A stretch of DNA of 64,000 nt. Source: Halorubrum salinarum (lineage in GTDB: Archaea; Halobacteriota; Halobacteria; Halobacteriales; Haloferacaceae). Position 1 is the stretch's first letter. Every line of letters begins with the position of its first letter. Positions 1 through 64,000 of this stretch are shown here, one piece after another. The notes under the pieces were generated by a model, which was not told the DNA's origin, did no database searches, and saw nothing but the letters and a program-made list of their open reading frames with translations. The stretch lies in the NCBI RefSeq assembly GCF_013267195.1, contig NZ_CP053941.1, positions 1,178,001-1,242,000 on the forward strand, written 5' to 3'. A program made the translations under genes and the position numbers.

Positions 1-838
1 CCTTGGGCACCTCTTCGTGGTGCATCTCGACCGTCTTCACCTCGCCGCCCACGTCGGACGGCTGGAAGGAGACGTTGTCGCCGGTGTTGAGGATCCCGGT
101 CTCGACGCGTCCCACGGGGACGGTCCCGATGCCGGAGATGGTGTAGACGTCCTGGATCGGCAGGCGGAGCGGCGCGTCCGTCGGCGGCTCGGCCTCCGGC
201 AGGTCGTTGAGCGACTCCAGCAGGGTGGGGCCGTCGTACCACGGCGTGTTCTCGGACGCCTCGGCGACGTTGTCGCCCTCGAACGCCGAGATCGGCACGA
301 ACGTGGTGTCGTCGGTCGCGAAGCGGACCTGGTTGAGCAGGTCCTCGACCTCGCCGATGACCTCCTTGTAGGAGGACTCCTGGTAGTCGACCAGGTCCAT
401 CTTGTTGACGCCGATGATGAGCTCGTTGATCCCGAGCGTGCGGGCCAGGAACACGTGCTCGCGGGTCTGGGGCGCGACGCCGTCGTCGGCCGCGACGACG
501 AGCACCGCGTTGTCGGCCTGCGAGGCGCCCGTGATCATGTTCTTCACGAAGTCACGGTGGCCCGGACAGTCGACGATGGTGAAGTAGTACTCGTCGGTGT
601 CGAACTCCTGGTGGGCGATGTCGATCGTGACGCCGCGCTCGCGCTCCTCGGCGAGGTTGTCCATCACGTAGGCGAACTCGAAGCCGCCCTTGCCCTTCTC
701 TTCGGCTTCCTCGCGGTGCTGCTCGATTACGTGCTCGGGGACGCTCCCCGTCTCGAAGAGGAGGCGACCCACGAGCGTACTCTTGCCGTGGTCGACGTGG
801 CCGATGATGGCCAGGTTCTGGTGCGGTTTGTCACTCAT
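1..838 (-). CDS. tef1a: Translation elongation factor 1-alpha (aEF1A), N-terminal part; runs off the left edge
   Basis: GTPase that carries aminoacyl-tRNA to the ribosomal A site. The protein begins [21 protein letters not shown]-domain motifs are all visible: the P-loop GHVDHGKST, the switch II motif DCPGHRDF and the base-recognition motif NKMD, followed by the start of domain 2. The stop lies beyond position 1, so only about 279 residues are seen. The ATG at 836-838 is the start expected for the family. Upstream on the same strand there is an AT-rich TTTTAG element near 890-900, giving a short leader. It lies downstream of hom and EF-2 on the same strand, part of the archaeal str-type gene group. 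Confidence 0.96.
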
Positions 839-1012
839 GGGGTAATCACGCGCTAAGGCGCTCTGTGAGTAAGTTTCGGTAGATTCCACTAAAACGGTTT
901 CGATACGGCCCACAGAGTATCGCGCCGCCGTCCGGCGATTCTCGACAACGCGGGGCACGACAGAGCGACACACGCCCCGGGCCGCGGCGACGGGACCGGC
1001 GGGCAGAGCGGC

Positions 1013-1996
1013 CTACTCCAACCGCCCGACGTCGCCGAGGACGGCGCTCGCGGTCTCGGGGCCGCCCGCGCCGCGGCCGGAGATGTTGAGCCGGCCGGCG
1101 TGGGTGGTCTCGATCTGGACGATGTTCTGGGTGCCGGAGACCGCGAGCGTCCCGTTCTCGGGGACGAGCCGCGGCGCGACGCGGACCGTCTCGCCGGTCG
1201 CCTCGCCGATCAGCCGCACCGTCCGCCCGTCCTCGGCCGCGAGCCGGAGCGCGGAGCCGGGCACGTCGCGGATCCCGGAGACCTCCGCGTCGTCGAGCGT
1301 GAACTCCCGGGCGTCGGCCGGGTCGTCGGCCGCGCCGAAAGACAGCACGTTCGCGAGGATGACGCACTTCAGCGCCGCGTCCGTCCCGTCCACGTCGAAG
1401 GACGGGTCGGCCTCGGCGACGCCGAGGTCCTGCGCCTCCGCGAGCACGTGGTCGTAGTCGAGCCCCTCGGCGGCCATCCGCGTCAGGATGAAGTTCGCCG
1501 TGCCGTTGAGCACGCCCCGGACGGCGGTGACGTGGCCCGGCTCGATGTCCTCGACGGTCGAGACCGCGGGGATCGCGCCGCCGACGGTCGCCTCGAACCG
1601 AATCTCGCCGTCGCTGTCGTCGACGGCTGCCCGGAGGTCGCCGAACCGCTCCGCGACCGGGCCCTTGTTCGCGAGGACCGCGTGGCGGTCGCGCTCCAGC
1701 GCGCGGGTCACGTGCGAGAAGCCGGGCTCGGCGTCGCCCAGCGTCGTCGGCGTCGCCTCCACGAGCGCGTCGTAGTCCGCCGCGAGGGCGTCCTCGGGGT
1801 CCGCGTCGCCGACGATCCCGCGCTCCGCCTTCCGCGCGACGACCGCGTCTGGGTCGACGCCGGCCCCGGCGCCGCTCCCGTCGGCGACCGTCGCGCTCGA
1901 CGAGTCCGCGACCGCGACGACCTCGTGGCCGTACTCGCCCGCCAGCTCGACGACGGAGCGCCCGACCGCGCCCGCGCCGATGACGGCGAGTCTCAC
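1013..1996 (-). CDS. hom: Homoserine dehydrogenase, short form without ACT domain
   Basis: Reduces aspartate semialdehyde to homoserine, the branch step to threonine and methionine. The 327-residue protein starts with a GTG and a Rossmann motif LAVIGAGAVGRSV, then carries the family signatures LANKGPVA (catalytic Lys region), GGAIPAV and NGTANFILTRM. It ends after the catalytic domain, so it lacks the C-terminal regulatory ACT domain of many bacterial enzymes. The upstream gene supplies ACT domains separately: its TGA stop overlaps this GTG start in a GTGA, so the two should be translationally coupled. The pair sits between EF-2 and EF-1alpha, as I recall from other haloarchaea. Confidence 0.93.
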   Translation of the reverse strand: MRLAVIGAGAVGRSVVELAGEYGHEVVAVADSSSATVADGSGAGAGVDPDAVVARKAERGIVGDADPEDALAADYDALVEATPTTLGDAEPGFSHVTRALERDRHAVLANKGPVAERFGDLRAAVDDSDGEIRFEATVGGAIPAVSTVEDIEPGHVTAVRGVLNGTANFILTRMAAEGLDYDHVLAEAQDLGVAEADPSFDVDGTDAALKCVILANVLSFGAADDPADAREFTLDDAEVSGIRDVPGSALRLAAEDGRTVRLIGEATGETVRVAPRLVPENGTLAVSGTQNIVQIETTHAGRLNISGRGAGGPETASAVLGDVGRLE

Positions 1997-2616
1997 GCGT
2001 CCACCCCCGTGAGCGGCTCGACGACGCGGAGGTCCTTCTCCGCCGCCAGCTCGCGGACCGCCGCGAGCGCCGCGTCCGTCTCGCCGGCGCGCGCTTCCAG
2101 CCGGAGCCGCGCGCTCGACACCTCTTCGGTGCCCTGCGGCGCCGCGAGCGACACGTCGGCGACCGACGCCGACTCGCAGGCCTCGATCCGCGAGAGGGTG
2201 TCGGAGAGGTCGGTGTCGATGAGGTGGCCGAACAGGAGCAGCGTCACCTCCTCGGCGTAGCGCTCGGTGCCCGCCTGCATCACGTTCACGCCCTCGCTGC
2301 GGAGCGCGTCGACGATCTCCTCGAACCGCTCGGGGGTCGCCTCGAAGTCGACCTCGACCGGGATCCGCCCGCGGGGCGTCTTGTTCCCGCGCTCGTGGTA
2401 GATCGACAGGAGGTTCCCGCCGTTGTCCGCGATCGGGTGGAGCGCGGCGAGCAGCTGGCCGGGCTCGTCGACCAGCTCCAGCCGCACCGTGTGCGTGGAG
2501 GGGGCCGCGGCCGCGTGGCCGCCGTCCGGGGAGGCCCCGTCCGCGCCCTCCGCGGCGTCGGTCGCGTCCTCGGCGTCGAGCGCGGCCGCCGGCGTCCCGT
2601 CGCGACGGTCGCTCAC
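1993..2616 (-). CDS. Two-ACT-domain amino-acid-binding protein, probable regulator of homoserine dehydrogenase
   Basis: A 207-residue protein with an acidic, Ala-rich N-terminus (about 45 residues) followed by two ACT-like modules. The first begins around TVRLELVDEPGQLLAAL with the typical glycine turn and continues through HERGNKTPRGRIPVEV; the second lies around residues 125-200. ACT domains bind amino acids and impose feedback control. Stop-start overlap with hom (GTGA) argues that it is the regulatory partner of that enzyme, probably sensing threonine; this role is inferred from context. The GTG at 2616 is chosen because a purine-rich GGGGGTGG lies just upstream and because it overlaps the stop of a preceding 44-codon ORF in another GTGA. 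Confidence 0.85.
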   Translation of the reverse strand: MSDRRDGTPAAALDAEDATDAAEGADGASPDGGHAAAAPSTHTVRLELVDEPGQLLAALHPIADNGGNLLSIYHERGNKTPRGRIPVEVDFEATPERFEEIVDALRSEGVNVMQAGTERYAEEVTLLLFGHLIDTDLSDTLSRIEACESASVADVSLAAPQGTEEVSSARLRLEARAGETDAALAAVRELAAEKDLRVVEPLTGVDA

Positions 2617-2747
2617 GGCGCCACCCCCGGCGCGGCGGCGCGCCCGTCCGGACCGCGCGTTCGCGGGCACGTTCCTGTCCCCGGGCCGGAGCGGTCGCTC
2701 GGTGGCTCCGTCGCGGTGCGCCGGGGTGGAGTCGTACCCGTCTGCAT
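2613..2747 (-). CDS. Threonine-rich 44-residue leader ORF ahead of the ACT-hom operon
   Basis: Starting at ATG 2747 a 44-codon ORF reads MQTGTTPPRRTATEPP and continues to a TGA at 2613-2615 that overlaps the GTG start of the ACT gene. Eight of its 44 residues are threonine, well above the usual share. A CTTATA element at 2773-2778 ends 26 bases upstream of the ATG, the spacing expected for a leaderless transcript, so the ORF would sit at the very 5' end of the mRNA. A short peptide rich in the pathway's end product, coupled to the next gene, resembles an attenuation leader. No homologous family is recognised; it may also simply promote coupling. Confidence 0.5.
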   Translation of the reverse strand: MQTGTTPPRRTATEPPSDRSGPGTGTCPRTRGPDGRAAAPGVAP

Positions 2748-2772
2748 ACCCGAACGGAGTCGGACGATCGGG

Positions 2773-2778
2773 TATAAG
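2773..2778 (-). promoter_or_regulatory. TATA box of the leader-ACT-hom operon
   Basis: CTTATA on the minus strand, about 26-31 bases upstream of the leader ATG. This spacing predicts transcription starting at or next to the ATG. Confidence 0.6.
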
Positions 2779-2984
2779 CCTTCGGCGATGGCAGGCGTTG
2801 CCTCGCCGCAGCGGGTGCCAACGTACCGCACGGTTCGGGGAGCCCCCACATATTTGACCGACGCGAGTCGACGACTCCGCGTGCGACACCCTCCACGCAG
2901 TCCGCCGAGCGTCGTAACGCGGTCCGCCGCGCCGACCCACCACCCCTCGACCCACCGCACCCCGAACCGAGGTGTGCGCCCCGA

Positions 2985-3476
2985 ATGAGCGGCGGCCTCT
3001 CGATAGACGGCCCGAAGACGCTGAAGGGCGCGCTGCTCCTGTTGGTGGTCGGGCTCGCGGTCACCGGCTACGGCGCGTACGACTACACGCAGCAGTCCGA
3101 CGCGGTCGACGACGCGGTCGCGGTCGACGCCGCGATCACCGACGTCGGCGTCGAGTCGACCGCGACCGGGAGCAGTCCGGGCGCGGACTACCGACCGACG
3201 GTCCGGTTCACCTACGAGTACGAGGGGACCGAGTACGCGAGCACCAACGTCTACCCCTCGGCGATCACGTCGAACTACGACACCGAGTCGGCGGCCCGCG
3301 AGGTCGTCGCGGCGTACGCCGTCAACGAGTCGACCACCGCCTACGTCGACCCGGCCGACCCGGACGGGGCGTTCCTGAAGACGGAGACGTCGAACGCGCC
3401 GCTGTTCGCGGCCGCGCTCGGCCTGTTCCTCGCCCTCGGCGGCGGAGTGTCAGCCGTCAAGCGGATCCGCGGCTGA
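2985..3476 (+). CDS. DUF3592-type membrane-anchored protein
   Basis: A 163-residue protein with one membrane helix near the N-terminus (ALLLLVVGLAVTGYGAY, about residues 16-32) and a second close to the C-terminus (FAAALGLFLALGGGV, about 140-156). Between them is a beta-rich segment with the pattern of DUF3592: a 'YRPTVRFTYEYEG' strand pair, then 'YASTNVYPS', and 'TAYVDPADPDGAFL' before the second helix. The middle domain is probably outside the cell. The function of the family is unknown. It stands alone on the plus strand between the minus-strand hom operon and EF-2, converging on EF-2. Confidence 0.75.
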   Translation: MSGGLSIDGPKTLKGALLLLVVGLAVTGYGAYDYTQQSDAVDDAVAVDAAITDVGVESTATGSSPGADYRPTVRFTYEYEGTEYASTNVYPSAITSNYDTESAAREVVAAYAVNESTTAYVDPADPDGAFLKTETSNAPLFAAALGLFLALGGGVSAVKRIRG

Positions 3477-3548
3477 CGGCCGCGCCGCTGGGTGAATCGA
3501 ACGCGGAGAGAGAATAGAGAACCGACTACCGCGGACCGCGTCGTCGAC

Positions 3549-5738
3549 TCAGAAGTAGTCGATCGACTGCGGCAGCTCCAGCTTCATGCCCTTGCGCTCG
3601 CGGATCTCCATGATCTTCTCGCGCTGGAGGTTGTCGACGAGCACGCGGAAGCCCGCGTTCTCGGTGTTCCACGAGGCGCGGCCCTCGGTGGCCGAGCGGA
3701 TGTCGGAGGAGAACCCGATCATCTCCTCGACGGGCGCGATGCCCTCGACGACCATGAGGTCGCCCTCCTGGTACATGTCGTCGACGCGGCCGCGGCGGCC
3801 CTGGATCTCGCCGGACGCCGCGCCCATGTGCTCCGAGGGCACGTCGATCCGGACGTCCTGGATCGGCTCCAGCAGGCGGACCTCGCCGTCGATCAGCGCG
3901 CGGTGGACCGCGTCGCGGACCGCCGGGATGACCTGCGCCGGACCGCGGTGGATGGTGTCCTCGTGGAGCTTCGCGTCGTGGAGCCGGAACAGCGACCCCT
4001 GGACCGGCTCGGCGGCGAGCGGGCCGTCGTCGAGCGCCTCCTGGAGCCCTTCGAGGACGAGCTCCATCGTCTCGTTGAGGTGCTGAATCCCCTTCGTGTC
4101 GTCGATGAGAATGTTTGTCCGGTGGATGTCCTCGACGTTCTGCGAGGTGTCCTTGTCCATGCCGGCCTCCTGCAGCGCCTCGCGGCGCTCCAGTTCGGGC
4201 ATGTCCATCGAGACCTCGCCGAGCTGGATGGCGTCGACGATGTCCTGGTCGAGCGGCTCGACGGTGATGTAGAACTTGTTGTGGCGGTTCGGCGACTGCC
4301 CCTCGACCTCGCGGGACTCCTCCTGGGGCTGCTCGCGGAACACGACGATCGGTTCGCCGGTGATGACCGGGATGCCCTGGTTGTCCTGGATCCGCTGGGT
4401 GATCACTTCGAGGTGGAGCTCGCCCTGCCCGCTGATGAGGTGCTCGCCCGTGTCCTCGTTGATCTCGATCTGGATCGTCGGGTCCTCCTTGGCGACCTGC
4501 TGGAGCGTCTCGATGAGCTTCGGCAGGTCGTCCATGTTCTGGGCCTCGACGGACTTCGTGATGACCGGCTCGGAGATGTGCTCGATCGACTCGAACGGCG
4601 TCATCTCGACCGAGGAGACCGTCGAGCCGGCGATGGCGTCGCGGAGGCCGGTGACCGACGCGATGTTCCCGGCGGGGACGCGCTCCACTTCCTCGCGCTC
4701 GGACCCCATGAAGAGGCCGACGCTCTGGATGCGGTTCTTGCCCGCGGTGCCGGAGACGTACAGCTCCTGGCCCTTCTCCAGCGTGCCGGAGAAGACGCGG
4801 CCGGTCGCGATCTCGCCGGCGTGCGGGTCCATCGAGATGTCGGTGACCATGAAGACGACCTCGCCGTCCTCGTCGACGAGCTGCATGCCCTCGGCGAGGT
4901 CGGTGTCGGGGTCGCCGCGCCAGATGCGCGGAACGCGGCGGGGCTGGGCGTCGACCGGGTTCGGGAAGTGCTCGCAGACCATGTCGAGCACGACGTCCGA
5001 CAGCGGCGTGCGCTCGTGGAGCTCCTGCCGCTTGTCGTTCTGCTCCAGTTCCATGATGTCGCCGAAGTCCATGCCGGTCCGCTGCATCGAGGGCATCGAG
5101 ACGCCCCACTTGTACAGCGCGGAGCCGAACCCGACCGTGCCGTCCTCGACGGAGACGGTCCAGTCCTCGGGGATGTCGTCCATGTTCTCGGCCATCCCGC
5201 GGATGAGCTCGTTGACGTCGGCGATGACGGACATCAGCCGCTCCTGCATCTCCTGGGGGCCCTCCTGGAGCTCGGAGATGAGGCGGTCGACCTTGTTGAT
5301 GAACAGCGTCGGCTTCACGCCCTCGCGGAGCGCCTGCCGGAGCACCGTCTCCGTCTGGGGCATCGCGCCCTCGACGGCGTCGACGACCACCAGCGCGCCG
5401 TCGACCGCGCGCATCGCGCGGGTCACGTCGCCACCGAAGTCGACGTGGCCCGGGGTGTCGATGAGGTTGATGAGGTGGTTGGTGTCCTCGTACTCGTGGG
5501 TCATCGAGACGTTCGCCGCGTCGATGGTGATGCCGCGCTCCTGCTCGTCCTCCTTCGTGTCCATCGCGAGCTGCTCGCCCGCGGTGTCCTCGGAGATCAT
5601 GCCGGCGCCCGCCAGCAGGTTGTCGGAGAGCGTCGTCTTCCCGTGGTCGACGTGGGCGGCGATGGCGATGTTCCGGATGTGCTCCGGGTTGTCCATCAGC
5701 CGCTCACATTCCTGAACGATCTTCTTGCGTCGGCCCAT
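3549..5738 (-). CDS. fusA: Translation elongation factor 2 (aEF-2)
   Basis: GTPase that drives ribosomal translocation. The 729-residue length is normal for archaeal EF-2. The protein starts [21 protein letters not shown] motifs are [20 protein letters not shown] and NKVD. The diphthamide-bearing histidine is in [12 protein letters not shown] near residue 597. The ATG at 5738 is preferred over a longer in-frame extension because that extension is basic, unlike this acidic proteome, and crosses the promoter region: a CTTTTGAC element lies about 30 bases upstream. The gene is on the same strand as EF-1alpha but about 39 kb from rps7-rps12, unlike the compact arrangement I recall in relatives. 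Confidence 0.97.
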
Positions 5739-5923
5739 TATACCGACTGTTACCGAAAGCAGGGTCAAAAGGGTAGTGTTTCGTCGCGGCCGTTTCGCGG
5801 CCGAGTACCCCCGATCGCCGCCGATTTCGTGTCGACCGGTGTCACGGAGGGCCGCGAGAGGACGGCCCGTCGCGACCGGACGGGCCGCCCGGTCGCCGGC
5901 GGCGCCCGCGGTCATCGGCGCGG

Positions 5924-5929
5924 TTTTAA
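5924..5929 (+). promoter_or_regulatory. TATA box of the KDPG-type aldolase gene
   Basis: TTTTAA ends 24 bases upstream of the ATG at 5954, the spacing expected for a leaderless mRNA. Confidence 0.6.
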
Positions 5930-5953
5930 GGACCGACTCGGGAAACGGAGAGT

Positions 5954-6598
5954 ATGAACGAGACGCTCTCACGGCTCGTCGACAGCGGCGTCGTCGCGGT
6001 GCTGCGCGGCGTGCCCGCCGACCAGCTCATCGAGATCGCCGAGGCGCTGCGCGAGGGCGGGGTCACCGCCGTCGAGATCACCGCCGACACGTCCGAGGTC
6101 GCCGACCTCATCGGCGAGGTCGCCGGCTCCTTCGACGACGAGGTCGTCGTCGGCACGGGGACGGTCCTCGACAGCGAGACCGCCCGGACCACGCTGATGG
6201 CGGGCGCCGAGTTCGTCGTCTCGCCCAGCCTCCACGAGGACGTCATCGAGACGTGTAACCGCTACGGCGCCGTCACCGCGCCGGGCGTGATGACCCCGAC
6301 CGAGGCGATCCGAGGCTACGAGGCCGGCGCGGACTTCGTGAAGGTGTTCCCGGCGAAGACCGTCGGCCCGGCCCACCTCGGCGCGATGAAGGGCCCGCTC
6401 GGCCAGATCCCGATGATGCCGACCGGCGGCGTGAGCCCCGACAACGCGGCGGAGTACATCGACGCGGGCGCGTTCGCGGTCGGCGCCGGCGGCGCGCTCG
6501 TCGACTACGACGCCGCCGAGCGCGGCGACTACGAGACCATCACCGAGACCGCCCGCGAGTTCACGCGGGTCGTCGAGGAGGCGCGCGGCGGCGACTGA
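5954..6598 (+). CDS. eda: 2-keto-3-deoxy-6-phosphogluconate (KDPG) / 4-hydroxy-2-oxoglutarate aldolase, Eda type
   Basis: Class I aldolase of the bacterial Eda family, which splits KDPG into pyruvate and glyceraldehyde 3-phosphate in Entner-Doudoroff-type sugar breakdown. The 214-residue length is typical. Family motifs run in order: [15 protein letters not shown] (general acid/base Glu near residue 41), [31 protein letters not shown] (Schiff-base Lys near residue 130) and MPTGGV. It is monocistronic and divergent from EF-2. Substrate choice between KDPG, the galactose-derived epimer and hydroxyoxoglutarate cannot be read from the sequence. Confidence 0.93.
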
Positions 6599-6749
6599 CC
6601 GCTCGGTCCGCGCTATCCTGCCACCGCGTACCACACATACAAGAGCGTGGAGACGTAACGCGCGACCGGCTTCCGGCCGGTCGACGAGAGGCACGGGCTG
6701 GAAGTCGCTCGCAGCACGCTGTCGGTATACCCAACCACGCTCGCCGTTT

Positions 6750-6805
6750 CCTCCCCGCCCGGGGAGGTCGGCCCCGCCGTCGTGGGACAGGACGCGACGG
6801 CGGGG
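6750..6805. terminator. Two consecutive hairpins between convergent eda and polC
   Basis: CCTCCCC (6750-6756) pairs with GGGGAGG (6761-6767) around a four-base loop. Directly after it, an 11-base arm (6772-6782) pairs perfectly with 6795-6805 around a 12-base loop. They fill the gap between the ends of two convergent genes, so each may shape the 3' end of either transcript. There is no clear T run next to them. Confidence 0.5.
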
Positions 6806-6808
6806 TCG

Positions 6809-9800
6809 TCACATGAAGTCCGCGATCCCGGACTGCTTGTTCGTGTCGTCCTCGAATATCGACTCCAGCGACCCCTCTAACACCTTCAGCCGCTGTTTCG
6901 TGTAGGGACGACAGTCGAACCGCTCGGCCACCTCGATGGCGGTGTCGACGTACTTGCTCACCGACCCCTCGTGGACCGTGAGGTTCACGCGGCCGCCGCA
7001 CTCGCGGCAGTCCCCGGTCAGCGGCATGCGGCGGTACTTCTCGCCGCAGTCGAGACAGCGCGTCTCCTGCCGCGAGAACGCCCGGAGGTTGCCGATGATG
7101 TCCGGCAGGAAGTGGTACTCGATGACGCGCTCGGCCACGTCCGTCTCGTCGACCGCGCGGAGCTTCCGGGCCAGCTCCAGCTGCGCGTCCATCTTCTCCA
7201 TCATGTCGCCGAGCGTCTTGTACGCCGACAGATCCGGGCCCATCGCGATGTCCGTCGTGTCGTGGGTGTGGTCGAACCCGTGGTACTCGTCGTCGGTCCC
7301 GAGGGTGTCCTCCCCGATCTGGATCAGCTCCTCGACCTCGCCCGGGTCGGCCAGTTCGCGCGACGCCTCGTACAGCTCCAGCGGGTACTCCCGCACGATG
7401 TCGACGTTGTGCGCCTCGTCGTCGATCTCCGAGGGGTCGATCCGCGAGGACATGACGAGCGGCGCGTCCATCCGCCCGCCGCGCTGGTCCGGCAGAAATT
7501 CTTTCGAGAAGTTGAGGAGACCGTCCATCAGCAGCATTACGCAATCCTCGTCTCCATCGCACTGATCGACCGACAGATCGTTCGCGACGAGTGAATGCGT
7601 GTCCTCAACGGTGAGACAGTACACGTGGTCGACGTCGCTCTCGACAGCCTCGACCTCAGCGACGCCTTCGACGAGATACTCGCCGGACCCGCCGTCAGAC
7701 GCTTTTCGCGCGTACGGTTCGACGGACGAGACGTTCTCAGTCAATCGGTCCTGCTTCCGGGAGAGGTGGAATCCGGCGATTTCGGAGAATCGAACGGCGT
7801 CGTGTGACGAGACACTGAGGACGTACGTCTGTGCGGTCATCCGCGTGTCGCTGTCGTCGTAGAATTCGGGGAACTTATCACGGAGCTGAACCCGCTCGGG
7901 TCGGTCGACGCTCGCGTGGACTTCGAGCCGCCGCAGAAGGCCGAGCAAGTCTTCGCGAAGCTCTTCGCTGACCGTCGTTGCCGTGATTCGGAGCGATCCG
8001 TCGTCGACGCTGCCGTCGCCGCTGAAGTATCCGCTCAGATACGCACCGATGATCTCGTCGGATACGTCGAATATTTGATCGGGGACGCGCTTCGTGTGTG
8101 CGTACACGCCGGAGTCGAGCACCGAGTCGAAGAACGCACGCAACAGGCGACCGGAGACGGTCACTTTCGCGTGGTTCTCTTCGTACGGGTCGACCCCGAA
8201 CTCCTCCCGCAGAACGTCGAGGAAGAACTCCCTCGCTTCCGTTTCCGTCCCGCAGATCGTTGTCTGGTGGATCGTGCCCTTCGGCGTCTCCTGCTCGCGG
8301 GCGAACCCCTCCGCCGCGTAGTACCCGAGCAGCGTCGCGACGCGCTCGTTGAGATCGACGAACCGATCGATCTCCGTGCGATCGCGTTTCATTCCGAGCG
8401 AGACGTCGTCCGGAACGAAGGCGAGCATCTCGTCGAGCGAGGAGAAGCACCGCTGGAGATACGACACGGGGAAGCTCTCTCTGTACAGGTAGTTACTCAG
8501 CGTCTTCTTGTTCGTCCCGAAGACCTCCGTCATGCTCTGGAGCGGGTAGAACCGCCCCTCCCAGTCATCGGCGAACGTGTCCTCGAAGAGCTCGTACAGG
8601 CGGTCCTTGTCCAGCCCTTTGATCATGAGACGGTCGGTCGGAACCGCGTCGGACCGAATAAATTCGGCGAGCAAATCGAACCGGCGTGAGTCGCGGTCGA
8701 CGTCGTCGACCCCGACCGAATCGGGAATTACGAGTCTGTCGTCCGCGTCGATTTCCCGCGCTTCCTTGCCGGCGACTGCGTCCCGTTCGCCGTCGTACAC
8801 GTGGACACCGTGGTCAGGAGTGACGGTTATCGATCTGCCGGATTCGGTCCGGACTCGGACGAGGTGGTCCGGTGCGTCGTGCTTGCTGACCGCCTCTACC
8901 GGACGAGAGACGCGATCTCCGTCCGCGGTCAGCGACGGAACGCGCAGGTCGCCGTCGACATGTTCCAGTTCGCCGACGGCCGTTCCGAAGTCGTCGAACT
9001 CGACCTCAGACCGATCGAGGTACCTCTCGACGAACGCTTCGATTTCGTCGTATCGTAGCTGACCGGTCTCGTCCTCGTACCAGAGTTTCGTCTCCGGGTG
9101 GAAGCAGTTGCGACGCTTGGCGGCGTGAAAGTACGGATGAGCGTATCCCACGGCGGCCGACGTGAAACCTACCACTCTCCCGACAGTTGCGGCGCTCGTG
9201 TGCGGGGCCATCCCGAAGACGAGCTCGCCGACGAGGTCGTCGCGCTCGTTGACCTCGTAGAAGCGGTCGAGCCCGTAGAACTGTTCGAGCAGGTCGTCGA
9301 CGAAGTCGGCGGTCTTCAGCATGTGCTCGGCCGCGCCGTCCGAGAGGACGATGTCCTGGACGCGGAGCTCGACCACCTGGTCGTCGTGACGGAGGGGCTC
9401 GCCGTCGATGTCGGTCTCGTACCCGAGCTCGCGGAAGTGGTCCGCGGTGACGTCCAACTCCTCGGGCCGGACCGCGGTGACCGGGAGGTCGGTCATGTCG
9501 TACCGCACCGTGCCGTCCTTGAACGAGGTGACGCCGTTCTTCGCGCGGAGGACCCCCTTCTCGATCGGCTCGGGCGTCTTGTTCCGCGAGGTGAGCCCCT
9601 GGACCCCCTTCAGGATCTCGAAGGCGGACTCGCGCTCGCCGACCCGCTCCAGCGCGGAGCGGTACGCGTCGTTGACGTCGACCTCTTGGTAGCTCGCCGC
9701 CGTCACCTCCCACTCGCAGTTCGGGCACTCGACGCGGCCGGCCTCGTCCGGCTCGCAGACGGTGCCGCAGTCGTTGCACTCGTAGTGCGGCTCGGTGTGC

Positions 9801-11914
9801 GTCTCGCAGTCGGGACAGAGCGCGGCGTAGGTGTGCTCGCCGCAGTCGGGGCAGACGCGGTCGGAGACCTCCAGTTCGTGCCGGCCGCGGCGGCCGGTGT
9901 CGTCCATCACGTTCGCGGCCTCCGCCACGTCGCGCTGCGGGCCCCCCGCCTCGTTGATCGGGAAGAGCGTGTGGACCGCGGGCGAGAGGTCGCGGCTCTC
10001 GGACTTCTCCGGCCGGCCCATCCGGTTGCCGATCCGGGTCGGCGCGCGCTCGCGGACCTCGAACGGGGCGACCTCGTTGACCGCGCGGATCGCGTTCTCG
10101 CCGTCGGCGTACTCGCGGGCCGCCGCCGAGAGGTCGTCCGCGTCCCACTCCCTGCGCAGGCCGTCGTCGATCCCGAGCGACCGCGCGAGCGGGCGCCACG
10201 TCGGGATCCGGAGCGCGTCCGGGGTCGCGGCGTGTTCGACCAACAGCGACTCCAGGGCGTCCCGGACCGGCTCGGTGCGCTCGATCGCGAGGACGCCGTC
10301 GGCGACCTCGCCGGCGGCGACGGCGTCGGCCAGCGCCGCGAACGCGTCGACCGAGACGTCGTGCCAGAGGTAGGTGTACTCGGGGTGGAGCGGGCAGTCG
10401 TACTCGCGCGCCCACGCGAGCGCCCGGTCGACGTCCGGGTGTTCCAGGTCGACGTGCGGGTCGTCGCCCATGGCCTGGACGTCGGCGCCGGCCGCCTCGA
10501 ACTCCTGGACCCACCACTCGGGGGCGTACGACGCGGGCGCGAGCGGGTGGTTGTTCTCGACGAACTCCCCGTAGTTGACGAGGTACTCGCCCAAGTCGAG
10601 CACCTTCTCGACCCCGTTGCTGACCGCCTTCGCCTCCTCGGGGTCGTCGATCCGCCGGACCTCGCCGTTCGCCAGGCGGACCGTCGGCCCCTCGATGGAG
10701 TCGACGGGGACGACGCCGTGGGCCTTCCCGGGCCGCTCGGTCTTGATCTGCGTGCCCGCCGCGAGGAAGTCGTCGACGATGTGCATGGTCGCCGGGTGGA
10801 CGCCGCCGGTCGCGAACCCGTGGTTGCGCGCGCGACCGTACCGGAGGCGGAAGCCGCCCGCCTCGCTCGGGTGCGTGAAGACGGGGCGGCCCGCGATCAG
10901 GTCCCGGAGGAACTTCTGGGAGGGGTCGGCGCGGGGCGGGCCGTCGGGCGAGTCGTCGGCCGCGGGGTCGGCCGCCGGCTCGTCGGGTTCCCCGTCGGCG
11001 TCGTCGCCGTCCTCGTCCGCGTCGCCGTCGGCGCCCTCGGACGCCGGCGCGTCGCCGTCGCCCGCGCCGTCCTTCCCGATCGTCCCGTCGATCAGGTCCT
11101 GGAGCCACGGCCAGTCGACCTCGTCGAGGTTCCGGGTGTACCGCTGGATCTTCGGGGCCTTCAGCGCGATCCCCTCGGCGGCGACGAGGCACATCCCGCC
11201 GCGCGCGGAGTTGGTGTCGACCCGTTCGAGGTCGCGGAAGCCCGAGACCTCCTCGTCGCTCGTCGCCTCCCCGTCGAGCATGACGGGGATGTGCTTCGCG
11301 ATGAACTTCGACTCCTTGTCCTTCGGGGTGTACTGGAGCCCGGTCTCCTTGTCGTATAAGGCGATCTCCTCGGCGTAGCGCTCCACCTCCACGTCGCGGG
11401 GCTTGTACTCGTCGACATCGAGCAGCGACCGCGCGTAGTCGGCGACGAGCACCGACAGCGCCTGGGCGGTCCCGCCCGCCGAGCGGATCGGACCGGCGTA
11501 GTAGACGTTGACGAACTCGGTGCCGTCGTCGTTCTCCAGCAGCTCCACGCGGTCGATCCCCTCGATCGGCGCGGCGACGACGCCCTCGGTGAGCAGCGCG
11601 ACGGCGGTCCGGACGGCCCCCTCGATCTTCCCCTCGCGGGAGTCGTAGTCGCCGACGTTCCCGTCGACGAAGTCGGTGACCAGCTCCAGAGCCGCCTCCT
11701 CGCGGGACATCTCGCCCTCCAGCTCGCGGACGCGCTCCGCGACGCCGTCGATCCCGAGGATGTTCTCGACGCGGTCGGCCATGTCGCGGGCGACCGGGAT
11801 CTCGATCTCCGGTTCGGGGTCTCTCCCCTGCTTTTTGGCCGTCTCGGCCACGTCCCACGCCTCGTCGAGGCGCTCCTCGATCCTCGCGAAGTAGCGCTCG
11901 TCGTCCGGTCTCAT
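6809..11914 (-). CDS. polC: DNA polymerase D large subunit (DP2), with an in-frame intein
   Basis: Catalytic subunit of the archaeal replicative polymerase PolD. The 1701-residue precursor contains a 515-residue intein (residues 937-1451), leaving a 1186-residue mature protein, normal for DP2. Recognisable parts are the N-terminal region with VYYAGPIRSAGGTAQALS, zinc-binding CxxC clusters (CPDCGEHTYAALCPDC; CNDCGTVC...CPNC; CLDCGEKY...CRECG) and the active-site motif CDGDEDC with its catalytic aspartates. The intein is inserted directly before that motif (RRN/CDGDED), so the unspliced protein should be inactive. A very acidic linker around residues 285-330 looks like halophilic adaptation. 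It lies 40 bases downstream of the PPC-domain gene and may be cotranscribed with it. Confidence 0.97.
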   Translation of the reverse strand: MRPDDERYFARIEERLDEAWDVAETAKKQGRDPEPEIEIPVARDMADRVENILGIDGVAERVRELEGEMSREEAALELVTDFVDGNVGDYDSREGKIEGAVRTAVALLTEGVVAAPIEGIDRVELLENDDGTEFVNVYYAGPIRSAGGTAQALSVLVADYARSLLDVDEYKPRDVEVERYAEEIALYDKETGLQYTPKDKESKFIAKHIPVMLDGEATSDEEVSGFRDLERVDTNSARGGMCLVAAEGIALKAPKIQRYTRNLDEVDWPWLQDLIDGTIGKDGAGDGDAPASEGADGDADEDGDDADGEPDEPAADPAADDSPDGPPRADPSQKFLRDLIAGRPVFTHPSEAGGFRLRYGRARNHGFATGGVHPATMHIVDDFLAAGTQIKTERPGKAHGVVPVDSIEGPTVRLANGEVRRIDDPEEAKAVSNGVEKVLDLGEYLVNYGEFVENNHPLAPASYAPEWWVQEFEAAGADVQAMGDDPHVDLEHPDVDRALAWAREYDCPLHPEYTYLWHDVSVDAFAALADAVAAGEVADGVLAIERTEPVRDALESLLVEHAATPDALRIPTWRPLARSLGIDDGLRREWDADDLSAAAREYADGENAIRAVNEVAPFEVRERAPTRIGNRMGRPEKSESRDLSPAVHTLFPINEAGGPQRDVAEAANVMDDTGRRGRHELEVSDRVCPDCGEHTYAALCPDCETHTEPHYECNDCGTVCEPDEAGRVECPNCEWEVTAASYQEVDVNDAYRSALERVGERESAFEILKGVQGLTSRNKTPEPIEKGVLRAKNGVTSFKDGTVRYDMTDLPVTAVRPEELDVTADHFRELGYETDIDGEPLRHDDQVVELRVQDIVLSDGAAEHMLKTADFVDDLLEQFYGLDRFYEVNERDDLVGELVFGMAPHTSAATVGRVVGFTSAAVGYAHPYFHAAKRRNCFHPETKLWYEDETGQLRYDEIEAFVERYLDRSEVEFDDFGTAVGELEHVDGDLRVPSLTADGDRVSRPVEAVSKHDAPDHLVRVRTESGRSITVTPDHGVHVYDGERDAVAGKEAREIDADDRLVIPDSVGVDDVDRDSRRFDLLAEFIRSDAVPTDRLMIKGLDKDRLYELFEDTFADDWEGRFYPLQSMTEVFGTNKKTLSNYLYRESFPVSYLQRCFSSLDEMLAFVPDDVSLGMKRDRTEIDRFVDLNERVATLLGYYAAEGFAREQETPKGTIHQTTICGTETEAREFFLDVLREEFGVDPYEENHAKVTVSGRLLRAFFDSVLDSGVYAHTKRVPDQIFDVSDEIIGAYLSGYFSGDGSVDDGSLRITATTVSEELREDLLGLLRRLEVHASVDRPERVQLRDKFPEFYDDSDTRMTAQTYVLSVSSHDAVRFSEIAGFHLSRKQDRLTENVSSVEPYARKASDGGSGEYLVEGVAEVEAVESDVDHVYCLTVEDTHSLVANDLSVDQCDGDEDCVMLLMDGLLNFSKEFLPDQRGGRMDAPLVMSSRIDPSEIDDEAHNVDIVREYPLELYEASRELADPGEVEELIQIGEDTLGTDDEYHGFDHTHDTTDIAMGPDLSAYKTLGDMMEKMDAQLELARKLRAVDETDVAERVIEYHFLPDIIGNLRAFSRQETRCLDCGEKYRRMPLTGDCRECGGRVNLTVHEGSVSKYVDTAIEVAERFDCRPYTKQRLKVLEGSLESIFEDDTNKQSGIADFM
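7562..9106 (-). mobile_element. PolD (Pol-II) intein with LAGLIDADG homing endonuclease; C-terminal Gln
   Basis: A 515-residue protein-splicing element inside polC. Block A starts with Cys1 (CFHPETKLWYED); block B carries TPDH at residues 96-99. Two LAGLIDADG motifs, LLGYYAAEG (259-267) and YLSGYFSGDGS (356-366), mark a homing endonuclease. Block F is VYCLTVEDTHSLVAND, and the element ends LSVDQ before the extein Cys. Most inteins end His-Asn; here the last residue is Gln and the one before it Asp. A terminal Gln is known in the Pyrococcus abyssi PolII intein. The intein DNA is visibly less GC-rich than the exteins, as expected for a horizontally spread element. Confidence 0.93.
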
Positions 11915-11954
11915 CGCGGCTCGGTCGCGGGGGCGACGCGGTGCGCTCGGCGGG

Positions 11955-12374
11955 TCACAGCCACAGGTCCAGGTCGGTGGCCTCGTCGTGCGAACGCTCC
12001 AGCGGCTCGGCGAACGCGCGCAGGTGGCACTCGCCCGCCCAGACGGTCGCGGAGTCGAGGTGCCCCGCGAGGGCCTGCCCGCTCGGGCGCGAGAGCACCG
12101 CGTGGGTGTGGGCGAACACGTCCCCCTCTAAGAGCGAGACGTTGCCCACGCAGGCGGCCACCTCCAGCGGCTCGTCGAACGTCACCGACCGGTACTCGGT
12201 CTCCTCCTGGTCGTAGAACCAGACGTCCGCGTCCTGAACCGCGCCGAGCGCCGTGAACCAGCCCGCCTCCACGTTCTCCTCGCGGGCGAGGGCCTCTATC
12301 TCCTCGCGCCAGTCGGCGCCGGTCTCGAACCGCGCGACGTACTCCGCCGTGGGTTCGACCTCGCGATGGTACAT
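11955..12374 (-). CDS. PPC/DUF296-domain protein
   Basis: A 139-residue single-domain protein of the PPC (DUF296) family, related to the plant and prokaryote conserved domain found in AT-hook proteins; a DNA-binding or small-ligand role is proposed for the family. Signatures seen are WREEIEALAREENVEAGWFTALGAV, then FYDQEETEYRS, EVAACVGNVSLLEGD, FAHTHAVLS and GHLDSATVWAGE; the conserved histidines in HTH and GHL usually form a metal site. The ATG at 12374 (MYHREVEP) is preferred to an upstream in-frame start because it leaves a normal domain and an AT-rich element lies about 30 bases upstream. It precedes polC with a 40-base gap. The link to replication is context only. Confidence 0.8.
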   Translation of the reverse strand: MYHREVEPTAEYVARFETGADWREEIEALAREENVEAGWFTALGAVQDADVWFYDQEETEYRSVTFDEPLEVAACVGNVSLLEGDVFAHTHAVLSRPSGQALAGHLDSATVWAGECHLRAFAEPLERSHDEATDLDLWL

Positions 12375-12609
12375 AGCAACTCCCCACGGCTGCCGGGGAG
12401 AAAAAGGCTTCAGTCGGACTGAGATCGAGGTGGGGTTCGAATTCGATATAGCGGCATGAGATTTACCTTGAAGATCCGGTCGAGAACCGTATCGCACAGA
12501 TTCAGGCCCGAGGATGCCGCTTCCGTACGAAATCGACTACTAAGCGGCGAACGGCGATGCGACTCGGGAGTCTGAGAGAAAGAAGAGAGAAACCGTCGGT
12601 CGGACCGAT

Positions 12610-12990
12610 TCAGAACGGGGCCTGCGGGCCTTCGTCGTCGCCGCCGTCGTCGTCGGTCGTCTCGCCGGGGAACGAGGGGGACATCCCGCCGCTGCTGGTC
12701 CCGCCGAGGTCGCCGTCGGCGCCGGCCGCCGCGCCGGTGTCCGCGTGGACCGTCTCGATCTCGGGGATCTCCTTGACCATCCGGGACTTGATCGCCTGGA
12801 TCGTCATCGGCGAGATGCCGCAGCCGGAACAGGCGCCGCCGAGCTGGACCGTCACCTCGCCCTTCTCGCGGTCGAGGTGGGCGATGGCGGCGCTGCCGCC
12901 GTGCATCTGGATCTGCGGGAAGTTGCGCCGCAGGAAGTTCGTGATCCGCTCGCGGAGCTCGTTTTCCGCGTCAGTCGTGTCCGTGCTCAT
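12610..12990 (-). CDS. NifU C-terminal-domain (Nfu-type) Fe-S cluster scaffold protein
   Basis: A 126-residue protein that should hold and deliver Fe-S clusters. The Nfu core spans about residues 10-80: LRERITNFLRRNFPQIQMHGG, then VTVQLGGACSGCGISP with the cluster-binding CxxC (Cys54 and Cys57), and MTIQAIKSRMVKEIPEI. The C-terminal 45 residues are a low-complexity Gly/Asp/Ser-rich tail (GGTSSGGMSPSFPG, DDDGGDDEG) not needed for the fold. Gene order gives no operon partner: it is on the minus strand with gaps on both sides. Confidence in the family is high; client proteins are unknown. Confidence 0.88.
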   Translation of the reverse strand: MSTDTTDAENELRERITNFLRRNFPQIQMHGGSAAIAHLDREKGEVTVQLGGACSGCGISPMTIQAIKSRMVKEIPEIETVHADTGAAAGADGDLGGTSSGGMSPSFPGETTDDDGGDDEGPQAPF

Positions 12991-13068
12991 GCCCGCGAGT
13001 TGGCGGGCGGCGGGCTTATGCCTTTGGTTCGGCCGGATCCGGGCGCCGACGCGGACCCCCTTACTCGG

Positions 13069-13398
13069 TCACTCCGGGCGGTCGACGCCGAGCGTCCGGT
13101 ACAGCTCGGACTCGATCCGCTCGACGTACTCGTCGAGCGTCTCCTCGAACGTCTCGTCGTCGACCGCGACGGCGCCGCGGATGCGCTCGCGGGGGTTCTC
13201 CGGGAGCTCGACGCGGAACTCGCCGTCCTCGTAGAACGGCTCCGACTCGTTGAGCACGGTCTGGTCGATGCCGTGGATCAGCTCCGAGTCGTGCCGGTCG
13301 TTCATCTGGTTGAACGCGTTCTTGTACGCCCGCTGGAGCTCCTGGAAGTAGTTCGCGTACTTGTCTTCGAACTTCTCCGGGTCGAACTCGTCGGCCAT
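13069..13398 (-). CDS. Small conserved haloarchaeal protein (DUF5783-like)
   Basis: A 109-residue acidic protein starting MADEFDPEKFEDKYANYFQ. It is predicted mostly helical with the conserved-looking segments YANYFQELQRAYKNAFNQMN and ELIHGIDQTVLNESEPFYEDG, ending in a coiled stretch. I recall similar haloarchaeal proteins under DUF5783, without a known function; the label is from memory. The ATG at 13398 was chosen because the longer in-frame extension is Arg-rich and not acidic, unlike real haloarchaeal proteins. There are no membrane segments or metal-binding cysteines. Confidence 0.75.
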   Translation of the reverse strand: MADEFDPEKFEDKYANYFQELQRAYKNAFNQMNDRHDSELIHGIDQTVLNESEPFYEDGEFRVELPENPRERIRGAVAVDDETFEETLDEYVERIESELYRTLGVDRPE

Positions 13399-13508
13399 GT
13401 CGCGAGCGAGGGCCTGGCGGGAAAAAAGCCGGTCGATCGCCGCCGAGACGCCGGTTCGGCCCGGGAAACCGGGCCTGCGGTCGAACGGGAGATTCGGCCG
13501 TCGGCGCC

Positions 13509-13520
13509 GTGATAAATCAC
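13509..13520. promoter_or_regulatory. GTGAT-AA-ATCAC dyad, candidate operator
   Basis: A perfect 5-base inverted repeat with a two-base centre, in an AT-richer stretch upstream of the small conserved gene that ends at 13069. A near-identical dyad (GTGAT-T-ATCAC) occurs at 30563-30573 in front of the phototaxis operon. A shared regulator is possible but untested. Confidence 0.3.
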
Positions 13521-13666
13521 ATGTCGCGATATAGAATTCGTTGCGCACGGCGATGGCCGGGGAACCAGCCGTCCGTTACAAGCCGAGGGCTCGGCGGGCG
13601 AGAAGAGCGATTCGGGCCGCGTCGGCGAGGGAGAGCCGGAGCTACCGGAACCGCGCTGCGAGACCG

Positions 13667-13672
13667 AAAAAA
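13667..13672 (-). terminator. T6 tract after katG
   Basis: Six T residues on the minus strand about 20 bases beyond the katG stop. Archaeal RNA polymerase commonly terminates at such tracts. Confidence 0.5.
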
Positions 13673-13691
13673 TCCGACTGCGACGGGGGCG

Positions 13692-16171
<2,480 letters not shown>

Positions 16172-17599
16172 TCAGCGGTTCAGCGTGTGGATCGCCTGCC
16201 CGCGCGCGTTCTCCGCGGCCTCCATCACCGCCTCCGCGAGCGTCGGGTGGGTGTGGACGGTGGCGGCCACGTCTTCGAGGGTGGCGCCCATCTCGACCGC
16301 GAGCGCGACCTCGGCGATCAGCTCCGACGCCTCCGGGCCGACGATCTGTCCGCCGAGGACGAATCCGGTCTCCTCGTCGGCGACGATCCGGACGAACCCC
16401 TCGGTGTGGCCGGTCGTCATCGCCCGCCCGGAGGCGTTGAACGGCATCTCGCCGACCGCGGGCTCGAAGCCGGCCTCAGCGGCCTCCGCCTCCGTCATTC
16501 CGACCGTCCCGATCTCGGGGTCCGTGAACACCGCGGCCGGGACCGCCTGTCGGTCGAGCGCGGCCGGCTCACCGGCGATCACCTCGGCGGCGACGATCCC
16601 CTCGTTGGAGGCCGCGTGCGCGAGCATCGGGTCGCCGGCCACGTCGCCGACGGCGTGGACGTGCTCGACCGCCGTGCGGGTGCGGTCGTCCGTCTCGACG
16701 AACCCGCGGTCGTCCGTCTCGATCCCGGCGTTCTCCAGGTCGAGCCCGTCGGTGACGGGCTGGCGGCCGACCGCGACGAGGATCTTGTCGACGCCGTAGG
16801 TCGACTCCTCGCCGTCCTCGGTCTCAGTGCGGAGGAGGTAGCCCCCGTCGGGCGCCTCCGTCCACTCGCTCGCGCCCTCGCCGAAGTTGAACTCGACGCC
16901 GAGCTCCTCGGCGCGCTTGCGGACGACGCGCTTCACGTCGTCCTCGTAGGGGTCGAGGATGTCGTCGAGCATCTCGACGACCGTGACCTCGGCGCCGAGC
17001 TTGGCGTACGTCGTCGCCAGCTCCATGCCGATGTAGCCGCCGCCGACGACCCCGAGTCGGTCCGGGACCGTGTCGGCGTCGAGCGCGTCGGCGGAGCTCC
17101 AGACGTGGTCCTCGGCGAAGTCGAAGCCGGGGACCTGGATCGGCCGCGACCCGGTGGCGATCACCGCGTGTTCGAACTCCAGCGTCTCCGAGCCCTGCCC
17201 GTCGCCGCCGTGCGCGACCCGGACGGTGTTCTCGCCGACGAACGAGGCGACGCCCTCGACCAGGTTCACGCCGTTCGCCTTACAGAGCTTCTCGACGCCG
17301 CCCGTCAGCCGGTCGACCACGCCGTCCTTCCACTCGATCATCTTCCCCATGTCGACGGCGGGGTCCGCGTGGACGCCCATGAACTCCGCGTTGCCGGCCT
17401 CGTGGGCCAGTCCGCTCCCCGTGATCAGCGCCTTCGAGGGGATACACCCGCGGTTGAGACAGGCGCCGCCGTAGGCGTCCTTCTCGACTAAGGTCGTGTC
17501 GAGCCCCTCCTGTGCGGCGCGGATGGCGGCGACGTAGCCGCCCGGTCCCGCGCCGATGACCAGTACCTCCGTTCCCGTGGTGACGTCTCCGACGACCAT
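16172..17599 (-). CDS. lpdA: Dihydrolipoamide dehydrogenase (E3)
   Basis: FAD enzyme that reoxidises dihydrolipoamide on E2 and passes electrons to NAD. The 475-residue protein has the FAD motif VLVIGAGPGGYVAA, the redox disulfide in GGACLNRGCIPSKALI (Cys47, Cys52), the NAD motif GVVGGGYIGMELA, the second FAD site HAVGDVAGDPMLAH and the C-terminal catalytic HTHPTLAEA. Its ATG overlaps the TAA of the E2 gene by one base (TAATG), so it is the last gene of the four-gene 2-oxoacid dehydrogenase operon. Confidence 0.96.
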   Translation of the reverse strand: MVVGDVTTGTEVLVIGAGPGGYVAAIRAAQEGLDTTLVEKDAYGGACLNRGCIPSKALITGSGLAHEAGNAEFMGVHADPAVDMGKMIEWKDGVVDRLTGGVEKLCKANGVNLVEGVASFVGENTVRVAHGGDGQGSETLEFEHAVIATGSRPIQVPGFDFAEDHVWSSADALDADTVPDRLGVVGGGYIGMELATTYAKLGAEVTVVEMLDDILDPYEDDVKRVVRKRAEELGVEFNFGEGASEWTEAPDGGYLLRTETEDGEESTYGVDKILVAVGRQPVTDGLDLENAGIETDDRGFVETDDRTRTAVEHVHAVGDVAGDPMLAHAASNEGIVAAEVIAGEPAALDRQAVPAAVFTDPEIGTVGMTEAEAAEAGFEPAVGEMPFNASGRAMTTGHTEGFVRIVADEETGFVLGGQIVGPEASELIAEVALAVEMGATLEDVAATVHTHPTLAEAVMEAAENARGQAIHTLNR

Positions 17600-19212
17600 T
17601 ATTCGTTGAGTAGCAGCAGGGGGGTTTCTAAGTGTTCCATGACGGTGTTCGCGAACTCGGCCGCGACCGCACCGTCGACGACCCGGTGGTCGATCGACAG
17701 CGACAGCGGCAGCGTCGGCGCCGGGACGACCTCGCTCGTCCCGTCGGCGCCCTCGCGCACGACGGGGCGCTCCTCGATGGCGCCGAGCCCTAAGATCGCG
17801 GTCTCGGGGTAGTTGATGATCGGCGTGGCGTACTCGCCGCCGATGGCGCCGAAGTTGGTGATAGAGAAGGTGCCGCCCTTCATCTCCGCCGGCTTGAGCT
17901 TCCGCTCGCGGGCGCGGGAAGCGAGGTCGTTGACCTCGTCGGCCAGCTCGAAGAGCCCCTTCTCGTCGACGTCCTCGACGACCGGGACCATGAGGCCGGC
18001 GTCGGTCGCGACCGCGATCCCGAGGTTGTAGTCGCGCTTCAACACGATCTCCTCGTCGTCCTCGCGGAGCTCGCTGTTGAGGTACGGGTACTCCTTCAGC
18101 CCGGCGACGATGGCCTTCATCACGAACGGCATGTAGGTGAGCTTCACGCCCTCGGCCTCGGCCGTCGGCTTCAGCTGCTCGCGGGCCTCGACGAGCGCGT
18201 CCACTTCGGCGGTGTCGTGGTGGGTGACGTGCGGCGCCGTGTACTTCGACCGCTCCATCTGCTTCCCGATGGTGCGCCTGACGCCGCGGTAGGGGACCGT
18301 CTCGTCGCCCGAAGCGGTGCCGGCGGCGTCGGTCGCGGCGGCCGCGTCCGGCGCGGGGTCCGCGTCGACGGTCGCCGGCTCCGGCTCGGACGGCGACTCC
18401 AGCGCGTCGGCGTACGCGTTCACGGCGTCGGCCGTGACGAACGCCTCGCCGTCGCGGGTCTCGTCGGTCGGCACGTCGTCGAGGTCGACGCCGCGCTCGC
18501 GCGCGACCTTCCGGGTCGCCGGCGTCGCGAGCGTCGTCTCGCGGCCCGCGGGCTCGGGCGCGCCGGCGGCGGGCGCCGACGCCCCGTCCGAAGAGCCGTC
18601 GCCGCCGCGCTTGCTGACCGCGGACTTCCGGCCGGTCGAGCCGGTGTCGGTCGGCGCGGGGCGGGGTTCGGGGCCGTCGTCCGCGCCGCCCGGGTCGGCG
18701 GATCCGCCGCCCTCGGCGTGGGCGCGCACGTCGGCCTCGGTCACGCGACCGCCGGGGCCGCTCCCGTCGACCGCCGCGACGTCGACGCCCAGCTCGCGGG
18801 CGAGCCGACGGGCGGACGGCGGCGCGAAGGTGCGGCCCGAGGGCGTGTCGGGCTCGCTCGTCGCCCCGTCGGCCGCGTCGGCGCTCGCGTCCGGCGCCGG
18901 TTCGTCGCCCGCGTCGGGCTCGGGCTCCGGTTCGGGTTCCGCCTCGGCGGTCGCCCCGCCGTCGCCGTCCTCGTCGACCCGGAACGAGATGATCACGTCG
19001 CCGACCGGGACCATGTCCCCCTCGTCGACGAACAGCTCCTCGACGGTCCCGTCGTAGCTCGACGGCACCTCGACGAGCGCCTTGTCGGTCTCGACCTCCG
19101 CGACGGGCTGGTCCTCCTCGACGCGGTCGCCGGGCGCGACCAGCCAGCTGACGAGTTCGCCCTCCGCGACGCCCTCGCCGACGTCGGGCAGCTTGAACTC
19201 CTCGACCGTCAC
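17599..19212 (-). CDS. 2-oxoacid dehydrogenase E2: lipoyl acyltransferase with two binding-domain-like modules
   Basis: Core of the 2-oxoacid dehydrogenase complex; moves the acyl group from E1 to CoA. The 537 residues contain one lipoyl domain (ETDKALVEVPS, lipoylated Lys44), an acidic Pro/Glu linker, a peripheral-subunit-binding domain at about 128-166 (SARRLARELGVD...GPGGRVTEADV), a second, divergent binding-domain-like module at about 227-268 (ATRKVARERGVDLDDV...AFVTADAVNAY), and the catalytic domain (from about 307) with the active-site motif SIDHRVVDGA. One binding domain is usual; the second is unusual. The substrate (pyruvate or branched-chain oxoacids) cannot be told; haloarchaea normally oxidise pyruvate with a ferredoxin enzyme. 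Confidence 0.93.
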   Translation of the reverse strand: MTVEEFKLPDVGEGVAEGELVSWLVAPGDRVEEDQPVAEVETDKALVEVPSSYDGTVEELFVDEGDMVPVGDVIISFRVDEDGDGGATAEAEPEPEPEPDAGDEPAPDASADAADGATSEPDTPSGRTFAPPSARRLARELGVDVAAVDGSGPGGRVTEADVRAHAEGGGSADPGGADDGPEPRPAPTDTGSTGRKSAVSKRGGDGSSDGASAPAAGAPEPAGRETTLATPATRKVARERGVDLDDVPTDETRDGEAFVTADAVNAYADALESPSEPEPATVDADPAPDAAAATDAAGTASGDETVPYRGVRRTIGKQMERSKYTAPHVTHHDTAEVDALVEAREQLKPTAEAEGVKLTYMPFVMKAIVAGLKEYPYLNSELREDDEEIVLKRDYNLGIAVATDAGLMVPVVEDVDEKGLFELADEVNDLASRARERKLKPAEMKGGTFSITNFGAIGGEYATPIINYPETAILGLGAIEERPVVREGADGTSEVVPAPTLPLSLSIDHRVVDGAVAAEFANTVMEHLETPLLLLNE

Positions 19213-19257
19213 GCGTCGGTCACCTCGGCGTTCATGGGTGTATCTCCGGCGGCCATG

Positions 19258-20244
19258 TTAAAATTCGACCGCCTCCAGGATGCCGTCCTCGATGCGCGCC
19301 GCGGACGGGAGGTAGTAGTCCTCCAGCGCGTACAGCGGGTACGGCACGTCGAAGCCGGTGACGCGGCCGATCGGCGCCTCCTGATACAGCAGCGCCTCCT
19401 CCTGGAGGATCGCCGTGATCTCGCCCGCGAGCCCGCCCGTCTTGGGCGCCTCGTGGACGACGACCGCGCGGCCGGTCTTCTCGAACGCCTCGACGATCGC
19501 CTCGCGGTCGAGCGGGGAGACCGTCCGGAGGTCGACGACCTCGCACTCGATCCCCTCCTCGCCGAGCGTCTCGGCGGCCTCCAGCGTGGGACGGGTCATC
19601 GCGCCGTAGGTGAACACCGCCACGTCGTCGCCCTCGCGGCGCGTGGCCGCCTCGCCGATGGGGACCGTGTACGGCTCCTCGGGCACCTCCTCGCGGAACG
19701 CCCGGTAGATCAGCTTCGGTTCGAGGAAGACCACCGGGTCGGGGTCGCGGATCGACGCCGCGAGCAGGCCCTTCGCCTCGTACGGCGTCGAGGGAATCAC
19801 CACCTTCAGCCCCGCCTCGTGGGCGTAGAACGCCTCCTTCGACTCGGAGTGGTGTTCCGGCGCGCGGATGCCGCCGCCGTAGGGCGCCCGGAGCGTCATG
19901 GGGAGCGTGAACCGCCCGCGGCTGCGGGTGCGGAACCGCGCCATGTGCGAGACGATCTGGTCGAAGCCCGGGTACATGAACCCGGAGAACTGTATCTCCG
20001 GAACCGGGCGCATCCCCATCGCCGCCATCCCGACCGCGGTCCCGACGATGCCCGACTCGGCGAGCGGGGTGTCGATCACCCGGTCGCCGCCGAACTCGTC
20101 GAACAGCCCCTCTGTGGCGCGGAAGACGCCGCCGTTCTTCCCGACGTCCTGGCCCATCACGACCACGTCGTCGTCCTCGCGCAGTTCGGTGTGTAGTCCG
20201 TCTCGTATCGCCTGTACCAACGTGAGGTTCTGTGTCTCGCTCAT
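19258..20244 (-). CDS. 2-oxoacid dehydrogenase E1 beta subunit
   Basis: Forms the thiamine-diphosphate E1 heterotetramer with the alpha subunit encoded just upstream. The 328-residue protein starts MSETQNLTLVQAIRDGL and shows E1beta signatures: VVVMGQDVGKNGGVFRAT, ESGIVGTAVGMAAMGMRPV, RAPYGGGIRAPEHHSES, then the transketolase C-terminal domain with VAVFTYGAM, VVDLRTVSPLDREAI and VVVHEAP. The ATG follows the alpha-subunit TGA with no gap. The 45-base gap to E2 is the only notable space within the operon. Confidence 0.95.
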   Translation of the reverse strand: MSETQNLTLVQAIRDGLHTELREDDDVVVMGQDVGKNGGVFRATEGLFDEFGGDRVIDTPLAESGIVGTAVGMAAMGMRPVPEIQFSGFMYPGFDQIVSHMARFRTRSRGRFTLPMTLRAPYGGGIRAPEHHSESKEAFYAHEAGLKVVIPSTPYEAKGLLAASIRDPDPVVFLEPKLIYRAFREEVPEEPYTVPIGEAATRREGDDVAVFTYGAMTRPTLEAAETLGEEGIECEVVDLRTVSPLDREAIVEAFEKTGRAVVVHEAPKTGGLAGEITAILQEEALLYQEAPIGRVTGFDVPYPLYALEDYYLPSAARIEDGILEAVEF

Positions 20245-21348
20245 TCAGTCCTCCAGGAACGCTTCGTCCCCGCGCTCGTCGCGCAGCGCGGCGAACTCCT
20301 CGTACTGCCGCTCCAGTTCGGGCGGGAGCTCCGCGTAGGCGTGCTCGAACAGCTCCCGCGGGTCGGGCCGCGCCATCGACTCCGCCGCGTCGATGGCGTC
20401 CGCGACCTGCGCCTCGACCGACGACTCGACCTCGGCGACGCGCTCGTCGTCGAGGACCCCCTCGTCCCGGAGGTACGCCTCCAGCCGGTCGATCGGGTCC
20501 TTCCGCTTCCAGCGCTCGACCTCGTCGTCGTCGCGGTAGACCGTCGGGTCGTCGGCGGTCGTGTGCGCGCCGAAGCGGTACTGGACCGCCTCGATGAGCG
20601 TCGGCCGCGGCCGGTCGGCGTCGGGGTCACGCGCCTTCTCCAAGGCCGCCTCCGTGACGCTGTACACCGCGAGCGGGTCCATGCCGTCGACCTGGACGCC
20701 GTCGATGCCGTACGCCTCCGCCTTCTGCGCCAGCGTCGCGCTCCGGGTCTGCCGCTCGCGGGGGACGGAGATGGCCCACTGGTTGTTGTTACAGAAGAAG
20801 ACGGTCGGCGTGTCGAACACGCCGGCGAAGTTGACCCCCTCGTGGAAGTCCCCCTCGCTCGTCGCGCCGTCCCCGAAGTAACAGATGAACGCGTCGTCCT
20901 CGCCGCGGAGCTTCGAGGCCCACGCGGCGCCCGTCGCGTGGGGCACCTGCGACGCGATGGGGACGGCGACCGGGAAGACGTTGACGTCGTCCGGCGCGCG
21001 GTTGCCGTCTTCGTGGCCCATCCAGTAGAGCAGCGTCTGTTTCAGCGGGAGGCCGTGGACCAGGGCGGCGCCGTGTTCGCGGTACGACGGGATCATCCAG
21101 TCGTCGTCGTCGAGCGCGTACGCCGAACCGATCTGGGCGCCCTCCTGGCCGGAGAGCGGGGGGTACGTCCCCATCCGGCCCTGTCGCTGGAGGCTCACCG
21201 CGCGGCCGTCGAAGTGGCGCGCCAGCCGCATGTGTCTGTACATCTCGACGAGCGACTCGTCGTCGAGGTCGGGAACGTCGCCGACGACCTCGCCGTCCTC
21301 GTCGAGGACGCGAACCGTATCGTCGTACGCCCTGTCGAACACGGTCAC
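20245..21348 (-). CDS. 2-oxoacid dehydrogenase E1 alpha subunit
   Basis: Thiamine-diphosphate-dependent decarboxylase subunit. Family features are GRMGTYPPLSGQEGAQIG, PSYREHGA, the ThDP motif from GDGATSEGDFHEGVNFAG to FFCNNNQWAIS, and the phosphorylation-loop-like YRFGAHTTADDPT. I chose the GTG at 21348 because AAGGTGGG sits eight bases upstream, an excellent Shine-Dalgarno match, and gives the usual length of about 367 residues; an in-frame GTG at 21360 is the alternative. Further upstream in-frame sequence is AT-rich and is promoter DNA. First gene of the E1alpha-E1beta-E2-E3 operon. Confidence 0.94.
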   Translation of the reverse strand: MTVFDRAYDDTVRVLDEDGEVVGDVPDLDDESLVEMYRHMRLARHFDGRAVSLQRQGRMGTYPPLSGQEGAQIGSAYALDDDDWMIPSYREHGAALVHGLPLKQTLLYWMGHEDGNRAPDDVNVFPVAVPIASQVPHATGAAWASKLRGEDDAFICYFGDGATSEGDFHEGVNFAGVFDTPTVFFCNNNQWAISVPRERQTRSATLAQKAEAYGIDGVQVDGMDPLAVYSVTEAALEKARDPDADRPRPTLIEAVQYRFGAHTTADDPTVYRDDDEVERWKRKDPIDRLEAYLRDEGVLDDERVAEVESSVEAQVADAIDAAESMARPDPRELFEHAYAELPPELERQYEEFAALRDERGDEAFLED

Positions 21349-21693
21349 GGTCGAACCCACCTTCGCATGTCCGATCCGTTCACCGCCCGGGTAATATCGT
21401 TTTCGTAAATAATTTAGTATAATCAGAAATAGCGCCTTCGCACTGAGAAACCGTCCATCGCACTGTAAGAGAATCGGACGTTTCTGAACAAACTCGGAGC
21501 TGTTCGGCAATATTTTCGCCAAGATGGGCGGTTCGGCGGTCAGTAACGGACGAACAGGAAGGTTTTCGCGCCGGGGGTCGCCGGTCGGAGCGGAACCCGG
21601 GCGGCGCGGCGCCGCGGCTCGGCGGGCGAGCGCGGCGTGAGAAGCGGCGGGTCGGGCGGTCTCGGTCGGAGCGGAAGGGGGCGGCGTGTGACC
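21349..21693. other. Promoter region of the 2-oxoacid dehydrogenase operon (345 bases)
   Basis: The ribosome-binding site AAGGTGGG occupies 21356-21363. From about 21400 to 21530 the DNA is markedly AT-rich (TAATTTAGTATAATCAG and neighbouring stretches) and should contain the minus-strand promoter. An ATG at 21368 opens a seven-codon reading frame across the ribosome-binding site; it is probably accidental. The remaining bases up to the ribbon-helix-helix gene are GC-rich with nothing I recognise. Confidence 0.55.
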
Positions 21694-22098
21694 CTAACCG
21701 AGGCGGAACGACGGCTCGTCCGACTCGCCGTCGAGGTCCTCCAAGTGGATCACGTCCTCGTCGTCGCCCTCGACCTGCTCCCGGAGGTGGTTGATGTACC
21801 GCTTGTGCTCTTCGAGCTGCTCGCGGAGGTGTTCGGCCTCGAGCTCTAACCGCTCGTGCTCCCGGACGAAGCTCTTCGGGACCTCGACCCGGGGCGGGAA
21901 GGCCTCGCCGTCGCCGTCCGCGTCGGTCAGCTCGTGTTCCGGGACGACCCGGACCTGACCGTCGTGGGCAACGAGCATGTCCACGTAGTCCCGGAAGACC
22001 GCCGACAGCGAGATGTCCCGCTCCTCGGCGATGTCGCGGAGCGCCTCGAACGCGTCCTCGTTGACGCGGAACGAGACCGTCTTGTTCTTGTTGCCCAT
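21694..22098 (-). CDS. Ribbon-helix-helix DNA-binding protein with coiled-coil tail
   Basis: A 134-residue probable transcription regulator. Residues 1-45 match the ribbon-helix-helix (CopG/Arc-like) fold: the strand KTVSFRVNEDAF and the helices EALRDIAEERD and LSAVFRDYVDML. A charged helix at about 82-112 (EHERLELEAEHLREQLEEHK) predicts a coiled coil for oligomerisation, followed by an acidic tail. A GTTAAG element lies about 31 bases upstream of the ATG, so the mRNA is close to leaderless. No toxin gene is next to it, so an antitoxin role is not supported. Its target is unknown. Confidence 0.8.
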   Translation of the reverse strand: MGNKNKTVSFRVNEDAFEALRDIAEERDISLSAVFRDYVDMLVAHDGQVRVVPEHELTDADGDGEAFPPRVEVPKSFVREHERLELEAEHLREQLEEHKRYINHLREQVEGDDEDVIHLEDLDGESDEPSFRLG

Positions 22099-22189
22099 TA
22101 GCGGGTCGTAGGTCCCGGCGCGTACTTAACAGTTTGTCAGACGGTCGCACGGCGAGCGGCGCCGTCCGGGCGCCGGGCCGGCGTCCCGG

Positions 22190-22840
22190 TCAGGGCTCCG
22201 GCGCGCCGGCCGGGTCGGACCCGTCGGGGGCGTCGCCGAGCGCGGCGTCGTCGCCGGCGAGTTCGTCGCCGCTCTCGTCGAGGTCCTCTAACGCCGACAG
22301 CGCGGCGGCCTTGTACGTCTCGGGGTCGAGGTCGTACTCCTCGCGCGCCATGCGCGCGTACTCGTTGCCCTCGTCGTCGAACGCGGCGACGCGCTCGACG
22401 GTGCGGCGGGCGGTCTCCGCGACCCAGCGGTCGCGGGTGGCGGCGTCGACCTCGGTGATCGACTCGGGGCGGACGGAGACCCGGACCGTGCCGTCGTCGG
22501 TCTCGTAGGTCCGGGGCTTCCCCACGACTGCGACGTAGGCCGGGGGCTCCAGGTCCCGGAGTTTGGAAGCGGCTTCCGGCTGGTACTGGCCGGCGTACAC
22601 GAAGAACGTGCCCGTCGGGTCGACGATGCGGCCGCGCCAGTACTCGCTGTCCTCGCCGACGTCCTCCTTCTCCGTGAGCGTGCCCACGAAGAACACGCGG
22701 TTCGAGGACTCGCCGGTCGGGAGCAGCGCGTAGACGGGGGCGCGCTCGTCGTCGGACTCGGTGAACGTGTAGCCGGCGTCGTTGAACTCGCTCGCGAACA
22801 CGCGCCGGGCGACCTCTCGGGTGGGTGCTGACTGGCTCAT
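22190..22840 (-). CDS. rpap3: RPA-associated protein (COG3390 type), partner of Rpa3
   Basis: A 216-residue acidic protein with an OB-like core: VFFVGTLTEKEDVGEDSEYW, RGRIVDPTGTFFVYAGQYQPEAA and YVAVVGKPRTYETDDG. It matches the RPA-associated proteins encoded next to archaeal rpa genes. In Haloferax the Rpa3 and Rpap3 products act together in ssDNA binding and DNA repair. The ATG lies one base after the rpa3 stop, so the two are surely cotranscribed. The C-terminal 45 residues are a disordered acidic tail. Confidence 0.88.
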   Translation of the reverse strand: MSQSAPTREVARRVFASEFNDAGYTFTESDDERAPVYALLPTGESSNRVFFVGTLTEKEDVGEDSEYWRGRIVDPTGTFFVYAGQYQPEAASKLRDLEPPAYVAVVGKPRTYETDDGTVRVSVRPESITEVDAATRDRWVAETARRTVERVAAFDDEGNEYARMAREEYDLDPETYKAAALSALEDLDESGDELAGDDAALGDAPDGSDPAGAPEP

Positions 22841-22841
22841 T

Positions 22842-23768
22842 TCAGATCGACCTCGCTTCGATCAGCGCGCTTTCAACGTCGACGGTGCCGGGATCCTCCA
22901 TCTCGTCGACCAGAACGTACCGGCCGAAGGTGGGGCCGGTGACCCGGTAGTAGCGCCCGAGCACGTCCTCGCCCATCTCCTCGGCGACGACGGTGGTGTC
23001 GAGCGCGTCCATCGCCATGTCCTTGGCTTCTTCCAGGGTCATGCCGGTGAGCTCCTCGGTGGCCTCGCGGTCGAAGATGACCTCGGTGACGGTCTCGCCG
23101 TCGTCCAAGACGCCCTTGATCCGGAGGTCGAACTCGCCTTCGACCTGGCCGTGTTCGGAGCAGCGCCCGTTCTGGAGGACGCGCGTACAGTCCTCCTCGG
23201 GGCACCGCTTGATCAGGCCGGAGCCGGACTGGATGTCCACGAGGGCGCCCTCGACGGTGTCGGCGTTGTCACCGACCTCGATCTCGTCGTCGATCTCGGT
23301 GATACCTGTCGTCCGGTTGAGCTTCACCGAGTAGCTCCCCTCGTACTCGTCGGTGACGACGTTCGAGAGCTCGTAGGACTGGCCCTCCGTCAGCTCGGGG
23401 AGGTCGGAGGTCTCGAAGGCGACGAACTTGATCGTGCCCGACTCGTCGCCGAGCAGGCCGACCTGCGAGATGGAGTCGCTGCGCGGCTCCCAGAGGTCGA
23501 CCAGTTTCACGCGTAAGTCGACCCACTGCTCGTCCTCGTCGATGTCGTTGACGAGGACCTCCTCGCTGCCGCCGCGGCCGAGCTCGTCGCGCTCCATGCC
23601 GGCGTCTTCGAGGTAGCTGTTGGTGACGCTCCGGCTCGCCTCGTCGAGCGGCACGCGGTACTCGTCGACGAGCGTTTCGAGGCGCTCCTCGACGTCGTCG
23701 GGGTCGACCTCGGTGTAGTCCGAGAACTGTTCCGCTATCGCTTCCGCTTCCTGTCGCAGTTCGCTCAT
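22842..23768 (-). CDS. rpa3: Replication protein A, Rpa3 type (ssDNA-binding, zinc finger)
   Basis: Single-stranded DNA-binding protein for replication and repair. The 308-residue protein has a helical N-terminus, an OB fold (QWVDLRVKLVDLWEP through GTIKFVAFETSDLPEL) and a zinc finger CPEEDCTRVLQNGRCSEHG (three Cys and a His) followed by a second OB-like segment GEFDLRIKGVLDDGE. A ribosome-binding site GGAGGCGGAG precedes the ATG, and a TTTTAATA element near 23830-23838 marks a promoter with a short leader. It forms an operon with the RPA-associated gene. A separate three-OB-fold RPA is encoded at 57.5-58.9 kb. Confidence 0.92.
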   Translation of the reverse strand: MSELRQEAEAIAEQFSDYTEVDPDDVEERLETLVDEYRVPLDEASRSVTNSYLEDAGMERDELGRGGSEEVLVNDIDEDEQWVDLRVKLVDLWEPRSDSISQVGLLGDESGTIKFVAFETSDLPELTEGQSYELSNVVTDEYEGSYSVKLNRTTGITEIDDEIEVGDNADTVEGALVDIQSGSGLIKRCPEEDCTRVLQNGRCSEHGQVEGEFDLRIKGVLDDGETVTEVIFDREATEELTGMTLEEAKDMAMDALDTTVVAEEMGEDVLGRYYRVTGPTFGRYVLVDEMEDPGTVDVESALIEARSI

Positions 23769-24100
23769 GGGGTGTCTCCGCCTCCGGTCTTGTTTTCAGT
23801 GGGAGGCGTACGACGGTTGGTTCCAGATGGTATTAAAACGTACGTGACCGCGGTGAAAGTGGAACTAAACGCCCGCCTGAGGCGCGCTACGCAGTGTTCT
23901 TTCGATCCGCGGGGATCGACCGACGGGACGACCTCGCTCGCGTCAGACGCCCGTCAGCCGTGCGCGGGCTTCGTTTCAAGTGGAACCGTCCCACGGGTAG
24001 CGGTCACACGCAGGGCGAGCGAAAGGTCCGGCGAGTGCGTGGCACGGCAAGCGAGAGGTGCGGCGAGTGTAGAGCACGGCGAGCGGGGTCCGCGGCGGGC
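23769..24100. other. rpa3 promoter region and rnz downstream region (332 bases)
   Basis: Next to rpa3 lie its ribosome-binding site and, near 23830-23838, a TTTTAATA promoter element on the minus strand. From 24018 to about 24100 the DNA consists of imperfect 32-base tandem repeats (listed separately). The stretch between has no gene or signal I recognise. Confidence 0.5.
24018..24081. repeat. Imperfect 32-base tandem repeat, two units plus a partial third
   Basis: Unit 1 is 24018-24049 and unit 2 is 24050-24081, about 80 percent identical by eye (AGCGAAAGG / AGCGAGAGG starts, GCACGGC near each end). A third partial unit starts at 24082. They lie just beyond the rnz stop codon. Confidence 0.6.
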
Positions 24101-25033
24101 TCAGTCGTCGGCGTCGGGGAACGGCACCTCGATCAGGTCCCCGTCGTCAGGGAGCAGGCACTCGCCGTCGAACGCCTCGCGCGCGTCCCGGAGGATCGGG
24201 CTCGGGTCCGCCGCGTAGCGCGAGGAGATGTGGACCAAAGCGAGCCGCTCCGCGTTCGCGCGGTCGGCGATCGACCCCGCCTCGCGGCCGGTCGAGTGGG
24301 CCGTGTCGCGGGCGCGGTCGGCCATGTCGTCGGCGAAGGTGGCGTCGTGGATCAGCAGGTCGGCGGCCTCGGCGGCCTCGACGGTCGCCTCTCGCGGGCG
24401 CGTGTCCGCGGTGTAGACGAGTTTGCGACCCGGGCGCGGCGGGCCGACGACCTGCTCCGGCTCAACGACCGAGCCGTCCTCGGCCTCGACCGCCTCGCCC
24501 TCGTGGAGGCGGCCGAACTTCGGGCCGACGGGGACCCCGAGCGCCTCGGCCTTCGGGCGGTCGAACCGGCCGGGGCGGTCGTCCTCCTCTAAGACGTACC
24601 CCTGCGAGACGGTCCGGTGTTCCGTCTCGAAGGCGCGCACTGCGTACTCGTCGGTCTCGTGGGCCACCTCGCCGGGCGCGACCGGCTCGATCCGGACCGG
24701 GAACGCCGGGTCGTGGCCGACCGCGTGGACGAGGTCGCGGAGGTGGTCGTCGGTCCCCGGCGGGCAGTGGACCGTCAGCGGGTCGGTGCGGTCGTTGAAC
24801 CCGAGCGTCTGGACGAGGCCGGGGATCCCGAGGACGTGGTCGCCGTGGAGGTGCGAGACGAACACGCGGTCGACGGCGAACCCCGTGCCGCTGCGCATCA
24901 TCTCGCGCTGGGTGCCCTCCCCGCAATCGAAGAGGAAGCGGTCGCCCTCGCGGTTGACGAAGACGGCGCTGGCCGCGCGTTCGACGGTCGGGACGGCGCC
25001 GCCCGTCCCGAGGAACGTGACGCGAAGAGACAT
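24101..25033 (-). CDS. rnz: Ribonuclease Z (tRNase Z), tRNA 3' processing
   Basis: Metallo-beta-lactamase-fold endonuclease that trims the 3' trailer of precursor tRNAs. The 310-residue short form starts MSLRVTFLGTGGAVPT. Zinc ligands are in SHLHGDH, further conserved motifs are FDCGEGTQREM, YTADTRP (the motif III Asp) and HDATF, and late histidines occur in TAHSTGREAG and LVHISSRY. A GTTTAC element about 25 bases upstream of the ATG predicts a leaderless mRNA. The gene is divergent from the small gene at 25171. Confidence 0.95.
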   Translation of the reverse strand: MSLRVTFLGTGGAVPTVERAASAVFVNREGDRFLFDCGEGTQREMMRSGTGFAVDRVFVSHLHGDHVLGIPGLVQTLGFNDRTDPLTVHCPPGTDDHLRDLVHAVGHDPAFPVRIEPVAPGEVAHETDEYAVRAFETEHRTVSQGYVLEEDDRPGRFDRPKAEALGVPVGPKFGRLHEGEAVEAEDGSVVEPEQVVGPPRPGRKLVYTADTRPREATVEAAEAADLLIHDATFADDMADRARDTAHSTGREAGSIADRANAERLALVHISSRYAADPSPILRDAREAFDGECLLPDDGDLIEVPFPDADD

Positions 25034-25170
25034 GCCGACTCATCGGGACGGCGGTTGTAAACCGGTGTCGATGCGGGCGGAGCGGGGAAACAGCGACGAG
25101 CGCGCCGGCAAGTAGTCCCGGTCGCGTCCCCGGCCGACACCCACATGTGTCCGGGCGCCCGAGCGCGGCC

Positions 25171-25446
25171 ATGCGAGACCCGATCGCCGCCTTGGTCAGA
25201 CAGGAGGGGTGGCGCGCGGAGGGCGCGGCCGCCCGCGTCCACTACGAGGGGGGCAGCGACCGATACGCGGTGGAGTTCTACGCCGAGACGCCCCGCGTCC
25301 TCTACTGGTCCGTCCCGACCGACGACGAGGGCGAGACGGCGGCGCCGGTCCCCCGCGACGGGGTTCCGGACCCGCTGCGCCGGCGCATCCGGGAGGACCT
25401 CGACGAGGCCGGGATCGACCCCGACGTGGAGCGGCGCGAGCTGTGA
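25171..25446 (+). CDS. Small conserved-looking protein, unknown function
   Basis: A 91-residue acidic protein, MRDPIAALVRQEGWRAEGAA, with an alternating strand region (VHYEGGSDRYAVEFYAETP, VLYWSVPT) and a C-terminal helix (PLRRRIREDLDEAGID). I do not recognise a named family. The acidic composition and good codon periodicity suggest it is real. The ATG at 25171 is preferred to a GTG at 25147. It is divergent from rnz, and no function can be assigned. Confidence 0.6.
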   Translation: MRDPIAALVRQEGWRAEGAAARVHYEGGSDRYAVEFYAETPRVLYWSVPTDDEGETAAPVPRDGVPDPLRRRIREDLDEAGIDPDVERREL

Positions 25447-25666
25447 GGCCGACCCCGGGTCGCGAGGGGTGAGTCCGCGGCGCGGTCGTCGGAGCCGGGA
25501 CCGGCGCGCGCGACGGTCGCGTTCTCGGATCGGCCGAGGCGTCCGCGCGGCGACCGCAGTCGGCGGGGCGAAATCGCCCGAACGGCCGCTCGCTACCGGC
25601 GTTTTCTGCCGATGTATTTCGGTTCGAAGGAAACCTATTTGCCCGCATACCTGATACGATTGTGTG

Positions 25667-27610
25667 ATGAGTGGCGTCGAATGGGAGGAAGACGATCCCT
25701 TCGAGGAGCAGCGGGACAAGATCGAGAATCCGATGAAGCGGCTGTTCGTCGAGTACGGCCGCGACTACGTCCCGCAGGTGACGGTGGGGATCCTCGCGAG
25801 CGTCTTCGCGCGGCTGCTCGACCTGCTCCCGCCGCTAATGCTCGGGATCGCCCTCGACGCCATCTTCCGCGGCGAGGCCCAGTTCGCCGAACAGATCCCG
25901 CTGGTGTTGCTGCCGGACGCGTGGCTCCCGACGGAACAGGTGGCGCAGTTCTGGTTCACGATCGCGGTGCTGGCCGGCGCGTTCGCCTTCGGCGCCGGCT
26001 TCCACTGGGTCCGGAACTGGGGGTTCAACGCCTTCGCCCAGAACATCCAGCACGACGTCCGGACCGACACGTACGACCAGATGCAGCGGCTCAACATGGA
26101 CTTCTTCTCGGACAAGCAGACCGGTGAGATGATGTCCATCCTCTCGAACGACGTGAACCGGTTAGAGCGGTTCCTCAACGACGGGATGAACTCCGTGTTC
26201 CGGCTGTCCGTGATGGTGATCGGGATCGGCGTGCTCCTGTTCTGGATCAACTGGCAGCTCGCCTTGGTCGCGCTGCTGCCCGTCCCCGTCATCGCCGGGT
26301 TCACCTACGTGTTCATCAAGATCATCCAGCCGAAGTACGCCGAGGTGCGGTCGACGGTCGGCAAGATGAACTCCCGGCTGGAGAACAACCTCGGCGGCAT
26401 CCAGGTGATCAAGGCGGCCAACACCGAGTCCTACGAGTCGGACCGCGTCGACGACGTCTCCTTCGACTACTTCGACGCCAACTGGGACGCCATCGAGACG
26501 CGGATCAAGTTCTTCCCCGGCCTCCGCGTGCTCGCGGGCATCGGCTTCGTCCTCACGTTCATCGTCGGCGGGCTCTGGGTGTTCCAGGGGCCCCCGGGAC
26601 CGTTCACGGGCGAGCTCTCCGAGGGGATGTTCGTCGTGTTCATCCTCTACACCCAGCGGTTCATCTGGCCGATGGCGCAGTTCGGGCAGATCATCAACAT
26701 GTACCAGCGCGCCCGCGCCTCCTCCGCGCGGATCTTCGGGCTGATGGACGAGCCCTCGAAGCTGGAGGAGGACCGCGACGCCCAGGAGCTCGTCGTCGAC
26801 GACGGCCGCGTCGTGTACGACGACGTCTCCTTCGGCTACGACGACGAGACCATCGTCGAGGACATCGACTTCGAGGTCGAGGGCGGCGAGACGCTCGCCC
26901 TGGTCGGCCCGACCGGGGCCGGCAAGTCGACCGTGCTCAAGCTGCTCCTCCGGATGTACGACGTCGACGACGGGGAGATCCGGATCGACGACCAGAACGT
27001 CAGCGACGTGACGCTGCGGTCGCTGCGCCGCGCGATCGGCTACGTCGGGCAGTCGTCGTACCTGTTCTACGGCACCGTCCGCGAGAACATCACCTACGGC
27101 ACGTTCGACGCGACCGACGAGGAGGTCCGGGAGGCGGCCGAGGCGGCCGAGGCCCACGACTTCATCCAGAACCTCCCCGACGGCTACGACACGATGGTCG
27201 GCGAGCGCGGCGTGAAGCTCTCCGGCGGCCAGCGCCAGCGGATCACCATCGCCCGCGCCGTGTTGACCGACCCGGACATCCTCATCCTCGACGAGGCGAC
27301 CTCCGACGTCGACACGGAGACGGAGATGCTGATCCAGCGCTCGCTCGACCGCCTCACGGAGGACCGGACGACGTTCGCGATCGCCCACCGGCTCTCGACG
27401 ATCAAGGACGCGGACACCATCCTCGTGTTGGAGGGCGGGAAGATCGCCGAGCGCGGCACGCACGACGAGCTGCTCGACAACGACGGGCTGTACGCGCACC
27501 TCTGGGGCGTTCAGGCCGGCGAGATCGACGAGCTCCCCCAGGAGTTCATCGACCGGGCGCAGGAGCGCACCGCCCGGATCGTCGAGGACGCCGAGAGCGA
27601 CGACGACTGA
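25667..27610 (+). CDS. ABC transporter, fused membrane and ATP-binding domains (exporter type)
   Basis: A 647-residue ABC exporter half-transporter, expected to work as a homodimer in the cytoplasmic membrane. The membrane domain (about 35-340) has several helices, including VTVGILASVFARLLDLLPPL, WFTIAVLAGAFAFGAGF, VMVIGIGVLLFWINWQLALV and VLAGIGFVLTFIVGGLWVF. The nucleotide-binding domain has Walker A GPTGAGKST (about residue 414), the Q-loop GYVGQSSYLF, the signature LSGGQRQR, Walker B ILILDEAT and the H-loop AIAHRLST. A CTATTT element about 28 bases before the ATG at 25667 predicts a leaderless mRNA. The substrate is unknown; the family exports lipids, drugs or peptides. Confidence 0.93.
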   Translation: MSGVEWEEDDPFEEQRDKIENPMKRLFVEYGRDYVPQVTVGILASVFARLLDLLPPLMLGIALDAIFRGEAQFAEQIPLVLLPDAWLPTEQVAQFWFTIAVLAGAFAFGAGFHWVRNWGFNAFAQNIQHDVRTDTYDQMQRLNMDFFSDKQTGEMMSILSNDVNRLERFLNDGMNSVFRLSVMVIGIGVLLFWINWQLALVALLPVPVIAGFTYVFIKIIQPKYAEVRSTVGKMNSRLENNLGGIQVIKAANTESYESDRVDDVSFDYFDANWDAIETRIKFFPGLRVLAGIGFVLTFIVGGLWVFQGPPGPFTGELSEGMFVVFILYTQRFIWPMAQFGQIINMYQRARASSARIFGLMDEPSKLEEDRDAQELVVDDGRVVYDDVSFGYDDETIVEDIDFEVEGGETLALVGPTGAGKSTVLKLLLRMYDVDDGEIRIDDQNVSDVTLRSLRRAIGYVGQSSYLFYGTVRENITYGTFDATDEEVREAAEAAEAHDFIQNLPDGYDTMVGERGVKLSGGQRQRITIARAVLTDPDILILDEATSDVDTETEMLIQRSLDRLTEDRTTFAIAHRLSTIKDADTILVLEGGKIAERGTHDELLDNDGLYAHLWGVQAGEIDELPQEFIDRAQERTARIVEDAESDDD

Positions 27611-27649
27611 CCGCGGCCGGTCGGGGCGGCCCGTCGGACCGGTCGACCG

Positions 27650-27958
27650 TCACCGCGGGAGCCGAGTCCACTCGTCGGCGGACGCCGGGGAGTCGTCGGC
27701 GTACCCGAGCGCGTCGAGGACGGCCTCGCGGACCTCCGCGGGGTCGCGGAACTGCGTCTCCTCGCGGCCTTCGAGCAGGCTGTCGAGCCGCTCCGTCGTC
27801 GTCCCCGCCTCCAGCGTCGCGGCGCCGTACTGCTCTATCAGCTCCGCCGCCGTCACCGGGTAGCGGTGCTCGCGGAGCGCCCGCTTCAGCGGGCCGAACG
27901 TCACGGCGGGGGCCGGCTCGTGCGCCTCCGAGTCGTGGTCCGCGTTGTCACCGCTCAT
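27650..27958 (-). CDS. Small haloarchaeal protein, DUF5789/DUF2795-like
   Basis: A 102-residue acidic protein starting MSGDNADHDSEAHEPAP. The core PLKRALREHRYPVTAAELIEQYG...FRDPAEVREAVLDALGYA has the shape of the DUF2795 and DUF5789 families: a 'YP-T--ELI-RYG' helix and a closing helix with 'P-EV--AVL'. Function unknown; I recall such genes as abundant in haloarchaea. The ATG at 27958 is chosen over an upstream GTG because TATTATAG lies about 25 bases before it, giving a leaderless mRNA. It is divergent from the creatininase-family gene. Confidence 0.7.
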   Translation of the reverse strand: MSGDNADHDSEAHEPAPAVTFGPLKRALREHRYPVTAAELIEQYGAATLEAGTTTERLDSLLEGREETQFRDPAEVREAVLDALGYADDSPASADEWTRLPR

Positions 27959-28090
27959 GCGGTCCGGATCCACGGGGAGGGCTATAATACCTCGGGAGCG
28001 CCCGCGTCCCTGGTCTCGCCGCGAGCGCCCGTCGGACGCGGCGTCGGCGGTGACCGCCGCCTATACCACGCCGCGCGCCGAGGTGCGGGT

Positions 28091-28852
28091 ATGCGCCTCA
28101 GCGAGGTCACGTGGACCGACGTCCGCGACGCCGACGTCGACGTCGCGTTCCTCCCGGTCGGCAGCACGGAACAGCACGGGCCGCACGCCCCGCTCGGTAC
28201 CGACGCCCTGAACGCCGTCGCGGTCGCCGAGGCGGGCGCCGACGCATACGAGCGACCGGGGTCGGACGAATCCGCCGACGCGGAGCGCGGGGAGGTCGCG
28301 GTCGCGCCGCCGGTCCCGGTCGGCGTCGCCGAGGAACACCGCGCGTTCGACGGGACGATGTGGGTCTCGCCGGAGACGTTCCGGGCGTACGTCCGCGAGT
28401 CCGCCGAGTCGCTGGTCTCGCACGGGGTCGACCGCGTCGTGTTCGTCAACGGTCACGGGGGGAACGTCGAGGCGCTCGCGGAGGTCGCCAGGCGGTTCTC
28501 GCGCGACGGCGCCCACGCGGGGTACGGCGTCGCGTTCACCTGGTTCGAGGCGGTCGGCGACCACGCGAGCGACATGGGCCACGCCGGCCCGCTGGAGACG
28601 GCGCTGCTGCGCGCGACGAACCCGGACCTGGTCCGGGAGGAGCGCGTCGACGAGGCGGGCGCGGGCGCCGCCGACCGGTGGGGCGAGTGGGTCGCCGGGG
28701 TGAACCTCGCGCACGACTCCGACGAGTTCACCGACAACGGCGTCGTCGGCGACCCGCGGGCGGGCGACGCGGAGCGGGGGCGGGAACTGCTCGACCGCGC
28801 GAGCGCGTCGCTCGCCGAGCTGGCGGCGGCGGTGGTCGAGCGAGAGACCTGA
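28091..28852 (+). CDS. Creatininase-family amidohydrolase
   Basis: A 253-residue metal-dependent hydrolase of the creatininase superfamily. The N-terminal signature is FLPVGSTEQHGPHAPLGTDAL (Glu, His and Asp metal ligands); further motifs are VNGHGGNVEAL and MGHAGPLETALL. In archaea, members of this family include the formamide hydrolase ArfB of riboflavin and F420 biosynthesis, so that role is possible, but sequence alone does not separate ArfB from other members. CTATAC about 24 bases before the ATG at 28091 indicates a leaderless mRNA. A family-level call is safe. Confidence 0.85.
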   Translation: MRLSEVTWTDVRDADVDVAFLPVGSTEQHGPHAPLGTDALNAVAVAEAGADAYERPGSDESADAERGEVAVAPPVPVGVAEEHRAFDGTMWVSPETFRAYVRESAESLVSHGVDRVVFVNGHGGNVEALAEVARRFSRDGAHAGYGVAFTWFEAVGDHASDMGHAGPLETALLRATNPDLVREERVDEAGAGAADRWGEWVAGVNLAHDSDEFTDNGVVGDPRAGDAERGRELLDRASASLAELAAAVVERET

Positions 28853-28866
28853 GGAAGCGACGGGCG

Positions 28867-29265
28867 CTACTCCTCGTCGGCCGCGTCCTGGAGCGCGCCG
28901 CGGATCGCGGGGACGGTGCCGGTGAGGGAGGCCACCTCGTCGGCCGCGCTCTCGATGTCGCCGACGAGCGACTCCAGCTCCTCTATCTCCGCCTTCAGGT
29001 CGTCGGCGTCCTCGAAGGCGTCGGCGCGCTCGCCGAGGACGTACGCCTTCTTCGCCGAGCGCACGCTGTCGACCGCGTCGCCTGCGTCGAGCGCGGACTT
29101 CAGCCCGTTGAGCGCGCCGAGGACGTTGTCCGCGTCCGTCTCCCACACCGCGTCCGGATCGGGGAGCTGGTCGCGCGCCGCCGCGAGGTGCTCTTCGACC
29201 TCCGCGCGGGTCTCCTCGGCCGCCTCGCCGAACAGGTCGTCGTCGTCGAACGTGGACTGAGCCAT
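28867..29265 (-). CDS. Small acidic haloarchaeal protein (DUF5790-like)
   Basis: A 132-residue, strongly acidic, almost wholly helical protein, MAQSTFDDDDLFGEAAEE. Conserved-looking core: VWETDADNVLGALNGLKSALDAGD, then a coiled-coil-like ADAFEDADDLKAEIEELESLV. I recall this pattern as DUF5790, a haloarchaeal family of unknown function; the label is from memory. No cysteines, membrane helices or catalytic motifs are seen. It converges with the creatininase gene, whose stop is 14 bases away. Confidence 0.75.
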   Translation of the reverse strand: MAQSTFDDDDLFGEAAEETRAEVEEHLAAARDQLPDPDAVWETDADNVLGALNGLKSALDAGDAVDSVRSAKKAYVLGERADAFEDADDLKAEIEELESLVGDIESAADEVASLTGTVPAIRGALQDAADEE

Positions 29266-29392
29266 GTCCGGACCGTCGTGCCCGCACCTTTTAAAAACGC
29301 GCCCGAAAGCGGAAGTGAAACCGACCGCGAGGACGGATCCGGCGGCGGATCGGGGGTATCTGGCGTTCAGTTTCGGTCCGGCGGCGAACGGC

Positions 29393-29608
29393 TCAGAGCC
29401 GGACGAGGAGTTCCGCCGCGATCAGCGTCAACAGGAGACCGAGGAGGCCCGCGAGGGCGACGAGCGTCCGGAGCCGGTCCGACACCGCCGCCGCGTCGGG
29501 CGTGGCGGCGAGGAGGGCCGGGCGGTCGCGGGGACCGGACTCGCCGTCCGCGTCGCGGTCGACCTCCGGGGCGGGACCGCGGTCGGACCGTTGGCTCGAC
29601 TCCGGCAC
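29393..29608 (-). CDS. Small tail-anchored membrane protein, unknown
   Basis: A 71-residue protein with a charged, disordered N-terminal half (EVDRDADGESGPRDRP) and a single C-terminal membrane helix (LVALAGLLGLLLTLIAAELL), so it is probably tail-anchored with its N-terminus in the cytoplasm. The GTG at 29608 is chosen because GTTTAACG lies about 27 bases upstream, fitting a leaderless mRNA; a TTG at 29629 is the longer alternative. No family recognised. Confidence 0.55.
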   Translation of the reverse strand: MPESSQRSDRGPAPEVDRDADGESGPRDRPALLAATPDAAAVSDRLRTLVALAGLLGLLLTLIAAELLVRL

Positions 29609-29687
29609 GGGAGACCGATCGACCGGCAAGACCGTTAAACCGACTATGAGGGGACAATAGCGGTATTGAGCGCTCCGGAGCGCGGGG

Positions 29688-30488
29688 TCAGTTCCAGGGG
29701 GCCTCCGCGAAGTCGACGACCCGCTCGCCGCGGTCGAGCCCGTCGATCCGGGCGATCTGGTCGTCGGTCAGGTCGATCTCGCGGGCGGCCCAGTTCTCCT
29801 CGACGTGACCGTGGTCGGCCGCCTTCGGGATCGGCGCGACGCGCTCCTTGGAGAGCAGCCACGCGAGGCTCACCTGCGCGGGGGTCGCGTCGTGGGCCGC
29901 GGCGACCTCGCGGAGGGCGTCGACGTCGGCGACGCGGTTGCGCGCGATCGGCGAGTAGGCGACGAGCCAGTGGCCGTCGTCGACCGCGTACTCGCGGAGG
30001 CGCTCCTGTTGGAGGAGGGGGTGACACTCGACCTGGTGGGCGAACACGTCGTGGTCGAGGCGGTCGATCGCCTCGTCCAGCTGGTCCGGCTCGAAGTTCG
30101 AGAGCCCGATCCGGTCGATCACGCCGTCGTCGACGAGGTCGTCGAGCGCGGGCAGCGTCTCCGCGGGGTCGTAGCTGTTGATCGGCCAGTGGACGTACAG
30201 CAGGTCGATCGAGTCGACGCCGAGCCGGTCCCGGCTGGCGCGGGCGGTCTCGACGGCGTCGTCGTACGAGAGGTTGTCCGTCGAGAGCTTCGTCGCGACG
30301 AACAGGTCGTCGCGGTCGACGCCGCTCCGGTCGATCCCGTCGCCGACCGAGGCCTCGTTGTCGTACCCCTGGGCGGTGTCGACGTGGCGGTAGCCGGTCT
30401 CGACCGCGTGCGCGACCCCGGCCGCGCACTCCTCGCCGTCCTCCAGCTTGTACGTCCCGTATCCGAGCCTGTCGAAAGCGGTCATCAT
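29688..30488 (-). CDS. Aldo/keto reductase
   Basis: NAD(P)H-dependent reductase of the AKR superfamily, 266 residues. The catalytic tetrad is visible: Asp in YRHVDTAQGYDNE, Tyr in the same motif, Lys in VATKLS and His in LLYVHWP. The barrel motifs IGLSNFEPDQLDEA, QVECHPLLQQ and VAYSPIARNRV are typical, as is the cofactor-binding segment APIPKAADHGHVEENW. Two ATGs in a row open the gene (30488 and 30485). It is divergent from the phototaxis transducer operon. The physiological substrate is unknown. Confidence 0.92.
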   Translation of the reverse strand: MMTAFDRLGYGTYKLEDGEECAAGVAHAVETGYRHVDTAQGYDNEASVGDGIDRSGVDRDDLFVATKLSTDNLSYDDAVETARASRDRLGVDSIDLLYVHWPINSYDPAETLPALDDLVDDGVIDRIGLSNFEPDQLDEAIDRLDHDVFAHQVECHPLLQQERLREYAVDDGHWLVAYSPIARNRVADVDALREVAAAHDATPAQVSLAWLLSKERVAPIPKAADHGHVEENWAAREIDLTDDQIARIDGLDRGERVVDFAEAPWN

Positions 30489-30562
30489 ATCTCACCCTGC
30501 GGACGGCGGCGGCCTCAACGTACCGGTCGAAGCCCCGCGACCGCCGGGCGCCGCGCCGAGAG

Positions 30563-30604
30563 TGATTATCACGGTTAATATACGGAGGAGGGATATTATC
30601 ACGG
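30563..30604. promoter_or_regulatory. Operator-like repeats and TATA in front of the transducer-rhodopsin operon
   Basis: ATTATCACGG occurs twice, at 30565-30574 and 30595-30604, exactly 30 bases apart (about three helical turns). The first copy overlaps a perfect dyad, GTGAT-T-ATCAC, at 30563-30573. A TATA-like TTAATATA (30575-30582) lies between the copies, and ATATTA (30593-30598) is about 30 bases before the transducer ATG. The layout suggests regulated transcription of the phototaxis genes. Confidence 0.45.
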
Positions 30605-30628
30605 GGGGATCCCTGCGGTCGAGTACAC

Positions 30629-32305
30629 ATGCAAGCAGGATCGGCCCCGGGCGTCCGATCGAGCTACGGCGCGAAGCTCGCTCTGTCGCTGATCGGGGTC
30701 ATGGGGGTCTCAGTCTCATACGGAGTTATCGTCTATCTTCGCGCCGACGCGGCCGGTGCCGCGGGCGAAACGGTGCGGTCCGGGCTCGTCGGGATGACGC
30801 TGTTGACGGTGATCGGGCTCGCGCTCATCGGCGTCACGATCGGATCGAACACGGTCATCTCCCTGCGGCAGCTCACAGCCAAGGCCGAGCGGATGGCCGA
30901 GGGCGACCTCGGCGTGCGGCTCGACACGGGCCGGACCGACGAGATCGGGCGGCTGTTCGGCGCGTTCGACGAGATGCGCGGCTCGCTGCGCTCGGAGATC
31001 GCCGACGCCGAGTCGGCCCGCGAGGAGGCGGAGCGCGCCCGGCGGGAGGCCGACGCGCGCGCCGAGACGGTCGAGGAGAAGGCGACCGAGTACGAGACCG
31101 CGATGCGCGCGCTCGCCGACGGCGACCTGACGCGACGGGTCGACCCGGAGAGCGACAACGAGGCGATGGCGCGCGTCGGCGCCGCGTTCAACGAGATGGC
31201 CGACGAGCTGGAGGGGACGGTCGCGTCCGTCGCGACGGTCGCCGAGGACACCGCCGACGTGGCCGGGACCGTCGACGACCGCACGGACGACCTCCGGGCG
31301 ACGACGGGAACGGTGAGCGAGGCGGTCTCGGAGATCGCCGAGGGGGCCCGCACGCAGCGCGACGACCTCCAGGCGGCGACCGACGAGGCGGAGAACCTCG
31401 CGTCGTCCGCCGAGGAGGTCGCCTCCACCGTCACCGACGTCGCGGAGACCGCGGAGCACGCGGCCGAGGTCGGCGAGGAGGGCCGCGAGGCCGCAGAGGA
31501 GGCGCTCGCGGAGATGGACGCGGTCGAGGAGACCACCGCGGAGACCACCGCGGAGGTCGAGGCGCTCGCGGCGGAGGTCGAGGAGATCGGCGAGGTGGTC
31601 GACACCATCTCTGAGATCGCGGAGCAGACGAACCTGCTCGCGCTGAACGCCTCTATCGAGGCCGCCCGGTCCGGCGCAGAGGGCGCCGGCTTCGCGGTCG
31701 TCGCCGAGGAGGTGAAGTCGCTGGCCGAGGAGACCCAGGCGTCGGCCAGCGAGATCGAGGCCCGGATCCACGCCGTCCAGGAGCGCGCGGAGACGGGCGC
31801 CGACGCGATGGCGCGCACCGAACAGCGGATCTCCGCCGGCGTCGACACGGTCGAGACCTCCATCGACGCCTTGGAGCGCCTCGCGGAGGCCTCCGAGCGC
31901 ACCGACGCCAGCATGACCGAGATCACCCGCGCCACCGAGACGCAGGCGGACTCGGTCGACGCGGTCGTCGGCCACGTCGAGGACGTCTCCGCGATCAGCG
32001 CGCAGACGGCCAGCGCGGCCGGCGACGTGACCGGCGCGGTCGACGAACAGGAGCGGACCCTCGGGGCGGTCGAGACCGCGGCCGGGTCGCTCTCCGACCG
32101 CGCGCTCGCGCTGCGCGACGCGGTCGGCGACTTCGAGTTCGCGACCGACGAGGGCCTGGACGGCCCGAGCCGCGCGACGGGGGACGGCGCGGCGCCCGAC
32201 GCCACCGCGGTCTCCGACGGGGGGACCGCGGGCGAGGCCGGGACCGAGTTCGAGTTCTCCCGCGACGACGGCGACGACGCGGTCGCCGGGGAGGAGGTGA
32301 ACTGA
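30629..32305 (+). CDS. htrII: Halobacterial transducer for sensory rhodopsin II (HtrII type)
   Basis: Membrane phototaxis transducer that relays the rhodopsin signal to CheA. The 558-residue protein has two membrane helices (about 16-37 and 52-77) joined by a short outside loop, as in Natronomonas HtrII, so there is no large sensory domain. Two HAMP-like regions follow (about 78-130 and 150-205), then a long coiled-coil cytoplasmic domain with the signalling tip at about 319-370 ([21 protein letters not shown]). Helix 2 aligns without gaps to Natronomonas HtrII; the contact Asn74 there is Gly63 here. The rhodopsin gene starts one base after the stop codon. Confidence 0.93.
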
Positions 32306-32306
32306 G

Positions 32307-33071
32307 ATGCTCGTCGACACCGCCGTCTGGGCGTGGATCGGCGCCCTCGCGATGGGCGCCGGGACGGTTCCCCCGCTGTGGGCGTGGTACTCGCGGTCCT
32401 CGGCGACCGGCGAGTCGCACGCGGTCTACTACGGGACCCTCGCCGGGGTCACGGGCGTCGCGGCGCTGGCGTACCTCGCGATGGCGATCGGCGTGGGGAC
32501 GCTGTCGACGGCCGTCGGCGAACTGGAGGTCGTCCGGTACGTCGACTGGCTCGTGACGACGCCGCTCATCCTGCTGTACCTCGGACTGCTCGCCCGGCCG
32601 TCGCGGCGCGTGCTCGCCGGACTGATCGGGGTCGACGTGGTCGTCATCGCCGGCGGTGTCACCGCCGCCGCCACCGGCGGGACGGTCTCGTGGGTCGCCT
32701 TCGGCGTCGCCGGGGCGGCGTACCTCGCGCTCGTCTACGGGCTCCTCGTCTCGCTCCCGCGGTCGGCCTCGGCGGCGGGCGACCGAGTGCGCGCCGTCTT
32801 CGGCACGCTCCGGAACATCACGGTGGTGCTGTGGACGCTGTACCCGGTCGTGTGGCTGCTCGCGCCGACCGGGTTCGGCCTGCTGACGCCCGCGACGGAG
32901 ATGCTCGTGTTCGTCTACCTCGACATCGTCTCGAAGGTGGGCTTCGTCGTCGTCGCGGTCGCGGGCGCAGACGCGCTCGACCGCCTCGGCGCCGACCGCG
33001 GCGTCGCCGTCGGCGACAGCGTCGGGGCAGACGCCGCCGGCGAGCGGACGACCGCCCTCGGCGACGACTGA
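32307..33071 (+). CDS. sop2: Sensory rhodopsin II (phoborhodopsin)
   Basis: Seven-helix retinal protein for repellent phototaxis to blue-green light. The 254-residue protein has the retinal lysine (Lys210) in VYLDIVSKVGF and the counterion Asp80 in VRYVDWLVTTPL. The position of bacteriorhodopsin's proton donor Asp96 is Tyr91, so it is not a pump. Pocket residues Trp176 and Tyr179 (VLWTLYPVVW) are kept. The residue equivalent to the signalling Thr204 of Natronomonas SRII is Ser209, and Asp193 is replaced by Glu198. The gene follows its transducer in one operon, the classical SRII arrangement. The C-terminal tail is acidic and disordered. Confidence 0.93.
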   Translation: MLVDTAVWAWIGALAMGAGTVPPLWAWYSRSSATGESHAVYYGTLAGVTGVAALAYLAMAIGVGTLSTAVGELEVVRYVDWLVTTPLILLYLGLLARPSRRVLAGLIGVDVVVIAGGVTAAATGGTVSWVAFGVAGAAYLALVYGLLVSLPRSASAAGDRVRAVFGTLRNITVVLWTLYPVVWLLAPTGFGLLTPATEMLVFVYLDIVSKVGFVVVAVAGADALDRLGADRGVAVGDSVGADAAGERTTALGDD

Positions 33072-33134
33072 GCCGCGGTCCGGTCCGGTCCGGCTCGCGT
33101 CGCCCGTCCGGTCCCTCCCGCTTCCTGCGGCCGG

Positions 33135-34193
33135 TCAGTCCCCGTCCGCGACCAGGTCCTCGTAGCGCGCGCCGGTCTGTTTCAGCGTCTCGGTCGAGTA
33201 GAGCCGCTCGTGGGCGAACGGGAGGTGGTCGGCCGCCAGCTCGTCGATCTTCGCGTCGACCGCCTCGGCCTCGCGGCCGTGGATCATGGTGAACATGTTG
33301 TACGGCCAGTCCTGGTCGGGGCGGCGCGGGCGGTGGTAACAGAGGGTGACGTACGGGAGGCTGCCGACCGCCTCGCCGCGCTCGTCGAGTTCGTCGTCGG
33401 GCACGTCCCAGACAACCATGCAGTTGTTCGTGAACCCGGTGACGACGTGGTTGACGATACAGCCGACGCGCTTGATACAGCCGTCCGCCAGCAGGCGCTC
33501 GACCGCGGCGAGCACGTCGTCGACCGGGGCGCCGATCTCCGCCGCCACGTCCGCGTAGGGGGTCGCGGACAGCGGGAAGCCGTCCTGGATCGCCAAGAGG
33601 AGGTCGGCGTCGAGCGCGGAGAGGTCGCCGCGCGCGTCCTCGGAGATGCGGGTGGCGGACACGTCGGTCTCGTCGAGGGACTCCCGCGCGAACCGGTCGG
33701 CGTTGACGACGGGGAACTCCAGGTCGATGTAGTAGTCCGTGAGCATCGGCAGGGCGAGCACCTCGCAGCCGGTTCGCTCCTCGATCTCTCCGAGGATCTC
33801 GTCCCGTCGCTCGCGGGAGCCCGCGGTGACGACGAACCACTGGTTCCAGTCGTGGTCGCGGCGGTAGTTGTGGTTCACCTGCCGGTAGCCGTTGATGACC
33901 TCGGCGACCTCGTCAAAACGGTCCTCGGGGGCGCGCACCGCCGCCAGCGTCGAGGAACCGATCACGGGCGGGTTGAGCACCGCGCCGAACCGGCGGAACA
34001 CGCCGCGCTCGCGGAGGTCGCGGACGCGGCGGAGGATCTCGTCGGCGTCGACATCGGCGCCCGTCTCGGCCGCGATCTCGTCGGCGACCCGCTCGAACGG
34101 GCGCTCCGCGACGGGGAAGCCGCTCTGGTACTCGTCGATGAGGGCCGCGTCGACGGCGTCGACGTCGGCCCGCCAGTCGGCGTCCAGACTCAT
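33135..34193 (-). CDS. ahbAB: Fused siroheme decarboxylase AhbA-AhbB
   Basis: Two Lrp/AsnC-like modules in one 352-residue chain. Such proteins convert sirohaem to didecarboxysirohaem in the alternative (siroheme-dependent) haem pathway. Module 1 (about 12-160) has RFGAVLNPPVIG and HNYRRDHDWNQWFV; module 2 (about 188-345) has RVGCIVNHVVTGFTNNCMVVW and CYHRPRRPDQDWPYNMFTMIHG. The two HxY/R...W motifs line the active site in AhbA and AhbB, which are separate subunits in many organisms but joined here. Such genes are often mislabelled as Lrp regulators. No haem gene lies alongside; the rhodopsin gene converges from the left. Confidence 0.88.
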   Translation of the reverse strand: MSLDADWRADVDAVDAALIDEYQSGFPVAERPFERVADEIAAETGADVDADEILRRVRDLRERGVFRRFGAVLNPPVIGSSTLAAVRAPEDRFDEVAEVINGYRQVNHNYRRDHDWNQWFVVTAGSRERRDEILGEIEERTGCEVLALPMLTDYYIDLEFPVVNADRFARESLDETDVSATRISEDARGDLSALDADLLLAIQDGFPLSATPYADVAAEIGAPVDDVLAAVERLLADGCIKRVGCIVNHVVTGFTNNCMVVWDVPDDELDERGEAVGSLPYVTLCYHRPRRPDQDWPYNMFTMIHGREAEAVDAKIDELAADHLPFAHERLYSTETLKQTGARYEDLVADGD

Positions 34194-34234
34194 TACCTCG
34201 GGTAGGGGCCGGGCGTACCTACGGGTTTCGGAGG

Positions 34235-34274
34235 GCGTCGAGCGTCAGCGGGAGCGCGTCGAGCGTCAGCGGGA
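34235..34274. repeat. 19-base perfect direct repeat, 21-base period
   Basis: Copies at 34235-34253 and 34256-34274 (GCGTCGAGCGTCAGCGGGA), in the short gap between ahbAB and the next small gene. Each contains the word CGTCAGCGGG, which recurs in other intergenic regions of the window. Confidence 0.75.
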
Positions 34275-34303
34275 CGGGTGTCGAATGCGGACGAGCGCGC
34301 GCG

Positions 34304-34462
34304 TCAGTCGTCGGCGTGGGCCTCGCCGGGCGTCGGCGCGAACGCCCGGGCGCTCTCCTCCAGTTGCGCCGTCGAGCAGCCGCCGACGGTCGCGGCCTGT
34401 TCGAGCGTCAGCGTGCGGGACCGGTACAGCGTGAGCGCGGTGGCGACGGATTTGGACGTCAT
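34304..34462 (-). CDS. Small 52-residue haloarchaeal protein, HTH-like
   Basis: MTSKSVATALTLYRSRTLTLEQAATVGGCSTAQLEESARAFAP in outline: a short helical protein whose 'LTLEQAATVGGCSTAQLEESAR' stretch resembles the helix-turn-helix of small haloarchaeal regulators or homing DNA-binding modules. No named family is assigned. The ATG at 34462 is chosen because a strong GTTATATAT element lies about 30 bases upstream; the longer frame would run through that promoter. A DNA-binding role is inference. Confidence 0.6.
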   Translation of the reverse strand: MTSKSVATALTLYRSRTLTLEQAATVGGCSTAQLEESARAFAPTPGEAHADD

Positions 34463-34786
34463 CGGGTACAGCCAGTCAATAGATGGACGAATATATAACT
34501 CTGACGCCATTTGAACCCTGATACAGAATTAAAAGAGTTCAGAACAACCGAATTATATCATATTATTCCGCATAATCGGACGTTCATACGTTTATTGTTT
34601 GCGAACGAGTACCACGATTCCGGCGAGAGCGACCCGGGCGCCCGGGTCCGGTGCTCGCGCGCGGTGCGAGGCGGGCCGGCGCACGTCGCCTCGGTCGCGT
34701 TCTAGAGGGACGGTCCCGGCCCGACGCGTTCCCGACGCGCGGGAGTCGAACGGGGGACTTTTCGTCCGAGAACCCGAACGGCGCGT
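34463..34786. other. AT-rich intergenic region (324 bases)
   Basis: The first 30 bases hold the promoter (TATATA, about 34491-34498) of the small minus-strand gene. From about 34500 to 34620 the DNA is the most AT-rich stretch nearby and contains an imperfect dyad (CCGAATTAT ... ATAATCGG). Near 34758 a CTTTTCG element lies about 25 bases before the TrpD-like ATG and is its likely promoter. I see no supported gene. Confidence 0.5.
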
Positions 34787-35884
34787 ATGGCTCAGGCGAC
34801 TCAGGAGTTCGGCGACTGGCCCCTCAAGCGGCTGATGACCGAGGTCTGCGGCTCCGGCCACAAGTCGGCCGACGACCTGACGCGCGCGCAGGCGACCGAG
34901 GCGTTCGAGCGCATCCTCGCGGACGAGCCGGACCCGACCACGCTCGGGGCGTTCTGGCTCGCGAACCGCTGGAAGCGGAACACACCCGAGGAGCTCGGGG
35001 CGTACGTCGACGTGATGTGCGACCGCGTCGAGTACGCCGAGCCCGAGGCCGACCCCGTCGACTGCGGCGCCAACTACGACGGGAAGGGCCGGACCGCAAT
35101 CTTAGGCGTCGCCGCGGGCGCCGTCGCGGCCGCCGCCGGCACCCCGGTCGTCGTCCACTCCGGCGACCGCGTGCCGACCCAGAAGCAGGACGCGTACAAG
35201 CACGTCTTAGACGAGCTTGGCGTCCACACCGAGCTGACGCCGTCGGACTCCGCCGACATGGTCGACGAGACCGGCTTCGGCTTCTACTACCAGCCCGCGT
35301 TCAACCCCGCCATCGACGACCTGTTCGAACGGCGCGACATGATGGGCGTCCGCACGTTCGTCAACACCGTGGAGACGCTGGCGAACCCCGCCGGCGCCTC
35401 CGTCCACCTCGGCTCCTTCTACCACCTCGCGTTCGCGAAGAAGGTGGTCGACACGTTCGTGGAGAGCGAGTTCCACGACCTCGACCGCGTCCTGATGTTC
35501 CAGGGCATGGAGGGGTACGACGACGTGCGCCCCGGCTACACGAAGGTCGCCGAGTGGGACGCCGCGGGCGACGACGGCGACGAGGCCGGCAGCGAGGGCG
35601 CCTCCTTCGACGACTTCGAGATCGAGACCGCGGAGTACGGGATGGACCTCGAGGAGGACGATCTCGCGGTCGACGACGTGGCCGCCGACTCGGCGGCGAT
35701 CACCGAGGAGGTGCTGGCCGGCGAGCGCGACGGCGCCTTCGCGGACGCGGTCGCGGTCAACGCCGCGCTCCGGATCTACGCCGGCGGCGACGCCGACTCC
35801 ATCGAGGACGGCCTCGACGCCGCCCGCGAGGTCATCGACGACGGGAGCGCCCACGACGTGCTCGACGCCCTGCGCGAGTTCTGA
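34787..35884 (+). CDS. Anthranilate phosphoribosyltransferase-like protein (glycosyltransferase family 3), atypical
   Basis: A 365-residue paralogue of TrpD. The helical N-terminal domain (LMTEVCGSGHKSADDLTRAQATEAFERIL...LGAFWLANRWKRNTPEEL) and the layout of the alpha/beta domain match the family. The PRPP-binding GTGGD motif of true TrpD is absent; CGANYDGKGRTAILG stands there, and the KHGNRSVSSKSGS-like loop is VHSGDRVPTQKQDAY. It is therefore unlikely to make phosphoribosyl anthranilate in the usual way. No trp genes are nearby. TrpD2/YbiB-like proteins that bind nucleic acid are one alternative. Confidence 0.75.
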   Translation: MAQATQEFGDWPLKRLMTEVCGSGHKSADDLTRAQATEAFERILADEPDPTTLGAFWLANRWKRNTPEELGAYVDVMCDRVEYAEPEADPVDCGANYDGKGRTAILGVAAGAVAAAAGTPVVVHSGDRVPTQKQDAYKHVLDELGVHTELTPSDSADMVDETGFGFYYQPAFNPAIDDLFERRDMMGVRTFVNTVETLANPAGASVHLGSFYHLAFAKKVVDTFVESEFHDLDRVLMFQGMEGYDDVRPGYTKVAEWDAAGDDGDEAGSEGASFDDFEIETAEYGMDLEEDDLAVDDVAADSAAITEEVLAGERDGAFADAVAVNAALRIYAGGDADSIEDGLDAAREVIDDGSAHDVLDALREF

Positions 35885-35998
35885 CCGCCGGACCCCTCGG
35901 CGGCGCGTCGCGCGGAGCGATCGAGGATCGCTGGGGAGGGCGGCAGCGTGACGGAACCGCGTCGCCGTCGCGCCCGCGAATCCCCGTCTCTCGGCTCG

Positions 35999-36004
35999 TT
36001 TTTT
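35999..36004 (+). terminator. T6 tract after the TrpD-like gene
   Basis: Six T residues on the plus strand about 115 bases beyond the stop codon at 35884, in otherwise GC-rich DNA; a likely archaeal termination site. Confidence 0.45.
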
Positions 36005-36129
36005 CGCCCGTGTTCCGGCTTCGGTCCCCGAATTTGGGCCTGATTTGGAACGGAGTTTGAAAAGCGCTCTTGAGGTCGGGGCACCAAGTGAACGTGTACC
36101 GAAGATGACCCACGATACCATTCACCGCC

Positions 36130-36279
36130 ATGCCGACCTGTGAACACTGCGAGGCGCACGTCTCCGAGCGGTTCGTCCAGGTGTTCGGGGACGACCGGAG
36201 GCGGGTACACGCGTGCCCGAACTGCTCGGCGAACGCCGGGATCGCCGAGGTGGCGAAGGAACGGGCGCAGGACGCCTGA
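36130..36279 (+). CDS. 49-residue zinc-finger-like protein (DUF7563-like)
   Basis: A short gene reading MPTCEHCEAHVSERFVQVFG, then CPNCSANAG and a basic-acidic helix ending AQDA. The CxxC...CxxC pair (Cys4, Cys7, Cys29 and Cys32) predicts one zinc ribbon. I recall near-identical haloarchaeal mini-proteins starting MP-C--C---V---YV-VF, annotated DUF7563; the label is from memory. A TTTGAAAAG element lies about 70 bases upstream, so the mRNA would have a leader. An out-of-frame ATG at 36105 opens only 12 codons. Confidence 0.7.
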   Translation: MPTCEHCEAHVSERFVQVFGDDRRRVHACPNCSANAGIAEVAKERAQDA

Positions 36280-36354
36280 CCCCCGCTGACCGCTCCGGCT
36301 CGCCGTCCCGATCGGCCCTCCCGACCCCGAGGCCCGCCGCCGCTCCGACCCCTC

Positions 36355-37188
36355 CTACCGCTCCGGCGCCGGCGGCATCGCCCGCTTGTGAGCGCTGCGC
36401 TCGTGGAGGTCGACCACGCGGTCGACGGCCGCCTCGGGCACGTCGAGCTCGCGGACCGTCGCCGCCCGCGAGAGCCCGCCGTCGACGTGGACCGCGAGGA
36501 TCGCGTCGACGGTGTCGTAGTCGAGGCCCATCTCCTCTGCGTCGGTCTGCCCCTCCCACATCCCCGCGGTCGGCTCCTGCATCACCAGTTCGCGGGGGAC
36601 CCCGACGTGCGCGGCCAGCTGGCGCACCTGCTGTTTGTAGAGGTTGCCGATGGGGTTGCAGTCGACCGCCTGGTCGCCGTACTTCGTGTAGTAACCGGTC
36701 ATCGCCTCCGCGCGGTTCCCGGTCCCGAGGACGACGCGGTCCTCGGCGTTGGCGACGAAGTAGTTCACCACGGCGCGGGTGCGGACGTAGACGTTGCCCG
36801 CGGCGGTGCGGTCGTCTGCCGCGTCGGGGACGGCGTCGAAGACGGCCTCCGCGATGGGCTGGATCTCGACCACGTCGTACTCGATGCCGAGGTCCGCGGC
36901 GACGCGCTCGGCGTCGCTCATCACGTCCGGGTCGTTGACCGCCGAGGGCATCGTGAGCCCGTGGAGGCCCTCCTCGCCGAGCGCCTCGACCGCGAGGTAC
37001 GCGGTGAGCGTCGAGTCGATGCCGCCAGAGAGGCCGAGGACCGCGCCCGTCGCGCCCGCGTCGTCGACCACGTCGCGGATGAACGAGACGATCCGCTCGC
37101 GGGTCGCCTCCAGCTCCGCGTCCGAGAGGCGGAGGTCGAGCGGGGGGTCGTCCGACAGCAACACCGACTGCTCCGAGGTCTGGCTCAT
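36355..37188 (-). CDS. nadE: NAD synthetase, ammonia-dependent
   Basis: Final step of NAD synthesis: amidation of deamido-NAD with ammonia and ATP. The 277-residue protein has the PP-loop LGLSGGIDSTLTAYLA, then VVLGTGNRAEAMTGYYTKYGD and DCNPIGNLYKQQVRQLAAH, which bind substrate and ATP, and AGMWEGQTDAEEMGL in the C-terminal lid. There is no glutaminase domain, so ammonia must be supplied directly. The start MSQTSEQSVLL gives the usual length. It ends before the plus-strand zinc-finger gene region. Confidence 0.95.
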   Translation of the reverse strand: MSQTSEQSVLLSDDPPLDLRLSDAELEATRERIVSFIRDVVDDAGATGAVLGLSGGIDSTLTAYLAVEALGEEGLHGLTMPSAVNDPDVMSDAERVAADLGIEYDVVEIQPIAEAVFDAVPDAADDRTAAGNVYVRTRAVVNYFVANAEDRVVLGTGNRAEAMTGYYTKYGDQAVDCNPIGNLYKQQVRQLAAHVGVPRELVMQEPTAGMWEGQTDAEEMGLDYDTVDAILAVHVDGGLSRAATVRELDVPEAAVDRVVDLHERSAHKRAMPPAPER

Positions 37189-37315
37189 GACAGAGGACAG
37201 GGACTGAGACGACTAATACCTCTCCGTCGACGCCGGGAACTGGACGCGCGTCGGGTTCTGCGTCGGTTCGCGGCGACGGTCGGGCACCGACGGGTCGCGG
37301 TCCGGCGGCGGGCGC

Positions 37316-37954
37316 CTACAGCAGCCCCTCGCGCTCGGCGAGCAGGAGCCCCTCAAGGGTCGCGTCGTTCGTCGGCGGGTCCCGCGCGGTCGCCAGCGCC
37401 TCCTCGACCGGGACCGACCGCGGGGCGAGGAACTCGTTGCTGTCGTGGTCGACGTCGACCGGCTCCAGCCCCTCGGCGAACACGTAGCCGCGCCGGTGGC
37501 GCAGCACGCCCGTCGAACACCACACCTCCTGGAGCAGCGAGGTCGACGACGGCGCGAATCCGGTCTCCTCGGCGAGCTCCCGCGCGCCGGCCTCGGTGTA
37601 CGACTCGCCGCGCTCGACGACCCCCGCCGGGAGCTCCAGCTGCGTGTTCCGCACGGTGGGGCGGTACTGCTCGACGAACAGCACGCGGTCGTCGGCGACG
37701 GCGACGACGACGGTCGCGGGCGACAGCTCCGCCCAGTAGTACTTCTTCTCCGTCCCGTCGGGCTGCTCGACGCAGTCGTAGCCGCCGACGAACCACCCCT
37801 CGTCGTACTCGACCGCGACCTCTCTGACGGGCCACTCCGGCTCGCCCGGCAGCGAGTGGCTTCGGCCGTCGGAGAACGCGGGGAGGTCGCGAAGGTCGGC
37901 CGCCGGCGCGTCGTCGGGGGCGTCACCCGCGTCCCCGCCGCGGTCGCCCGTCAC
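37316..37954 (-). CDS. NUDIX hydrolase (ADP-ribose pyrophosphatase-like)
   Basis: A 212-residue NUDIX enzyme with the box GVVERGESYTEAGARELAEE plus TGF, preceded by VLFVEQYRPTVRNTQLELPAG, a pattern common in ADP-ribose and sugar-nucleotide pyrophosphatases. The GTG start at 37954 overlaps the TGA of the upstream membrane-protein gene in a GTGA, so translation is coupled. The N-terminal 45 residues are a disordered acidic extension. Substrate not determined; proximity to nadE is suggestive of NAD-derivative clean-up but is only context. Confidence 0.85.
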   Translation of the reverse strand: MTGDRGGDAGDAPDDAPAADLRDLPAFSDGRSHSLPGEPEWPVREVAVEYDEGWFVGGYDCVEQPDGTEKKYYWAELSPATVVVAVADDRVLFVEQYRPTVRNTQLELPAGVVERGESYTEAGARELAEETGFAPSSTSLLQEVWCSTGVLRHRRGYVFAEGLEPVDVDHDSNEFLAPRSVPVEEALATARDPPTNDATLEGLLLAEREGLL

Positions 37955-38334
37955 GGGCGGACCACCTCCGCGTGGTACACCTCGCCGTCGCGGCGCACCC
38001 GCACGCCGCCCTCGGTCGCGGCGCCGGGCACCTGTTGGGTGAGCGCGTCCACCTCGTCGAACGGCGTGTGCGTGAACCACTCCTTCACGCCGTACGGGCC
38101 GGTCTGGTAGCCCTTCGACCGACCGTCGTCGCTCTCTATCGCGCCGATCAGGTACGGGTACCGGCGGTCGGAGACGTTGTTCACGTCGGCCGCGGTGCCG
38201 TTGGTCTCGATCGGTTCGACCGTGAGGTAGTAGGGGTCGCCGCTGCCGAGGTAGCTGGGGAGCGCGCCGAGCGCGAGCAGCGCGACGACGACCAGCGCGA
38301 TGGCGACAACGACGTTCCGGGTGACCCGGCGCAT
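37951..38334 (-). CDS. Small membrane-anchored protein of unknown function
   Basis: A 127-residue protein, MRRVTRNVVVAIALVVVALL, with one N-terminal membrane helix (about 9-26) and an outside domain with YYLTVEPIETNGTAADVNNVSDRRYPYL in outline and a basic-acidic C-terminal segment GGVRVRRDGEVYHAEVV. The twin arginines near the start lack the Tat consensus, and no cleavage site is clear, so it is probably a signal anchor. It overlaps the NUDIX gene by four bases. No family recognised. Confidence 0.65.
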   Translation of the reverse strand: MRRVTRNVVVAIALVVVALLALGALPSYLGSGDPYYLTVEPIETNGTAADVNNVSDRRYPYLIGAIESDDGRSKGYQTGPYGVKEWFTHTPFDEVDALTQQVPGAATEGGVRVRRDGEVYHAEVVRP

Positions 38335-38464
38335 AGTCGGGGTAGGTGCCCGCGGGGAATACCGGTTTCGACCGGCGGTGGGGCGTGGGGAGAGGGCGGG
38401 CGAAGCTGGGGGCCCCGGGCGCGGTCGCCGACGCGCTTTAGCCCGCCGCGCCCCTTCCTCGCCC

Positions 38465-39421
38465 ATGGAGTACCGGTTCGAGCTGGCGCTGTGCGCCGCG
38501 CTCGAATCCCCCGACCGGGTCGTCGCCCGCCAGCTCGGCGCGGGCGTCGAGACGCCCGGGACGCGCATCGTCGACGTCTGCCTGCTGTCGCCGGGGCCCG
38601 GCTTCGACGACCGGGCCGCGATCAGCGCCGAGCGGATCCCCGATCCCGCCGTCGAGGCCGCCGTCGGGCCGGGCGAGGCCGTGCCCGTCGCCGACGCGTT
38701 CGACCTCCCGCCGGACCGGGCCGCGGCCGTCGTCGACCGGGCCGTCGAGGTCGGCTACCTCGAACGCGAGCGGCGGAACGGGCGGGACGCCGTGCGCGCG
38801 ACAGCGCGCTACCCGGACGACTGGGTCGGCGGCCTCGTCGCCGTCGAGAACAAGCCCGACCTCGGCACGCCGGGCGACCTGGAGGCGCAGCTGCGCTACG
38901 ACGCCGCGCTCGGCCTGTTCGACGAGGTCGTGCTCGCGACCGCCTCCTACGTCACCCGCGCGCACCTCAACCGGATCCCGGAGGCGGTCGGCGTCTGGCG
39001 GTTCGACCCGGAGACGGGCGAGCGCGAGGTGGTCCGCGAGCCGACGCCGCTCGACCCGGACGCCCCCGGCGTCGAGATCCGCGCCGAGCGCCCCTCGCGC
39101 ACGGACGTCGCCCTGGTCGGCCCCGAGGCGAAGGCGCGCAAGCGGCGGCGGATCGCCGAGCGCGCGTACGGGAAGGGGTGGCGCCCCGAGCCGCCGGCGT
39201 GCGCGCACGGCGAGGCGACCGCCGACGGCCGGCCCCGCTGCGCGCACTTCGACCGCGTGGTCGACCCGGGCCGCGAGTGCGGGAGCGGGTGTCCCGCCTT
39301 CGAGCCGGCCGACCCGCCCGAGGCGGACCGCGACCGCCTGCGGGACGAGCGGACGGCGTGGGTCGCGGAGCCCGAGGGCGCCGGGCCCCGCCGGCAGTCC
39401 GGGCTCTCACGGTATCTGTGA
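38465..39421 (+). CDS. Putative PD-(D/E)XK nuclease-like protein with four-Cys cluster (DUF5787 type)
   Basis: A 318-residue protein. I recall its N-terminus (MEYRFELALCAALE, RIVDVCLLSPGPGFDDRAAI) from haloarchaeal DUF5787 proteins, which have no assigned function. The middle shows PDD (117-119), a beta strand and ENK (Glu128, Lys130), the spacing of a PD-(D/E)XK active site, then QLRY at 142-145, like the QxxY motif of RecB/Cas4 nucleases. The C-terminal part has Cys246, Cys259, Cys272 and Cys276 (CGSGC), which could bind Fe-S or zinc. Nuclease activity is inference. The neighbours give no repair or CRISPR context. Confidence 0.75.
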   Translation: MEYRFELALCAALESPDRVVARQLGAGVETPGTRIVDVCLLSPGPGFDDRAAISAERIPDPAVEAAVGPGEAVPVADAFDLPPDRAAAVVDRAVEVGYLERERRNGRDAVRATARYPDDWVGGLVAVENKPDLGTPGDLEAQLRYDAALGLFDEVVLATASYVTRAHLNRIPEAVGVWRFDPETGEREVVREPTPLDPDAPGVEIRAERPSRTDVALVGPEAKARKRRRIAERAYGKGWRPEPPACAHGEATADGRPRCAHFDRVVDPGRECGSGCPAFEPADPPEADRDRLRDERTAWVAEPEGAGPRRQSGLSRYL

Positions 39422-39455
39422 GAACGCTTATACGGCGAGGGCGGGTGTTTCAGGT

Positions 39456-39863
39456 ATGGACGAGATCGAAGACGTGTTCGTCGCGCGACTGATGTCGACG
39501 GACCTCCACACGGTGACGCCGGACACGCTGGTCGAGGACGCGGCCGCCGTGCTGCTCGACAACGACATCAGCTCGGTGCTGGTCGTCGACGACGACGGGG
39601 GGCTCGTCGGAATCCTGACCTCCACGGACTTCGTCGACATCGTCGCGAAGAGCCAGCCGAAGGCCGAGACGACCGTCGAGCGATACATGACGCGGGACCC
39701 GATCACGGCGGGCGCGCAGGACGACGTGGCGGCCGTCGCCGCGACGATGCTCGAACACGGGTTCCACCACGTCCCGGTCGTCGACGGCGACACGCCCATC
39801 GGCATCATCACCACCTCCGACTTCGCCGCGTACGTCTCCTCGCCGGAGTCCGTCTCGGCGTAA
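39456..39863 (+). CDS. Two-CBS-domain protein
   Basis: A 135-residue stand-alone CBS pair, which usually binds adenine nucleotides and acts as an energy sensor or regulator. CBS1: LMSTDLHTVTPDTLVEDAAAVLLDN and SSVLVVDDDGGLVGILTSTDFV in outline; CBS2: YMTRDPITAGAQDDVAAVAATM and HHVPVVDGDTPIGIITTSDFAAY in outline. CTTATA at 39427-39432 ends 23 bases before the ATG, so the mRNA is leaderless and the gene has its own promoter. Partner unknown. Confidence 0.9.
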   Translation: MDEIEDVFVARLMSTDLHTVTPDTLVEDAAAVLLDNDISSVLVVDDDGGLVGILTSTDFVDIVAKSQPKAETTVERYMTRDPITAGAQDDVAAVAATMLEHGFHHVPVVDGDTPIGIITTSDFAAYVSSPESVSA

Positions 39864-39978
39864 CGCGCCCCGCGGCGACCTCGACAGCGGTCGCCGGTGC
39901 CCCCGGAGTCCGTCCGCGACCGCGACAAGTCCCGCCACTTCCTGTGCCCGTATTACCCCGGAGCGCGTACCGAGGGCC

Positions 39979-41343
39979 GTGTCCGATCACCTACACCTCA
40001 ACCTCTTCACCATGGCCTCGGTCGAGCACGTCTCGCCCGGGTCGTGGCGGTACCCCGGCGACCGGTCGGCGGACTACGCCGACCGCGAGTACTGGACCGA
40101 GGTCGCGCGCACCGCCGAGCGCGGCGGGTTCGACGCGGTGTTCTTCGCGGACGTGCGGGGCATCTACGACGTGTACGGCGACGACCGCGAGACCGCCGTC
40201 GAGAAGGCCGTCCAGACGCCCGCGAACGACCCGCAGCTCGTCGTGCCCGCGATGGCGGAGGTCACCGACGACCTCGGCTTCGCGGTGACGCGCTCGACGA
40301 CGTACACCCACCCGTACCAGCTCGCGCGCGAGTTCTCGACGCTCGACCACCTCACCGACGGGCGGGTGGCGATCAACGTGGTCACCTCCTACCTGGAGTC
40401 GGCCGCCGAGAACCTCGGGCTCGACGAGCGGATGGACAAGGAGACGCGCTACGACCGCGCCGACGAGTTCCTCGACGTCTGCTACAAGCTCTGGGAGGAC
40501 TCCTGGGAGGACGACGCCGTCGAGGTCGACCGCGAGGCGGGCCGGTACACCGACCCCGAAAAGGTCCACGCGGTCGACCACGAGGGCGACCACTTCTCGG
40601 TGCCGGGGCCGCACGGCTGCGAGCCGTCACCCCAGCGCACCCCAGTCGTCTACCAGGCCGGCTCCTCCGACTACGGCCGCTCGTTCGCCGCGCGCAACGC
40701 CGAGGCCGTCTTCGCCAGCCAGCCGACGGAGGAGGGCGTCATCGAGTACATGGAGGACGTGAAGTCGCGCGCGGCCGACGCCGGCCGCGACCCCGAGAGC
40801 CTCCGCTTCTTCATCGGCGTGGTGCCGGTCGTCGGCGAGACGCAGGCGCTCGCGGAGGCGAAGTACGAGGAGTACAAGCGGCACGTCGACGTCGAGGCGA
40901 CGCTCGCGCTGCTCTCGGGCTTCCTCGACATGGACCTCTCCGAGCTCGACCCGGACCAGAAGGTCGAACACATCGAGACGGACGCGATCCAGGGGACGAT
41001 GAACGCCTTCACGAAGGCCCAGCCCGACCGCGAGTGGACGGTGCGCGAGGTCGCTGAGTTCTGCGGGCTCGGCACCACGTCGCCGAAGATCGTCGGGACC
41101 CCCGAGCGCGTCGCCGACGAGCTCCAGCGCTGGCACGAGGAGGTCGGCGTCCACGGGTTCAACGTCAAGGAGGTCGTCCGCCCCGACTCGCTCGTCGACT
41201 TCGTCGACCTCGTCGTCCCGGAGCTGCGCGAGCGCGGCCTCGTCCCCCCGGCCGACGCCGAGCCCCCGGGAGAGACGCTCCGCGAGCGGCTCCTCGGCGA
41301 GGGGCAGACGCGGCTCCGCGCGGACCACCCCGCTCGGCAGTAG
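39979..41343 (+). CDS. Flavin-dependent monooxygenase, NtaA/SnaA/DszA-type luciferase-like family
   Basis: A 454-residue bacterial-luciferase-like TIM barrel enzyme using reduced FMN or F420 and oxygen. Motifs typical of the NtaA/SnaA/DszA branch: HLNLFTMASVEHVSPGSW, GGFDAVFFADVRGIYDVY, TTYTHPYQLAREFSTLDHLT, GRVAINVVTSYLESAAENLG and PVVYQAGSSDYGRSFAARNAE. The GTG at 39979 is accepted because TATTA at 39951-39955 lies about 25 bases upstream, fitting a leaderless mRNA. Family members oxidise sulfonates, aminopolycarboxylates or heterocycles; the substrate here is unknown. Confidence 0.88.
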   Translation: MSDHLHLNLFTMASVEHVSPGSWRYPGDRSADYADREYWTEVARTAERGGFDAVFFADVRGIYDVYGDDRETAVEKAVQTPANDPQLVVPAMAEVTDDLGFAVTRSTTYTHPYQLAREFSTLDHLTDGRVAINVVTSYLESAAENLGLDERMDKETRYDRADEFLDVCYKLWEDSWEDDAVEVDREAGRYTDPEKVHAVDHEGDHFSVPGPHGCEPSPQRTPVVYQAGSSDYGRSFAARNAEAVFASQPTEEGVIEYMEDVKSRAADAGRDPESLRFFIGVVPVVGETQALAEAKYEEYKRHVDVEATLALLSGFLDMDLSELDPDQKVEHIETDAIQGTMNAFTKAQPDREWTVREVAEFCGLGTTSPKIVGTPERVADELQRWHEEVGVHGFNVKEVVRPDSLVDFVDLVVPELRERGLVPPADAEPPGETLRERLLGEGQTRLRADHPARQ

Positions 41344-41471
41344 TCGGGTCGGATCGACAGGCTGATCGGCGGTCGTCGGGTCGCAGTCGGGCGGATTCCC
41401 GGTTCCTGTTGACCGCGTGTTGTGAACGCGTTGCCGCTAACTAATACGACAACGCTGCCGCCCCCGGCACG

Positions 41472-41477
41472 CTTAAG
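41472..41477 (+). promoter_or_regulatory. TATA box for a candidate small RNA or structured leader
   Basis: CTTAAG, the same element as at the rps12 and tRNA-Arg promoters in this window. Transcription would start near 41500, exactly where the first hairpin begins. Confidence 0.5.
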
Positions 41478-41499
41478 TGTCTACCACCGCTTGTTTCAG

Positions 41500-41600
41500 G
41501 TGACGCTTCGCTTGGAGGGCCGAAGCGTCAGCGGGGACCTACAGAACGACACGCTCGTGCCATCTTTTCCCGGCACGGGCGTGCCGTTCGTTCCTTTACC
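41500..41600 (+). ncRNA. Candidate structured RNA: two strong hairpins behind a TATA box
   Basis: Hairpin 1 pairs TGACGCTTCG (41501-41510) with 41521-41530, 10 perfect pairs and a 10-base loop. Hairpin 2 pairs 41544-41561 with 41572-41589, 18 pairs with one A-C mismatch and one G-U, around the 10-base loop ATCTTTTCCC. A T-rich segment (GTTCGTTCCTTT) follows, which may end transcription. No coding frame here looks real. It could be an independent small RNA or the structured 5' leader of the tautomerase gene that starts at 41707. Its 3' end is approximate. No known RNA family is recognised. Confidence 0.45.
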
Positions 41601-41706
41601 TACCGAGCGACTCGCTCGCGCAGCCGCCGCGCGCGCCGAGGCGTCCGCACGCGAAGTCGCGCCCGAGAGCCGATAGCGCGAAGTCCCGCCCGGTCGAAGC
41701 GCGGGT

Positions 41707-42081
41707 ATGCCCCTGTTACAGTTCTCGACCACGCTGTCGCTGTCGCCCGCGGAGCGGGAGTCGTTCGTCGCGTTCGTCACCGACCGGTACACCGAGGAGA
41801 TGGAGACGACGGCCGGGCACGTCGCCGTGACGATCGCCGAGCGCGAGCCGTCGGCGATGGCGATCGGGCGGGGAGTCGACGGACCGCTGCTCTTCTTAGA
41901 CGCCGAAATTCGCGAGGGCCGCCCGTTCGAGTACAAGCGCGCGTTCGCGCTGGCGGTGATGGAGCGGGCGGTCGAGGCGTTCGGCGTGCCCGAGCCGAAC
42001 TGTAAGGTCGTGTTCACCGAACACGCGGGCGAGGACATGATGGGCATCGACCGCGTCGGCGGGGACTGGGACGGGGCGTAG
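41707..42081 (+). CDS. Tautomerase/MIF-superfamily protein
   Basis: A 124-residue protein with Pro directly after the initiator Met (MPLLQFSTTLSLSP), the catalytic base of the tautomerase superfamily once Met is removed. Two beta-alpha-beta units are apparent: residues 2-60 with MAIGRGVDGPLLFLDAEI, and the second with FEYKRAFALAVMERAVEAFG and NCKVVFTEHAGEDMM. The family includes 4-oxalocrotonate tautomerase and 5-carboxymethyl-2-hydroxymuconate isomerase; the true substrate is unknown. The region 130-210 bases upstream forms the candidate structured RNA. Confidence 0.75.
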   Translation: MPLLQFSTTLSLSPAERESFVAFVTDRYTEEMETTAGHVAVTIAEREPSAMAIGRGVDGPLLFLDAEIREGRPFEYKRAFALAVMERAVEAFGVPEPNCKVVFTEHAGEDMMGIDRVGGDWDGA

Positions 42082-42121
42082 TCGGCCTCGGGGGGTTCCC
42101 GGGGCGCCCCATACCGCCCGC

Positions 42122-42595
42122 TCAGAGGTTCTCCTCCTGGTAGGCGCCCTCGTACGTCCCGTCGTGGTCGGCCTCGGCGAGGACGAGCTGCGCGATCCGC
42201 GCGCCCGGCTCGATCTCGACGGGGTGGCCCACGTCGAGCCGCCCCTCGCCGACGCCCTCGTAGCCCGCGTCCCACACCGCGGTGTCGAGGGTACAGGCGT
42301 TCCGCAGCAGCGTCGAGCGCGGGAGGACGAAGCCGATCCGTCCTTCGGGGATCCGCACCGGCTCGCCGTATCGCACGACGTAGCTCCCGCGTTCGAGCCG
42401 GTAGCAGTCGCCCCGAGGCTCCAGCTCCCGCCGCTCGCCCACGCGCTTCCCGTCGCGTCCGATGCGGCCCGGTTCGGTCTGTGCGAACACCGCGTCGACG
42501 GTGAGGTCGACGCCGTTCGGCTGTCGCTGCGCGTCGTCGAGGTCGGCGCCGGCCGTCTCCAGCGCCGCCGCGACCGCGGCTCCCGAGTCGAACAT
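42122..42595 (-). CDS. dUTPase / dCTP deaminase family protein
   Basis: A 157-residue trimeric-dUTPase-fold protein. Motifs seen: VRIPEGRIGFVLPRSTLLRNA (the phosphate-binding PRSxLxRxA), TAVWDAGYEGVGEGRLDV (uracil-binding and catalytic Asp region) and ARIAQLVLAEA. Archaeal members hydrolyse dUTP, deaminate dCTP, or both; sequence alone is not decisive, but pyrimidine deoxynucleotide clean-up is safe. The ATG at 42595 is chosen over a TTG farther upstream because a GTTTTGG element lies about 27 bases before it. Confidence 0.88.
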   Translation of the reverse strand: MFDSGAAVAAALETAGADLDDAQRQPNGVDLTVDAVFAQTEPGRIGRDGKRVGERRELEPRGDCYRLERGSYVVRYGEPVRIPEGRIGFVLPRSTLLRNACTLDTAVWDAGYEGVGEGRLDVGHPVEIEPGARIAQLVLAEADHDGTYEGAYQEENL

Positions 42596-42836
42596 GCGCG
42601 TCCGGAACCGCGGGCGAGCCAAAACGGTGTCGCCCGCGAGTCGCGGCGTCGGCGGGGGAACCGGCCGGAATCACCGGGACCTCCGAGTCACCCGATTTCG
42701 GCCGTTTCAGGCGTTTAATGTCCTAAAACACTCGGGACGGCTACGTATTTCACGGTGTGTGGTACCACGCGGAGATCGGGGCGAAGGTTGCCGCCTCGCG
42801 GGATCTAACACGGTCGATCTTCTGGAAACTCGCGGG

Positions 42837-42844
42837 TTTTATAT
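42837..42844 (+). promoter_or_regulatory. TATA box of the aconitase gene
   Basis: TTTTATAT ends 26 bases before the ATG at 42871, giving an essentially leaderless mRNA and fixing the start codon. Confidence 0.65.
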
Positions 42845-42870
42845 CCACGGGAGAGCCATCATCGCGTACT

Positions 42871-44856
42871 ATGGGACAAACGATTACCGAGAAGATCCTC
42901 GATGACCATCTCGTCGAGGGCGAGCTGACGCCCGGCGAGGAGATCGGCATCGAGATCGACCAGGTGCTGACGCAGGACACGACGGGGACGATGGTGTGGC
43001 TCCAGTTCGAGGCCCTCGAGATGGACGAGGTCCAGACGGAGCTCGCCGCGCAGTACTGCGACCACCAGACGTACCAGTTCGACTTCAAGAACACCGACGA
43101 CCACCGCTTCCTCCGCTCCGCGGCGGGCACGTACGGCGCCTACTTCTCCCGGCCCGGCAACGGCATCTGCCACCAGGTCCACAAGGAGAACTTCGCGGCG
43201 CCCGGCAAGACGCTGCTCGGCTCCGACTCGCACACGCCGACCCCCGGCGGGCTCGGCCAGCTCGCGATCGGCGCGGGCGGGCTCGACATCGCCGTCGCCA
43301 TGGGCGGCGGCCCCTACTACGTCGAGATGCCCGAGGTCGTCAACGTCCACCTCGAGGGCGAGCTGCCCGAGTGGGCGACCGCCAAGGACATCGCGCTCCA
43401 CCTGCTCGGCGAGCTGACCGTCAAGGGCGGCGTCGGCAAGATCTTCGAGTACACCGGCCCCGGCGCCGAGAAGCTCACGATCCCCGAGCGCACCACGATC
43501 ACGAACCTCGGCACCGAGCTCGGCGCCACCTCCTCGATCTTCGCGACCGACGAGAAGACGAAGGACTGGCTCGCGCGCCAGGACCGCGAGGACGAGTACG
43601 TCGACCTCCAGCCCGACGACGACGCGGAGTACGCGGAGACGATCGAGGTCGACTTAAACGAGCTCGAACCGCTCGTGGCCGCGCCCTCGATGCCCGACAA
43701 CGTCGCCCCCGTCAGCGAGTACGAGGGCACCGACGTCGAGCAGGTCATCGTCGGCTCCTGTACCAACGGCGCCTACGAGGACATCCTCCCCAGCGCGAAG
43801 ATGCTGGAGGGCCGCGAGGTCGCCAAGCAGACCGAGATGATCGTCGCGCCCGGCTCGAAGCAGGCCTCCGAGATGCTGGCCCGCGAGGGCTGGACCGCGG
43901 AGATGATGGCGGCCGGCGTCAACTTCTCCGAGGCGACCTGCGGCGCGTGTATCGGCATCGGCCACGTGCCCGCCTCCGACTCCGTCTCGCTGCGCACCTT
44001 CAACCGCAACTTCGAGGGTCGCTCCGGCATCGAGGACGACTCCGTTTTCCTCTGTTCGCCCGAGGTCGCCACCGCGGCGGCCATCACCGGCGAGATCGTC
44101 GACCCGCGTGACCTCGCGGACGAGCTCGGCGACCTCGAGGCGCCCGGCCTGGAGATGGGGACGAAGTACGGCCCCGGCATGGGGAAGGACGACTCGGACA
44201 TCATCTCGCCCGACGAGGCGATCGACGATGGGCTCGTCAAGGGCCCGAACATCGGCGACGTGCCGCTGAAAGACGGGATCGACGTGGACGGCGGCGAGGC
44301 CCTCCTCAAGATGGAGGACAACATCACCACCGACCACATCATCCCGGCGACGGCGGACATCCTGAAGTTCCGCTCGAACATCGAGAAGCTCTCCGAGTTC
44401 ACGCTCTCGCGCGTCGACGACACGTTCGCCGAGCGCGCGCTCAACGCCGACGGCGGCGTCCTCGTGGCCGGCGAGAACTACGGCCAGGGCTCCTCGCGTG
44501 AACACGCCGCGCTCTGTCCGATGTACCTCGGCATCGAGGCCGTCTTCGCGCAGAGCTTCGCCCGCATCCACAAGGCGAACCTCTTCAACTTCGGGATCGT
44601 CCCGCTGGCGATCGACGAGGAGACGTACGAGAAGATCGACCAGGGCGACGACCTCGAGATCGTCGACGACGTGCCCGCGGGCGTCCGCTCCGGGCAGGAG
44701 GAGTTCACCGTGAGCGTCAACGGCGAGTGGGAGTTCACCGCCGACCTCGACGCCTCCGAGCGCGAGCGCGACATCCTCGCGGCCGGCGGCAAGCTCTCGT
44801 GGGTCAAACAGCAGCACGCCGACGGCGGCTCCGGCGCGGCGCCGGCCGACGACTGA
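42871..44856 (+). CDS. acn: Aconitate hydratase (aconitase)
   Basis: Citric-acid-cycle enzyme that isomerises citrate and isocitrate with a 4Fe-4S cluster. The 661-residue protein starts MGQTITEKILDDHLVEG. Signatures: LLGSDSHTPTPGGLGQLAIG, VGSCTNGAYEDI (first cluster Cys), EATCGACIGIGHVPA (the other two cluster cysteines) and GENYGQGSSREHAAL in the swivel domain. Size and order fit the short single-chain aconitase type. The TATA position excludes a 38-codon longer frame. A T7 tract follows the gene, and it is convergent with rps7. Confidence 0.96.
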   Translation: MGQTITEKILDDHLVEGELTPGEEIGIEIDQVLTQDTTGTMVWLQFEALEMDEVQTELAAQYCDHQTYQFDFKNTDDHRFLRSAAGTYGAYFSRPGNGICHQVHKENFAAPGKTLLGSDSHTPTPGGLGQLAIGAGGLDIAVAMGGGPYYVEMPEVVNVHLEGELPEWATAKDIALHLLGELTVKGGVGKIFEYTGPGAEKLTIPERTTITNLGTELGATSSIFATDEKTKDWLARQDREDEYVDLQPDDDAEYAETIEVDLNELEPLVAAPSMPDNVAPVSEYEGTDVEQVIVGSCTNGAYEDILPSAKMLEGREVAKQTEMIVAPGSKQASEMLAREGWTAEMMAAGVNFSEATCGACIGIGHVPASDSVSLRTFNRNFEGRSGIEDDSVFLCSPEVATAAAITGEIVDPRDLADELGDLEAPGLEMGTKYGPGMGKDDSDIISPDEAIDDGLVKGPNIGDVPLKDGIDVDGGEALLKMEDNITTDHIIPATADILKFRSNIEKLSEFTLSRVDDTFAERALNADGGVLVAGENYGQGSSREHAALCPMYLGIEAVFAQSFARIHKANLFNFGIVPLAIDEETYEKIDQGDDLEIVDDVPAGVRSGQEEFTVSVNGEWEFTADLDASERERDILAAGGKLSWVKQQHADGGSGAAPADD

Positions 44857-44896
44857 GCCGACGGCCGACGCGGACCGCTCGACGCCGACGTTCTCG

Positions 44897-44903
44897 TTTT
44901 TTT
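44897..44903 (+). terminator. T7 tract after aconitase
   Basis: Seven T residues 40 bases beyond the aconitase stop in very GC-rich DNA; a likely termination site. Confidence 0.55.
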
Positions 44904-45080
44904 CACGCACCGACAGCGACGGCGCGACGCCCGGCTACCCGACCGGTACGCGACGACGAAGTCACTGACCGACGAGAAGTGGGGACGCGACGACGGAATC
45001 GACGACCGGCGACCCGATCGAGACGGACCCGCGGGTGTCCGACGGGAGAGAGACGAGAGAGAAAGCGCCGGCGGCCGAGT

Positions 45081-45734
45081 TCAGCGGGCCGCGGCGGCGA
45101 CGCGCTCGCGCTCCTCCTTCTGCGAGATGGAGTAGGAGCCCTCGACGTCGTAGTCGGCGGCGGCGACGAGTTCGTTCGCGAGCGCCTCGGCGGCGGGCGT
45201 CGACGACTTGTACGTCGCGCTGGCGACGGCGTCGGAGATGAACAGCAGCGCCTGGTCGACGCGGCGCTGGGGCGCGACGTCGACGGCCTTCGGGACGGAG
45301 ATGCCGCCGTACTTCAGGCGGACGGTCTCCTCGCGGGGCGCGGCGTTCTCGACGGCCGTCACGAGGATCTGGACCGGGTTCTCCTCGGTCCGCTCGTGGA
45401 CGATGTCGAAAGCGTCGCGGACGATCCGCGTCGCCTGCTGCTTCTTGCCCGTGTTCTCCTCGGTCTGCATCAGGCGGTTGATCAGCCGCTCGACCAGCGA
45501 GATCTCGGACTTCTTGAACTGCTTGGACGCGTGGCGACCCATCGTGTGGGCGATGGGCGTCACCGTCATGTACCGCTTCGTCGAGGGGTCCTCGTAGGCG
45601 ATCTCGGTGACGTCCCAGACGCCGAACAGCTGGGCGTTCTCGTTGGCCGCCTCGCTGGAGGCGGGCGCGTCCGGGTCCGGCTCGTCGGCGGCGACGTCCT
45701 CTTCGGACGGCGCCTCGGTCTCCTCGCCGCTCAT
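45081..45734 (-). CDS. rps7: 30S ribosomal protein S7
   Basis: Primary 16S rRNA-binding protein that nucleates the 30S head. The 217-residue archaeal form has an acidic N-terminal extension of about 30 residues, then [21 protein letters not shown], the family region [40 protein letters not shown] and the C-terminal [26 protein letters not shown] in outline. Its ATG overlaps the TGA of rps12 by four bases. EF-2, which I recall following rps7 in related genomes, is not next; aconitase converges instead. Confidence 0.96.
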
Positions 45735-46159
45735 CTGACCGGCTTCTCCGCGTTCCCGCGAACCAGTTCGATCATCGACACACCGTTGACCTTCTCGACC
45801 TTGTAGTTGACGCCGGAGAGGTCGCCCATCGCGCGACCCTTCGCACCGCCGATCCCGGCGATGGTGACCTCGTCGTGCTCGTCGATGAAGGAGATCGCGC
45901 CGTCACCGGGACAGAACGCGGTGACCTGCTTCCCGTTCTTGATGAGCTGAACCCGAACGCACTTTCGGATCGCCGAGTTCGGCTGCTTTGCCTCGATGCC
46001 GACCTTTTCGAGGACGATGCCGCGCGCCTGCGGGGCACCCTCCAGCGGGTCGGACTTCGTCTTGAGCCCGCGCTCTCGCCGAGCGTACTCGGAGTCGGAC
46101 CAGCGGCGCTTCTGCCGGTCCTTTTTGAGCTTACGGGCCGCGTACTTGCCGTTCGCCAT
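45731..46159 (-). CDS. rps12: 30S ribosomal protein S12
   Basis: Decoding-centre protein of the small subunit. The 142-residue archaeal form (S23e-like) shows [62 protein letters not shown] in outline with the functional KQPNSA motif, and a C-terminal IELVRG. A CTTAAG box ends 27 bases before the ATG, so a leaderless transcript covers rps12-rps7 even though the RNA polymerase operon lies upstream. It overlaps rps7 by four bases. Confidence 0.97.
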
Positions 46160-46185
46160 CGTACGCCTACTTCCGAACGGAGCTA

Positions 46186-46191
46186 CTTAAG
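46186..46191 (-). promoter_or_regulatory. TATA box of rps12-rps7
   Basis: CTTAAG on the minus strand, 27 bases upstream of the rps12 ATG; it gives S12-S7 their own promoter downstream of the rpo-nusA operon. Confidence 0.6.
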
Positions 46192-46210
46192 CGTCGTCTT
46201 TCTCCGTCGC

Positions 46211-46264
46211 GAAACGGCCTCAGATCCTCCGAGCGGTACCTCTCGACGGATCTGAGGGTGTTTC
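46211..46264 (-). terminator. Long hairpin between the lipoprotein gene and rps12
   Basis: GAAAC (46211-46215) pairs with GTTTC (46260-46264); after a 2x2 internal loop CCTCAGATCC (46218-46227) pairs perfectly with 46248-46257; CGAG/CTCG close an inner four-pair stem. It stands just upstream of the rps12 TATA box and beyond the lipoprotein stop, so it may end the rpo-nusA-lipoprotein transcript. A protein-binding role on DNA is also possible. Confidence 0.45.
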
Positions 46265-46360
46265 ACGGGGAGTCGGTTGTCGGAAACGACGGACGTTCGC
46301 TCCCGCTGAGCCGGTAAGCGGACGAGAGCGCCCGTCGTTTCGCCTGGAACGGGACGAGCG

Positions 46361-47173
46361 TCAGCCGCTCGTCTCGTCGCGCGCCGTGGCGACCCACGCC
46401 GGCTCCGACACCGTCGCGCCGAGGTCGCGGTAGTCGATGTCGACGTCGACCGTCGCCCCCTGCCCGTCGTGTTCGCCCGCCCACGACTGTTCGAGCCGCG
46501 GCACGACGCCGGACTCGTACACGTGGACCGTCGCCGACGCCGTCTCGACGGTCTCGGGGACGTTCCGGTCGCCGTCGAAGGAGTCGGACGCGAACCGCGC
46601 GGTCGGCTCGCCGCGCACCTCGCCCGCGCCGTCGCTCGTCGGGGCCCAGAGGTTCAGCCCCTCGTACGCCGTCTCGCCGCTCGCGGTCTCGCTCTCGACG
46701 CGGATCCCCGTCAGGACCTCCGCGCGCATCGCCGATTCGAGCTCGCTCGCCGAGCGGTCCGTCGACTGCCGACTGTACCGCGTCCCGTCGGCCGTCTCGC
46801 GTCGGATCAGCGCCACCCCGTCGGCGACGTACAGCTCCGAGACGTCCGGCTCGTCGGTCTCGGTCACTTCCTGTCGCACGTACTGGCGGCCGTTCTCGAG
46901 GTCGTAGGCGGCCTCGTACTCCTGTGACGGGAGCCACGGGCTCGGCTCCGCATCGCCGTCGTGGCTCGTCGCCGCCGTCGAGAACAGCGTGGCCCCCCCG
47001 GCGTCGACGAGGGCCGCGGCGTGCCGCTCCGCGAGGGTCGCGACGTCGAGGCCGTCCTCGCTCCGCCAGTCTGCGTCGGAGAACGGCCGCTCCGCCGAGT
47101 CGCCGCCGAGACAGCCGGCGGCGCCGACCGAGACTCCGGCGCCGACTCCGGCGAGGAAGCGTCTCCGGTCCAT
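46361..47173 (-). CDS. Tat-exported lipoprotein of unknown function (DUF7537-like)
   Basis: A 270-residue probable secreted lipoprotein. The start MDRRRFLAGVGAGVSVGAAG has a twin-arginine motif, a hydrophobic stretch and the lipobox GAAGC, with Cys21 as the likely lipidated residue. The mature part is acidic and beta-rich (YEAAYDLENGRQYVRQEV, ELYVADGVALIRRETADG, GTRYSRQS, GATVDVDIDYRDL), like haloarchaeal DUF7537 lipoproteins as I recall them. Its location between nusA and rps12, inside the transcription-translation cluster, is odd: I recall those genes adjacent in Haloferax. Function unknown. Confidence 0.8.
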   Translation of the reverse strand: MDRRRFLAGVGAGVSVGAAGCLGGDSAERPFSDADWRSEDGLDVATLAERHAAALVDAGGATLFSTAATSHDGDAEPSPWLPSQEYEAAYDLENGRQYVRQEVTETDEPDVSELYVADGVALIRRETADGTRYSRQSTDRSASELESAMRAEVLTGIRVESETASGETAYEGLNLWAPTSDGAGEVRGEPTARFASDSFDGDRNVPETVETASATVHVYESGVVPRLEQSWAGEHDGQGATVDVDIDYRDLGATVSEPAWVATARDETSG

Positions 47174-47217
47174 GCGACGAGGAACGGGCGCGTCGGCAAA
47201 AGGGCGTGGGTTCGCCG

Positions 47218-47637
47218 TCAGGTCAGCTGCACGTCGTCGACGTCGTAGTGCCGCTCCGCGAGCCGGCGGGCGGTCTCGATGTTCGCGCCGTCCGCGCCGA
47301 TGGCGACGCCGCGGTCCGCCTCCGGGACCTCGACGTACGCCACGCGGTCGTTCTGCTCGGAGATGGTGACGGCGTTGACGGCCGCCGGCGCGAGCGTGCT
47401 GGCGACGAACGCCTCGGCGGTGTCCGCGTCCTCGACCAGTTCGATCGACTTGTCGAGCCGCCGTTCGGCCTCCGCGACGGTCTGGCCGCCCTGACCGATC
47501 GCGGCCGCCATCTCGCCGGCCGGGACCACGAACACGAGCCGGTCGCCCTCCACGAGGCAGTCGGTCGGCGTGACGCCGGTCAGCTCGTCGAACCGACCGA
47601 TGTACCGCCGCGCCTCGTCGGAGAGCTCGACGCGCAT
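47218..47637 (-). CDS. nusA: NusA-like transcription factor (archaeal, KH domains only)
   Basis: A 139-residue archaeal NusA consisting of two KH domains, without the bacterial N-terminal or S1 domains. KH motifs: VFVVPAGEMAAAIGQGGQTV and DRGVAIGADGANIETARRLA, each with the GxxG-type loop (IGQGG; IGADG). It is thought to assist elongation or termination by binding RNA. Its ATG overlaps the TAA of rpoA2 by one base (TAATG), so it is the last coupled gene of the RNA polymerase operon. Confidence 0.94.
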   Translation of the reverse strand: MRVELSDEARRYIGRFDELTGVTPTDCLVEGDRLVFVVPAGEMAAAIGQGGQTVAEAERRLDKSIELVEDADTAEAFVASTLAPAAVNAVTISEQNDRVAYVEVPEADRGVAIGADGANIETARRLAERHYDVDDVQLT

Positions 47638-48851
47638 TAGTCGTCGCTCACGACGCGCGACCCCATCCGGAGGTCGACGTCGCCGGTCCCCATCGAGATG
47701 GGCTTGCCGGCGATGACGTTCTCGATGACGCCGTCGAGGTCGTCGTACTCGCCGTGGATCGCGGCGTCGAGCAGGTGGTTGACCGTCACCTCGAACGCCG
47801 CGCGCGCGAGGACCGAGTCCTTGTTGCCGGAGATGCCGTGCCGGCCGATCGACTCGATCTCGCCGTTGTTCGTCATGATGTCGGCGACGAGCATGAGGTG
47901 CCGGACGTTCACGTCGTCGAGTCCCTGCTCTTCGAGCGTGTTCTTCGTCTCGTCGATGATCGTCTCGCGGGCCGCCTCGACCCCGAGGTTCCGGTAGATC
48001 TCGTGGATGTTGTTACACGTCGTCCGCGAGGCGTCGACGCCCTCGATGTCGAGGGTGTCGCCGAACGCCGACCCCTCGGTGTAGAGGACGAACTCCTCGT
48101 CGCCGTCGATCTCCTCTTTGCGGATGACGACGCGCTTGATCTCCTCGATGCCCTTGAAGACGATCTCCCGGAGCCGCTCGACGAGCTGGAGCAGCTCGCG
48201 GTAGCTCGGCTCGTTGGGGCCGAACTCGATGACCGTGCCGGCCTGGCGGGTCTCGACGCCGAGCGAGTCCTCGATCGTCTCGGCGATGATCTCCGCGACC
48301 TCCGTCGCGTCGGAGTGGGTGGGCCACCGCTCTAAGAGCGTGTCGTCGTTCAGGTCGATGCGGACCAGCATGTCGGCGACGTTGGTCGACACGTCGCCGA
48401 GCGCGAGGATGCGCGTCGCCTCGATCGACCAGACGACCTCGTGGGCCTTCTCGCGGTCAGTCGCGTACTCGCCGTCGAGGTGGACCGTCATCATCGGCGT
48501 GTCGGGCGTCTTCCGGGCGTCCACCAGCTCGATGAGCCGGGGGAGCCCCTGCGTGACGTCGATCTCCGCGACGCCCGCGTAGTGGAACGTGTTCATCGTC
48601 ATCTGCGTCCCGGGCTCGCCGATCGACTGCGCCGAGACCGTCCCGACGGGGTCGAGGGGGTCGACCCGCGTCTGCTCGTAGCGGTTCACGACGCCGTCGA
48701 CGATGGCGGTCGCCTGCTCGATGGTGACCTCGCCGGCCTCCTCGGCCTTCCGGTCGATGGCCTCGTACACCTTCGTCTTGAGCCGACGGGGGAGCTCGGT
48801 CGCCTCCACGACCGCCTCCATGTCGTCGGTGACGTGGTCGTACTCAGTCAT
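47637..48851 (-). CDS. rpoA2: DNA-directed RNA polymerase subunit A''
   Basis: C-terminal part of the largest RNA polymerase subunit, split from A' as in all archaea of this group. The 404-residue protein contains the trigger-loop and bridge-adjacent region [28 protein letters not shown] in outline and the jaw/cleft segment ending in [21 protein letters not shown] and [15 protein letters not shown]. It overlaps the A' gene by eight bases and nusA by one, so expression is tightly coupled within the rpoH-B''-B'-A'-A''-nusA operon. Confidence 0.97.
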
Positions 48852-51777
48852 CGGACTCCACCCCCGGCCCGCCGGCCTTGTTCAGCCCCGGCCCGGCGTG
48901 CTCCGAGAGGTTCGTCGGCGGCTCGCGCTCGCCGAGGAACCGCTCTTTCTCCTCGTCGGAGGCGAACTCCGCGTCGACCACGCGGTCGACGATCCCCTCG
49001 ACGTCGATGCCGTCCTCCTCGCCGGAGGAGACCTTCACCGGCGAGGTGCCGTCCTCGCCGAACTCGAACTGGACGATCCGGCCCGAGGTGTCCCGGACCG
49101 TGCCGTCGTACTGCGCCTCCAGCTCGGAGAGCGCGTTGATGAGCCGGCGCTGGAGGTACCCGGACTTGGAGGTCCGGACCGCCGTGTCGACGAGCCCCTC
49201 GCGGCCGCCCATCGCGTGGAAGAAGAACTCCTGGGGCGTGAGCCCGCCGCGGTAGGAGTTCTCCACGAAGCCGTGGGCCTCCGAGGAGAGGTCGTTCGGC
49301 CGGTAATGCGAGAGCGTCCGGTCCTCGTAGCCGCGGTTGATACGCTCGCCGCGGACCGCCTGCTGGCCGACCGATCCGGCCATCTGCGTCAGGTTCAGCA
49401 TCGAACCGCGGGCGCCGGAGCGGGCCATCACGACCGCCGGGTTGTCGTCGCCGAAGTGCTGGTCGGCGATCTCGCCGGCCGAGTCGCGGGCCTTCCCGAG
49501 CGTCTGCATGATCTTCATCTCCAGCGTCTCGTCGACGCCGCGGCCCGGGAGCGACTCCAGCTCGCCGGCCTCGTACGTCTCGATGAGCTCTTGGACGCGG
49601 TCGTAGGCGCTCTCGATGGCGTCGTCGACCTGCTCTTCGGCCTCCGGCGGGATCGACTCGTCGTCGATCCCGATCGAGAACCCGAAGTTCATGATCGCGC
49701 GCATCGCCAGCGACGCGATCTCGTTGATGAACACGCGGGCGCGGGTCTCGCCGTACTCCTTCGTGAGCGTGTCGACGACCTCGCCGCCGAACGCGCCGAC
49801 CGCGTCCTCGTCGATGGTGCCCTCGATCAGCTGGCCGCCCTCGATGACGACCTCGTCGCCGGCCGAGGAGGTGAACGAGAGGTCCAAGTCGTCCGGGAGC
49901 AGCTCCGAGAACAGCGTGCGGCCGGTCCAGAACTCGCGGCCGTCGTCGTCGACGCCGTCGGCCTCGGGCAGCTCGTCGACGCGGGTGGCGCGAAGCAGGT
50001 CCAGCGCCTGCGTCTCCGTGAACTCGGGGTTCGAGTGGGTGAGCAGGTAGGTGCCGGAGATGTGGTCCTGGATGGCGCCGATGATGTTCCCGCCGAAGCG
50101 GGGCGAGAGGATCTGCTCTTGGACGCGCATGAGGACGCGGGCCTCGGCGCGGGCCTCCTCGTTTTGCAGCGCGTGCATGTTCATCTCGTCGCCGTCGAAG
50201 TCGGCGTTGTACGGCGGACAGACGACGGTGTTGAGTCGGAACGTCTTGTACGGCATCACCACGACCTCGTGGGCCATGATGGACATCCGGTGCAGCGAGG
50301 GCTGCCGGTTGAAGATCACGATGTCGCCGTCCACGAGGTGGCGGTTCACCTCCCAGTCGGCCTCGACCTTCTCGGCGAGCTCCTCGCAGTTCTTCTCGGT
50401 CACCTTCAGGCGGCGGCCGTCGGGGCGGCGCACGTAGTTCGCGCCGGGGTGGGCCTCGGGCCCGTTCCGGACGTACTGCCGCGCCTCCTCGACGTTGCGC
50501 TCGGTGACGTTGAGCGTCTGCGTCATCTCCTTGGCCACGCGGTCGGGCACGCCGACCTCGTTAAGCGAGAGCGTCGGGTCCGGGGAGATGACGGTCCGGG
50601 CGGAGAAGTTGACGCGCTTGCCGGACAGCGAGCCGCGGAAGCGGCCCTCCTTGCCCTTCAACCGCTGGCTGAGGGTCTTCAGCGGGCGCCCGGAGCGGTG
50701 TCGCGCCGGCGGCGTCCCGCTGATCTCGTTGTCGACGAACGTCGTGACGTGGTACTGGAGGAGTTCCCAGAGGTCCTCGATGATCAGCTGCGGGGCGCCG
50801 GCCTCGCGGTTCTCCATGAACCGCTGGTTGATCCGGATGATGTCGACCAGCTTGTGGGTGAGGTCGTCCTCGGAGCGCTGGCCGTTGTCCAGCGTGATCG
50901 AGGGACGGGTGGTCACCGGCGGCACCGGCAGCACCGTCAGGATCATCCACTCCGGCCGGGAGTGTTCGGCGTCGATGCCGAGCACTTCGAGGTCCTCGTC
51001 CGGGATGTCCTCGAACCAGTCGCGGATGTCCGAGGGCATCAGCTTGTTCATGTCCTCCTCGGTGAGGTCGACATCTAACGCCTTCTCGATGGCGCGGCGG
51101 TCCTCCTTGCGCGGGCGGAACTCGCCGGCCATGATCTCGTTGATCCGGTCGAGGGCGATGTCGGTCGCGTCGGCGAGCTCCTGCGGCGAGGTGCCCGGGT
51201 CGTCGTCCTCCTCGTCGGGCTGCATCGCGGCCGCGATGCGCTCGGAGTAGTCGCCCGAGAGCACGTCCTGGACCTCGTAGTAGGTGGTCGGCTTCTCGTG
51301 TTTGATGTCCGCCTGCGGCTCGCCGCAGAACGGGCAGGTCGACGCCTTCCGGGCCTGCCGGACGGCGGCCTTCAGCACGTCGTGCTCGTCGTCGCCCAGT
51401 TCCTTCGCCCGCTCGTAGCGGTCGCGGAACTCGTCGCGCTGCGCGTCGTCTAAGGCGAGCCGCCCGCACTCGCGGCACGTCGAGCGGAGCAGCCGCCGGA
51501 TGAGCTTCGTGAAGCCCACGTGGATGACGGGGGCGGCCAGCTCGATGTGGCCGAAGTGGCCGTTACAGGAGCCGGAGTGGGAACCGCAGGTGCGGCACTC
51601 TAAGCCGGGGTCGATGACGCCCAGTCGCGGGTCCATCAGCCCCATGTCGATCGGATAGCCGTCGTCGTCGTACGTGTCGGCCGTGATCACCTTCGTCGCG
51701 GACATGTCCCGGTACGTCTCCGGGTCCATGAGGCCGAAGTCGATCCCGCCGAGCACTTTCGGTGTTTGCGTTGACAT
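48844..51777 (-). CDS. rpoA1: DNA-directed RNA polymerase subunit A'
   Basis: Large catalytic subunit. The 977-residue protein begins [20 protein letters not shown]. It has the zinc site [20 protein letters not shown], a second site CRECG...CPFCGEPQ, and the catalytic magnesium loop [13 protein letters not shown]. The region [19 protein letters not shown] and the bridge helix area near [20 protein letters not shown] are also present. It starts directly after the B' stop codon and overlaps the A'' gene by eight bases. Length is normal; no intein is seen. Confidence 0.98.
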
Positions 51778-53607
51778 CTAAATCGCGTCCTCCAGTTCGA
51801 GTTTCGGTCGGATGCCGAGGGCGATCATCTCGTCGAGCAGGAGCTTGAACGCGTAGCTGACCTCCAGCTCGTGGATGTCGTCCTCGTCGCCCGTGACCGG
51901 GTCGTACACGCGGCGCTGCTCTCGGTCCTCGACGGCGACGAGCCCGGTCTCCGCGGAGACGTGGACCGTCTCGGCGTCGGAAGACTCCAGCAGCCGCTCG
52001 TTGAGCACCATCGACGCGCCGTGGCCGATGATCGTGTCGCGCTCCATCTCCCCGACGCGCAGGCCGCCCTCGCGGGCGCGCCCCTCGGTCGGCTGGCGCG
52101 TGAGCACCTGGACCGGCCCGCGCGAGCGGGCGTGGAGCTTGTTCGACACCATGTGGTACAGCTTGTGGTAGAAGATCGTCCCGACGAAGATCTCGGCGTC
52201 GATCTTCTCGCCGGTGACGCCGGAGTACATGACCTCCTTGCCGGAGGACTTGAAGCCGTACTCCTCGAGCTGATCGCGGAGCTCCTCTTCGTCTTCGCCC
52301 TGGAACGGCGTGCCGTCGACCCGCGAGCCGCGGAGCGAGCCGACCTTGCCGCCGAGCATCTCCAGCACGTGGCCGACCGTCATCCGCGACGGCAGCGCGT
52401 GCGGGTTCATCACGAGGTCGGGGACGACCCCCTCCTCGGTGAACGGCATGTCCTCCTGAGGCGCGAGGTGGCCCACGACGCCCTTCTGTCCGTGTCGGGA
52501 CGCGAACTTGTCCCCGAGCTCGGGGACGCGCTGGTCGCGCACCTTCACCTTCGAGAGCTTGGAGCCGTCCTCGCCCTCCATCAGCGTCACGGTGTCGACG
52601 ACGCCCGACTCGCCCGAGCGCATCGTCACCGAGGTCTCGCGACGCTTCTGCGGGGAGAGCCCGCCCATGTCGTCGGGCTCCTCGAGGAAGCGCGGCGGGC
52701 TGGTCTTGCCGAGCAGGACGGAGGACTCGTCGACCTTCGTCTCCGGGTTGACGAGGCCGTCCTCGTCGAGGTGCGTGTAGGCGTCCTCGCCGCGGGCGCC
52801 GCGCACGTCCTGGTCCGGGATCTCGAAGCGGTCCTCCTGACCGCCGGGGTAGCGGCGCTCCTCGCCCTCGTAGGTACGGAAGAAGTGCGAGCGGGTGAGC
52901 GCGCGGTCGACGGAGCCCTGGTTCATCACCAGCGCGTCCTCGATGTTGAACCCCTCGTAGGACATCACGGCGACGACGAAGTTCTGCGCCGCCGGCCGCT
53001 CGTCGAAGCTGATCTGGTCGGAGGTCTGCGTCTTCACCATCGCCAGCTGCGGGTAGTGGAGGAGGTGCTGGCGCGTGTCCGGCCGGATCCGGTAGTTCGC
53101 CGAGGGGAGCCCGAGCGACTGCTTCATCATCCCCGCGCCCATCGTAATCCGGGGCGAGGCGTTGTGCTCGGGGTAGGGGATCATCCCCGCGCCGATACCG
53201 AAGACGAGCTGCGGGTCGATCTCGAGGTGCGTGTGGTCCTCGGTCACGTCCTCCTCGTCGACGGCGACGAGGATGTCCTCCTCCTCCTCGGCGTCGATGA
53301 ACTCGACGTAGCCGCGCTCGACGAGGTCCTCGAACTCGACGTCGCCGCGCTCGAGGGCCTCGATCTCCTCGTCGCCGAGGAGCGGCTCGCCGTTCTCGAC
53401 GACGATGAGCGGGCGCCGCGCCCGTCCCGCGTCGGCGTTGACGATGACCTCGCGGGTCCGGTCTTTCACCGAGACGTTCACCATCTCCGAGACGTCGCCC
53501 CGGCGGCGCGCCTCGCGGATCTGTTCCGCGAGCTCGTGGGGGTTCTCGTGGGTGCCCACGAGGCTCCCGTTGACGTACACCTTCGCTTCGCGTTCTGCTT
53601 GTGCCAT
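51778..53607 (-). CDS. rpoB1: DNA-directed RNA polymerase subunit B'
   Basis: C-terminal half of the second-largest RNA polymerase subunit, split from B''. The 609-residue protein starts [20 protein letters not shown]. It includes the hybrid-binding region [21 protein letters not shown], the catalytic-core segment [18 protein letters not shown] and the wall/clamp end [21 protein letters not shown]. The start at 53607 is two bases after the B'' stop, and the stop is directly followed by the A' ATG. The longer in-frame extension upstream overlaps B'' and is not real. Confidence 0.97.
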
Positions 53608-53609
53608 GA

Positions 53610-55175
53610 TCAGTCGTCCGCCGTCTGTCGTTCGACGCCCTCGATGCCGGGGATCCCCTCGACACCCATCGACGCCAGTTCTCGTTTCAGCCCCTGTTCG
53701 TCCTCGACGGTCTGTGACAGCTCCATCGCCTGCGCGAAGTTCTTCACGAGCCCGCAGTTCGGCCCCTCCGGCGTCTCGGAGGGACAGATGCGACCCCACT
53801 GGGTCGCGTGGAGGTCCCGCGCCTCGAAGTGCGGCTGCGAGCGCGACAGCGGCGAGCGCAGGCGGCGCAGGTGCGAGAGCACGCCCATGTAGTCCGTCCG
53901 GTCGACGAGCTGGGAGACGCCCGAGCGGCCGCCGACCCAGTTCCCCGTCGCGATCGGGTGTTCGAGCCGCTCGGTCAGCACGTCGGAGCGGACGACGGTG
54001 TTGACGGTGAGCTGCCGGTTCCGCATGTTGGCGCGTTCGAGCTGGTACTTCACGTCGCGCGCCAGCTTGTTCAGCGCGGTGCGGAACAGGTCGCGCATGA
54101 GGTCGCCGGAGACCTTCAGGCGCTTGTTCGCGTAGTGGTCCTTGTCGTCGGCCTCCCGGCGGTCCAAGGCGAGCTCGAAGCACGCCTCGGCCATCCGGCA
54201 GAGGTAGTACGCCTTGTTGATCCGCACGTCCTCCTCGTCGACGCCCTCCTCGTGGAGGTGGGGGAGCAGGTAGCGGTCGATAACGTAGTTCGCCCGCTTG
54301 AGCTGGTAGTTCTTCCCCTGGCCGCTCGCGACGCGCTCGCCGAGGGTCTCGATCGCCCCCTCGGTCGTCTGGACGTCGGCCTCCTCTAAGTTCTCCAGCA
54401 TGAACTTCACGATCTCGGGGTCGTCCGAGACGCGGTGGACGATCTCCTCGTCGGATTCGAGCCCGAGGGCGCGGACCAGCGTCACGAAGTCGATAGAGCC
54501 GGAGACGGAGGGGAACGACACTTCGAGAAGCCCCTCGCGGTTGCGCTCACAGAGGACCAGCGCGCGGTACCCGCGGCGCTGGGAGAACGTCTTCGCGACC
54601 TGAATCTCGTCGCCGTACTTCGAGTCGTACTCCGCGAGGATCTTGTTCGGCGCCAGGTCCTCCGAGGTCATCAGCACGCGCTCGGAGCCGTTGACGATGA
54701 AGTAGCCGCCGGGGTCGACGGGGTCCTCGCCGATGTCGATGAGCTCCTCGTCGGAGAAGCCCGCCATGTTACACTTGTCCGAGCCGACCATGATCGGCAT
54801 CCGGCCGACCTTGGTCTCGGTCGTGTCGACGACCTGTTCGGGCTCGTCCTCGCCGCCGCGCACGATGGACATCTCCATGAACACGGGCGCCGAGTAGGTG
54901 ATGTTACGGAGGCGCGCCTCCTGGGGGTAGAGCAGCTCCTCGGAGCCGTCGGCCTCGCGGACGCGCGGGGTGACCATCCGCACGTCGCCGAGTTCGACGT
55001 ACACCGGTTCCTGGCCCTCCTTGTCGCCGATGTCCGTCTCGATCGTCTCCTTCTCGTCGACCACTTCCTGCATGCCGCGGTCCAGGAAGTTGTTGAACGA
55101 GCGGAAGTGGTGTTCGGCGAGCCGTTCGTCCGAGAAGTACTCGCGTGAAACCACGCGTCGGTCTTGCCTGTTCAT
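53610..55175 (-). CDS. rpoB2: DNA-directed RNA polymerase subunit B''
   Basis: N-terminal half of the second-largest subunit (lobe, protrusion and fork). The 521-residue protein starts [20 protein letters not shown]. Family segments: [23 protein letters not shown] in outline, the basic lobe region and the fork-loop end [20 protein letters not shown] and [18 protein letters not shown]. The ATG overlaps the rpoH stop in an ATGA, indicating coupling. The acid-rich exterior is typical of halophiles. Confidence 0.97.
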
Positions 55176-55402
55176 GAGACGACCAGTCGGTACACGACCG
55201 CCTCGTCGGTCGTGCGGGAGTCGCGGACGATCTTCACCACGTCACCGACTTCGGCCTCGTCGGGGAGCGCGGGGTCTGTGCGTTTGATTTTCGGTAAATT
55301 CGTTTTCTTCACGTCGTACTCCGCCAGGACCTCCTCGACCTCCTCGGGGTCGTCGAGGAGAACGTGGTCCGGGACGAGTTCGTGTTGGCTTACGTCTACC
55401 AT
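55172..55402 (-). CDS. rpoH: DNA-directed RNA polymerase subunit H (Rpb5-like)
   Basis: Small jaw subunit, equal to the C-terminal domain of eukaryotic Rpb5. The 76-residue protein reads [20 protein letters not shown], then [21 protein letters not shown] in outline with the family's LPKI motif, and ends [11 protein letters not shown]. First gene of the RNA polymerase operon; the GTGGTGGGTGCTGG-like purine-rich leader upstream makes a ribosome-binding site possible. Its stop overlaps rpoB2 by four bases. Confidence 0.95.
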
Positions 55403-55642
55403 GGGTGCTGGTGGTGGGGAGAAGCTATCACGAGATACTACAGGTTCGTATATGCGCCAGCGGCATAAGACTTACCAAGCGCGCCGCGCACGGCTCACGG
55501 TCGCGGGGCGAGCGACACTGCCACACACGCGCGGTCGGCACAAAAGCATACCGGCCGCGACCCCGATCGGCCCCGCAACGTCGCGGCCCGCGAGCCGCAA
55601 TTCCCTGTCACCCACCCGCACTCCCGTCAGGGATGACAAGCC

Positions 55643-55648
55643 TTATTT
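55643..55648 (+). promoter_or_regulatory. TATA box of the tRNA-Asp pair
   Basis: TTATTT within CCTTATTTGC, about 31-36 bases upstream of the first tRNA, so a short 5' leader is expected. Confidence 0.5.
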
Positions 55649-55678
55649 GCCAGACAGGGATACGAACTGATGCGACAA

Positions 55679-55751
55679 GCCCGGATGGTGTAGTGGCCCA
55701 TCATACGACCCTGTCACGGTCGTGACGCGGGTTCAAATCCCGCTCCGGGCG
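55679..55751 (+). tRNA. tRNA-Asp (GTC), copy 1
   Basis: A 73-base cloverleaf: acceptor arms GCCCGGA and TCCGGGC with discriminator G, anticodon stem CGACC/GGTCG closing the loop CTGTCAC (anticodon GTC), and T arm CGGGTTCAAATCCCG. No intron and no encoded CCA. Confidence 0.95.
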
Positions 55752-55781
55752 TCCCCACGTTTCGGGGCGCTGTCGCTGTCT

Positions 55782-55854
55782 GCCCGGATGGTGTAGTGGC
55801 CCATCATACGACCCTGTCACGGTCGTGACGCGGGTTCAAATCCCGCTCCGGGCG
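55782..55854 (+). tRNA. tRNA-Asp (GTC), copy 2
   Basis: Identical over all 73 bases to copy 1 and 30 bases downstream of it. The spacer has no TATA element, so both are probably cut from one precursor. Confidence 0.95.
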
Positions 55855-55859
55855 TTCTT

Positions 55860-55913
55860 GTCGACGCCGACTACGAGCGAGGAGCGGTAGCGACGAGCGA
55901 GTCCGGCGTCGAC
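55860..55913 (+). terminator. Hairpin after the tRNA-Asp pair
   Basis: GTCGACGCCG (55860-55869) pairs perfectly with CGGCGTCGAC (55904-55913) around a 34-base loop of GAGCGA-type repeats. It lies six bases beyond the second tRNA and could mark the transcript end or shape the trailer for RNase Z. Confidence 0.4.
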
Positions 55914-55960
55914 GTACCCAGAAGGAATTTGAACCAGAGAGCGAAGCGACTCCCCCCGCC

Positions 55961-56965
55961 CTACAGACCCAGTTCCGCCCGGAGGTCGTCGACGAGCGAC
56001 TCCGTCTTGGCGTCCGGATCCTCGTCGGTGTCGACGGGCGGCCGCCCGTCATACGTCTCGTGGACCATCGAGACGCCCTCGGCGAGCGTGTCGAGCCCGT
56101 AGCCGCCCTCCAGCACGTACGCGTCCGCGGCGCCGACGTTCTCGGCGAGCGTCCGGATCCGGTCGGTTAACAGCGCGTACCCCTCCGAGGAGACGCGCAT
56201 CCGCGAGATGGGGTCGTGGCGGTGCGCGTCGAAGCCCGCGGAGACGATCAGCAGGTCGGGGTCGAACCGGTCGACGGCGGGCGCGATCGCCTCGTCGACG
56301 GCGTAGAGGTAGTCGGCGTCGCCGGCGCCGGCCGCCAGCGGGAGGTTCGCGGTCGCCCCCTCGCCGCCCCCCTCGCCGGTCTCGTCGAGGTCGCCGGTGT
56401 CCGGGTAGAGGCCGTCCTCGTGGAGCGACGCGTAGAAGACGTCGCCGCGGTCGTAGAAGATGTCCTGCGTTCCGTTGCCGTGGTGAACGTCCCAGTCGAA
56501 GATCGCGACGCGGTCCGCGAGGTCCTCGTCGAGCGCGGTCTGGGCCGCGACGGCGGCGTTGTTGAAGAAGCAGAACCCCATCGCGTCGTCGGTGACGGCG
56601 TGGTGACCCGGGGGGCGTCCGAGCGCGAACGGCGTCTGTCGGCCGGTCGAGCCGTCGAGTGCCGCGCGGGCCGCCCACTGGGCGAGCCCGGCGGAGGTGA
56701 GCGCGGCGTCCCACGTCCCGTCGCTGGCGACGGTGTCGGGGTCCCAGCTCCCGCCGCCGTCCGCCACGAACGACTCGAGCTCGTCGACGTACGCGGCGTC
56801 GTGGACCGCCGTGACCGCCGCCTTCTCGGCGGGGTCGGCCTCGACGTACTCGACGCCGTGGCGCTTGGCGAGCCCGCGGCGGATCGCGCGGAGCCTGTCC
56901 GGGTTCTCCGGGTGTCGTTCGCCGGTGTCGTGGTCGAGGCACCGCTCGCTGTAGCCGAACCGCAT
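55961..56965 (-). CDS. Histone deacetylase family protein (AcuC/HDAC)
   Basis: Zinc-dependent deacetylase of the class I/II HDAC fold, 334 residues. Active-site motifs: RPPGHHAVTDDAMGFCFFNN (tandem catalytic His), DWDVHHGNGTQDIFY (zinc Asp and His), SAGFDAHRHDP (zinc Asp) and LEGGYGLDTLA (the Tyr that positions the substrate). Family members remove acetyl groups from proteins, polyamines or acetoin pathway targets. The ATG follows the histone stop codon with no gap, so histone and deacetylase are one operon. Whether the histone is the target is unproven. Confidence 0.93.
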   Translation of the reverse strand: MRFGYSERCLDHDTGERHPENPDRLRAIRRGLAKRHGVEYVEADPAEKAAVTAVHDAAYVDELESFVADGGGSWDPDTVASDGTWDAALTSAGLAQWAARAALDGSTGRQTPFALGRPPGHHAVTDDAMGFCFFNNAAVAAQTALDEDLADRVAIFDWDVHHGNGTQDIFYDRGDVFYASLHEDGLYPDTGDLDETGEGGGEGATANLPLAAGAGDADYLYAVDEAIAPAVDRFDPDLLIVSAGFDAHRHDPISRMRVSSEGYALLTDRIRTLAENVGAADAYVLEGGYGLDTLAEGVSMVHETYDGRPPVDTDEDPDAKTESLVDDLRAELGL

Positions 56966-57397
56966 CTACTCGAACAGCGCGAAGTACGTCTTGATGTCCT
57001 CGGCCTGTACCGTCCGTCGGTCCGCGTGGCGGGCCAGCGTCGCGGCCGCGCTTGCGACGTTGTCCGCGTAGTCCTCTAAGATGTCGGCCAGCGCGACCCG
57101 CGCGTCGACGCCCACGCGGTACCGGTCGTCGATCCGGAGCCGAGCGATCCGGTCGATGGGCGCGACCGGCAGCGTGAGGTCCTCGCGGCTGACGACCTGC
57201 TCGACCCCGAAGTCGGCCGCCATCAGCGTTTTCCGACCGTCCGCGGTCGCCCGCTCGGCCGCGTCGACGGCCAGCTCCGCGCCGTGCGACTGGATCCGTC
57301 GCGCGAGCTCCTCGGCGGCGTCCGCGCTGACGCGGAGTTCCCCCGCGTTCCGCCGGATGATCCCGTCGACCGGCGCGAACGGCAACTCGACACTCAT
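56966..57397 (-). CDS. hstA: Archaeal histone, fused doublet
   Basis: A 143-residue protein with two histone folds in tandem, the haloarchaeal form. Fold 1 (about 3-68): LPFAPVDGIIRRNAGELRVS to ADGRKTLMAADF; fold 2 (about 75-143): LPVAPIDRIARLRIDDRYRV to ADRRTVQAEDIKTYFALFE. Each begins with the 'LP-APIDRI' start typical of archaeal histones. It is acidic, as in other haloarchaea, where the protein acts more like a regulator than a packaging factor. TATAA at 57422-57426 ends 24 bases before the ATG at 57397, so the mRNA is leaderless. Confidence 0.95.
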   Translation of the reverse strand: MSVELPFAPVDGIIRRNAGELRVSADAAEELARRIQSHGAELAVDAAERATADGRKTLMAADFGVEQVVSREDLTLPVAPIDRIARLRIDDRYRVGVDARVALADILEDYADNVASAAATLARHADRRTVQAEDIKTYFALFE

Positions 57398-57476
57398 ACA
57401 CACAGTCGCGTCCGTGTATCGTATAACGCTTTCCGTTACCCGCGTGGCCGCCGGTTCCGGAGGGGAACCGGCCGCG

Positions 57477-58940
57477 TCAGAAGACGTCGTCGGCGTCGAT
57501 GGTGCCGTCCCGCTCCGGCCCCCGGACGGTTATCTCCTCGCCGAGGCGGAGGCTCGCGTCGGTCTCGACCGTCTTCGTCCGCTGGCCGTCGTCGAGGACG
57601 ACCGGGTCGCCCGTCTGGACGACCGTCCCGGTGAACTCCACCGCCTCGCCCGACTGCTCCGCCGTCGCGGCCGCGGCGCCGCCCGCGCCGCTCGCCTCGT
57701 CCTCGCCGCCCTCGCCGGCCACGGCCTCCGCGGCCGCCTTCTGTCCGTCCTCGGCGAAGGCGCCGAGCCCGGTCTCGTCGGCGTCGCGGTCGCCGCCCGA
57801 GCGTCCGCCCCCGGCGGCATCCGCCGCGTCGCTCTCTCCCTCGAGGACCGAGACGGTCGAGCGCCAGTTCGCGGACGCCTCCAGGTCGTCCTGCCAGCCG
57901 TCTTGGATCTCCACGTCGGTGAAGACGACGCGGTCGGCCAGTTCGATCTCGCGGTCGGCCTTGTCGCCCCACAGCGCGACGCGGATCTCGCCCGTCTCGT
58001 CTTTGATCCGGACGTTGCGGACCTGCCCCTCGCTGCCGTCGTCGCGGTCGAACGTCCGCTTCGGGTCCGTCTCGATGACGCCGCCGCCGACGTCGACGGT
58101 CTGTCCGATCTCCAGATCGGCGATGTCGGTCGTCTCGGGCACGTACTCCACGTCCTCGTCGACGCGCTCGACGGTCCCGCGGTCGCCGACGTGGAGCTCT
58201 AAGTCGCCGTCGCGCTCGCGGACGTAGCCGTCGCCGACCTCGACGACCTCGCCGGGGTCGAACTCCTCGGCGAGGTCGGCCTTCCCGTCCCACAGCGTGA
58301 CGCGGACGCGCCCCGTCTCGTCGCCGACGGTGAGGTTCGCCACGCGCCCCTCGCTGCCGTCGTCGCGGTCGAACGTCCGGATCGAGTCGGTGTCGAGCAC
58401 CTGGCCGACGAGGTCGACGTCGGACGCGCCGAGCGTGAGATCCTCCACGCGGTAGGTGTCGAGCACCTGGACGTCGACCTCGGCGTCCTCGTCCGGTTCG
58501 ACCTTGTCCGCGCTCACTTCGAGCCCGCTGTACCCCTCCTTGGGGCGGCCCATGACGCGGAGGACCTGCCCGACCTCCAACTCCTCCTCGGCGGCCGCGG
58601 CCATGTCGTCCCACAGCGCGACCCGGACGGATCCGGAGGCGTCCGCGACGTCGACGTTACACACCCGGCCCTCCTCGGCCTCGTCGTCGTCGCGCTCGAA
58701 GGTCCGGACCTCGCCGATGGCGGTCACCTTCCCGAGGAATTTCACCTCGTTCATCCCCGGTTCGATGTCGGCGATGGTGTCGGCCTCCTCGTCGCGCAGC
58801 TCGTGCGCGATGAGCATCGCGGCGGTCTCCTCGTCGGCAAGCCCGCCCATCTGCTCGACCTTGTCCTCGACCGCGGCCTCGAACTCCTCGAACTCGACCT
58901 CGGTGTCGAGGTCCTCGTACACCTCTTCTATGGCTCCCAT
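57477..58940 (-). CDS. rpa2: Replication protein A, Rpa2 type with three OB folds
   Basis: Main ssDNA-binding protein, 487 residues. Three internally repeated OB folds are easy to see by their common signature: RTFERDDDEAEEGRVCNVDV, RTFDRDDGSEGRVANLTVGD and RTFDRDDGSEGQVRNVRIKD, each followed by a 'VRVALWDD / VRVTLWDG / IRVALWGD' strand. A disordered Gly/Ala/Asp-rich linker leads to a further small beta domain at the C-terminus (EFTGTVVQTGDPVVLDD, ITVRGPERDG). The ATG at 58940 (MGAIEEVYEDL) is the family start; the upstream in-frame extension is Arg-rich and not real. Confidence 0.94.
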   Translation of the reverse strand: MGAIEEVYEDLDTEVEFEEFEAAVEDKVEQMGGLADEETAAMLIAHELRDEEADTIADIEPGMNEVKFLGKVTAIGEVRTFERDDDEAEEGRVCNVDVADASGSVRVALWDDMAAAAEEELEVGQVLRVMGRPKEGYSGLEVSADKVEPDEDAEVDVQVLDTYRVEDLTLGASDVDLVGQVLDTDSIRTFDRDDGSEGRVANLTVGDETGRVRVTLWDGKADLAEEFDPGEVVEVGDGYVRERDGDLELHVGDRGTVERVDEDVEYVPETTDIADLEIGQTVDVGGGVIETDPKRTFDRDDGSEGQVRNVRIKDETGEIRVALWGDKADREIELADRVVFTDVEIQDGWQDDLEASANWRSTVSVLEGESDAADAAGGGRSGGDRDADETGLGAFAEDGQKAAAEAVAGEGGEDEASGAGGAAAATAEQSGEAVEFTGTVVQTGDPVVLDDGQRTKTVETDASLRLGEEITVRGPERDGTIDADDVF

Positions 58941-59158
58941 ACTCGTCCCTCCGTGGTCGGCGAGGTCGCGCATAAGCGTTGCCGTTGCCCGGGGTTCGCG
59001 CCGGCTCCCGGCCGGTCGGCGGGGCGACCGGCGCGGGTCGCGGTCGCGGCTCGAAGGCGTCGCATAGCGGTTCATGGTGCCCGTCGATACAAAAGGTGTT
59101 CATCCCGCTCGGAGCGTCCGTGCGGACCGGGGGCACGCGGCCGCCGGACCGTAACCGT

Positions 59159-59164
59159 CTTAAG
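59159..59164 (+). promoter_or_regulatory. TATA box of tRNA-Arg
   Basis: CTTAAG ends 24 bases before the first base of the tRNA. Confidence 0.6.
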
Positions 59165-59188
59165 TTCTACCGCGATAGGTAGAGATGA

Positions 59189-59261
59189 GTCCTGGTAGGG
59201 TAGTGGACTATCCTCTTGGCTTGCGGAGCCAGGGACCGGAGTTCAAATCTCCGTCAGGACG
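59189..59261 (+). tRNA. tRNA-Arg (GCG)
   Basis: A 73-base cloverleaf: acceptor GTCCTGG/TCAGGAC (one G-T pair) with discriminator G, anticodon stem TTGGC/GCCAG closing the loop TTGCGGA (anticodon GCG), and T arm CGGAGTTCAAATCTCCG. No intron and no encoded CCA. Its 3' end is duplicated downstream. Confidence 0.93.
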
Positions 59262-59359
59262 CTCACTTTGCGGCTGCCTCGCTTCGCTCGGCAGCCGCTG
59301 CGTTCACGTCCTGACTTGCCTCACGCTCGCTTCGCTCGCGTGAGACTCCGTCAGGACGC
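59249..59359 (+). repeat. tRNA 3'-end duplication and tRNA-like hairpin downstream of tRNA-Arg
   Basis: CTCCGTCAGGACGC at the tRNA end (59249-59262) recurs at 59346-59359, 97 bases away. Between them are a 9-pair hairpin (GCGGCTGCC...GGCAGCCGC, from about 59270) and a second element in which GTCCTGA (59308-59314) pairs with TCAGGAC (59351-59357), an acceptor-like 7-pair stem followed by G, enclosing a CTCACGC/GCGTGAG hairpin. It may be an attachment-site scar or a decayed tRNA copy. Confidence 0.6.
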
Positions 59360-59448
59360 ATCCTTGGTACGGCTTCTAAATGACTCAGCGTCAGGTCATC
59401 AGCCGCAGTTCCCCCACCGCGAACGGTACGAACGCCGTAATGTGCGTC

Positions 59449-61305
59449 TTAGTCGTGCGGGTGGAAGCGCTCCATCGCGCGGCGGACCCCGTCGGTGTCG
59501 CCGATGAACGTCAGGTGGTCGCCGACCTCGACGACGCTGTCCGCCGAGGGGACGCGGTTGTCGCCGTCGCGGCTGACCACGGCGACGAAGGTGCCGTCGG
59601 GGATCTGCGCATTGAGGTCGCGGATGCTCTGCCCCGCGAGCGTCTCGGAGGTCACCTCCACCTCCTGGACGTCGTGGCTGTCGCCGAGCTCGTTCATCCA
59701 GTGGGTGAGCGCGGGCCGCTCGATCTCGTCGTCGATGGCGACCGCGGTCGCGGTCGTGGCGTCGATGCCGGTGACGCCGATGCTGTCGAAGGCGTCGACG
59801 TTGTCCGGGTCGTTCACGCGCGAGTAGACGGACTCGACGTCGAACTTGGTGATCGCGAGCTGACAGGCGAGGAGGTTGATGTCGTCGTCGGCCGTCGTCG
59901 TGATGAACCGCTTGGCGTCCTCGATGTGCGCCTCGCGCAGCGTCTCCGTGTCGCTGCCGTCGCCCTCGTAGACGGTGAACCCGGCCGAGCGCGCGCGCTC
60001 GACGACGTCGGGGTCCGTCTCGACGACCACGACGTACTCGCCCCTGTTCTCCAGTCGCGTGGCGAGCGCCTGGCCGACCCGACCCCCGCCGATGATTATC
60101 GTGCGCATTGGTGACACTCCGAGGAACTCTCCGATCTGCCGCGCGAGCCCCGCCTCCACGAGGACCGTCGCGAAGATGACCGCGAACACCGTGCCGACGA
60201 GCAGTTCGCCGGCGGCGACGCTGCCCGCGAGCTCCAGCTCGATGGCGAACAGCGTCGCCACGCTCGCCGGGATGATACCCCGCGGGCCGACGCTCGCGAG
60301 GAACAGCCGCTCGGGCCGGGTGAACCGCTCGACGCCGGCCGTCGCGATGAACGCCCCCAGCGGCCGGAGGACGAGCATGACAACGATCACGATCGCGACC
60401 ACGCCGAGCCCGAGGCCGGCGATCGCCTCCACGTCGATCAGCGCCGCGAGCGAGATGAACACGAACGATAAGACGATCGTGGTGGTGTTCTGCGCGAACC
60501 GCTCGATCTCCTCGCGGTTGTCGATCCCGAGGTTCCCGAGGAGGATCCCGCTCGTCGCGGCCGCCGCGATGCCCGCCTCCGCGGCGACCGCCTCCGCGGC
60601 CGCGAACGACCCGATCGCGGCCGCCAGCACGAGGAACTGCGACGCCTGAACGTCGCGTTCGGGGACGAGGTCGCTCTCCAGCAGCGCGTAGATGACGACC
60701 GTGGCGAGCAGCCCCGCCGCGACCCCGACGCCGAACCGCTGGAGGAACGAGACCACCGTCGCGGGGACGCCGAGGTCGTCGAGCAGCAGCGTCTCGAAGA
60801 TGACGACCGCGACGATCGCGGCCGTCACGTCGTTGACGATCCCCTCGGTCTCCAAGGCGGTCGCGACGTGGTCGCGCACCCGGACCACGTCGAGGATCGG
60901 CGTGATGACGGTCGGGCCGGTGGCCACGAGCAGCGCGCCGATCAGCAGCGCGATCTCCCACGTGCCGTCGGTGAACGCGCGGACCGCGGCCGCGGTCCCG
61001 ACGAACATCACGAGGGCGCTGACGGTCACCAGCCGGAGCGACGCCGTCGACGCGCGCCGGATCCGGTCGATCCGGAGGGCGAACGCCCCCTCGAAGACGA
61101 TGATCGCGACGCTGAGCCCGACGATGATCTCCAGGCCGTCGCCGAACGTCTCCAGCGTGACCAGCCCCAGCAGCTCGGGCCCCAACAGCACCCCGATCGC
61201 GAGGTAGAAGATGACGCTGGGGACCCGCAGCCGGTGCGCGAGGAGCTGGACCCCGAGCCCCGAGACGAGGACGACCGCGATCACCGGGAGCAGGCTACTG
61301 GACAC
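59449..61305 (-). CDS. Cation/proton antiporter with C-terminal RCK (TrkA-N and TrkA-C) domains
   Basis: A 618-residue monovalent cation:proton antiporter of the CPA superfamily (NhaP/Kef type). About 12 membrane helices lie in the first 385 residues; the ion-binding helices include ALLVATGPTVITPIL and ETEGIVNDVTAAIVAVVIFE (TEGIVND motif). From about residue 395 an RCK-N domain starts with the Rossmann motif TIIIGGGRVGQALA, followed by an RCK-C domain (EVTSETLAGQSIRDLNAQIPDG in outline). RCK domains bind nucleotides or ions and gate transport. Physiologically it should balance Na+/K+ and pH in a salt-in organism. Confidence 0.9.
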   Translation of the reverse strand: MSSSLLPVIAVVLVSGLGVQLLAHRLRVPSVIFYLAIGVLLGPELLGLVTLETFGDGLEIIVGLSVAIIVFEGAFALRIDRIRRASTASLRLVTVSALVMFVGTAAAVRAFTDGTWEIALLIGALLVATGPTVITPILDVVRVRDHVATALETEGIVNDVTAAIVAVVIFETLLLDDLGVPATVVSFLQRFGVGVAAGLLATVVIYALLESDLVPERDVQASQFLVLAAAIGSFAAAEAVAAEAGIAAAATSGILLGNLGIDNREEIERFAQNTTTIVLSFVFISLAALIDVEAIAGLGLGVVAIVIVVMLVLRPLGAFIATAGVERFTRPERLFLASVGPRGIIPASVATLFAIELELAGSVAAGELLVGTVFAVIFATVLVEAGLARQIGEFLGVSPMRTIIIGGGRVGQALATRLENRGEYVVVVETDPDVVERARSAGFTVYEGDGSDTETLREAHIEDAKRFITTTADDDINLLACQLAITKFDVESVYSRVNDPDNVDAFDSIGVTGIDATTATAVAIDDEIERPALTHWMNELGDSHDVQEVEVTSETLAGQSIRDLNAQIPDGTFVAVVSRDGDNRVPSADSVVEVGDHLTFIGDTDGVRRAMERFHPHD

Positions 61306-61734
61306 GGCTACCGGCGATACGCTCCCGGCCTTCCTTAGTGTACTGGTGGTCCGGACGGCGGCCGGTCCGCCGCGACAACCGGCCGCGGCATTGAGTCACA
61401 CACACGAGCAACTATTAATTCGGTTCCGTCTCTCGGTAAGAGTACGCCCGGTCGGTCCCCACCGCCGGGTCGAACCCATGACCGTCCGCGACCCCATCCC
61501 GACGTTCGCCCTCCGCCGGAGCGTCCGGAAGGTCCGCGGGCCGGTCGCCGCTCTCCTCGGCGCCGTCGCCGCGTGACCCCGACGCGGGGACGGCCGGCTC
61601 GTCCACCGAGACGAGCCCCCTGCCGCTCCCTTCCCCGACGCGACGGCTTCGACTCGTAGCGCGTCCCGCCGTTCTCGACGGCCGAACCGACTCGACCCGC
61701 GAGGCGTCCGCCTCGCACCACACCACATCCGACG
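61306..61734. other. Intergenic region (429 bases) with a possible mini-ORF
   Basis: Upstream of the antiporter is a GC-rich stretch, then an AT-rich TATTAATT at 61413-61420 that looks like a plus-strand promoter. About 60 bases later a 32-codon frame (61478-61576) begins; it is listed separately. The rest, to 61734, has no signal I can support. Confidence 0.45.
61478..61576 (+). CDS. Possible 32-residue mini-protein
   Basis: MTVRDPIPTFALRRSVRKVR followed by GPVAALLGAVAA: a basic half and a short hydrophobic end. The promoter-like TATTAATT lies about 58 bases upstream. The basic composition is unusual for this proteome, and no family is recognised, so the frame may be chance. Confidence 0.25.
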   Translation: MTVRDPIPTFALRRSVRKVRGPVAALLGAVAA

Positions 61735-62013
61735 ATGAACGCAGACCGATCCCCCTCCAGACGCACCGCCCACCCCGACCCGTACGTTGGCCCCCACCCG
61801 TCCGAACCGCTCCCGTCGCGCGGCGCGATGGTCGCCTTCGCGGCGCTGCCGGTCGCGACGGTGGCGGCCCTGTCGTTCCCGACCGCGGCCGCCGTCGCGC
61901 TGGCGGCCCTCTGCGGCGCCGTCGCCGGCGCGGCGATCCACCGGCGCTACCCCGCCGCGGTCGACCGAACGGTCCGCCTGCCCGACGACGACGGCGCCGT
62001 CCGGGAGGCCTGA
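61735..62013 (+). CDS. Small hydrophobic membrane protein, unknown
   Basis: A 92-residue protein with two adjoining hydrophobic stretches, AMVAFAALPVATVAALSF and AAAVALAALCGAVAGAAI, forming one hairpin or two short helices, then a positively charged turn HRRYP and an acidic end. A membrane location is likely. The N-terminal 28 residues are Pro/Ser/Arg-rich. No promoter element stands out and no family is recognised; codon use is consistent with a gene. Confidence 0.5.
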   Translation: MNADRSPSRRTAHPDPYVGPHPSEPLPSRGAMVAFAALPVATVAALSFPTAAAVALAALCGAVAGAAIHRRYPAAVDRTVRLPDDDGAVREA

Positions 62014-62036
62014 TCCGGCGGCCGGTCCCGATTCCG

Positions 62037-62112
62037 CCGCTGACGCCCGCCCTCCAATTCCCCGCTGACGTACCACCCTCCACTCCCCCGCTGACGCGCC
62101 GCCCTCCCGACG
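62037..62112. repeat. Three imperfect 25-26-base tandem repeats
   Basis: Units at 62037-62061, 62062-62087 and 62088-62112 each start CCGCTGACG and contain CC(A/G)CCCTCC. They fill the gap between the small membrane protein and the promoter of the DUF309-like gene. Confidence 0.65.
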
Positions 62113-62154
62113 CGGAACTCGACATTTATCATTCGCCGTCGCCGACCGTGAGGC

Positions 62155-62820
62155 GTGACCGACCGCCACCGCGGTCCGGATCGAGGCGGACGCGACGCGC
62201 CCGGCGCGTCAGCCGCGCTCGGAGCCGGCGCCGCGCTGTTCAACGAGCGACGCTTCCTCGCGGCGCGCGACGCCTGGAACCGGGGACGGCGATCCGCCGG
62301 CGACGACCGCGGCGACGACGACGAGCGACTGCTCCGGGCGCTCGCCGCGACCGCGGCGGCGACGCACCGCGCGGCCGACGGCGACCGCGCCGGCGCGGCG
62401 GCGGAGGCGGACGACGCCGCGGCGGCGCTGAGGGGCGTCGCCGACGCGCGGTGCGTCGCGCTGGCTCCCGTCCGGGAGTGGGCCGAGCGGCTCGCGGCCG
62501 ATCCGGGAGGAGCGGACCCCGCGAGCGCGCCGCGGATCCGCGTCGACGGCGAGGCGCCGATGGTCGACGGGCTGTCGCTCGCCGCGGCCGGGGTCGCGGC
62601 GCCGGCGCTCGCGACGGCGGGCGAGCCGGGCGACCCGGAGACGCTCGCGACCGCGGCGGCCTTCGCCCGAGAGGAGCGCGGGACGGGCCGGACCGAGTTC
62701 GCCGAGCTGCTGTTCGCGTACCTCCGGACGCCCGACGCCCGGCCGCAGGTGGCCGCGCGGCTCGGCGATCACGTCGACCGAGAAGAGCGGAAGCGCCGCG
62801 ACGTCGACGGGCTGTTCTGA
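62155..62820 (+). CDS. DUF309-like helical protein
   Basis: A 221-residue, mostly helical protein. The segment GAALFNERRFLAARDAWNRG resembles the DUF309 core ('G-eLFN-G-ywEaHe-wE'), although the second Glu/His residues of that motif are replaced. Ala-rich helices follow. The GTG at 62155 is taken because a CATTTATCA element lies about 24-30 bases upstream, fitting a leaderless mRNA. Function is unknown; the call is tentative beyond the fold. Confidence 0.65.
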   Translation: MTDRHRGPDRGGRDAPGASAALGAGAALFNERRFLAARDAWNRGRRSAGDDRGDDDERLLRALAATAAATHRAADGDRAGAAAEADDAAAALRGVADARCVALAPVREWAERLAADPGGADPASAPRIRVDGEAPMVDGLSLAAAGVAAPALATAGEPGDPETLATAAAFAREERGTGRTEFAELLFAYLRTPDARPQVAARLGDHVDREERKRRDVDGLF

Positions 62821-62834
62821 GCGCGGCGGGCCGG

Positions 62835-63737
62835 TCAGGCGTCGTCCGGGTCGGCCGGGAAGTTCGGTTCGGCCGGCGACTCGTTGGCGGGGCGGTCGGC
62901 GTCCGGCGCGAAGGACTCGGGCGCGTAGCGGTCGCCGTCGGCCTCGGCGTCGCGGTCGGACTTCGGCTCGCCCTCGAAGGTGTAGTCGGCGGAGTTGTCG
63001 GCGGGGTCGTAGCCGAGCGCCTCGCGGGCGCGCTCGATGGAGTAGTAGCGGCGGTCGTTGGCCGAGATGCCGTACACGATCTCGTAGCCGTACTCCGCGC
63101 GGAGACAGCGGTCGAACAGGTGCGCGCAGTCGCGGTGCGAGAGCCACATCGCCTGCCCGCGCTCGTACTCGCGGGGCGGGTGGTCCTTGGTGAGGTTCCC
63201 GATGCGGACGCAGACGACGCTCATGTCGAACTCGTCGTGGTAGAAGCGACCGAGCGACTCGCCGGCCGCCTTCGAGACCCCGTAGAGGTTGCCGGGGCGG
63301 GGCAGTTCGCTCCCGTCGAGCCGGTAGTCGTCCTCGGGGCGATACAGGTCCGGAGTCCGGTCCTCGGTCTCGTAGCCGCCGACGGCGTGGTTCGAGGAGG
63401 CGAACGTGAACTTCTCGACGCCGGCCTCGGCGGCGGCGCGCATCACGACCTGCGTCCCGTCGATGTTGTTCCGGAGGACCGAGTCCCACGGCGCCGTCTT
63501 CCGCGGGTCGCCGGCGAGGTGGATCACCGCGCCGACGTCGGCGACGGCCTCGCGGACGGCGCGCTCGTCGGTGATGTCGGCGACGTACCGGTCGGCGTCG
63601 GTGACCCCGTCGGGCACCTTCGCGGCCGGGAGCGGCTCGCGGTCGAGGAGCCGCCAGTCGTACTCGTCGCCGAGACCGCGGAGGATGGCCTGTCCCACCC
63701 GTCCGCCGGCGCCCGTCAGGAGGACCGGCTCGTCCAT
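62835..63737 (-). CDS. azf: NAD-dependent glucose-6-phosphate dehydrogenase (Azf-type extended SDR)
   Basis: Oxidises glucose 6-phosphate in the oxidative pentose phosphate pathway of haloarchaea, which use this SDR enzyme instead of the classical dehydrogenase. Seen in the 300-residue protein: Rossmann motif VLLTGAGGRVGQAIL, acidic NAD-selecting LLDREPL, VIHLAGDPRKTAPW, FASSNHAVGGYE, and the catalytic YGVSKAAGE (YxxxK). It matches what I recall of Haloferax Azf closely up to FEGEP; a further acidic tail of about 40 residues is not in that protein. It ends 14 bases from the convergent DUF309-like gene. Confidence 0.87.
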   Translation of the reverse strand: MDEPVLLTGAGGRVGQAILRGLGDEYDWRLLDREPLPAAKVPDGVTDADRYVADITDERAVREAVADVGAVIHLAGDPRKTAPWDSVLRNNIDGTQVVMRAAAEAGVEKFTFASSNHAVGGYETEDRTPDLYRPEDDYRLDGSELPRPGNLYGVSKAAGESLGRFYHDEFDMSVVCVRIGNLTKDHPPREYERGQAMWLSHRDCAHLFDRCLRAEYGYEIVYGISANDRRYYSIERAREALGYDPADNSADYTFEGEPKSDRDAEADGDRYAPESFAPDADRPANESPAEPNFPADPDDA

Positions 63738-63858
63738 TCGACTCTACGTGGGCGGGAGAACGGCATATATGACACGGTTCGGCCGATACGGTGGAGTGCG
63801 GGCCGCAAAGGGGTGGCTGCGGGAGAATCGGAGGGAGAAAATCGCCGGAACGCGGCGC

Positions 63859-64000
63859 TTACAGCTTCTGCCGCGAGACCTTGACGCCGGTCGGGGTGAC
63901 GATGATCTGGTCGTCGCCCTTCTGGACGATGTCGCCGTCGACCTCCTGGACCACCTGGCGGAGCTCGTCGTAGACGTGTTCTATCGTCCGGTCCGACGTG
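63859..64000 (-). CDS. sepF: Cell-division protein SepF, C-terminal part; runs off the right edge
   Basis: The last 46 or so residues of a protein reading RTIEHVYDELRQVVQEVDGD, IVQKGDDQIIVTPTGVKVSR and QKL before the TAA. This matches the end of haloarchaeal SepF (DUF552), the membrane anchor for FtsZ1 at the division site. The start lies beyond position 64000. The minus-strand gene follows azf upstream with a gap of about 120 bases. Confidence 0.85.
   Translation of the reverse strand, partial: TSDRTIEHVYDELRQVVQEVDGDIVQKGDDQIIVTPTGVKVSRQKL

Follow-up and report, generated by a model that had tools for sequence, protein, structure and literature searches.

Evidence for a small RNA gene conserved across Halobacteria, with two paralogs in Halorubrum salinarum

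Published work depicts the small RNAs of haloarchaea as extremely poorly conserved: of 27 studied, 22 were confined to H. volcanii (PMC3956466). Among the sRNAs of this species, Hts10 (HVO_2213s) is intergenic and lies on the forward strand after HVO_2213. It was detected by high-throughput sequencing and bioinformatic prediction, is found in 18 other haloarchaeal genomes, and its deletion leads to mild phenotypes, such as a lengthened lag on acetate (PMC3956466). Hts10 is recorded as one sRNA, 161 nt long (CHR 2078656-2078816), and the sources dealing with it identify HVO_2209 as oadhA4 and HVO_2212 as a protein of 78 aa (PMC3956466, PMC8305020, PMC12850539). Another sRNA, H225.2R (HVO_1727s2), is conserved in 19 genomes and was hence first suspected to be the known equivalent of the RNA studied here, but was rejected, since its neighbours are a TATA-binding protein gene and 16S rRNA, unlike those of the RNA loci.

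The window analysed is a 64,000-nucleotide stretch of the Halorubrum salinarum genome (NZ_CP053941.1, positions 1,178,001 to 1,242,000), in which we focus on the element at 41472-41600, proposed in the first-pass annotation as a candidate new structured RNA behind a TATA box. All its features are on the forward strand. The CTTAAG box noticed there is present at 41472-41477 and lies in a BRE/TATA promoter element (GGCACGCTTAAGTG region, 41465-41478) defined by a consensus over 222 loci. From the TATA position, transcription is predicted to start at 41499-41502, at the foot of hairpin 1 (41501-41530). The latter is, as had been stated, a perfect 10-pair hairpin, formed by UGACGCUUCG (41501-41510) and CGAAGCGUCA (41521-41530), with the loop CUUGGAGGGC (41511-41520). 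It runs into a G-rich linker, AGCGGGGACC (41530-41539), the first A of which pairs with 41501. Hairpin 2 (41544-41589) follows, with arms at 41544-41561 and 41572-41589. These coordinates had been correctly assigned to an 18-pair hairpin, but in this genome the arms form 17 pairs, including one G-U, plus an A-C mismatch (41549/41584), whereas all 18 pairs are complete in relatives such as L002 and L009. The T-rich segment seen earlier corresponds to the loop of hairpin 2 (ATCTTTTCCC, 41562-41571) and to a tail, GTTCGTTCCTTTACC (41586-41600), the probable 3' end or termination region; sequences following stem 2 are pyrimidine-rich across copies. The folding energy of the 121-nt region is -56.3 kcal/mol, compared with -40.5 +/- 3.3 for shuffled sequences (z = -4.8). 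The TATA box and the two hairpins make up one small transcription unit, and the gene would span 41499 to about 41600, giving an RNA of roughly 90-100 nt with exact ends that are predicted ones.

A 301-base query detected the element in almost every genome of the genus. Its core of about 44 bases recurs in the majority of the other families of this order, and most genomes of the genus itself contain it a second time. In a class-wide sample of Halobacteria, a 33-base pattern matched 306 of 391 genomes, and a 23-base core matched 71 of the 75 genomes missed by this pattern, almost all exactly; those of the latter matches that were read have a loop longer by one base. Eight further genomes, all from Haloferax, also match. 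In total, a core of 23-33 nt is practically identical in 385 of the 389 Halobacteria genomes tested, a count that omits two genomes of the sample (G241 and G249), and the reversed patterns used as controls gave essentially zero matches. A covariance model of 55 positions gave matches in 52 of 53 Halobacteria; among 242 genomes from elsewhere in the phylum it matched a single one, at E = 0.006, which was taken as chance. Genomes devoid of the RNA come from a small number of families with small genomes (f2, f9 and f11). Since nearly all Halobacteria possess it and it is all but absent from the other archaea of the phylum, the RNA gene appears, from its sequence distribution, to be a haloarchaeal invention that has almost never been lost. 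Viral contigs and phages yielded no match, and a virus- or phage-borne element was rejected.

Most lineages carry one version of the gene, hereafter copy A, which is the ancestral one, and Haloferacaceae also possess a duplicate, copy B, which is the copy of the window; the RNA is therefore one of two paralogs in the H. salinarum genome. Haloferax genomes likewise have both. Three copies are present in each of G188 and G191 (genus g74), suggesting additional lineage-specific duplications. In most families, copy A lies between a gene for a small acidic protein and a PadR-like regulator gene (Pfam PadR), several hundred bases before the latter. Copies of the RNA are found in two unrelated chromosomal contexts, and also on plasmids. 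The short acidic protein encoded just upstream of copy A (MRSEEEVREQYEFLREQLDDEEMNHRGVEELFAHYKRALGWVLEEEHM; L032:1318-1461 and equivalents) is conserved across Halobacteria families, and had no family match in Pfam.

The promoter is conserved together with the core. Over 222 loci, and counting from the G of GACGC, the consensus CG..A..TTTAAGT occupies positions -37 to -24; at 155 of these loci TTWAW is found at precisely -30, for a background of 0.0017 per 13-nt window; further upstream, the sequence is unconserved. Because the distance between the BRE/TATA element and the core is fixed, transcription should start at the base of hairpin 1. In a plasmid copy from Haloarcula sp. GH36 (L291:3000-3054), the core is near-perfect, and the usual place holds no recognisable TTTAAG box.

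Stem 1, the loop part UGGAGGG and the linker displayed no variation in 45 diverse copies; a second set, of 207 distinct copies, had been selected on part of this invariant core. Conservation extends through AAUUCAGGGCGGC in copy A, and ends after the linker in copy B. Rare compensatory changes of CUUCG/CGAAG to CUCUG/CAGAG or CUCCG/CGGAG, in divergent plasmid-type copies, indicate that stem 1 is paired at the RNA level. Stem 2 varies in sequence and keeps its pairing. Across 152 distinct arm pairs, the energy was -25.2 kcal/mol with a copy's own arms and -12.6 kcal/mol with swapped arms. In a length-matched set of copies A, double changes occur at 9 of 15 pairs, and the covariation score was reached by none of 500 shuffles, although a shift of -1 likewise gives a high score, owing to a bulge in some members. 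RNAalifold on a plain MAFFT alignment had missed this stem as loop lengths differ, and the arm-swap test and length-matched alignment were used instead. The covariation proposed as a check in the first-pass annotation is thus found in both stems, rarely in the first and abundantly in the second. Stem 1, loop and linker are invariant whereas stem 2 varies freely, from which the 5' half would be the recognised part and the 3' half a scaffold. The strongest argument against chance is a core almost 100% identical across families, with a TATA/BRE element at a fixed offset. Taken with the near-universal occurrence, the covariation in both stems and the unrelated gene contexts, this constant-distance TATA box makes it almost certain that the element is an independent non-coding RNA gene, one of the two options initially envisaged.

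As the best overall explanation, we favour, with some confidence, an independent sRNA gene having a trans-acting role. That it acts as an RNP, through the binding of RNA targets or of a protein by its G-rich loop and linker, is, in our view, an evenly balanced proposal. In such a mechanism, transcription driven by the strong TATA/BRE promoter would begin at the base of hairpin 1, and the functional interface would be the 5' domain, made up of this hairpin with its loop UGGAGGG and of the linker; the unvarying loop and unpaired linker are as expected if this domain binds a fixed partner. The G-rich loop and linker would make contact with either RNA targets rich in C or a dedicated RNA-binding protein, this partner, like the abundance and the regulatory role of the RNA, being what we infer. 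Hairpin 2, its U-rich loop and the pyrimidine tail would ensure stability and termination, and probably offer a site for an Sm-like protein (SmAP); UUU is present in the loop of stem 2 in 80% of copies, which is only suggestive of such a site. A wider proposal, which we put forward tentatively and expect rather to fail, is that of a class-wide haloarchaeal housekeeping RNA with its own function, namely a dedicated RNP under a constraint comparable to that on SRP or RNase P RNA, rather than one more mRNA-targeting sRNA. It would have been overlooked because only one paralog was catalogued. The plasmids of some lineages carry their own diverged copies near genes for TRAM RNA-binding proteins.

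Among the competing explanations, the one that survives best, although we judge it unlikely, is a protein-sequestering decoy, in which the GGA loop and G-rich linker would titrate one RNA-binding protein, as CsrB/RsmZ do for CsrA, with no mRNA pairing. Stem, loop and linker are all invariant, a pattern easier to account for by protein recognition than by a pairing seed. However, each RNA harbours a single GGA hairpin, where known decoys have many, and CsrA is reported absent from H. volcanii (PMC6104027). The plasmids provide a further point in its favour. Diverged plasmid-type copies were found at L292:3497-3552, L293:3386-3441, L195, L238-L240, L250 and L286:1534-1585 (minus strand), and a TRAM-domain protein gene is near most of these loci; such proximity is seen for the diverged plasmid copies of Halorubrum lacusprofundi and for similar copies in Halohasta-type genomes. 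In methanogens, TRAM proteins of the stand-alone type are reported to act as RNA chaperones (PMC6705878, PMC5572242). The chromosomal copies of the RNA have no TRAM gene nearby, and since they do not share the linkage, it is a possible clue to the protein partner and a lead only. On plasmid pHLAC01 and similar elements, diverged RNA copies also adjoin the gene for a 325-aa protein, phrog_35116 (hyp978), present in 69 haloarchaeal plasmid records. This protein was rejected as a constant partner of the RNA, which is lacking at eight out of eight further plasmid loci encoding it.

Less probable still is a ribosome-associated or housekeeping RNA that would dock on the ribosome in the manner of rancRNA_s194 and act on translation. 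The near-universal occurrence and rRNA-like conservation of the RNA, the Shine-Dalgarno-like GGAGG of its loop, and the ability of haloarchaeal sRNAs of similar size to bind the 50S subunit (PMC6104027) are consistent with this reading. Against it, the complementarity of the RNA to 16S and 23S rRNA is no better than that of shuffled sequence, which leaves direct pairing with rRNA unsupported, and rancRNA_s194 itself stems from another locus and is reported in no other haloarchaeon.

The second option of the first-pass annotation was a cis-acting, riboswitch-like leader of the downstream tautomerase gene, which in this genome starts about 107-117 bases further on, on the same strand. Synteny makes this very improbable. 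At the Halorubrum site, the gene order is luciferase-like monooxygenase, RNA, dCTP deaminase and aconitase, and in six relatives (L124, L152, L165, L175, L190 and L207) copy B is kept without the tautomerase, with dCTP deaminase as the next gene. Being missing there, the tautomerase gene cannot be the regulated partner. Moreover, the gene following copy B in Haloferax points the opposite way, and copy A resides elsewhere, ahead of the PadR gene, with no tautomerase gene nearby.

A short conserved peptide read in the frame xTG-ACG-CTT... can be discounted almost entirely: in 201 of 224 copies ACG follows an xTG codon, and this frame contains few stops, but the T of xTG is explained by the U-A pair closing stem 1, and the loop has two variable bases in 155 copies and three in 67, a one-base difference that, with identical flanks, shifts the downstream bases between frames and rules out a coding role, in line with the earlier observation that no real coding frame explains the element.

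Known RNA classes were also considered. At the gathering cut-off, Rfam release 15 recovered only tRNAs over the whole window, and in E-value mode copy B and one copy A gave chance-level matches only, so that the suggested search against RNA family models returned no family. The tRNAs of the window include tandem tRNA-Asp(GTC) genes (55679-55751 and 55782-55854), about 30 bases apart and equal in score, an arrangement also described in H. volcanii. Box C (RUGAUGA), required ahead of box D (CUGA) in C/D box guide RNAs, is present in 0 of 224 copies, and an ACA triplet, looked for at any position of the last 45 bases, is found in only 35% of copies, and both the C/D and the H/ACA guide types were rejected. 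The own promoter, non-coding nature and conservation independent of neighbours are those expected of an archaeal intergenic sRNA.

With regard to Hts10, the gene order in Haloferax (L122 and L194, family names assigned by eye) is 2-oxoacid dehydrogenase E1, a small Lrp-type protein, a TrkA-like protein, a 78-aa Lrp-type protein, a DUF5813-like protein, the RNA and a transducer-like gene. As oadhA4 (HVO_2209) and the 78-aa HVO_2212 match this order, counting genes places the RNA at HVO_2213s, and copy B of H. volcanii is very likely Hts10. Of note, the Natronocalculus locus L133 unites the Haloferax site, with its Lrp and DUF5813-like genes, and the Halorubrum site as one region. The novelty initially claimed therefore holds in that Rfam contains no matching family, but not for copy B of H. 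volcanii, which by gene order is a listed sRNA. One paralog has thus been seen before, and in the open papers we found no class-wide family, two-paralog description, consensus structure or entry in Rfam. That the Hts10 deletion has only mild effects could be due to masking by the other paralog.

The presence of about 40 invariant bases in almost all haloarchaea is the opposite of what is usual for the sRNAs of these organisms, and implies a shared role. Since two copies are present in the genetically tractable Haloferax, and one in most other lineages, function is directly testable, and the RNA merits a family entry for genome annotation. Compared with the described systems, it resembles the intergenic Hts10, which by gene order is very likely the orthologue of copy B, and differs in forming a class-wide family with two paralogs, whereas Hts10 is catalogued as one sRNA of 161 nt. 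Like rancRNA_s194 of H. volcanii (PMC6104027), it is an intergenic sRNA from a haloarchaeon, is about 100 nt long and has a gene to itself; rancRNA_s194 binds the 50S subunit and was rejected as an equivalent, given its different locus and reported lack of conservation. Lastly, Hfq- or SmAP-dependent sRNAs of bacteria and archaea are close in their working, with a conserved 5' interface, a stable 3' hairpin with a U-rich element, and their own promoter, but a class-wide, extreme conservation that includes stem and loop is unusual among them, and SmAP binding and base-paired targets are here putative.
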